Source of the DNA: Candidatus Muproteobacteria bacterium
GTDB lineage: Bacteria > Pseudomonadota > Gammaproteobacteria > Acidiferrobacterales > SPGG2
Length of the DNA stretch: 38,722 nt
Direction of reading: 5' to 3'
Assembly (NCBI GenBank): GCA_003251795.1
Contig: QKEI01000244.1
Coordinates: forward strand, 1 to 38,722
The first letter of the stretch is position 1, and each line of letters opens with the position of its first letter. Positions 1 through 38,722 of this stretch are shown here, in pieces. The notes beneath the pieces are model-generated. The model searched no databases. It worked only from the letters and a program-made list of their open reading frames with translations, and was not told the DNA's origin. The translations under genes were made by a program, and so were the position numbers.

Positions 1-770
1 TCCCAGTGTCTAACGAAGGCGTGCGCGCCTGTAGGACGCTCACGGACGAAGGTCATCGCGTCAACGTACATCTGATCTACACCCTCAATCAGGCGTACAT
101 GGCGATGGCCGCGGGGGCGGCCTTCGTTTGTCCCTTGGCAGGACGGTTGCAGGACCAAGGGCATGATGCGATCACGCTGTTCGAGCAGTGTGTCAACGTG
201 ACCCAGAAACACAACTATCCCACCAAGATCATGTTCTCGTCTGTACGCTATCCCGAACACGTGCGCCAGGCATTACTCGCGGGCGCGCACGTGTGTACGG
301 TTCCATGGAGCGTGCTCAGTCGGTTGTGCGACAACTCACTCACGACCGTCGGCGCCAATCAGTTCCTGGAACATACGAGAATGATGACCGTGAAAGTGAA
401 AGAAGTGATTCGCCCGGCCAACCCGGTGTGCAAGTTGTCTGAGACCCTCAACCACGCCATGGTCAAGATGACGGAATCCAGGCTCGGTGCCGTCACCTTA
501 ATCGATGATAAGGGCAAGATGGCGGGTGTGTTCACCGACGGTGACTTACGCCGCAAGCTGCAGGAGCAGGGTTGGAAGATTCTGGAAAAAAGCCTCGCCG
601 ACACCGGTTTTTCCGCGCATCCCGTCACAGTCCCGGCCGAGGCACTGCTTTATGAGGCAGTCAATCTTTTCAATAAACACGAGATCGATACCATCGTCGT
701 TCTGGAGAACAACGCTCCCGTCGGCATGTTGGACATTCAGGATCTCGTGAAATTGGGCGTGCTTGGCTAG
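1..770 (+). CDS. Transaldolase-like protein fused to a C-terminal CBS domain pair (5' end outside window)
   Basis: The open frame runs in from the left edge and the first complete codons read P-V-S-N-E-G. This matches the segment right after the Schiff-base lysine of the small transaldolase / fructose-6-phosphate aldolase family (K-I-P-V-T), so the catalytic lysine should lie about two codons outside the window. Visible residues 1-125 carry the rest of the barrel (AAGAAFVCPLAGR, then LLAGAHVCTVPWSVL). From about residue 130 two CBS repeats follow, the first containing GVFTDGDLRR, a signature shared with the CBS pair of KdsD-type arabinose-5-phosphate isomerases. The product is probably a cytosolic enzyme acting on a ketose phosphate, with a nucleotide-sensing or oligomerising tail. 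The stop overlaps the start proposed for the HAD gene, which suggests coupled expression. The GTG at position 6 is an internal valine codon, not the start. The substrate is unknown. Confidence 0.85.
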   Translation, partial: PVSNEGVRACRTLTDEGHRVNVHLIYTLNQAYMAMAAGAAFVCPLAGRLQDQGHDAITLFEQCVNVTQKHNYPTKIMFSSVRYPEHVRQALLAGAHVCTVPWSVLSRLCDNSLTTVGANQFLEHTRMMTVKVKEVIRPANPVCKLSETLNHAMVKMTESRLGAVTLIDDKGKMAGVFTDGDLRRKLQEQGWKILEKSLADTGFSAHPVTVPAEALLYEAVNLFNKHEIDTIVVLENNAPVGMLDIQDLVKLGVLG

Positions 771-1521
771 CCGATCTTCTTTTGCCGTGGGCAACGCAGA
801 CGTCGCCGTCGGCGCCATTACCAGGCACTTCACTGATGCCGGTGGCGTGTTTGTGACCCCGGCGACAACGATAGCGACAAGGCTGCGGCACATTCGTGCC
901 GTGCTGTTCGACTGGGACGGGGTTTTCAATAGCGGGGTCAAGGGCCAAGGCCTGCCCAGCACGTTCAGCGAAGCGGATTCCATGGGCAGCAACATGCTGC
1001 GCTATGCGTTCTGGCGCCAAGCCCAACAGTTACCGATAGTCGCGGTGGTCAGCGGCGAAGACAATCGCGTTGCGTTGCAATTCGCCAAGCGCGAACGCTT
1101 TCAGGCCGTCTATATGGGCGTGCGCGACAAGCGCCTGGTGATCGAGCATCTTTGTTCCCGACATAAGCTCGAGCGCCACGAGATCGCTTGTGTCTTCGAT
1201 GACATCAACGATATCGCTATGGCCGCTTTGTGCGGATTACGCTACCTGGTGCGGCGCTCTGCAAGTCCGCTGCTGACCCACTACGTTATCGAACGCGAGC
1301 TGTGCGATTACATCAGCGCCAATGACCCTGCACGGCACGCCGTGCGCGAGCTGTGTGAGTTGTCACTGGGACTGCTGGGGATGTTCGACCAAGTTGTCGA
1401 CTCACGTGCCGCCTACGATCCGAGCTACCAGCGCTACTTCAGTGAGCGCCAGAGTGGGCGCACGAACTGCTACACACAAAAAGCGCAAAAGATCACCACC
1501 TTGCGCGGTCGCCAGAAATAA
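763..1521 (+). CDS. HAD-superfamily phosphatase, KdsC-like
   Basis: The protein has the four HAD motifs: FDWDGV (nucleophile D50, acid D52), VVSGED (S97), the lysine in VRDKR (K123) and VFDDINDIAMA (D146/D147). The small cap-less arrangement resembles KdsC and related 3-deoxy-octulosonate or nonulosonate 8/9-phosphate phosphatases. The 252-aa length exceeds the usual 170-190 aa, because of an extra N-terminal stretch of about 40 residues and a C-terminal tail of about 50. The start is uncertain: the TTG at 763 overlaps the upstream stop by 8 bp, and a GTG at 787 is in frame. Tight linkage to a transaldolase-CBS gene suggests the two act on the same phosphorylated sugar; that is inference. The gene converges on comM with only 29 bp between stops. 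Confidence 0.8.
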   Translation: MASRSSFAVGNADVAVGAITRHFTDAGGVFVTPATTIATRLRHIRAVLFDWDGVFNSGVKGQGLPSTFSEADSMGSNMLRYAFWRQAQQLPIVAVVSGEDNRVALQFAKRERFQAVYMGVRDKRLVIEHLCSRHKLERHEIACVFDDINDIAMAALCGLRYLVRRSASPLLTHYVIERELCDYISANDPARHAVRELCELSLGLLGMFDQVVDSRAAYDPSYQRYFSERQSGRTNCYTQKAQKITTLRGRQK

Positions 1522-1550
1522 AGCGTAGCGACGCGCAGATCACCTGACGA

Positions 1551-3068
1551 TCAAAGACTCAGCTGCACTCGATCGAGTGAGCGGTATTGAACAGCCTCCG
1601 CTAGGTGGGCGGTGGCGATGTCGGCCTCGCCTTCCAGGTCGGCTATGGTGCGCGCCACCTTGAGTACCCGATGATACGCGCGCGCGCTCAGCCCTAAGCG
1701 CGCCATCGCCTGTTCCAGAAAGGCGCGCGCAGCCTCGCCAAGCGCGCACAGCTTTTCCACCTGCTTGTTGCTGAGCGCGTGATTCGCGCAATCGCTGCGC
1801 GCGAGCGCGCACTCGCGCGCCGTTTCCACCCGTTGTTGCACGACTGCCGAGCTATCCCCGGGGGTAACGTGCTTGTGCAACAGCTGCTCGCGCGGCACTG
1901 CCGGCACTTCCACATGCATGTCGATGCGATCGAGCAAGGGTCCTGAGACACGCTGGCGATACTGCCTGATGCGATCGGGCGAGCAGTGGCAGCGCCCGGA
2001 ACCATCGCCGAGGTAGCCGCAGGGGCAGGGATTCATCGCCGCCACTAGCTGAAAGCGCGCCGGAAACTCCACATGGCGCGCCGCACGCGAGATGTTGATG
2101 GTGCCGGACTCGAGCGGCTCGCGCAGCACCTCAAGCACGCGGCGATCAAATTCCGGCAGCTCATCCAGGAACAAAGCGCCGCCGTGTGCGAGCGATATCT
2201 CACCGGGGCGCGGATGACTACCGCCGCCTACCAGCGCCACTGCCGAGGCGGTATGGTGCGGTGAGCGAAACGGACGCTGTTTCCAGCGCTGCAACGAGAA
2301 CCCTTTGCCGGCAATGGACTGGATGGCGGCTGCCTCCAGCGCCTCATCATCACGCATCCTTGGCAGGATGCCGGGTAGGCGAGCCGCGAGCATGGTTTTG
2401 CCGGTACCCGGAGGGCCGATCAGCAACAAGCTGTGGCCTCCGGCGGCGGCGATCTCGAGTGCGCGCTTGGCATGGTGTTGGCCGACGATATCGCTCAGAT
2501 CCGGCGCATCCGCTGGCGGTTGATCAACCGTCTTGATCAGATGGTGCTCGAGTGTATGTCCGTCGCGCAGATGCGCCGTGACCTCGAGCAGATGCTTGGC
2601 GCCGAGCACGATAGCACCGTTGGCTAGCGCCGCTTCGTCCGCATTGGTCGCCGGCAGGATCAGCGCGCGCCCGTTCTTGCGGGTTTCCAAAGCCACCGTC
2701 AGGGCACCGCGGATCGGTCGCAGCTTGCCAGTTAGGGCGAGCTCGCCCAGGAGCTCGACGCCATCGAGCGCTTTGCTCGGGATCTGCCCCGACGCCGCCA
2801 GCACGCCGATGGCGATCGGCAGATCGAAGCGCCCGCCTTCCTTCGGCAAATCGGCCGGCGCCAGGTTGATGGTGATACGACGCGCGGGGAACTCGAAATG
2901 CGCATTTAGCAAGGCGCTACGCACGCGATCCTTGCTCTCTTTCACCGCGGCCTCGGGCAGACCGACGATGGAGAGGTTCGGCAATCCAGGTGCCAGATGC
3001 ACTTCGACGGTGACCGCCAGGGCATCGATGCCCATCTGGGCGCGACTATGGACCACGGCCAGTGACAT
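1551..3068 (-). CDS. comM: ComM/YifB family AAA+ ATPase (Mg-chelatase-like)
   Basis: The 505-aa length is typical of ComM, a hexameric branch-migration helicase that promotes integration of DNA during natural transformation and recombination. Seen here: an N-terminal Lon-S5-like domain (about 1-170), Walker A GPPGTGKT at 218-225, Walker B ALFLDELPEF near 299-307, a cysteine cluster MNPCPCGY...CHCSPD near 346-365, and a C-terminal helical domain with RAYHR. A strong Shine-Dalgarno (AGGAGG) lies just before the ATG. The gene follows ubiK with a 24-bp gap on the same strand, so the two are probably cotranscribed. A role in competence fits a genome carrying type IV pilus genes, but pili have other uses too. 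Confidence 0.95.
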   Translation of the reverse strand: MSLAVVHSRAQMGIDALAVTVEVHLAPGLPNLSIVGLPEAAVKESKDRVRSALLNAHFEFPARRITINLAPADLPKEGGRFDLPIAIGVLAASGQIPSKALDGVELLGELALTGKLRPIRGALTVALETRKNGRALILPATNADEAALANGAIVLGAKHLLEVTAHLRDGHTLEHHLIKTVDQPPADAPDLSDIVGQHHAKRALEIAAAGGHSLLLIGPPGTGKTMLAARLPGILPRMRDDEALEAAAIQSIAGKGFSLQRWKQRPFRSPHHTASAVALVGGGSHPRPGEISLAHGGALFLDELPEFDRRVLEVLREPLESGTINISRAARHVEFPARFQLVAAMNPCPCGYLGDGSGRCHCSPDRIRQYRQRVSGPLLDRIDMHVEVPAVPREQLLHKHVTPGDSSAVVQQRVETARECALARSDCANHALSNKQVEKLCALGEAARAFLEQAMARLGLSARAYHRVLKVARTIADLEGEADIATAHLAEAVQYRSLDRVQLSL

Positions 3069-3092
3069 GGCACCCTCCTCCTGAAGCGGCAG

Positions 3093-3335
3093 CTAGCCGG
3101 GTGGCTGCTTCTGTTCGAGCGCTGTGATCTTCTTTTCTAGTTCCTGCAGTTTCTGGCGGGTGCGCGCCAGCACGGCTTCCTGGACTTCGAGCTCTTCGCG
3201 CGTTACCAAATTCAAGCGATCCAAGGCCGCTTGTAGCGCCGCGCGCATGTTGCGCTTCACATCGCTAGCGAGTTGCTGCGGTAACACGCTGCTAACGGCG
3301 GCGGTGAGCTGGTCCAGTGTCTTCTGATCAAACAT
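3093..3335 (-). CDS. ubiK: Ubiquinone biosynthesis accessory factor UbiK
   Basis: This is an 80-aa protein with the YqiC/BMFP layout: an N-terminal amphipathic helix (residues about 1-40, with LPQQLASDVKRNMRAAL) followed by a C-terminal coiled coil (about 45-77, heptads around VQEAVLARTRQKLQELEKKI). UbiK helps assemble the ubiquinone-modifying complex with UbiJ for aerobic ubiquinone synthesis and binds membranes. The length and the VTREELEVQEAVLARTR segment are characteristic. It lies immediately upstream of comM on the same strand and diverges from glnK, sharing the 286-bp intergenic region that holds the NtrC-like sites. Confidence 0.9.
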   Translation of the reverse strand: MFDQKTLDQLTAAVSSVLPQQLASDVKRNMRAALQAALDRLNLVTREELEVQEAVLARTRQKLQELEKKITALEQKQPPG

Positions 3336-3408
3336 GGTCTTGGTCGCAGTATAACAAGGGCTCAGCTGTCCCGGTGCGAGACCCTATTGATACAGCTACG
3401 CTGCCATA

Positions 3409-3425
3409 TGCACCTTTTCGGTGCA
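3409..3425 (+). promoter_or_regulatory. NtrC-like enhancer site 1 upstream of glnK
   Basis: TGCACCTTTTCGGTGCA is a perfect 6-bp inverted repeat with 5-bp spacing. It differs from the NtrC consensus TGCACY-N4-TGGTGCA at one position. Its centre lies about 129 bp upstream of the predicted sigma-54 start point, a normal distance for an enhancer. Confidence 0.75.
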
Positions 3426-3452
3426 ACTCATCGATACCATTCTCCACGTCGG

Positions 3453-3469
3453 TGCACCGGAACGATGCA
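3453..3469 (+). promoter_or_regulatory. NtrC-like enhancer site 2 upstream of glnK
   Basis: TGCACCGGAACGATGCA matches the NtrC consensus with two mismatches in the right half. Its centre is 44 bp from that of site 1, about four helical turns, so the two sites face the same side of the DNA, as expected for cooperative NtrC binding. Confidence 0.65.
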
Positions 3470-3519
3470 CGGCCTCGCGCAAACGCGCTAATTGCTTGTT
3501 TTTCCACGACTCCAGGTAG

Positions 3520-3535
3520 TGGCATGGGAACTGCA
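3520..3535 (+). promoter_or_regulatory. Sigma-54 (-24/-12) promoter of glnK-amtB
   Basis: TGGCATGGGAACTGCA has the invariant GG (3521-3522) and GC (3533-3534) separated by exactly 10 bp. It differs from the TGGCAY-R-N4-TTGCW consensus by one base (CTGCA for TTGCA). Transcription should start near 3546, leaving a leader of about 76 nt before the glnK ATG. Together with the two upstream NtrC-like sites this predicts induction under nitrogen limitation. Confidence 0.8.
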
Positions 3536-3621
3536 ATAGCAGCGTCGCACGACCAGGTCGCGCAATTCGCGAGCTGGCTGCGCTCGCGACAATGGGCGTC
3601 TGCATGACAGGAGATAGATAA

Positions 3622-5293
<1,672 letters not shown>

Positions 5294-5305
5294 CCGTAAA
5301 CAAAC

Positions 5306-5336
5306 AAAAAGGCGGGCCAGCGGCCCGCCTTTTTTC
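5306..5336 (+). terminator. Rho-independent terminator after amtB (probably bidirectional)
   Basis: The 8-bp perfect stem GGCGGGCC/GGCCCGCC (5311-5318 and 5322-5329) has a 3-nt AGC loop and is followed by six or more T residues. A run of five A residues precedes the stem, so it could also terminate transcription of the facing minus-strand gene. Confidence 0.9.
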
Positions 5337-5359
5337 TTTCTTTTGAGAATGCCTAGCGA

Positions 5360-6778
5360 CTACGACGCCGACAGCTGCATCAACGGCTGCGGCAACGGCC
5401 TGCCATTGATCAATAACGTGCCGTCCCGGAAAGCCGCGGTGATGCGGTAAAACGGGCCCGCCGGCACCAGCATCCTGGTGAAACTGTTCCTCGCCAAGTA
5501 CTGTGGGTAGGCCTTGTCAACGATCCTGGCCATGACCTCAGGCGTCAGCTTGGCGGCCTCGGACGACGACAAGGCGCCGGTTCGGGTGTAGGACTCGACG
5601 TCCCGGCGAATGCTTGGCGTCAAGATCGCCTTGACCATGCTCGGCGGAATAGATAGCTCGGCGTCGCCGCGCAGCGCCCGTAGCGCCAGAAAGGGATTCG
5701 TGGCGATATCCAGATTGCTGCCGTCGAGCACCAATTTGGCATTACCCGTGAGCTCACCCTCTTTGGTGGTGAAGCTGAGCTTGGTCACCTCGACCTCGGG
5801 CGCTTTCTTCGAGAGGCTCGCGACCAGCTTCATCATTTCCGCCGCTGCCATCATCGATGCCTGCTCTTGCGGCAAGCCGCGCTTGGCTATCTGGCCGTAT
5901 TGCTGGTTGAATTTCTGCAAGGCCTTGGCATCGAGATTACGCGCCACTAGCGTGAGTTGTCCTGGGCCATATTCATCGACACCGCTCTTGATGCCCTGAA
6001 TGCGATAGTCGACCGTTGCCGTAACGTTGGCACCGGCTGGTTTCGCCTTGCTCGTCAAGCGCAGACCCTTGACCAGGAAGTCGGGTCCGATGCTGAGCTG
6101 GCTTAGCTGGAGCGTGCTGTTGCCAAACAAATAGCCCGCCATACCGGCGTTACTGCTAAACCGGTACACCAAATTTTTCAGGGTGAAGTCGCTGTCCGGT
6201 GATTTCAGCGACAACGCTGGAACAGTCAGCTCCACCTCAACCTGTTGCCCCCCCTCGCGAAAAGCAAGACTGCCATTCATGCCGCGGGAGCTAAACTCGG
6301 TGCCGTCCCGGCCTTTGTCTCTAGAGGGAGGCAGGTTTAGCGTGGTATCCACGTTGCCGTTAAACTGAACAACCGTGTCGGCGTTGAGCGCCGCCAAGTG
6401 TTTGCTGAAGTCCTTAAGCCATGCCTGGTCCGATCCCCTCTTAGGCACCAACCGGATCTCGCTGTTGATAAACGCCATGGCCGGGGTCAACACCAGATCG
6501 CCCTGCAGCAACCGGTCGATGGGCAGCGGCCCATGAGCAATGTGGTGCACCATGGAGAATTCCACTGGCGACCCCGACAGCGCGACCGTGGTTTCCGCGG
6601 TTGAGCTGAGCCAGCCGCGCTCATAGCGTTTGCTGCTGATGGCAGCGCTGCTACCGAGTTGCTGGACGATATTGTTGTAGGCCTTCTCGGCCTCCATACC
6701 GAACCAGAAGGGGGCGGCCGCGGCCGCAGCAATAATGAGGATCACTACGATGCCGATAAGGGTTGCGATTCTTTTCAC
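5360..6778 (-). CDS. DUF945 (YdgA-family) protein
   Basis: The 472-aa protein has one N-terminal membrane anchor or signal sequence (residues about 4-26, VVILIIAAAAAAPFWFG) and a long beta-rich, probably periplasmic, region. The opening pattern of a short basic N-terminus, one hydrophobic helix, then FGMEAEKAYNNIVQQL is typical of the YdgA/DUF945 family, whose members are around 480-500 aa and whose function is poorly known. The start is GTG with a GGAG element upstream on the minus strand. It lies just downstream of speE on the same strand (78 bp apart); an AGTATA at 6816-6821 reads TATACT on the minus strand and might be its own -10. No catalytic motif is visible. Confidence 0.8.
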   Translation of the reverse strand: MKRIATLIGIVVILIIAAAAAAPFWFGMEAEKAYNNIVQQLGSSAAISSKRYERGWLSSTAETTVALSGSPVEFSMVHHIAHGPLPIDRLLQGDLVLTPAMAFINSEIRLVPKRGSDQAWLKDFSKHLAALNADTVVQFNGNVDTTLNLPPSRDKGRDGTEFSSRGMNGSLAFREGGQQVEVELTVPALSLKSPDSDFTLKNLVYRFSSNAGMAGYLFGNSTLQLSQLSIGPDFLVKGLRLTSKAKPAGANVTATVDYRIQGIKSGVDEYGPGQLTLVARNLDAKALQKFNQQYGQIAKRGLPQEQASMMAAAEMMKLVASLSKKAPEVEVTKLSFTTKEGELTGNAKLVLDGSNLDIATNPFLALRALRGDAELSIPPSMVKAILTPSIRRDVESYTRTGALSSSEAAKLTPEVMARIVDKAYPQYLARNSFTRMLVPAGPFYRITAAFRDGTLLINGRPLPQPLMQLSAS

Positions 6779-6856
6779 GCCGATCTCCGTGTGTTGCGCC
6801 CGTTGCTTTCAGTTAAGTATAGGAAAAATCGCCGCATTTACAGCCCCGCCGGTGGG

Positions 6857-7720
6857 TTATGCGCCCGTGCCCGCGATTGCCCGCTGCAGGAATGGCGGCA
6901 GGGCCATAGCACCGCGGTGGGTCAGATGGCTGTAATAGCGGGTGCTGAGGGCCGCAGCGGCCGCGTCGGTCTCGCGGAAAGCCGATACCGGGGCGTCCTT
7001 GCAGGCCAGAGTGGCGCTCCACCAGCCTGAGGGATAAGTGCACTGGGGAAAGTGCAGGCTAGCGATATCCTGGAAGCCAGCCGTGGCCATGGTAACGTGC
7101 ATGGATTTGATCAGCTGCGGGTGATACAGCGGCGATTCGCTCTGTGCCACGAGGATGCCGTTGCTGTCGAGGGCACGATAACAGTGGCGATAAAAACCCT
7201 CCGCATAGAGCCCAGCCGCCGGACCGACCGGATCGGTAGAATCGACGATGATGACGTCGTAAGTACCATCGACAGCGTCGGCTGCCCAGCGAATGCCGTC
7301 CTGGAAATGGAAACGCGCGCGCGGGTCGCTGTTGCCTTCGCACAGCTCGGGAAAGAAGCGCTCTGCCACGCGCGTAACGCGCTCATCGATCTCGACCAGC
7401 ACCGCCAGCTGTACCTGCCGGTGCTTTAGTACCTCGCGCAACGTACCGCAATCGCCGCCGCCGATGATCAACACGCGTCTTGGCTGGGGATGGGTAAATA
7501 GCGCGGGGTGCGTGAGCATTTCGTGATAGATGAAATTGTCGCGGTCGGTCAGCATGACCAGTCCGTCCAGCGTCATCAACGTGCCAAACGACTCGGTCTC
7601 GTAAATCTCGATCAGCTGATACGGTGATTGTTCCTGATAAACCTTGTCCTTCAGCTTCAATGAAAACGCCGAGCCGTGTTCACGGCATTCCTCCGTATAC
7701 CATCCGTTATCGATTGTCAT
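6857..7720 (-). CDS. speE: Polyamine aminopropyltransferase (spermidine synthase)
   Basis: The enzyme transfers aminopropyl from decarboxylated S-adenosylmethionine to putrescine in the cytosol. The 287-aa length is typical. Visible motifs are the N-terminal beta-strand domain with LTDRDNFIYHEMLTHPALF, the nucleotide-binding loop IIGGGDCGTLREVL (87-98), LVEID (E110), and the catalytic VDSTDPVGPA with D160. The loop reads GGGDCG where GGGDGG or GGGDGA is usual; Cys91 replaces a small residue and activity is probably retained. A GGAG Shine-Dalgarno precedes the ATG on the minus strand. The gene diverges from speA across 135 bp, placing two polyamine steps side by side. Confidence 0.95.
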   Translation of the reverse strand: MTIDNGWYTEECREHGSAFSLKLKDKVYQEQSPYQLIEIYETESFGTLMTLDGLVMLTDRDNFIYHEMLTHPALFTHPQPRRVLIIGGGDCGTLREVLKHRQVQLAVLVEIDERVTRVAERFFPELCEGNSDPRARFHFQDGIRWAADAVDGTYDVIIVDSTDPVGPAAGLYAEGFYRHCYRALDSNGILVAQSESPLYHPQLIKSMHVTMATAGFQDIASLHFPQCTYPSGWWSATLACKDAPVSAFRETDAAAAALSTRYYSHLTHRGAMALPPFLQRAIAGTGA

Positions 7721-7855
7721 CGCGCTACTCCGGGCGGCAGGTCAGACGGTCAAGATACAAGATACCCTTCATCGCCGGCAAGTCGGCCGCTGAAGAGTTT
7801 TCTTATAAGGTTCGATCCTCCATAATCTTGCTTGCCAATGATTTCACGCTGAAGC

Positions 7856-9745
7856 ATGACTGACTGGAACATAGAAGAGGCGCGTCGCGTCTACAACATC
7901 GCTCACTGGAGTGCCGGTTACTTTGACGTCAACGCCGCCGGACATTTGATTGCGCGCCCTTTTCGTGAGACAGATGGCGTCGCTATCGATCTCTACCAGC
8001 TGACACAAGAGATCCAGCAGCTTGGCCTAACGCTGCCGGTGCTGGTGCGCTTTTCCGATATCCTGCGCGATCGCGTGCGCGAGTTGAATCAGGCATTTGC
8101 GCAGGCGATCGCCAACGACGATTATCGCGGACGCTTCGCCCCGGTCTATCCCATAAAGGTGAACCAGCAACACAGCGTGGTCGCGGAAATCCTCGCGCGC
8201 AACGACGATCGTGTTGGCTTGGAAGCTGGCAGTAAACCCGAGCTGATGGCGGTGTTGGCACAGTCACACCCTGGCGGCGTGATCGTCTGTAACGGCTACA
8301 AAGACCGCGAATACATCCGGCTCGCGCTGATCGGCAAACAGCTGGGACATCAGGTCTACGTGGTGGTAGAGAAGCTTAGTGAGCTCGATCTGTTAATCGA
8401 GCAGGCAAGGGCGCTCAAGGTCGAGCCGCTGATCGGTGTGCGCGTGCGACTCGCATCCATTGGCGCCGGCAAGTGGCAAAACACTGGCGGGGATAAGTCA
8501 AAGTTCGGTCTTTCGGGAACCCAGCTGTTGCAGGCCATCGAGCGCTTGCGTGCTGCCAATATGTTGAATGCGTTACAGATGATGCATTTTCACATGGGCT
8601 CGCAGATCCCCCACATCGGCCACATCCAGGTAGGGATGCGCGAGGCCACGCGGTTTTATGCGGAATTGTGCGCGCTGCAGGTGCCGATCCGTTGTTTCAA
8701 CATCGGCGGCGGACTCGGCATCGATTATGAGGGGTCCAGGTCGCGCAGCTTTTGTTCGGCCAACTACAGCGTGCAGGAGTACGCCAATAACATCGTGCAT
8801 GCACTTTGGGAAGCCTGCAGCGAGCAGGATCTACCGCATCCGGATATCGTTTGTGAGTCTGGACGGGCGATGACCGCACACCACGCAGTGCTCGTCACCA
8901 ATGTCATCGACGTGGAGCATGCCCCGGGTGCGGAATTGCCTGAGCCACCAGTTGCGGAAGACGCGCAGATCATCACAGACATGTGGGAGGGGCTGCAGAG
9001 CCTGTCGGAATGCTCACCGATCGAAGCATACCACGATGCTACCTATCGTCTGTCACAAGCGCAGGGAATGTTCAACCACGGTGTGATCACGTTGGCGCAA
9101 CGTGCCCGTGCCGAGCAGATATGCTTTGCCACCTTCGACAAGGTGCGCGAGCGGCTGCAGCCCGGGGTCAAGGCGCACCGAGAGATCCTCGACGAGCTCA
9201 ACGAAAAGCTGGCAGACAAGTACTTCTGCAACTTCTCACTGTTCCAATCGGTGCCCGATGTCTGGGCAATCAGTCAGATATTTCCCGTGGCACCGCTGCA
9301 CCGCCTTAACGAACGCCCGTTACGGCGTGGTGTATTGCGCGACATCACGTGTGATTCGGACGGCCGCATTGATTTGTACGTGAACACCGACGGCATCGAA
9401 TCGAGCGTGCCATTGCATGCCCCGCGCGCGGGCGAGGCGTATCTCCTCGGTATTTTTCTGGTGGGTGCGTACCAGGAGATTCTTGGCGACTTGCACAATC
9501 TCTTCGGCGATACTGACTCCGTGCACGTAGCAGTGAACAGCGCCGGTGGTCATCGCCTACTGCAACCATTGCGTGGCGATTCTGTCAGTACAGTGTTGCG
9601 CGCCGTGCATTTCGATCCTGAGCGGATCCTGAGCATCTACCGCGAGAAGACCGTGCAGGCCTCCTGGTTGAGTGCGGCCGAGCGTGAGGCCTATCTGCAA
9701 GAGCTCACTTCCGGGCTCGACGGCTATACCTACCTGGAGGATTAG
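7856..9745 (+). CDS. speA: Biosynthetic arginine decarboxylase
   Basis: A PLP-dependent fold-III decarboxylase converting arginine to agmatine, the first step of the arginine route to putrescine. The 629-aa length fits the SpeA family (about 630-660). Visible features are the PLP lysine in PVYPIKVNQ (K101), GLEAGSKPELMAVL, GYKDREYIRLALIG, the HFHMGSQI block, FNIGGGLGIDYEG, CESGRAMTAHH, the catalytic cysteine in DITCDSDG (near residue 499) and the C-terminal GYTYLED. The N-terminus WNIEEARRVYNIAHWSAGYFDV aligns with the family start, supporting the ATG at 7856, although the Shine-Dalgarno is weak. The next enzymes of this route (agmatinase or agmatine deiminase) are not in the window. Confidence 0.97.
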   Translation: MTDWNIEEARRVYNIAHWSAGYFDVNAAGHLIARPFRETDGVAIDLYQLTQEIQQLGLTLPVLVRFSDILRDRVRELNQAFAQAIANDDYRGRFAPVYPIKVNQQHSVVAEILARNDDRVGLEAGSKPELMAVLAQSHPGGVIVCNGYKDREYIRLALIGKQLGHQVYVVVEKLSELDLLIEQARALKVEPLIGVRVRLASIGAGKWQNTGGDKSKFGLSGTQLLQAIERLRAANMLNALQMMHFHMGSQIPHIGHIQVGMREATRFYAELCALQVPIRCFNIGGGLGIDYEGSRSRSFCSANYSVQEYANNIVHALWEACSEQDLPHPDIVCESGRAMTAHHAVLVTNVIDVEHAPGAELPEPPVAEDAQIITDMWEGLQSLSECSPIEAYHDATYRLSQAQGMFNHGVITLAQRARAEQICFATFDKVRERLQPGVKAHREILDELNEKLADKYFCNFSLFQSVPDVWAISQIFPVAPLHRLNERPLRRGVLRDITCDSDGRIDLYVNTDGIESSVPLHAPRAGEAYLLGIFLVGAYQEILGDLHNLFGDTDSVHVAVNSAGGHRLLQPLRGDSVSTVLRAVHFDPERILSIYREKTVQASWLSAAEREAYLQELTSGLDGYTYLED

Positions 9746-9806
9746 CATCCTTTCGTTTGCTTCGGCGGCGTGCTGCGCCGGCGTACCACGAAAAGAGGTG
9801 GCTAGC

Positions 9807-10685
9807 ATGAAGACTGGAATCATTGGATTGGGGGCAATGGGTGCGCCAATGGCGCTCAACCTGTACCGGGCCAGTCTGCTGCACGCAGCCTGGAACCGCA
9901 CACCCGGGCGCGCTGCCGCATTGGCGCGCGAGGCTCCGGGTTTGCCGCTCGTAACGCAGGCGCAAGCGCTGGTGCGCGAGTGTGAAGTGGTTCTGATCAG
10001 CGTCGCCGACGACGAGGCGCTAACGCAGGTGATGGAACGCATGCAACCGCATCTCGGCCCCGGCAAAGTCGTGGTGGACACCTCAACCGTGAGTGCCGAA
10101 ACGGCGTGCGCGGTTGCCACGCGCGTGGCTGCCGTCGGTAGCGCATTCCTCGATGCGCCGGTATCTGGTGGTGTCGAGGGTGCGCGCAATGGCAGTCTCG
10201 TGATGATGGTCGGCGGTGATGCGCAGGCACTCGAGCGAGTGCGACCGGTGTTGTCCGTTATTGCCTCGCACATTGCCTACATGGGGCCGGTCGGTAGCGG
10301 CCAGGGGACCAAGGCCGTGGATCAGGTCATGGTCGCCGGCATCAACCAGGCCGTGGCGGAGTCATTGGCCTTCGCCCAAGCGCTAGGGTTACCGATGGGG
10401 CGAGTGCTGGAAGTCGTTAGCGCCGGTGCCGCGGCAAATTGGTTTCTCAGCAATCGCGGTGCACGCATGGTGCGGCAACAATACCCAGCGGGATTCAAGG
10501 TGGCGTTGCATCGCAAGGATCTCAACATCTGTAAGCAAATGGCTGCCGCGCTTGATGTCCAGTTGCCGACCGTGGAGATGACACTGATCCACTACAAGCG
10601 TTTGCTCAATGCAGGTCTGGGTAACGAGGATATCTCAGCACTGTACCACCTGAAAAAATCCATGTTTGATAAGGATCGTGCCTAG
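9807..10685 (+). CDS. NAD(P)-dependent beta-hydroxyacid dehydrogenase (3-hydroxyisobutyrate dehydrogenase / tartronate semialdehyde reductase family)
   Basis: The 292-aa protein starts at the ATG at 9807 (MKTGIIGLGAMG), preceded by AGAGGTG; the same frame is open further upstream inside speA, but the Rossmann GxGxxG at residues 7-12 must lie at the N-terminus. Family signatures follow: DTSTVS (91-96), the substrate loop DAPVSGGVEGARNGSL (116-131) and the catalytic lysine in GSGQGTKAVDQ (K169). The residue three after the lysine is Asp172 where Asn is usual. The C-terminal part is all-helical and ends KKSMFDKDRA. Substrate cannot be assigned; members act on 3-hydroxyisobutyrate, tartronate semialdehyde or gamma-hydroxybutyrate. 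It follows speA by 61 bp and converges on the SPOR gene. Confidence 0.85.
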   Translation: MKTGIIGLGAMGAPMALNLYRASLLHAAWNRTPGRAAALAREAPGLPLVTQAQALVRECEVVLISVADDEALTQVMERMQPHLGPGKVVVDTSTVSAETACAVATRVAAVGSAFLDAPVSGGVEGARNGSLVMMVGGDAQALERVRPVLSVIASHIAYMGPVGSGQGTKAVDQVMVAGINQAVAESLAFAQALGLPMGRVLEVVSAGAAANWFLSNRGARMVRQQYPAGFKVALHRKDLNICKQMAAALDVQLPTVEMTLIHYKRLLNAGLGNEDISALYHLKKSMFDKDRA

Positions 10686-10722
10686 CCATGCCTATTGCCC
10701 GCTGAACGCGAACTTGCAGTGC

Positions 10723-11319
10723 TCATCCTTCACGCCTCAGTTTTAGTCGCAGACCACGTATGCCGAGCGCGCGCAGACGCTGATCGGCGGCATCGAGCTC
10801 ATTGAGATTGCTATAAGGTCCAAGGCGCACGCGGTGGTACTCGCCTTTGCCCTCGATCGCCACTTTCTGGATATGTGCCACCAGCCCGTTGAGCGTCAAC
10901 TTCGCCTTAAGACGGTCGGCGTCTTCGAAGCGCGCGAATGAGGCCGCCTGTAACACGTAGCTCACGTCCGCCGGTGTGGCAGCGCCCGCCGGCTTGCTTG
11001 TCGCAGCGCTTTCCTTTTCTGGCAACACGGTCTCGATCTCCGGCAGGATCGTGTAGAAATCGTATTTCGGGATTCTTGCTGCCGGTGCCTCCACGGTCGG
11101 AGCTTTTTCAGTGGCGCGCTGGGGTTTTTCGGCGCTGCTAAACAGCGTGTTCAGGCCACTGCCGGGTGCATTCGTGCGGTGCGCCAAGAGCTGCAGCAGT
11201 ACCGTGAGCGCAATGCCCACGGCAAGCCCGAGCGCCAGCAGCGACCACGTAGGCCACGACCCAAGCCTGAGTTTGAGCTTACGTTTGCGCCTGACGGTTT
11301 TTCTGCGCTTCTTGCCCAT
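10723..11319 (-). CDS. SPOR-domain cell-division-type membrane protein (FtsN-like)
   Basis: The 198-aa protein has a very basic cytoplasmic N-terminus (about 20 residues rich in Lys and Arg), one membrane helix (about 24-47), a Pro/Ala-rich linker with KYDFYTILPEIE, and a C-terminal SPOR domain (about 118-196: YVLQAASFARFEDADRLKAKL ... YHRVRLGPYSNLNE). SPOR domains bind denuded glycan strands at the septum. The motif KYDFYxxLPExE is typical of the FtsN-like genes found directly after argS in many Gammaproteobacteria, as here with an 8-bp gap. It probably belongs to the divisome, but a definite FtsN assignment would need comparison with other SPOR proteins in the genome. Confidence 0.88.
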   Translation of the reverse strand: MGKKRRKTVRRKRKLKLRLGSWPTWSLLALGLAVGIALTVLLQLLAHRTNAPGSGLNTLFSSAEKPQRATEKAPTVEAPAARIPKYDFYTILPEIETVLPEKESAATSKPAGAATPADVSYVLQAASFARFEDADRLKAKLTLNGLVAHIQKVAIEGKGEYHRVRLGPYSNLNELDAADQRLRALGIRGLRLKLRREG

Positions 11320-11327
11320 CGACCCAG

Positions 11328-13088
11328 TTACATGCGCTCCGGTGCGGAAACACTCAGCAGGCCGAGCCCGTTGGCGATAACCTGGCGGGTAGCGTCGATC
11401 AGATTGAGGCGGGCGTCGCGCAAATCGCTGGCCTCAACCAGGAACGTGTGGGCGTTATAATAAGTATGGAACTCGTTTGCCAGCTCACGCAGGTAATGAC
11501 ACAACTGGTGCGGCTCGTGGGCCAATGCCGCTGCCTCGACGACTTCGGGATAACGCCCGAGTGCAGCGAGCAACTGCTGTTCGTGCGGCTCGGTCAGCAA
11601 CGGTAGATGGGCGTTGCCGTTTACGCGATCGTGCCGCAGGCCTTTCTCCTTTAGCTGACGGAATACACTGCATACGCGCGCATGCGCGTATTGCACATAA
11701 TATACCGGATTGTCGGCGCTCTGTGATTTTGCCAGGTCAAGGTCGAAGTCCATGTGCTGTTCACACTTGCGCATGACGTAAAAGAAGCGCGCCGCGTCTT
11801 TACCAACCTCCTCACGCAACTCGCGCAAGGTTACGAACTCGCCGCTGCGCGTCGACATTTGCACGCGCTCGCCGCCGCGGTAGAGGATGGCGAACTGTAC
11901 CAACAGTACGTCGAGCCGCGAGGGATCGTCGCCCATCGCGCTCAACGCTGCTTTAACCCGCGGCACATAGCCGTGATGATCGGCGCCCCAGATATCGATT
12001 ACCCGCTCAAAACCGCGCTCCAGCTTATCCATGTGGTAGGCGATGTCTGACGCGAAGTAAGTGGTTTGTCCGTTCTCTCGCACGACCACGCGGTCTTTCT
12101 CATCGCGGTAGTCGGTGGAGCGAAACCAAAGCGCCTTGTCTTTCTCGTACACGTGTCCCGAGGCGCGCAGACGCTCTATCGCCCGCTTCACCGCCCCGCT
12201 TGCGGTAAGCGAATGCTCGGAGAACCAGCAGTCGTAGGTGACGCCGAACTGTTCCAGGTCTTCACGAATATCCGCCAATATGTCGGTCAGCGCTCGCTGG
12301 TATATGAGTTGGTACTGTTGATTGCCGAGCAGCGTCCGGGCGCGGTCGATCAGGGCGTCCACATGGACCTCGGCATCACCGCCTTGCGCGGCATCGGCCG
12401 GTAGTTGCATGGCGACGTCCGCGGCGCTGCGGCACAGCGACGCTCCGAGCTCGTGCTTCAGAGCGGCGGCGATATCGCGTACATAGGCGCCCGCATACCC
12501 GCTCGCGGGAAACACCACCGTCTCGCCGCACAGCTCCAGGTAACGCAACCACACGCTGGTTGCCAGGATATTCATCTGACGGCCGGCGTCGTTGACATAG
12601 TACTCGCGGTGCACGTTGTAACCGATCGCCTCCAGTAGGTCAGCGACGGCGGCGCCGTAGGCGGCGCCGCGTCCGTGACCGACATGCAATGGCCCCGTGG
12701 GATTGGCCGACACGAACTCCACCTGGATGCTACGGTGGGCGCCGATATCGCTGCGCCCGAAGCTGTGGCCGGCCTCGAGGATTTCCTCGACGATGGCCTG
12801 GAAGGCGTTCTCGCTCAGGAAAAAGTTGATAAAGCCAGGGCCCGCGACCTCTACCCGCCGCACGAGCGCCGACGCCGGCAAATGCTCAACGATGCGCTGA
12901 GCCAGCTCGCGCGGCCGCATGCTCGTCTGGCTCGCAAGGGTAAGGGCGACATTACTGGCCAAGTCGCCCTGCCCTTCGTGTCGCGGGCGGTCGAGCTCCA
13001 CGTTGAACGTTTCCTCGACCGGCAGCACGTGCTTGGCCTGCAGCGCTTTCAGCGCTTGCGTGAGCAAATGTCGCAGTTTTTGTTTCAC
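11328..13088 (-). CDS. argS: Arginyl-tRNA synthetase
   Basis: A class I synthetase charging tRNA-Arg in the cytosol. The 586-aa length is typical (about 560-590). Visible features are the N-terminal add-1 domain, the HIGH-type motif in [12 protein letters not shown] (135-138), [20 protein letters not shown], the [15 protein letters not shown] block, the KMSKS-equivalent [16 protein letters not shown] and the C-terminal anticodon-binding DALR domain ending [12 protein letters not shown]. The ATG start gives [13 protein letters not shown]. Downstream, after 8 bp, is the SPOR-domain gene, which is likely cotranscribed; upstream on the same strand, after 95 bp, is the cyclase. Confidence 0.97.
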
Positions 13089-13183
13089 CGTTTTTCGTTT
13101 TCCGTGATCGCGCGCGCGACGAGGGCAGCAGATTCTACCGGGATTGATTGCGCCACGGAAACCGGCGCTGTCGCATCAGCGAA

Positions 13184-15364
13184 TCAGGCAGATAGATGTT
13201 CGCGGCAGTAGTGCATGTGATAGCGGCTAACCGGATCCTGTACGCTTGCGCTCAACTGCTCGAACAGCGGCAATGCTTCGGTAAAGTTGTCCGCACGCAT
13301 GAGCGCATAAGCGCGCTGAAACTGCGGCAGCCAATCCAGGGGGTGTCCAGAATTGGCCGGTAGCAACTCGAATATCTTCACGGGTTGCCGACGACCGCGC
13401 ACATGCGCCAGGTCGATCTCGCGGATATGGGCAAACTCGCTACGCACCTGTTCGTAAGTGAACTCGCTCAACAGTATGTGGGTGCCGTAGGTCTTGTTCA
13501 GTCCCTCGATGCGGGATCCGAGGTTGACGGCATCGCCGATGACCGTGTAATCGAAGCGATCCCTTGAACCCATGTTGCCGACCACCATGGGTCCGGTATT
13601 GATGCCGATACCGATCTCCAGCGCCGGCAACCCCTGCTCGCGCCACTGTGCCTGCAACGCGCGCAACTCCTCGAGCATATCGAGGGCAGTTCGGCAAGCG
13701 AGCAACGCGTGATCATCACGGTAGATCGGGGCGCCGTAGACGGCCATGATCGCATCGCCGATGTACTTATCGAGCAGACCGTCGTGTTTGAATACCTTTT
13801 TGGTCATCCTTGTGAGATAGACGTTTAGCAATCGCACCAACTCTTCTGGCGGCAGCGACTGCGACACCGAGGTAAAGCCGCGTATATCGGAGAACAGCAC
13901 GGTAAGCGTGCGTTTCTCGCCGCCGAGGCGCAACCCGCCGATGTTATCGACGATCTCGTCGACAATCTTAGGTGCGACGTAGTGTTGAAAGGCTGACTTG
14001 ATTTGGCGCTTGCCGGTTTCGGCGGTGACATATTTGGATATAGTGGAAGATACAAAGACCACGAGAATGACCAAGGAGGGATAAACCATGTTTAGCCATA
14101 TCAGCTGCACGCGAAACAGGGCGATCGCGACCACCACGTAGGTCGCAAACAACGCAAGTGTCAACGCCGTACCGCCCCAATACCCCATGCGGGGCAACAC
14201 CCAGGCGAGCAATCCACCGAGCAAGACGATGGCGGCGACATCCACATTAGCCATCCATCTAGGACGGTTAATGAAATCGTCGTCGAGCAAATTTTGTATG
14301 ACGGTGGCACGGATCTCGACCCCGGGAAACGTGGGGCCATAGGGGGTGACGCGAATGTCACCCATACCCTTGGCGGTCGCCCCGATCACGACGATCTTGT
14401 CCTTGATCTGTTTTCTGTCGACGCTGCCGTCTAGTACATCAGCAATGGAGAGAGTCGGTATGGTTTTTTCCGGGCCGTAATAATGGATCAGCGCCCGGCC
14501 ACGCTCGTCGGTGCCGATCGATCGCCCGCCAATGCTGAGACCGGTAATGCCGTCACTTGCCACGTGCAAAGCAAGATCATCGCTGCGCTCAAAAACTCGC
14601 ACAGCCTGTACATCAGCGGAGGGAAAGAAACTTCCGCGGTAGCGCATGACCAGCGGCGCCCGGCGTATCGTGCCATCCTCGGGATCGGGCAAGCTGGTGA
14701 TGTGGCCGCTGAACCTGGCCTGCGAGCGTATTTCGGGAACGTTGGCGAGTAGACCCGCCGGCTCATCCATGGGGAAATCCAGGGTGATCGTGCCGCTATC
14801 GCTCACTAACGGCACGGCGTTGCGTTTCAAGTCTTCGAATGCCTGGTCGGCACCGGTTTTGGAGAGCGCGCTCGCTTCGTCCGGCGACATGAGAAAGACC
14901 ATGCTCAACACGACGCGGCCACTGTCGGCGATCGCCCGCCCCAGCGAGGTGTCCACTGTCAGTTGTTCCTTTAGCGAGGCATAAGGGCTGTTGGTGGTGG
15001 CAAAACCCTTTTCCGCCTCGAGGCGCTCGATGTGCTCAATGAGTTTCTGGTCTTGGGACTCGGGAAAAAATACGTCCATTGCGATAACCCGTGCCCCCAT
15101 ATCATCAAGTCGCTCTATTAGCGCCGCGTACGTTGTCCGAGGCCAGGGCCAGCGGCCCAGTTTGGCAAGACTTTTTTCGTCGATGGCAGCAATGGTCACC
15201 TGCCCTGCTGGCACGCGCGTTGCCCCGGAGCGCAGGCGCATGTCGTAGGTCTTGAGTTCCACCACGTCCAGCAACTCGATGTGCAACAGGTACATAAGGA
15301 GAACAACGCCCGTCAGAGCAAGACCGATCCTACTGGCGGTGGTCATGGCTGGTAAGACGCTCAT
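13184..15364 (-). CDS. CHASE2-domain adenylate cyclase (class III)
   Basis: The 726-aa membrane enzyme has an N-terminal helix (about 11-28), an extracytoplasmic CHASE2 sensor (about 30-365, with AAIDEKSLAKLGRWPWPR, MDVFFPE and IVVIGATAKG), three helices (about 373-443) and a cytoplasmic cyclase domain (about 480-665). Catalytic features are complete: VLFSDIRGF with D493, the adenine-selecting lysine in LLDKYIGDAIM (K533) with D537, and YTVIGDAVNLGSRIE with T607, N614 and R618. The Lys/Thr pair is the class IIIb pattern, so cAMP rather than cGMP is expected; some class IIIb enzymes respond to bicarbonate, which cannot be judged here. It lies between argS and the unknown gene behind ponA, on the same strand. 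Confidence 0.93.
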   Translation of the reverse strand: MSVLPAMTTASRIGLALTGVVLLMYLLHIELLDVVELKTYDMRLRSGATRVPAGQVTIAAIDEKSLAKLGRWPWPRTTYAALIERLDDMGARVIAMDVFFPESQDQKLIEHIERLEAEKGFATTNSPYASLKEQLTVDTSLGRAIADSGRVVLSMVFLMSPDEASALSKTGADQAFEDLKRNAVPLVSDSGTITLDFPMDEPAGLLANVPEIRSQARFSGHITSLPDPEDGTIRRAPLVMRYRGSFFPSADVQAVRVFERSDDLALHVASDGITGLSIGGRSIGTDERGRALIHYYGPEKTIPTLSIADVLDGSVDRKQIKDKIVVIGATAKGMGDIRVTPYGPTFPGVEIRATVIQNLLDDDFINRPRWMANVDVAAIVLLGGLLAWVLPRMGYWGGTALTLALFATYVVVAIALFRVQLIWLNMVYPSLVILVVFVSSTISKYVTAETGKRQIKSAFQHYVAPKIVDEIVDNIGGLRLGGEKRTLTVLFSDIRGFTSVSQSLPPEELVRLLNVYLTRMTKKVFKHDGLLDKYIGDAIMAVYGAPIYRDDHALLACRTALDMLEELRALQAQWREQGLPALEIGIGINTGPMVVGNMGSRDRFDYTVIGDAVNLGSRIEGLNKTYGTHILLSEFTYEQVRSEFAHIREIDLAHVRGRRQPVKIFELLPANSGHPLDWLPQFQRAYALMRADNFTEALPLFEQLSASVQDPVSRYHMHYCREHLSA

Positions 15365-15469
15365 ACGGATACGGCGATAAGCATCAAGTTACTGTAACCA
15401 AGGGCGGGGGAACATTTTCGCACGGCGGGTTGCTGCGGTCTGGTGCCCATCGCAGCATTGGGAAGCGGC

Positions 15470-16123
15470 TCATTCACCTGATATTGGCGCATCCGCCGGG
15501 TGCAAGAGCGCGGACAATTCCTTGATACTCGCACGCTTCATCGGTTTGCCGTCAACTGGGCTCAGCGGCGCTTCCCGTATGCTCTGTCGGTTGAGTACAT
15601 ACAACTCGATCGTGGCGGCATCGACTGTGAAGCGATAAATCGGGCAACTCTGTTGGCGCTCGCCGCCATAACGCAAACGCCTATCGCTCTCCTCGTACGG
15701 GATGCGGTGCTCAGCCAGCAACAAGCCGATCTCCTCTGGCGTGTCGGCGCACACATGCAGCTGGATCACTGACTGCGCGGTTACAGTGCCGCTTAGCACG
15801 GGCCCCACCAGACGTGGATCGAATGCCCGGAAAAAGCGCATCGCCTCCAGGGCGATATGGCGCAAGTGCTGCAGTGTCGTAGATAGACGCTGGGCGTGGA
15901 ACAGTTGCAGATAGTCCCGCAGCGCCGCTTCCACCTCTTCGTTGCTCGGCAGATGTCTGGCGTTGGGTATGTTGAGCCGGAGTGCGGCCTTGCGCTTGGC
16001 CGTATGGAAGTCGCGTACGCCTTCAGCCGACATGATACGCGCTGCCTCGGCACAGATGCGCTGACGAATCTGCATCTCGCCGCGCGGCGACGGGCCGTTC
16101 GCAACGCGCGATTTACCGGCCAT
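15470..16123 (-). CDS. Uncharacterised protein translationally coupled to ponA
   Basis: I do not recognise this 217-aa soluble protein. It has a basic N-terminus, a helical first half (about 20-105, with KRKAALRLNIPNARHLPSNEEVEAALRDYLQLF) and an alpha/beta second half (about 108-195). The segment LVGPVLSGTVTAQSVIQLHV (about 106-125) faintly recalls the G-S...D-I-D motif of nucleotidyltransferase folds, but the metal-binding aspartates are not clearly present, so this is only a hint. No signal peptide or membrane helix is seen. Its ATG shares the final A of the ponA stop (TAATG on the minus strand), so translation is coupled to PBP1A. The gene continues into an intergenic gap of 105 bp before the cyclase. 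A link to cell-wall synthesis is possible from position only. Confidence 0.8.
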   Translation of the reverse strand: MAGKSRVANGPSPRGEMQIRQRICAEAARIMSAEGVRDFHTAKRKAALRLNIPNARHLPSNEEVEAALRDYLQLFHAQRLSTTLQHLRHIALEAMRFFRAFDPRLVGPVLSGTVTAQSVIQLHVCADTPEEIGLLLAEHRIPYEESDRRLRYGGERQQSCPIYRFTVDAATIELYVLNRQSIREAPLSPVDGKPMKRASIKELSALLHPADAPISGE

Positions 16124-18630
16124 TAGAACAGATCTTTGGGGATGGGCTCGACCTTAGGTGGCGCAGCCGTAGCGGTTGTCGCCCCGGCGTCCTCGCCTGG
16201 TGCCGGCGCCCCGGCCACCGTCGGTTCGGTGCCGGGGATAAAGTACTCGACGATTGCCAGTGGGTCCTCGGGATCCGTCGGGTCGCCGGTATTGCGGTCA
16301 ACGCTCATCGCCACCACGTCTTTGGGTACAGGCAGCTGGTGTTCCGGCACGCCCTTGAGGGCGGTTGCCATGAAATCGATCCAGATGGGTAATGCCGCGC
16401 GTGCGCCTGCCTCGCCCGGGCCAAGCGAGGAAGGCTGGTCAAAACCGATCCAGGCCGTGGCCACCAAATCGGGGGTAAACCCGGAAAACCAGGCATCGCG
16501 AAACTCATTCGTGGTTCCGGTCTTGCCCGCCAGATCCGCGCGCCCAAGCTCGAGTGCACGTCTGCCGGTACCGCGCTTGATTACATCCTGCATGATACTA
16601 GTCATGATGAAGGCGTTATCTTCGCTGATCACGCGGGGCGCAATGTGCAGGCCGTGTGCCTGTACGAGATCGGTAACCGCGCCGTTGGTGGTTGGCGAGC
16701 CATCTTCCTTCTGTTCGCATTCGCGACAGATTACGGCTGGGTTTGCCTGCTCAAGGATGTTCCCTTCGGAGTCTTCGACCCGGGTGATGAAATAGGGTTC
16801 GATCTTGTAGCCGGTATTGGCGAACACGGCGAATGCGGTCGCCATCTGCAGCGGCGTCGCTGACGCCGTGCCCAATGCCAAGGACAGATTGCGTGGTAGC
16901 CTGTTACGGTCGAAGCCGAAGCGCTGCAGGTAGTCGACCGCGTAGCTTGGATCAATCGCGCGCAGCAGCCGCACAGACACCAGATTGATCGACAACGTAA
17001 GGGCCTTGCGCAAAGGTGTCGGTCCGAAGAACCGTTCGCTGTAATTGTCCGGGCGCCACAACTCCTCGAGCCCTGGGTCCTTGATCACCACCGGTGCGCC
17101 GCTTACCGGGGTGGCAGCAGTGAACCCTTTCTCCAGCGCGGCGGAGTAGATGAAGGGTTTCAAATTGGAGCCAGGCTGCCGCTCGGCTTGAGTGGCGCGA
17201 TTAAACTTGCTTTCGTGGAAATCGAAACCGCCGGTTAAAGCGAGGATCGCGCCGTCAGAAGGCCGCAACGCCACCACCGCGCCTGCGACCTGCGGAACTT
17301 GCGCTAGCAGCCATCGACCTGGCTGTTGCTCCGGTGCCTCCTTCTCCGGAGACTTAGCGGGTTCGGCATCTGCGTATTGCAGATAAACAATGTCGCCGGG
17401 GGCGAGGACATCTGAGGCCTTACGCACCGGCGGACCGAGGTTGGATTCGTCGATGTACCCGCGTGCCCAGGAGAGACCATCCCAATCGACCTCGACAATG
17501 TAACCGTCTTGCGTGTAGACGCGCGCGCTTTTCTCTTGGAGCGATAACACGATGCCAGGCAGTAGATCACCGATGACACGGAAACCCGCCAACGCCTCAT
17601 CGAGGTCCGTTTGCGCCACCTCGCTGGCGTCAACGTTGACGCGACTGGCCGGACCGCGATAGCCGTGTCGGCGCTCATAGGCGTGTAATCCCTTACGCAA
17701 GGCGAGATTAGCCGCCTGCTGATAGTCTGCCCTGATGGTTGTATAAACATTGAAACCACCGGCATAACTCGACTCGTCATAACGATCGACCATGTATTGC
17801 CGGACCATCTCGGCGATATAGGGCGCTTCCACATCGAAGCGCAGCGCGTGCTTGCTCGCGGTCAGCGGCGCGGCCTTCGCCACGTCGAAGGTTTCTTCAT
17901 CAATAAAATCGAGCGCACGCATGCGTTGCAAGACGTAGTTGCGCCGTTCCAATGCGGTATCGGGATTGCTCAGTGGATTGTTGCGTGATGGCGCCTTGGG
18001 TAATCCGGCCAGCATGGCGATTTCTGGAAGCGTCAGGTCATTGACCGACTTGCCATAGTAGATCTGCGCGGCGGCCCCGAAACCGTAGGCGCGATGACCG
18101 AGGAAGATCTTATTCAGGTAGAGCTCGAGGATCTCGTTCTTGCTGAGCTCGCGCTCGATCTTGAAAGCCAATAAGATCTCCTTGAACTTGCGGCTATAAG
18201 TCTTCTCGGGGCTCAGGAAGAAGTTTCGCGCCACCTGCATGGTGATGGTACTGGCGCCTTGTCCGGAGCTGCCGGTGCGCAGGTTGTGCCACATCGCCCG
18301 CAGGATGCCGGTGAAATCCACGCCGTGGTGACCGTAAAAGTCGCGATCCTCGGCGGCGAGCACCGCATTGATCATCAACGGTGGCACGTCGTCTGGTTTC
18401 AGCAGAATGCGCTTCTCTTCGCCGAATTCTGCTAGCAGGCGCCCTTCGGTACTGAAGACACGCATCGGCACTTTCAGCGGCTGCTCGGCCAGCGACTCGA
18501 TGGAAGGCAGCGAGGGGCTCAAAAGCACGACGGCGAGCAGCAAAACGCACACGCCGCCGACGGCCGCGGCGGCAGCCCCATATAACAGAAAGCGCACCGG
18601 CTTGCCGAATCTAGACCTAATGCTGGTCAT
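16123..18630 (-). CDS. ponA: Penicillin-binding protein 1A (bifunctional glycosyltransferase/transpeptidase)
   Basis: A class A PBP that polymerises and cross-links peptidoglycan in the periplasm. The 835-aa protein has one N-terminal membrane anchor (about 13-38), a GT51 domain with the catalytic glutamate in AAEDRDFYGHHGVD (E94) and QGASTITMQVARNFF, an OB-like inserted domain (about 320-430), and a transpeptidase domain with SxxK in QPGSNLKPF (S488/K491), SxN in LSINLVS (547-549) and KTG in AGKTGTTNEFRDAWF (703-705). The tail is Pro/Ala-rich, as in many PBP1A proteins. It is divergent from pilM across 195 bp, a classic gammaproteobacterial arrangement (ponA is also called mrcA), and is followed by an unknown gene overlapping its stop by one base. 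Confidence 0.97.
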   Translation of the reverse strand: MTSIRSRFGKPVRFLLYGAAAAAVGGVCVLLLAVVLLSPSLPSIESLAEQPLKVPMRVFSTEGRLLAEFGEEKRILLKPDDVPPLMINAVLAAEDRDFYGHHGVDFTGILRAMWHNLRTGSSGQGASTITMQVARNFFLSPEKTYSRKFKEILLAFKIERELSKNEILELYLNKIFLGHRAYGFGAAAQIYYGKSVNDLTLPEIAMLAGLPKAPSRNNPLSNPDTALERRNYVLQRMRALDFIDEETFDVAKAAPLTASKHALRFDVEAPYIAEMVRQYMVDRYDESSYAGGFNVYTTIRADYQQAANLALRKGLHAYERRHGYRGPASRVNVDASEVAQTDLDEALAGFRVIGDLLPGIVLSLQEKSARVYTQDGYIVEVDWDGLSWARGYIDESNLGPPVRKASDVLAPGDIVYLQYADAEPAKSPEKEAPEQQPGRWLLAQVPQVAGAVVALRPSDGAILALTGGFDFHESKFNRATQAERQPGSNLKPFIYSAALEKGFTAATPVSGAPVVIKDPGLEELWRPDNYSERFFGPTPLRKALTLSINLVSVRLLRAIDPSYAVDYLQRFGFDRNRLPRNLSLALGTASATPLQMATAFAVFANTGYKIEPYFITRVEDSEGNILEQANPAVICRECEQKEDGSPTTNGAVTDLVQAHGLHIAPRVISEDNAFIMTSIMQDVIKRGTGRRALELGRADLAGKTGTTNEFRDAWFSGFTPDLVATAWIGFDQPSSLGPGEAGARAALPIWIDFMATALKGVPEHQLPVPKDVVAMSVDRNTGDPTDPEDPLAIVEYFIPGTEPTVAGAPAPGEDAGATTATAAPPKVEPIPKDLF

Positions 18631-18691
18631 GGGCTACATGAACTAAGAGAGTTTCCAGTGAGGTAGCGGCATTGCCGCCGGACGGTTCTAA

Positions 18692-18721
18692 AGTATAAGG
18701 TGAATCGACGCAAGCGGCCAA
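18692..18721 (-). promoter_or_regulatory. Possible sigma-70 promoter of ponA
   Basis: Read on the minus strand, TTGGCC (18721-18716) and TATACT (18697-18692) are separated by 18 bp. The -10 matches five of six consensus bases and the -35 four of six. It lies about 60 bp before the ponA start. Confidence 0.4.
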
Positions 18722-18729
18722 AGGCGTAT

Positions 18730-18759
18730 TTGTCACTTCCATTTGCCATAGTCTATATT
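18730..18759 (+). promoter_or_regulatory. Possible sigma-70 promoter of pilMNOPQ
   Basis: TTGTCA (18730-18735) and TATATT (18754-18759) are separated by 18 bp; each matches five of six consensus bases. A start near 18766 would leave a leader of about 60 nt before the pilM GTG. The site nearly abuts the putative ponA promoter on the other strand, so the divergent genes share a short control region. Confidence 0.45.
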
Positions 18760-18825
18760 TGGGTGTAGTACTTAAGGCGCGTTTGCATCTATACAACATA
18801 ACTATCTGAATTTAAAGGTATTATA

Positions 18826-19902
18826 GTGGGCGCACTGGGCAAAATTTTCAGTCGCAGCCATCAGGCTGTGATTGGCATCGACGTCAGTTCCTCTGCCTGC
18901 AAAGTACTGGAGCTGAGCCAGCAGGACGGGCACCTGCGGGTCGAACGTTACGCGGTGGAACCACTGCCACAAAACTCCGTTGTCGAGCACGCCATCACCG
19001 AGGTGGAGCAGGTGGCGCAGGCGGTGGAGCGGGCGGTGAAGCGCTCTGGCACACGCTGTAAATATGCGGCGGTTGCGGTCGCGGGGGCACACGTAATTAC
19101 TAAGACTATCAGGATGCCCGCTAATCTCAATGACGCCGATCTGCAAACCCAAATCGAGATGGAGGCGGATCACTACATCCCCTATCCGCTCGACGAAGTG
19201 AACATGGACTATCAGGTTCTCGGTCCGGCCGAGGACAACCCCGAAGAAATCGAAGTGCTGATGGCGGCCTGCCGTAAGGAGATCGTCGATGACTATGTGG
19301 CCGTGATCCAGGGGCCCGGGCTGTCACCGGCAATCGTCGATATCGAGACCTATGCCATGGAAAACGCCTATGCCCTTATCGCCGAGCATATGCCGGGTGG
19401 GGGCATGGAAAAGACGGTCGCCGTGTTGGACGTGGGCGCCACCACAACTAATATTAATGTTATTCACAATAACCGCTCGGTCTACAGCCGCGACCACACC
19501 TTCGGCGGGCGTCAGCTCACCGAGGAGATTCAGCGGCGTTACGGTCTGTCGTACGAGGAGGCAGGGCTCGCAAAGAAACAGGGCGGCCTACCGGACAACT
19601 ATCAGACTGACGTGCTTCGCCCGTTTATGGAGGCGATGTGCCAGGAAGCGATGCGTGCACTACAGTTTTTCTATTCGTCGAGCCCGTTCAACAGCGTTGA
19701 CCAAGTGTTGCTTGCCGGCGGTTGTGCGCAGATACCTGGGATTGACGAAATGGTGGCCGCGCGCCTCGGTGTGCCGGCGATGGTGGCAAACCCGTTTGCC
19801 AGCATGTCACTTGCGTCCCGTATCAAACCACAGATGCTAGCGAATGACGCGCCTTCGCTGATGATTAGCTGCGGGCTTGCTATGAGGAGCTTCGACCAGT
19901 GA
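18826..19902 (+). CDS. pilM: Type IV pilus assembly protein PilM
   Basis: PilM is an actin/FtsA-like cytoplasmic ATPase fold protein that binds the N-terminus of PilN and anchors the inner-membrane alignment complex of type IV pili. The 358-aa length is standard. Visible family blocks are the opening IGIDVSSSACKVLEL phosphate-1 loop, KTIRMPANLNDADLQTQIE, EADHYIPYPLDEVNMDYQVLG, the phosphate-2 loop VLDVGATTTNINV and the adenosine motif LLAGGCAQIPG. The start is the GTG at 18826, giving MGALGKIF, preceded by TAAAGGTA. It is the first gene of pilMNOPQ, whose members overlap or are separated by only a few bases, and diverges from ponA. Confidence 0.97.
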   Translation: MGALGKIFSRSHQAVIGIDVSSSACKVLELSQQDGHLRVERYAVEPLPQNSVVEHAITEVEQVAQAVERAVKRSGTRCKYAAVAVAGAHVITKTIRMPANLNDADLQTQIEMEADHYIPYPLDEVNMDYQVLGPAEDNPEEIEVLMAACRKEIVDDYVAVIQGPGLSPAIVDIETYAMENAYALIAEHMPGGGMEKTVAVLDVGATTTNINVIHNNRSVYSRDHTFGGRQLTEEIQRRYGLSYEEAGLAKKQGGLPDNYQTDVLRPFMEAMCQEAMRALQFFYSSSPFNSVDQVLLAGGCAQIPGIDEMVAARLGVPAMVANPFASMSLASRIKPQMLANDAPSLMISCGLAMRSFDQ

Positions 19903-20510
19903 CGACTCGCCTGAATCTGCTGCCGTGGCGCGAAATCCGCCGCAAGGAACAAGACCGGCAATTGCTCACGGTGGCCGCGGGCGCCTGGGTATTGATGGTG
20001 CTCGCTGTGTTCTATGCGCACTTGCACGTCACGCATCTCATTGATGATCAAAATCGCCGTAACGAGTTTCTCAAGGGAGAAATCGCCAAGGTCGAGAAGG
20101 AGATCAAGGAGATCAAGGAGATCAAGAAACAACGCCAGGCGTTGATTGCCCGCATGAATGTCATCTACCAACTGCAGGGTGACCGTACCCAGATCGTCCA
20201 CATATTCGACGACCTGGTACGCAAGTTACCGGAGGGCGTGTACTTCAACAAGTTGAGACAACGGGGCAAGCACTTCGCATTCGATGGTATCGCACAATCC
20301 AACGCGCGCGTGTCGGCGCTGATGCGCAACCTCGATTCATCTGAATGGTTCGCCAATCCCAATCTCGACATCATCAACGTGCAGCAAAAAGGCGGCGATC
20401 GCATCAGTACGTTCAAGCTACAGGTCAATCAACAGGCCAAGACACCCGAACAGAAGGAGCAAGACGCCGAAGTGCAGCCCAAGAGCAAGCCAAGGCGCAA
20501 AGGTAGCTAG
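19899..20510 (+). CDS. pilN: Type IV pilus assembly protein PilN
   Basis: A 203-aa bitopic inner-membrane protein. The N-terminal cytoplasmic tail TTRLNLLPWREIRRKEQ carries the NLLPWRE motif that docks into PilM. One membrane helix (about 24-44) is followed by a coiled coil (about 52-80) and a periplasmic ferredoxin-like domain that pairs with PilO. The coiled coil contains a threefold repeat of Glu-Ile-Lys encoded by tandem 9-bp units. The C-terminal tail is unusually charged (KTPEQKEQDAEVQPKSKPRR). The start is a GTG overlapping the pilM stop by 4 bp (GTGA). Confidence 0.95.
   Translation: MTTRLNLLPWREIRRKEQDRQLLTVAAGAWVLMVLAVFYAHLHVTHLIDDQNRRNEFLKGEIAKVEKEIKEIKEIKKQRQALIARMNVIYQLQGDRTQIVHIFDDLVRKLPEGVYFNKLRQRGKHFAFDGIAQSNARVSALMRNLDSSEWFANPNLDIINVQQKGGDRISTFKLQVNQQAKTPEQKEQDAEVQPKSKPRRKGS
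20100..20126 (+). repeat. Three tandem copies of GAGATCAAG within pilN
   Basis: Three perfect 9-bp units in frame encode (Glu-Ile-Lys)3 within the PilN coiled coil. Copy-number change would lengthen or shorten the helix by three residues without a frameshift. Confidence 0.9.
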
Positions 20511-20512
20511 CG

Positions 20513-21151
20513 ATGACCTTGGATGATCTGAGAAATATCGATCTGAATAACATCTCCGGTTGGCCGCTACCGGTGAAGATCGGCGGCATCATTATCGTCT
20601 GTCTGATTATTCTGGGTGCGGGCGTCTGGTTTATCGTCCAGCCTGAATGGGAAGATTTCAAGCGCACGCAGGCGCAGGAAGAGCAGCTGAAGACCACCTA
20701 CAGCAGCAAGGTCGCTTTAGCCATCAACCTCGATGCGTACAAGCAGCAAATGGAAGAAATGCGCCAAACCTTCGGCAGCCTGTTGCGTCAGTTACCCAAT
20801 ACCACCGAGGTTCCGGATCTACTGATCGATATTACCCAAGCGGGCCTGGGGCGGGGGCTGGAGTTCGTGCTGTTTAAGCCGGAGAAGGAAGCCCCGAAGG
20901 ACTTTTACGCAGAGTTGCCCATCAGTATCAAGGTAAGGGGCACCTATCACGAGCTGGCCAATTTTATCAGCGACGTAGCGGCGCTGCCGCGCATCGTAAC
21001 TTTTGGCGACATCGACATTGGGGCGGAAAAAAAGTCCAACAAGTTGCTGATGACCGCCAAGGCCAAGACCTATCGCTATCTCGATGAAAACGAGATCGCC
21101 GAGATCGCCAAGGCAAAAAAAGGCAAGCAAAGGTCTAGACGTAGAAGGTAA
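20513..21151 (+). CDS. pilO: Type IV pilus assembly protein PilO
   Basis: The 212-aa inner-membrane protein has one helix (about 21-44, KIGGIIIVCLIILGAGVWFIVQP), a short coiled coil (about 50-90), and a periplasmic ferredoxin-like domain containing LPNTTEVPDLLIDITQAGLGRGLEF and the typical GTYHELANFISDVAALPRIVTFGD block. PilO forms a heterodimer with PilN and connects to the lipoprotein PilP. The ATG follows the pilN stop by 2 bp, and the stop overlaps the pilP start by one base (TAATG). The C-terminus is short and very basic (KAKKGKQRSRRRR), which is unusual for a domain expected to face the periplasm. Confidence 0.95.
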   Translation: MTLDDLRNIDLNNISGWPLPVKIGGIIIVCLIILGAGVWFIVQPEWEDFKRTQAQEEQLKTTYSSKVALAINLDAYKQQMEEMRQTFGSLLRQLPNTTEVPDLLIDITQAGLGRGLEFVLFKPEKEAPKDFYAELPISIKVRGTYHELANFISDVAALPRIVTFGDIDIGAEKKSNKLLMTAKAKTYRYLDENEIAEIAKAKKGKQRSRRRR

Positions 21152-21666
21152 TGAAGTCGTCAGCGATCATCACGACCGTGTTGTTCTCCTGCGCGCTGCT
21201 AAGCGGTTGCGGCAGCAGCGGCACCGCGGATTTGCAACAGTGGGTGAAGAACGAACGCAACAGCCGCAAACCACGGGTCGAACCTTTGCCGGAAATAAAG
21301 ACGCACGAGTCCTTTATCTACACGGCGAGCGATCTCACCGACCCATTTGCACCGTTCAATCTAAAACCCCAGGGAGTGGCGACGGGTGGGCCGCGACCGG
21401 ATCCCAATCGTCGCCGCGAGCCGCTTGAGGAGTATCCCTTGGACTCGCTGAAGATGGTCGGCACACTAACACGCGCGAATCAGTCCTGGGCAGTAGTACA
21501 GGCTCCGGATGGTGCCGTGCATCGTGCCAAGATCGGCGATCACATGGGTCAGAATTTCGGGCGGGTTAAAAAGATTACTGAAAATCGAGTCGACCTAGTT
21601 GAGCTTATTCAAAATCCCCTCGGTGAATGGATCGAACGCGAGGCCAATCTCGCGCTCGCAGAATGA
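21151..21666 (+). CDS. pilP: Type IV pilus biogenesis lipoprotein PilP
   Basis: The 171-aa protein has a lipoprotein signal with lipobox LLSGC, Cys20 being the lipidated residue after cleavage. The flexible N-terminal part (about 25-80) normally binds PilN/PilO, and the C-terminal beta-sandwich (about 85-165, with YPLDSLKMVGTL and WAVVQAPDGAVHRAKIGDHMGQNFGRV) normally contacts the PilQ secretin. It thereby links the inner-membrane complex to the outer-membrane pore. Start and stop both overlap neighbours, so it is tightly coupled to pilO and pilQ. Confidence 0.96.
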   Translation: MKSSAIITTVLFSCALLSGCGSSGTADLQQWVKNERNSRKPRVEPLPEIKTHESFIYTASDLTDPFAPFNLKPQGVATGGPRPDPNRRREPLEEYPLDSLKMVGTLTRANQSWAVVQAPDGAVHRAKIGDHMGQNFGRVKKITENRVDLVELIQNPLGEWIEREANLALAE

Positions 21667-24224
21667 GAATCAATGATATGAACGGACAAGCATGGCGCAC
21701 AGCGCTAACTAGAACAGCCACTCGTTACGTAACGGCCGTGATCCTCGCGTGCACTTCGTTGCTCTCTTCCGCTGCCTTTGCGGCACAGGTGGAGTCATTG
21801 GCCTGGGAAGACGACGCTGGCTCGGTGTTGCAGATACGTGTCAGTGGGGACAGCAGCTACACGACCACCAGCCTGGAAGGCGGACAAAGACTGCGTATAA
21901 GTTTCCCCAACACTACCCTGGGGGCCTCGGCCGGCGAGCTCGAGCGTCGCGGCAAAGTCAAAGGTGTGTACCCGTATCTGGCCGACAATGGCGCGGCCGT
22001 TAATGTCGACCTGCTATTGACTGAACCCGGCTGGCTTAACGTCGAGAAGATCGCCACTGGTTATCGCGTCACCGCGTTACCTGGCGCGCAAGCACCGGCC
22101 GCCGCTGCCGAGCCCGAGCCGAAGGCACCCGCGGCAACGACTCCCAGTGCTGCCGGTGGGGGGCCGGTGATCGAAGAGATTCGGCATGCGACGCTGCCCG
22201 GCGACCGTGTGCAAATAACCTTGAAGATGTCGGGGCCGCCACCCACGCCAAACACGTTCAGTATCACCAATCCACCGAGGGTAGCTCTCGACTTTCCTAA
22301 CACTCGTGTCAATCTTGCCAACAAGAACGTGCGCGTCGCCGCTGGCGCGGTATTGAACGTGACAGCGATCGAAGCCGGGAACCGTACCCGTGTCGTACTC
22401 AGCCTGGTGCGCCCGGTGTCCTACAAAACATCCGCCAAAGGCAACGAATTTGCCATACTACTGGAGACCCCGGTGCGCGCGATCGGACCCGCGGAGACAC
22501 GGCAGTCGACGCGCTTCGCCGCCGCGAAACAGGCCGGTAGGTTCAAGGTCTCCGATATCGATTTTCGCCGGGGTGCGCAGGGCGACGGCCAGGTGAAGGT
22601 CACCCTTTCTGACCCCAGCATCGGTGTCGACCTCAGTGAGCAGGCGGGACAAATTATCGTCGATTTTATCAATACTGCGGTGCCGGCGGGGCTGCAGCGC
22701 CGTCTCGATGTAGTCGATTTCGCCACGCCGGTGCAGACCATCGACGCATTCAACGTCGGTCGCAACGCACGCCTGGTTATCACGCCCAAGGGACGCTTCG
22801 AGCATTCGGCGTTTCAAGCGGGTGATGTGTTTACCGTCAGCGTCGTGCCCATTCTGGAGAAGGAGGTCGAACGCAAGGTCGATGAGTTCGGCTACTCGGG
22901 TGAAAAGCTGTCGCTCAATTTCCAGAACATCGACGTGCGTGCGGCGCTACAGGTGCTGGCCGATTTTACCGGCTTGAACTTCGTTGTCGGTGACTCGGTG
23001 AAAGGCAACCTGACGCTGAGGCTCAAGGATGTGCCGTGGGATCAGGCGCTCGACATCATCGTCGACAGTAAGAACCTGGCGATTCGTCGTCTCGGCAACG
23101 TCATCACCGTGGCGCCGGCGGCGGAGGTGGCGGCCAAGGAAAAGGCCGCGCTCGAGGCCACCAAGACCGTGCTTGACCTGGAACCGTTGGTGTCTGAGTT
23201 GATTCAGATCAACTACGCCAAGGCCGAGGAGATTGCTAATCTGCTGAAATCGATCAAGGCGTTGCCGCAAGCGGTGAGCGATCCGTTGGCACACCCCGTA
23301 TTCGGCCCCTCCGGTACCGGCGAGTCGGTCGCACGAACCCAGGTCGATTCGAACACTCTGTTGTCGCCGCGCGGTCAAGTTACCGTGGACACACGTACCA
23401 ATTCGCTCCTGATACAGGACACCCGTCAGAAAATTGGCGAGGTACGAAAGCTGATCGCCCAGCTCGATCAGCCGGTACGGCAGGTGATGATCGAGACGCG
23501 ACTGGTGGAGGCGACGGAGAACTTCAGCCGCAACCTAGGCGCCAAGTTTGGTGTCCAGAGTAATGCCACCAGGTCTAACTTCCAAGTAGACCAGCGCTCC
23601 ACGCTGGATACCACCGGCTTTCTTTCCGCCGATGGTTTGAACGTCAACTTGCCGGCCGATGTTATTGGCACGAGCAACCCGGCGAGCATCGCTCTCACCC
23701 TCGCGCGCATCGGCACGGGTAATTTGCTGAGCTTAGAGCTCTCGGCGTTGCAGGCAGAAGGGCAGGGCAAGATCATCTCGAGCCCGCGTCTGATCACCGC
23801 TAATCAGAAGAAGGCCTCGATCGAACAGGGCGAGGAGCGCGTGTTTACCACGACCGTGCTCGGTGCTGGATCGGTGGTCACCAAGAAGGCGGCGCTCAAG
23901 CTCGAGGTCACCCCGCAGATCACGCCGGATGATCGTGTGCTGATGGACGTGATCATCACTAAGGATAATTTCACCGATCCTGTAATTGGCCTCTTGAACA
24001 TCAAGGAGATCCGCACACAGGTATTGCTCGATAACGGCGAGACCGTCGTCATCGGCGGTATTTATGAACGTGACAAGAACACGAACATTACCAAGGTGCC
24101 CTGGTTCGGTGACGTGCCGGTGCTGGGTTGGCTATTCAAGAACAAATCGGTCGGCGACAACAAGACGGAGCTGCTGATCTTCCTGACGCCACGCATCCTC
24201 TCCGAGGAGCTCACCCTGAGCTAA
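21663..24224 (+). CDS. pilQ: Type IV pilus secretin PilQ
   Basis: The outer-membrane pore for type IV pili, about 853 aa from this start. Order of domains: signal peptide (AVILACTSLLSSAAFA), two AMIN peptidoglycan-binding repeats (roughly 40-150 and 175-280) joined by an Ala/Pro-rich linker, a third beta domain, an STN/N0 domain (LSLNFQNIDVRAALQVLADFTGLNFVV), a KH-like N1 domain with LLKSIKALPQ, and the secretin core with VMIETRLVEATENFSRNLG and VPWFGDVPVLGWLFKNK. The ATG at 21663 overlaps the pilP stop as ATGA and is preferred; the frame stays open to 21627, and an ATG at 21678 is an alternative that would still leave a full signal peptide. Confidence 0.96.
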   Translation: MRINDMNGQAWRTALTRTATRYVTAVILACTSLLSSAAFAAQVESLAWEDDAGSVLQIRVSGDSSYTTTSLEGGQRLRISFPNTTLGASAGELERRGKVKGVYPYLADNGAAVNVDLLLTEPGWLNVEKIATGYRVTALPGAQAPAAAAEPEPKAPAATTPSAAGGGPVIEEIRHATLPGDRVQITLKMSGPPPTPNTFSITNPPRVALDFPNTRVNLANKNVRVAAGAVLNVTAIEAGNRTRVVLSLVRPVSYKTSAKGNEFAILLETPVRAIGPAETRQSTRFAAAKQAGRFKVSDIDFRRGAQGDGQVKVTLSDPSIGVDLSEQAGQIIVDFINTAVPAGLQRRLDVVDFATPVQTIDAFNVGRNARLVITPKGRFEHSAFQAGDVFTVSVVPILEKEVERKVDEFGYSGEKLSLNFQNIDVRAALQVLADFTGLNFVVGDSVKGNLTLRLKDVPWDQALDIIVDSKNLAIRRLGNVITVAPAAEVAAKEKAALEATKTVLDLEPLVSELIQINYAKAEEIANLLKSIKALPQAVSDPLAHPVFGPSGTGESVARTQVDSNTLLSPRGQVTVDTRTNSLLIQDTRQKIGEVRKLIAQLDQPVRQVMIETRLVEATENFSRNLGAKFGVQSNATRSNFQVDQRSTLDTTGFLSADGLNVNLPADVIGTSNPASIALTLARIGTGNLLSLELSALQAEGQGKIISSPRLITANQKKASIEQGEERVFTTTVLGAGSVVTKKAALKLEVTPQITPDDRVLMDVIITKDNFTDPVIGLLNIKEIRTQVLLDNGETVVIGGIYERDKNTNITKVPWFGDVPVLGWLFKNKSVGDNKTELLIFLTPRILSEELTLS

Positions 24225-24233
24225 TCGAAAGAC

Positions 24234-24270
24234 GGCGCGCCTGCCTTGGGGGCGCGCCGGCTTGATTTCT
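24234..24270 (+). terminator. Weak hairpin between pilQ and aroK
   Basis: An 8-bp inverted repeat GGCGCGCC (24234-24241 and 24251-24258) with a 9-nt loop lies just after pilQ and is followed by GGCTTGATTTCTT, an imperfect U-rich tract. It may attenuate transcription into aroK rather than stop it fully. Confidence 0.45.
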
Positions 24271-24298
24271 TGTCGCCGTGCTGGCATACCTGCCAGCG

Positions 24299-24835
24299 AT
24301 GAGTGTCCCCGGAAACATCTTTTTGATCGGTCCCATGGGGGCTGGCAAATCCACCATCGGCCGTCAGCTGGCGGAGTTGCTGGGCAAGGAGTTCTACGAC
24401 GCCGACCACGAGATCGAGCAGCGTACGGGTGCGAGCATAGCCTGGATTTTCGACATCGAAGGCGAACCGGGTTTTCGCAAGCGGGAGACCGCCGTGCTCG
24501 AAGAGCTGACACGGCGTGACAATGTCGTGTTGGCAACCGGCGGCGGCGCCATCCTGAGCGAAGGCAATCGCGCCCTGTTGCGCAGCCGTGGCACCGTGGT
24601 CTACCTTGCGGCCGACATCGACACCTTGAGCCATCGTACGCGACGCGATCGCGCCCGCCCGCTACTACAGAGTCATAATCGGCGACAGCGCATCGAGGAG
24701 ATCATGCAGGAGCGCGAACCGTTATATAAGGCGACGGCCGACCTGACCATCGCTACTAGCCGACGCTCGCCCATGTCGGTGGCGCGCAAGATCGTGACAG
24801 CGCTGCAATCGTTGCCCGCCCATGAAGACGCTTGA
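24299..24835 (+). CDS. aroK: Shikimate kinase
   Basis: The enzyme phosphorylates shikimate with ATP in the shikimate pathway to chorismate. The 178-aa product from the ATG at 24299 begins [14 protein letters not shown] and has the expected length; the frame is also open from a GTG at 24278, but the family rarely has that extension. Motifs are Walker [10 protein letters not shown], the shikimate-binding [16 protein letters not shown], the Walker B-like GGGA and the lid arginine region RDRARPLLQ. It overlaps aroB by 14 bp, so the two are translationally coupled, as in many Gammaproteobacteria. Confidence 0.95.
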
Positions 24836-25907
24836 GCTTGATCTCGGGGAACGGAGCTACCCGATTCACATCGGTGCGGGGTTGCTAGCGCGCGCCGACT
24901 TGCTGACACCTCACATCAGCGGCCAGCGCGTGGCGATCGTCAGCAATGAAACAGTGGCGCCACTTTACATGCAGATGTGCTTGACTACGCTGCAGGCGTA
25001 CGCGCCGTTGCCGATCGTGTTGCCAGACGGTGAGCAATACAAAACGCTTGAGGTGTTGGAAACCGTCGTCACCGCGTTGCTGAGCGAGGGTCTCGATCGG
25101 CAGACGACGTTGTTTGCGCTCGGCGGTGGCGTGATCGGCGATATCACGGGTTTCACCGCCGCTTGTTATCAACGTGGTGTGCCGTTTATCCAGTTGCCGA
25201 CGACGCTGCTGGCCCAGGTCGACTCATCCGTCGGTGGCAAGACTGGGGTCAACCATCGATTGGGCAAGAATATGATCGGCGCCTTTTACCAACCACGCTG
25301 TGTCATCATCGATACCGATACTCTGAAGACGCTGCCCGACCGAGAGCTATCGGCAGGACTGGCGGAGGTGATTAAGTACGGGGCACTACAGGATCACGCG
25401 TTTTTCGCGTGGCTCGAGGATAGTATTGACAAGCTTCTCAGCCGTGACACTCAGGCGCTCACCTTTGCCATCCAGCGCTCGTGTGAAATTAAGGCAGCCA
25501 TCGTTAGTGCCGACGAGCGCGAGGCCGGCATACGTGCGTTGCTCAACCTGGGACATACGTTTGCCCACGCCATCGAGGCGGGGCTGGGTTATGGCACGTG
25601 GTTGCACGGCGAAGCGGTGTCCGCGGGCATCATACTGGCTGCCGATCTTTCCCATCGGCTCGGCTGGTTGCCAGGAACCGATGTCAAGCGTATCGAAACC
25701 CTATTGAGCCGTGCCCAACTGCCAGTGCGGGCGCCGGCGGCGATCGAACCGGAACGTTTACTCGAACTCATGTCGGTCGACAAAAAGGTACAGGGGGGAC
25801 GCCTGAGGCTGGTGTTGCTGAAGGGCATCGGTCGGGCGTTGTTGACCGATGAATTTGACCCCGCGTTACTTACGGAAACGCTGAACCAATGTCGCGCGCA
25901 GCCGTGA
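24822..25907 (+). CDS. aroB: 3-dehydroquinate synthase
   Basis: The NAD- and metal-dependent enzyme that cyclises DAHP to 3-dehydroquinate, second step of the shikimate pathway. The 361-aa length is typical. Visible blocks: [61 protein letters not shown], the zinc ligands in [10 protein letters not shown] (Glu), [12 protein letters not shown] (His) and [10 protein letters not shown] (His), and a C-terminal [19 protein letters not shown]. Start [18 protein letters not shown] lies inside the end of aroK. The stop lies inside the next gene, continuing the overlapping layout. Confidence 0.97.
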
Positions 25908-27064
25908 CGGCGATGTTGGCGCCCTACGCCGCCAACGAGGTCAATTCTCGCGGCCGGACCCATGTAGAGCCGCCACCATTGTATCGTGGGGAATATCAGC
26001 GCGATCGTGATCGCATCATCCACTGCGCTGCTTTTCGACGTCTGGAATACAAGACGCAGGTATTTGTCAATCACGAGGGTGACCTGTTCCGTACTCGCCT
26101 GACGCACTCGCTGGAGGTGGCGCAACTCGGTCGTTCGGTGGCCCGCGCGCTGCGACTCAACGAGGATCTCACCGAAGCGATCGCGTTGGCGCACGACCTG
26201 GGCCACACGCCCTTCGGCCATTCGGGGCAACATGCACTGAACGAGTGCATGCGCGAACACGGTGGCTTCGAACACAACTTGCAGTCGTTGCGCGTGGTCG
26301 ATGTGCTGGAGGAACGCTACGCGGAATTTCCGGGTCTCAATCTCACTTTCGAAACGCGCGAGGGCATACTGAAACACTGCTCACGCGAGAATGCCAAGAA
26401 GCTCGGTGAGCTGGGTGAACGTTTTTTGCACAACAAACAACCGAGCCTGGAGGCGCAGCTGGCCAACGTCGCTGACGAGATCGCCTACAATAACCATGAC
26501 GTCGACGATGGTTTGCGCTACGGTTTGCTCGACATCGAGCAGCTCATGGATGTAGAGCTATTTGCCAGCGAATATGATGCGCTCGGCAAGCGCTACCCAC
26601 AGCTGCCGCTGCGCCGCCGCGTGCACGAAACCATTCGCCACATGATCAACCGCGTGGTGGTAGATCTGATCGAGCATAGTAGCGAACGCTTGACTACGCT
26701 GAAGATCAAGACCATCGATGATGTACGTGGCGCGAAGCAGCCGTTACTGGCGAACACGGAAGAAATCGCCGGGCAGGCACAGACGCTTAAGCAATTCCTC
26801 AGAGAAAATCTCTATGACCATTATCGGGTGCGACGCATGAGTCGAAAGGCCGCACGCATCATCAAACAGTTGTATAGCGCCTTTATCGAAGATACGCGCC
26901 TGTTGCCGACTCAATACCAGGAGAAGCTTGCGACCGACCCTGCCCTCAGGGCGCGGGTAATAGCCGATTACATTGCCGGCATGACCGACCGTTACGCCAT
27001 CCACGAGCACGCGCGGCTGTTTGATCCAGCCGAGCTCACGTGGGGCGGCGAGCCGCCGGTCTAG
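25889..27064 (+). CDS. dGTPase-like HD-domain deoxynucleoside triphosphohydrolase
   Basis: The 391-aa protein has the ordered blocks of the bacterial dGTPase-like (Dgt type 2) family: [20 protein letters not shown], the [16 protein letters not shown] segment, [15 protein letters not shown] with the first His of the HD site, [15 protein letters not shown] with the His-Asp pair, [11 protein letters not shown] and [17 protein letters not shown] with the fourth ligand. Such enzymes hydrolyse dNTPs to deoxynucleosides and triphosphate; the preferred substrate cannot be told. The ATG at 25889 overlaps aroB by 19 bp; the ATG at 25913 (MLAPYAAN) is an equally plausible start. The position between aroB and gltB is where some relatives carry damX or an SPOR gene. 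Confidence 0.93.
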
Positions 27065-27096
27065 CCGGCAACGCCCTTTTCCACACCGATATTCAT

Positions 27097-27125
27097 TTGA
27101 ACGCCTACAGGGCGGTCTGTATACT
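27097..27125 (+). promoter_or_regulatory. Sigma-70 promoter of gltB
   Basis: TTGAAC (27097-27102) and TATACT (27120-27125) are spaced by exactly 17 bp, with four and five matches to the consensus hexamers. The start point near 27132 would give a leader of about 47 nt to the original gltB ATG at 27179, or about 110 nt to the ATG at 27243. Confidence 0.7.
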
Positions 27126-27178
27126 CCTTCGGGTTCTGCCCATATTTTGGCCAATTCTAGGCCAACTGGTTGTTATCT

Positions 27179-27242
27179 ATGCCCTTTCCACCGAATCTGA
27201 CAAGCGGGCTTTATCGCCCTGAGTTCGAAAAGTTTCGGACTC
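27179..27242 (+). pseudogene. gltB: Original 5' end of gltB, out of frame after an apparent 11-bp deletion
   Basis: From the ATG at 27179 the codons read [18 protein letters not shown], which is the propeptide expected directly before D-N-C-G-F-G-L in glutamate synthase large subunits. After AAG (27230-27232) a single T remains, and then TTC GGA CTC (27234-27242) encodes F-G-L in the frame of the main gltB reading frame. The four codons for Asp-Asn-Cys-Gly have therefore shrunk from 12 bases to 1. The Cys is the N-terminal nucleophile of the glutaminase domain in this family. In its own frame this segment runs out of frame into gltB and stops about 120 bp further on. Confidence 0.85.
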
Positions 27243-30200
27243 ATGGCACACATGGACGGCAGTACCAGCCACTGGTTGGTGCAGACCGCCATTGGCTCGC
27301 TCGCACGCCTCACACACCGCGGCGCCATCGCCGCTGACGGCAAGACCGGTGATGGCTGCGGGCTGCTACTGAAGAAGCCGGACGGTTTCCTGCGCGAGGT
27401 GGCGCGCGAACAGCGGCTCAAGCTAAAGGATCTCTACGCCGTCGGTATGGTGTTTCTCGATCGTGATGCTACGCGCGCCAAACGCGCACGCGAGCGCCTG
27501 GAGCAGGAACTCAAAGCCGAAGGTCTCGAGGTCTGCGGCTGGCGCGACGTGCCAACCAACCCCGATGCCTGCGGGGCCGAGGCACTCAAGACCTTGCCCG
27601 CTATCCGTCAGCTATTCGTCAATGCCCGCGCAGACATGGATGAAGCCGCCTTTGAGCGCCGCCTCTATGTCGCCCGACGCCGATGCGAGAAGGCGCTTGA
27701 GCCTGAAGACGAGCGTTTCTACGTGCCGAGTCTCTCGAGCAGAGTGATCTCTTACAAGGGGCTCGTCATGCCGGCCAACCTGCCGGTGTTCTATCGTGAT
27801 CTCAATGATGAGCGCATGGAATCCACGCTGTGCCTGTTTCACCAGCGCTTTTCCACCAATACCTGGCCGCAGTGGCGTCTGGCGCATCCCTTTCGTTATC
27901 TCGCGCACAACGGCGAGATCAACACCATCCAGGGCAATCGCCTGTGGGCGCTGGCGCGCGCCCCCAAGTTCCGCACGCCGCTGATCCCCGATTTCGAGGA
28001 CGCCTACCCGTTGACATCCATGACCGGCTCCGACTCCTCGAGCCTGGACAACATGCTGGAGGCATTGCTGGCCGGTGGCATGGACATCTTCCGCGCCATG
28101 CGCATGTTGATTCCGCCGGCGTGGCAGAATGTCGATCTCGATCCGGATCTGCGCGCGTTCTACGAATACAGCTCCATGCACATGGAGCCGTGGGACGGGC
28201 CCGCCGGTATCGTGCTCACGGACGGCCGCTACGCTGCTTGCGTGCTCGACCGCAACGGGCTACGGCCGGCACGCTATGTGATTACCCACCGTGACGGTGC
28301 CGCTGCCGCCGAAGCAGGCGATTACAGCGGTTGCGTGATCACGCTCGCGACCGAGGTCGGCACGTATGACTACGCGCCGCAGGAGATCGTCGCCAAAGGA
28401 CGCTTGCGTCCGGGGGAGATGATCGCCGCCGACACGGCAACCGGAAAGCTGCTGTTGGCCAAGGATATCAACCAACTGTTAAAGGTGCGACATCCCTACA
28501 AACGCTGGTTGCGCGCGCACGCTCGACGCCTGGAAGCGACCCTGATGGAGGAAGAGTCGGCGAGTGTGGCAATGGAGCCGAAAGAGCTCGCGGTGTACCA
28601 GAAGCTCTTCAATATTACCTTCGAGGAGCGTGATCAGATTCTACGCGTGTTGGCCGAGGCAGGTCAGGAAGCCGTAGGATCAATGGGTGATGATACGCCG
28701 TTATCGGTTTTTTCCAGGCTGCCGCGCTCGCTGTTCGATTACTTCCGCCAACAGTTCGCCCAGGTCACGAACCCGCCGATCGATCCACTGCGCGAGCAGA
28801 TCGTGATGTCGCTCGAGACCTGTTTTGGTCGCGAGCACAACGTGTTCCAGGAAACCCCCGAGGATGCCGCGCGCCTGGTAGCCGATTCGCCGGTGCTGTC
28901 GGTTAGCAAGTTCAACCGACTGCTGGCCGATAACGACCCGAACTACGCGCATACCGTGATCAATCTGAGCTACCCGCGTGACGGTGACCTGCGCGCGGCC
29001 ATCGTCGACGTTTGCGACCAGGCGGTAGCGTCGGTGCGCCAAGGCAAGACCATGATCGTGCTCTCTGACAGGGAGATTGCCGAGGACAAGGTGCCGATCC
29101 ATGCATTGCTCGCCACTGGCGCGTTGCACCATCGCCTGATCGAGGAAGGCTTGCGTTGCGATGCCAACATCGTGCTCGAGACGGGCACCGCGCGTGACCC
29201 GCATCATTTCGCCGTGCTCATCGGCTACGGTGCCACGGCGGTCTTCCCTTACCTTGCTTATGATTCATTGCGCGGCATGATCGCTACCGGCGAGATCGGC
29301 GCACGCGACGCCGTGCGCGTGGCGCACAGCTATCGCAAGGGCATCAACAAGGGCCTCTACAAGATTATCTCGAAGATGGGGATCTCGACCGTCGACAGCT
29401 ACCGCGGCGCGCAGCTGTTCGAGGCCGTGGGGCTGAGCCGCGAGGTCGTTGACCTTTGCTTTGCCGGAACCCCGTGCCGCGTGCAGGGCACCAGCTTCCG
29501 GGACTTGCATGAGGATCAGGTGCGTCTCGCGCAGGCGGCCTGGAACCCGCGCAAAGCCATCGACCAGGGCGGGTATCTCAAGTTCGTGCACGGCGGCGAG
29601 TACCACGCGTTCAATCCGGACGTAGTCGCGGCATTGCACGCGGCCGTGCAGTCGGGCGAGTACGCCAAGTACAAGGAATTCGCCAACCTGGTCAACGGGC
29701 GCGCACCGATGGTGATTCGCGACCTGTTCGGCTTGCGCGCCGATACCCAACCCATCCCGATCGAACAGGTGGAACCGATCGAATCGATCCTGCCGCGCTT
29801 CGATTCCGCTGGCATGTCGCTCGGCGCGTTGTCACCGGAGGCCCATGAGACGCTTGCGGAAGCGATGAATCGCATGGGCGCGCGCTCCAACTCCGGCGAG
29901 GGCGGTGAGGATCCGAAGCGCTACGGCACCGAGCGCACCTCCAAGATCAAACAGGTGGCATCCGGGCGTTTCGGGGTGACGCCGGCCTATCTCGTCAGCG
30001 CCGAGGTGTTGCAGATCAAGATCGCGCAAGGCGCCAAGCCCGGCGAGGGCGGCCAGCTGCCTGGTCACAAGGTAAACGAGATGATCGCGCGCTTGCGCTA
30101 CGCACGCCCCGGCGTCGCCTTGATCTCGCCGGCGCCGCATCACGATATCTATTCGATCGAAGATTTGGCACAGCTGATCTTCGACCTGAAACAGGTGAAC

Positions 30201-31673
30201 CCGAAGGCGCTGGTGTCTGTGAAGCTGGTTTCCGGACCGGGGGTCGGCACCATCGCCGCTGGCTGCGCCAAAGCCTATGCTGATCTGATCACCATCGCCG
30301 GTTACGACGGCGGCACCGGCGCCAGCCCGTTGACCTCGGTAAAGTATGCCGGCACGCCCTGGGAGCTCGGGCTCACGGAGACGCACCAGATACTGCGCGC
30401 CAACGACCTGCGCAGCAAGGTGCGTGTGCAGGCCGATGGCGGCATGAAGACCGGTCTCGATGTGATCAAGGCCGCCATTCTCGGCGCCGAGAGCTTCGGC
30501 TTCGGTACCGCGCCCATGATCGCCATGGGCTGCAAGTACCTGCGTATCTGCCACCTGAACAACTGCGCCACTGGCGTCGCCACGCAAAACAATGTGCTGC
30601 GTCTGCGCCATTTCAAGGGCGAAGTCGAGCTCATCATGAATTACTTCCATTTCGTGGCGCAGGAGGTACGGGAATGGCTGGCGCAACTTGGCGCGCGCCG
30701 TCTTGAGGACCTTATCGGCCGAACCGATTTGTTGACAACACGTGCCGGCGAGACCGAAAAGCAGCGGCGTCTCGACTTACGGCCGATCCTGTCCGACGCT
30801 GGCGTAGCGCGCGAGAAGCCGCAATACTGCCAGGTCGCGCGCAACGAGCCGTTTGACAAAGGCGAGGTGGCGGAACAAATGGTTCGGGACGCACGCGACG
30901 CGATCGAACGCAAGCTCGGCGGCGAGTTCAGTTATCGCGTACGCAACGTCGACCGTGCCCTGGGTGCGCGACTGTCGGGCGAGATCGCGCGGCGCCACGG
31001 CGATCACGGCATGGCGGATGCGCCGATCACCTTGCGCCTGCAGGGCACGGCGGGACAGAGTCTCGGCGCGTGGAACGCCGGCGGTCTGCATATTGTTTTG
31101 GAGGGGGATGCCAACGACTATGTCGGCAAGGGCATGGCCGGTGGCAAGATCGTTATCTATCCGCCGCGCGACTCCCAGTTCCGCAGCAATGAAGCCGCGA
31201 TCATCGGCAACACCTGCCTATACGGGGCCACGGGCGGCAAACTGTTTGCTTCGGGGATCGCCGGCGAGCGCTTCGCCGTGCGCAACTCCGGTGCCTACGC
31301 CGTAGTAGAGGGCGTCGGTGATCACGGTTGCGAGTACATGACCGGCGGCGCCGCCGCAGTGCTCGGCCGCACGGGTTTGAACTTTGCAGCGGGCATGACC
31401 GGCGGTGTCGCCTTCGTACTCGATCTGAACAACACCTTCGTCGACCGCTACAACCACGAGCTGGTCGAAATCCACCGCATCACGACTGAGAGCATGGAGG
31501 CTCATCGCAATTACTTGCTGCGCATGATCGGTGAGTTTGTGGCGGAGACCGGCAGCGCTTGGGGACAGTCGATTCTCGATGATTTCTACGACTTCGTCGG
31601 TAAGTTCTGGCTAATCAAACCGGTCGCCTCGGACCTCAACACCCTACTCGATACGCTGCGTGCCGCGGCATAG
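27243..31673 (+). CDS. gltB: Glutamate synthase large subunit, lacking its N-terminal catalytic cysteine
   Basis: The reading frame is open for 1476 codons and otherwise looks intact. It begins at [12 protein letters not shown], which aligns just after the D-N-C-G-F-G-L motif of the family, so the protein lacks the propeptide and Cys1 of the class II amidotransferase domain (about 1-400, with [16 protein letters not shown] and [10 protein letters not shown]). The FMN-binding synthase domain (about 780-1180) has [37 protein letters not shown] and the 3Fe-4S cysteines in [12 protein letters not shown] (near 1097-1108). A C-terminal beta-helix follows ([26 protein letters not shown]). Normally the enzyme converts glutamine and 2-oxoglutarate to two glutamates with GltD. 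No good Shine-Dalgarno precedes 27243. Confidence 0.93.
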
Positions 31674-31739
31674 GCGCTGGCGCTTTCGGGGTAACGGATG
31701 AGCAGACCTGTGGACAGCGCGCGCACGGCAAATGTGTGA

Positions 31740-33188
<1,449 letters not shown>

Positions 33189-33210
33189 CCGCCTCCACTC
33201 TCACACTAAG

Positions 33211-34275
33211 ATGCCCGAGCTGAAGAACGATCGTCTGCTGCGGGCCTTGTTGCGAAAGCCCGTCGATGTCACACCGGTGTGGATCATGCGCCAGGCCGGA
33301 CGCTACTTGCCAGAGTATCGCGCAACCCGTGAGCGTGCGGGCAATTTTCTTGCGCTCTGCACGACCCCCGAGCTCGCCTGTGAGGTTACGTTGCAGCCAG
33401 TACGCCGCTTTGATCTTGATGCGGCGATTGTTTTTTCCGACATACTTACTATTCCGGCTGCCATGGGCTTGGGTCTTTATTTCGCCGAAGGCGAAGGGCC
33501 GCGCTTCGAGCGCCCGCTACACGGCGAAGCCGATATAGCTGCGCTGCGCGTACCCGATCCGGAAAACGAGCTGCGCTATGTTATGGATACTATTCGCCTG
33601 GCACGCCGTGAGCTCGCCGGTCGCATACCGCTGATCGGGTTCGCTGGCAGTCCATGGACGCTCGCGACCTATATGGTCGAGGGCGGGTCGACGCGAGATT
33701 TCGCGCGCGTGAAGGCGCTCATGTACCGTGAGCCCGCGGTGTTGCAGAAGCTGCTGATGACGCTCGGCGAGGCGATCACCGACTATCTAAACGCCCAAAT
33801 CTCGGCGGGGGCGCAAGCGCTGATGATTTTCGACACGTGGGGCGGGGTACTGACTCCGCGCGATTATGTACGCTTCTCCGTGGATCCCATGGCACGCATC
33901 GTCGCCGGCCTGCAACGCGAGGCCGAGGGTCGTCGCGTACCGGTAATTCTTTTCAGCAGGAATGCTGGGGCGTCGTTGGAAGCGCTGGCAGGGAGCGGCT
34001 GCGACGCGATCGGCGTTGATTGGACCGTCGATCTGGCCGAAGCGCGCCGCCGTGTCGGGGAACACGTGGCGCTACAGGGCAACATGGATCCGACCGTGCT
34101 CTATGCCCCAGCGCAACGCGTGCGCGAGGAGGTCGCGGCCGTGCTGGTGAGCTACGGCCGGGGTAGCGGCCATGTGTTCAATCTCGGGCACGGCATTGCC
34201 CCAGATGTAGACCCGGACCATGTCGCTGTCGTGGTCGATGCGGTGCATGAAGAAAGTCGTAAGTATCATCGATAG
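33211..34275 (+). CDS. hemE: Uroporphyrinogen decarboxylase
   Basis: The enzyme removes four carboxyl groups from uroporphyrinogen III to give coproporphyrinogen III in heme and chlorophyll synthesis. The 354-aa length from the ATG at 33211 ([14 protein letters not shown]) is typical; the frame extends upstream into gltD but the family starts here. Motifs: the substrate-binding [31 protein letters not shown] with the catalytic aspartate, [18 protein letters not shown], the tyrosine and [10 protein letters not shown] blocks, and [13 protein letters not shown] with the conserved His. The position after gltBD is the same as in Pseudomonas. Confidence 0.96.
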
Positions 34276-34365
34276 CCCTCGAGTTTGTTTCAGATCAAAA
34301 CTTGGGCGGGTTGTCTGGGGTAGCATTTTGCGTTGAAATAACAATACAAATAGCAAGCCATAAGA

Positions 34366-34503
34366 ATGAGCATCGGTATCCCCAAGGACACTCGGTCAGG
34401 CGAGACCCGCGTCACCGCCACACCGGAAACCGTCAACAAGCTCCGTGCCAAGGGGTTCGAGATCCTTATCGAAAAATCCGCCGGTATCGACTCTCGTCGT
34501 TAA
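34366..34503 (+). pseudogene. pntA: Remnant of a pntA N-terminus (fragment 1)
   Basis: An ATG-started frame of 45 codons reads MSIGIPKDTRSGETRVTATP and continues NKLRAKGFEILIEKSAG before ending at TAA. This is the N-terminal signature of NAD(P) transhydrogenase subunit alpha (also shared with alanine dehydrogenase), truncated before the NAD-binding domain. A sampled line is about 65% GC, like the surrounding native genes and unlike the intact pntA downstream, so this may be what is left of the resident gene. It is too short to be functional. Confidence 0.75.
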
Positions 34504-34525
34504 TCAGCTTCTTGAGTTCGACTAG

Positions 34526-34612
34526 GAAGTGGCTGTCGAATCCGGCGCTGGGGGGCCGCGGTCAACTACAGCGACCAAATACTATACGGACGCCGGCGGT
34601 GAAGTATTGAAC
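34526..34612 (+). pseudogene. Second decayed pntA-like fragment with frameshifts (fragment 2)
   Basis: Codons from 34526 read EVAVESGAG, a near-copy of the block [11 protein letters not shown] in the intact pntA. After a run of six G residues (34550-34555) the match continues one frame over as AVNYSDQ (34558-34578), then returns to the first frame as YYTDAGGEV (34580-34606). The pattern matches the segment after the GAG block of transhydrogenase alpha subunits. Two compensating shifts and a TAG just upstream (34523-34525) show it is not coding now. It overlaps in homology with the end of fragment 1, so the two do not simply join into one gene. Confidence 0.55.
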
Positions 34613-34722
34613 GAACTATCCTTCTTAGACATGGGCGCCAGAACACCATCGAGACAGATGTTCATGTAGTGCAGTTTGCTCAAAGCAGGGAAATATCCAG
34701 CAGTCTCAATGCAACGGAGTAA

Positions 34723-36288
34723 ATGACGATGAAAATCGGAGTCCCCAAAGAAATTCACCCGGGTGAAAAGCGTGTTGCAACAACACCGGAAGTCGCGGAA
34801 AGACTGCGAAAACTGGGGTTCTCAGTTGCAGTGGAATCCGGTGCGGGTGAAAAAGCCAATTTCTTAGACGATGCCTACCGAGAAGCCGGTGTCGAGATTA
34901 TCGATGACGCCAAATCACTATGGGAGTCATCTAATCTGATTCTCAAGGTACGGGGTCCTGAGAAGCATCCGGAGCTCGGCATCGATGAAGTCGAATTACT
35001 GCAACAAGGTAAAACCTTGGTCAGTTTTATATGGCCGGCGCAGAACAAGGAGCTGATGCAGCGTCTGGCTGCTAAGAAAGTCACTGTGCTGGCAATGGAC
35101 AGCGTACCTCGAATATCCCGCGCGCAGAAACTCGATGCCTTGAGTTCCATGGCCAATATTGCTGGCTATCGTGCTGTGATCGAGGCATCTGAGCATTTTG
35201 GCCGTTTCTTCACAGGTCAGATCACCGCAGCCGGTAAGGTGCCTCCTGCCAAAGTCATGGTGATCGGTGCGGGCGTCGCAGGACTGGCAGCTATCGGCAC
35301 AGCAAAAGGACTAGGTGCCATTGTCAGGGCTTTTGATACACGGCCTGAAGTGAAAGAGCAAATTGAAAGCATGAATGCCGAATTTCTCGAGCTCGACTTT
35401 AAGGAAGAAGGTTCAGGTGTAGGCGGTTATGCGAAGGTGATGAGTGATGAGTTTATCAAGGCAGAAATGGATCTTTTCGCTCGCCAGGCTATGGAGGTCG
35501 ATATCATCATCACCACGGCTCTGATTCCGGGTAAACCCGCCCCTAAATTGATAACGGAAGCCATGGTCGAGACCATGCGAGATGGGAGTGTGATTGTCGA
35601 TCTCGCCGCCGAACAAGGTGGTAATTGTGCGCTGACCAAACCGGGCAAGGTCGTTGAGAAGTACGGCGTCACCATTATCGGTTATACCGATATGCCCAGC
35701 CGAATGGCAGCCCAGGCTAGCCAACTCTATGCAAGCAATCTATGGCACCTGCTAACCGACCTGTGCCCGGAAAAGAATGGCGAGCTCGTAGTTAATATGG
35801 AAGATGAGGTCATTCGGGGAACAACCGTCATCAAAGAAGGAGAAATCACCTGGCCGCCTCCGCCGCCAAAGATCTCTGCAGCACCGCCCAAACCTGCCGA
35901 AAAACCAAAGGCGGAGCCCGAAGAGAAGAAGGCGCCACTGATTACACCAGCTATGAGAGCTGCCCTGACGGTCTTGATCGGGGGATTGCTTTTCTATGGC
36001 ATCGGTATGAGTGCACCACCTTCATTTATGCAGCACTTCACGGTATTTGTATTGGCCTGCTTTGTCGGCTACATGGTGATCTGGAATGTAACTCCTGCTC
36101 TGCATACTCCCTTGATGAGTGTCACTAATGCGATCAGCAGCATTATCGTAATCGGCGCACTCATACAAGTCTCGTCAGCAAACGCATTGCTTGCGGGTAT
36201 CGCTGCTTTCGGGATACTCATTACCAGCATCAATATCTTTGGCGGTTTTGCAGTTACTCAGCGCATGCTGCAAATGTTCAGGAAGTAG
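34723..36288 (+). CDS. pntA: NAD(P) transhydrogenase subunit alpha
   Basis: PntA binds NAD(H) and, with PntB, couples hydride transfer to NADP with proton flow across the inner membrane, mainly to make NADPH. The 521-aa protein is the fused alpha type: N-terminal [20 protein letters not shown], the NAD fold with [22 protein letters not shown] (about 178-199) and [23 protein letters not shown], a proline/lysine/glutamate-rich linker (about 380-408), then three or four membrane helices (about 410-515). GGAG at 34716-34719 lies 3 nt from the ATG at 34723 but 9 nt from the ATG at 34729, which gives the usual MKIGVPKE start and is perhaps the real one. Sampled lines are about 53% GC, clearly lower than gltB or hemE (about 65%), suggesting transfer. 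Confidence 0.95.
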
Positions 36289-36299
36289 GAGAGATAGCC

Positions 36300-37703
36300 A
36301 TGCCACAAGGATTAGTAACAGCTGCATATATCGGCGCTATCATCCTGTTCATCCTGGCCTTGGGCGGATTAAGCCATCCAGAGACATCACGCCGTGGCAA
36401 TGCCTACGGCATCACTGGCATGGCCATCGCGGTCGTGGCGACCGTGTTAGGACCGCAGGTCAACGTCATCGGGATCATTATTGTCTGCATGCTCATCGGT
36501 GGCACGATCGGTTTCATCCTTGCGCTGAAGGTGCAGATGACCCAGATGCCGGAATTGGTGGCAATTTTGCACAGCCTGGTCGGTGTTGCCGCAGTGCTCG
36601 TTGGTTTTGTGAATTTCATGGACCCGAATGCGGCACTGCACTTTACTGATAGCGAAAAGTTTATTCATGACATAGAAACGTACGTCGGGGTATTGATCGG
36701 CGCCATCACTTTTTCCGGTTCGGTCATCGCTTTTGGCAAACTGAGCGCCAAGATTTCCGGTAAGCCAGTCTTGCTGCCGGCACGCCATTGGCTGAACCTC
36801 GGTTTACTCATTGCTTCAATCTGGCTTTGTTTTGAATTCGTGAATCAGGCCGAAACCGGTGGCGGTCTGATCCCGTTGCTGATCATGACTGCTATTGCGC
36901 TGGCTTTTGGTGTCCACATGGTGATGGCAATTGGCGGCGCGGATATGCCTGTTGTTATCTCCATGTTAAACAGCTATTCAGGCTGGGCCGCAGCAGCCAC
37001 CGGATTTATGTTGTCCAATGACCTGCTAATTGTTACCGGTGCCCTGGTGGGTAGTAGTGGCGCAATCCTGAGCTACATTATGTGTCGCGCCATGAACAGG
37101 CATTTCCTTTCGGTAATAGCGGGCGGTTTTGGTACTGAATCCGCTGGTACTGCCGGCACTACAAGCGACGAAGGTGAAGTATTTCCCATCGAGTACGAAG
37201 AAGTTGCTCAATTGTTGCTAGCCGCCAAAGAAGTAATGATTATCCCCGGCTATGGCATGGCAGTGGCACAGGCTCAACACGCGGTTCGTGAACTTACCGA
37301 CGCGCTACGTTCAAAGAGCGTCAATGTCCGCTTTGGAATTCACCCGGTAGCGGGCCGAATGCCTGGCCATATGAACGTACTGCTGGCAGAGGCTCGTGTG
37401 CCCTATGACATCGTGTTCGAGATGGATGAGATCAATGAGGATTTTCCTGACGTTGACGTATCTATCGTCCTGGGCGCCAACGATATCGTCAATCCGTCTG
37501 CACAAGATGACCCGCACAGTCCCATCGCCGGCATGCCGGTGCTGGAATGCTGGAAAGGTAAGACCACGATTGTAATGAAACGTAGCATGGCATCTGGCTA
37601 TGCAGGGGTGCAGAATCCGTTGTTCTTCAAAGAAAACACAAGAATGTTCTTTGGAGATGCAAAGGATAGTCTGGAGAAAGTACTAAAAGAGATAGCCAAG
37701 TAG
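36300..37703 (+). CDS. pntB: NAD(P) transhydrogenase subunit beta
   Basis: The 467-aa partner of PntA has eight or nine membrane helices (roughly 1-270) that form the proton channel with the PntA tail, then a cytoplasmic NADP(H)-binding domain (about 295-467) with [72 protein letters not shown] and [16 protein letters not shown]. The Shine-Dalgarno AGGAGAGA is strong, and the gap to pntA is 11 bp, so the pair is one operon. Base composition matches pntA (about 52% GC in a sampled line), so both genes share an origin. Confidence 0.97.
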
Positions 37704-37713
37704 TTCACTGATG

Positions 37714-37739
37714 ACGCTCCCCTCATGAGAGGGGAGCGT
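37714..37739 (+). terminator. Strong hairpin after pntB
   Basis: An 11-bp perfect stem (37714-37724 pairing with 37729-37739) with a 4-nt ATGA loop starts 11 bp after the pntB stop. No T-run follows, so it may act as a weak terminator or as a 3' stabilising hairpin for the pntAB message. Confidence 0.6.
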
Positions 37740-37937
37740 TCAGCCAGGTAGCTTTCACACTTCCTAACGTTAGCTCGGCTATTTGTAGCGTTAGCATTGC
37801 GGCATCTTCCGCGACTAGCCCTCTTCCACCTGAGAAATTGCGCCGATATGGCTTTCCACGAGGCGCCATAGCGCAAGTTAGGAGCCGGGCTGCTCAACGC
37901 AAATCGGCGACCTATACTTATCTGGGTATGACACGAA
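37740..37937. other. Non-coding stretch between pntB and the membrane-protein gene
   Basis: No gene was recognised here. It contains a 10-bp palindrome CTAACGTTAG (37764-37773), a second CGTTAGC copy near 37789, and two further GTTAGG words between here and the next gene. A TATACT near 37913 could be a -10 for the next gene but has no convincing -35. Nothing resembles an RNA gene. Confidence 0.4.
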
Positions 37938-37959
37938 CGGGAGGCACTCCTTCCTCCCG
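37938..37959 (+). promoter_or_regulatory. Hairpin just upstream of the membrane-protein ribosome-binding site
   Basis: CGGGAGG (37938-37944) and CCTCCCG (37953-37959) form a perfect 7-bp stem with an 8-nt loop, ending 7 bases before the Shine-Dalgarno AGGTGG (37967-37972). It could affect translation of the next gene or be a leftover terminator without a T-run; the sequence does not decide. Confidence 0.4.
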
Positions 37960-37977
37960 CGAAGTTAGGTGGCGAAT

Positions 37978-38574
37978 ATGGCAATCGAGGCGTCCCAATC
38001 AAAGTTTGATCCAATAGCACTCGACACGGCGGTAGAGAAGGCGCTTGCTATCGCTCGCACCGCCGAAGCGGTCGCGTCGCGCAGCGTCAAGAAGGTCCAG
38101 CTCCTATTCTTTATCGGCATCGTCTCGGCCGTATGGCTCACATATTACGTCGCGCATAGCTTTGAGCTGACGTTGGTAAGCGCCTTTTGGGTCTTACTGG
38201 TGTTCGCGCTGCCGCCGCTGGTGCTCGGTAAGCTCTATGGCACCCTGCGAAGAACTATCGGTTTGCCGCAGCGATTGCACGAGCGCATTGAAAGCATCAG
38301 GGGTAAGACGGCGGAGCTCGGCAGCAGGTTGAAGACGTCGACGTCGTCTGAGCCAGCGAACAACGCGGCGAAGTTATCGGAGCTCTGGCGGAACGGGAAG
38401 GTGCTGCTGGAACTGAAATCGTTAGGCGGCGAGGCGCAGGAGATCGCCTCAGTGCTGGGCGAAGCGCTGATTCTCGCCAACCCGGTATTCGCCGTGTTGT
38501 TACTGGTCTCGACCGCCTTCACGCTTTCGCTGCTGCTCGTCGCCATCGGCACCTGGTTTGCCCACGTGCTGTGA
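37978..38574 (+). CDS. Unrecognised membrane protein with three predicted helices
   Basis: I do not recognise this 198-aa protein. It starts at the ATG at 37978, five bases after AGGTGG; the frame is also open from a GTG at 37969. The layout is a cytosolic-like N-terminus (1-38) with an Ala-rich helix (VEKALAIARTAEAVASRSVK), two adjacent hydrophobic helices (about 41-60 and 64-84), a hydrophilic middle (about 90-160, with RRTIGLPQRLHERIESIRGK and a Ser/Thr patch) and a long C-terminal helix (about 168-193). No catalytic or transport motif is apparent. Sampled composition is high GC, like the native genes and unlike pntAB. It is probably a real single gene, but its job is unknown. Confidence 0.75.
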   Translation: MAIEASQSKFDPIALDTAVEKALAIARTAEAVASRSVKKVQLLFFIGIVSAVWLTYYVAHSFELTLVSAFWVLLVFALPPLVLGKLYGTLRRTIGLPQRLHERIESIRGKTAELGSRLKTSTSSEPANNAAKLSELWRNGKVLLELKSLGGEAQEIASVLGEALILANPVFAVLLLVSTAFTLSLLLVAIGTWFAHVL

Positions 38575-38585
38575 GCCACCAGGTC

Positions 38586-38629
38586 GCCGAACCCGTTAGG
38601 ATTTCGCACCCTCAAGCCTGACGTTCGGC
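38586..38629 (+). repeat. Imperfect long hairpin downstream of the membrane-protein gene
   Basis: GCCGAAC (38586-38592) pairs with GTTCGGC (38623-38629). After a 2-nt bulge, GTTAGG (38595-38600) pairs with CCTGAC (38617-38622) with one G-T wobble, around a 16-nt loop. It begins 12 bp after the stop codon. It may be a transcription end signal, although no T-run follows directly. Confidence 0.5.
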
Positions 38630-38671
38630 CTAATCTGGTCACGGTTGCTTTGTTTTCCGGGTGCCGACATC

Positions 38672-38722
38672 ATGGTAATGATGGCGGCGATCGTCCCTGT
38701 CCTGCTTCTCAGCTCAGTGTTG
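38672..38722 (+). CDS. Possible start of a secreted or membrane protein, cut by the window edge
   Basis: From an ATG at 38672 the 17 codons visible read MVMMAAIVPVLLLSSVL, a hydrophobic run like a signal peptide or first membrane helix. The frame is open to the edge. There is no clear Shine-Dalgarno and too little sequence to judge. Confidence 0.2.
   Translation, partial: MVMMAAIVPVLLLSSVL

Follow-up and report, generated by a model that had tools for sequence, protein, structure and literature searches.

According to PMC8097209, the glutaminase domain of glutamate synthase hydrolyses glutamine at Cys1, the ammonia passes through an internal tunnel, and 2-iminoglutarate is reduced at the FMN. 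No paper on a GltB without this cysteine was found in the literature searched. Uncurated metagenome assemblies are described in PMC7111523 as holding local assembly errors that lead to incorrect protein-coding sequences, 13 of these errors having been fixed in one 1.13-Mb genome, and chimeras of two organisms were rare in the experience of its authors.

The window analysed here is the 38,722-nt stretch QKEI01000244.1 (GCA_003251795.1) of Candidatus Muproteobacteria bacterium, whose genome is labelled G000. A sequence-only reading had announced that its gltB has apparently lost the codons for the catalytic cysteine. The bases are absent from the sequence, and the gap itself is confirmed; the evidence leans towards an assembly error instead of a biological loss, which is not established.

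The start of gltB in the window

As shown in Table 1, the propeptide frame and the remaining gltB frame lie on either side of a single base. F-G-L-M-A-H-M-D-G resumes at 27234 (TTC GGA CTC ATG) in a frame different from that of the propeptide. In relatives of the same GltB type, four residues (D-S-C-G, D-G-C-G, D-N-C-G and similar) separate K, H or R from F-G. Twelve bases are therefore expected where one is present, so that 11 are missing, the catalytic Cys codon among them. Window gltB thus differs from a gene with an N-terminal catalytic Cys behind a short propeptide in one frame, as the Cys codon is absent and the two frames do not agree. When the sequence was re-read, the 11-bp gap, the end of the propeptide and the restart of F-G-L-M given by the sequence-only reading proved right to the base. 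Its expected motif, D-N-C-G, had the correct four-residue spacing and 12 bases, but the closest relatives (P0001 and P0002) have D-G-C-G.

In the downstream frame the nearest upstream stop is TGA at 27198-27200, and no ATG, GTG or TTG lies between it and ATG 27243, the first ordinary gltB start codon of this frame, which is 5 residues past the Cys site. The frame from there is open as had been claimed, and the window gltB is similar to the curated GltB model NF008730 over its whole length; the state of the synthase and Fe-S motifs was judged by this whole-model match. The partner small subunit gltD is present 3' of gltB.

The missing block is not of the homopolymer type, in agreement with the sequence-only reading. 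No direct repeat of at least 8 bases abutting the lesion was found in 27140-27340, and the only nearby repeat pair found does not abut it, which leaves a replication slip without an explanation from repeats. Shortly 5' of the gltB start, the promoter-like match is followed by a terminator-like hairpin at 27147-27165; the two could be a leader attenuator or a chance occurrence.

Table 1. Features of the window around gltB and the ammonium transport genes
Feature	Start	End	Strand	Details
glnK (P-II) and amtB (ammonium transporter)	3622	5293	+	End-to-end matches to their models
Sigma-70-like promoter match upstream of gltB	27097	27125	+	Consensus match only
gltB propeptide reading frame	27179	27232	+	ATG 27179, last K codon 27230-27232; 18 of 18 residues as in P0001
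Lesion point	27233	27233	+	Single T left, against twelve bases (four residues including the catalytic Cys) in relatives
GATase_2 (PF00310)	27234	28508	+	Profile positions 3-420 of 420; first two lost (Cys-Gly end)
Open gltB frame left	27243	31673	+	1476 codons, ATG start; NF008730, residues 1-1474 to profile 20-1480 of 1490, 2512.4 bits (cut-off 1047)
gltD, glutamate synthase small subunit	31782	33188	+	TIGR01318, 2-467 of 467, full length

Of the 26 further proteins of the window, 17 had NCBIfam matches, which covered close to the full length for 16 and fell at the window edge for the seventeenth; the other nine had no NCBIfam match at 1e-20 and hence are uninformative on window quality. Where it could be tested (these 16 proteins and GltD, all near full length), the window otherwise looks clean.

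The catalytic cysteine in related genomes

The closest protein among the matches listed was P0001, a JGI metagenome GltB of 1502 aa with 94% identity over 1476 aa. It carries the identical 18-residue propeptide followed by an intact D-G-C-G in one frame. A Cys-Gly motif was present in 110 of the 120 homologues listed (8000 scored). The ten records without it (P0018, P0025, P0039, P0045, P0046, P0054, P0088, P0090, P0101 and P0118) begin at the Met of M-D-G or M-D-A in nine cases and later in one. They are probably start-codon calls, because the DNA of 132 other loci shows the Cys, a reading that rests on the DNA of those loci and not on that of the ten.

Within the order, 54 of 57 genomes gave a gltB match. 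DNA at the Cys point was read in all 53 other genomes (54 loci), and the Cys was in frame in 53 of 53; the sequence-only reading had proposed a comparison with close relatives. The 65 rows of this search comprised 53 that begin at residue 14 or earlier, 11 later pieces, and G000, which alone began at residue 22. Since PF00310 loses only its first two positions and the Cys is kept in all 53 of these genomes, the gap in the window is more than chance.

Among the matches listed in the class search, only those of G000, G094 and G263 began beyond residue 10. G094 was rejected as a second Cys-less gltB because a contig end cuts its match, and G263 because its Cys is in frame and the frame breaks later. 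Taking the order genomes and the named genomes from the collection scan together, 132 of 137 loci had the Cys at the DNA level, a count in which some genomes occur in both collections. The five loci without it were the window's own (L001) and four contig-edge matches (L057, L060, L062 and L063). No lesion common to relatives was seen in the order search or among the class-search matches listed, and the gltB lesion is unique among the loci examined.

Other kinds of damage to gltB were also observed. The gene on G263:C216 (L115) has an internal frame break with an intact Cys, so frame breaks do occur in the draft genomes searched, and gltB carries one in-frame stop on G038:C40 (TAA) and on G338:C10 (TGA).

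Age of the lesion

Between GltB of the window and P0001 there are 87 residue differences and one gap. With P0002 and P0003 as outgroups, 24 derived changes were assigned to the window and 24 to P0001, while 39 were undecided. The glutaminase part, taken as residues 1-405 with the domain border set by hand, held 4 of the window's 24 derived changes and 9 of the 24 of P0001. At columns at least 95% conserved, the window, P0001 and the nine other relatives counted departed 14, 11 and 3-14 times, respectively. Compared with P0001, window GltB showed no excess of derived changes, either overall or in its inactivated domain. More changes would be expected if the gene, or just its glutaminase half, had long been without selection, and a long-standing pseudogene or relaxed gene was rejected on these counts. 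The change counts thus speak against an old loss and do not separate a recent mutation from an error. The intact form in so near a relative as P0001 likewise places any loss late.

Quality of the assembly

The G000 assembly consists of 306 contigs, with a completeness of 94.58% and a contamination of 4.93%. Its contig number and contamination, rather than a label, suggest that it is a metagenome assembly. Frame breaks were surveyed in 494,999 bases of G000 including the window (of 3,672,488), against 1,598,814 bases of the single-contig relative G014 (of 3,958,814). The 85 gene territories surveyed contained two frame changes with conserved flanks, namely the glnK/amtB overlap and a lesion on contig C100; the latter was the one further clear frame break beyond gltB in the approximately 495 kb covered. 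One survey pass retained 55 territories (61,485 bases). Ten frame changes of mixed identity in one survey pass were set aside as noise or gene overlaps, C100 excepted, and nine stop rows from six queries were rejected as gene breaks, having been taken on inspection by hand to be antisense or to lie before the start.

On C100 (L158), an ABC transporter ATPase gene lacks 13 bp in conserved codons at about position 11173, and its frame is broken. In the same bin, contig C266 (L194) has a version of this gene that is free of the break. At its contig end, C266 starts with 145 bases identical to C100 11029-11173, and the first difference thereafter is the 13-bp gap in C100. The overlap (C266 1-2164) showed 93.4% identity over 2166 bp and 93.8% over 2004 aligned positions after the first 145 bases. 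It stops at the C100 end in an identical run of 129 bases. No G000 contig other than C266 matched C100 at the overlap. Each of the two contigs ends inside sequence common to both, as would be expected at assembly-graph forks.

The two contigs differ at 128 points (125 mismatches and 3 gaps), and the one long frame-breaking gap sits at the fork. This suggests that the 13-bp loss is possibly a fork artefact between relatives. Whatever causes the first difference between two contigs, a fork would begin there, and the overlap contains further identical runs of 106, 105 and 101 bases. A real deletion in one of two relatives could therefore give a similar picture; these runs weaken the artefact reading and raise that of a recent mutation. 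The end of C240 and the start of C260 (L200 and L202) also overlap, by 589 bp at 97.3% identity. Such near-duplicate contig ends look like mixed close relatives binned together.

At gltB, the DNA around the lesion (26900-27600) gave only short weak hits to other G000 contigs, the best with an E of 0.0989. A second contig overlapping at the lesion, present for C100 and C266, was thus not found there.

Nitrogen metabolism elsewhere in the genome

The sequence-only reading had proposed a search for a second gltB or a glutamate dehydrogenase. No second gltB was found in G000, and no detached GATase_2 besides the window's own, although at 94.58% completeness either could be missed. A glutamate dehydrogenase is present: the large NAD-glutamate dehydrogenase is intact on contig C208 (PF05088, 910.7 bits, profile 1-496 of 497, open frame of 1643 aa). 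A second ELFV dehydrogenase on C149 scored 216.5 bits against a curated glutamate dehydrogenase cut-off of 750, and is thus at most a candidate glutamate dehydrogenase. For a third, partial ELFV gene on C301 the best model was tryptophan dehydrogenase, at a score under that model's cut-off. Two glutamine synthetase domain genes were also found in G000. Given the intact glutamate dehydrogenase, a real loss of gltB could be survivable, which keeps the mutation reading alive.

Explanations for the missing bases

The sequence-only reading had listed a very recent lesion, an assembly or consensus error and a tolerated loss. This choice was appropriate, and all three were weighed. We consider it somewhat better than an even chance that the 11 absent bases with the catalytic Cys codon were lost through a local error in the assembly of a fragmented draft genome and that the living cell has no such mutation. 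At a join between sequences of co-occurring close relatives, or across a stretch of thin coverage, the assembler would have left out a few bases. The C100 loss would itself be an assembly fault, and the gltB gap would have arisen in a like way. In that case the organism's NADPH glutamate synthase would be an ordinary one that depends on glutamine, with hydrolysis of glutamine at Cys1, transfer of the ammonia by the tunnel and reduction of 2-iminoglutarate at the FMN site. This lean rests on the intact P0001 with its identical propeptide, on the lack of relaxed selection, and on the 13-bp loss on C100 in the same assembly. The intact allele in a close relative is also expected under a recent mutation. 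Because no contig overlaps at the gltB lesion, the artefact is argued there by analogy with the C100/C266 case. Against it stand a gap that is no homopolymer and has no abutting repeat, a window that is clean where testable, the missing overlap, and the rarity of two-organism chimeras noted in PMC7111523.

It is possible, with clearly smaller probability, that a real and very recent deletion inactivated gltB in the population and that glutamate is made by glutamate dehydrogenase instead. Translation from ATG 27179 would then end after a short frameshifted peptide, and the product from ATG 27243 would have neither the nucleophile nor the first part of the glutaminase domain. The deletion does stand in the sequence as given, the tested rest of the window is clean with no contig overlap at the lesion, no relaxed selection would be expected after a recent loss, and the intact enzyme on C208 together with the ELFV dehydrogenase on C149 would make the loss survivable. 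However, the Cys is kept in every other order genome with a match, a similar loss occurs at a contig overlap in the same draft, and a null allele of a central nitrogen gene would presumably have to dominate the sampled population in order to become the consensus.

Much less probable is a working variant in which the Cys-less GltB, translated from ATG 27243, is an ammonia-dependent glutamate synthase that receives ammonium via AmtB under GlnK control. The open frame with its intact synthase half and gltD would permit this, glnK-amtB lies in the same window, and the account in PMC8097209 of separate glutaminase and synthase sites, and of archaeal ORFs for individual domains, is consistent with it. 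Without Cys1, glutaminase activity would not be expected. Yet the form does not recur in any of the other 53 order genomes that gave a match, the propeptide is retained out of frame and unchanged relative to P0001, the glutaminase half shows no excess of changes, no separate GATase_2 gene was found in the genome as a replacement, and the intact form in the 94% relative points to a late loss. The suggestion that the loss is tolerated because the enzyme works with free ammonia gained no positive support. The glnK-amtB pair, which had been thought relevant, is indeed in the window and does not discriminate between the readings.

Programmed ribosomal frameshifting that fuses the propeptide frame with the downstream frame is extremely improbable, for although skipping one base at 27233 would join the two, the fusion would still be without Cys, and in each of the 53 other order genomes read here the Cys belongs to the downstream frame.

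A local assembly error, which we favour, would make gltB a cautionary case, since what seems to be a lost active site may come from an assembler that left a few bases out of a draft genome. Such an error can be suspected even in the absence of reads when a near relative shares the propeptide and the bin holds a comparable lesion at another place. A real loss would be relevant to the question of whether an amidotransferase is able to shed its glutaminase half and depend on free ammonia. If the ammonia-driven enzyme were true as well, an amidotransferase would have stepped back naturally to ammonia dependence within a single species, with AmtB-imported ammonium feeding the synthase half.

Comparison with known systems

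The C100 lesion resembles that of gltB in that it is short, affects conserved codons, interrupts a gene of this draft that is open elsewhere, and belongs to the same size class. It differs in that a second contig, C266, gives the intact version and an overlap, whereas gltB has no second contig. Like the bacterial NADPH glutamate synthase large subunit (NF008730/PRK11750; solved relatives 6s6s, 1ea0 and 7mfm), the window protein has a near whole-length match to the family and gltD as the next gene; unlike it, window gltB as assembled is without the mature N-terminal Cys-Gly and is out of frame with its propeptide. The nearest among the proteins listed is P0001, which has 94% identity to the window protein and shares with it the propeptide and the GATase_2, central, synthase and C-terminal Pfam domains, but whose D-G-C-G, with the catalytic Cys, is read without any change of frame.
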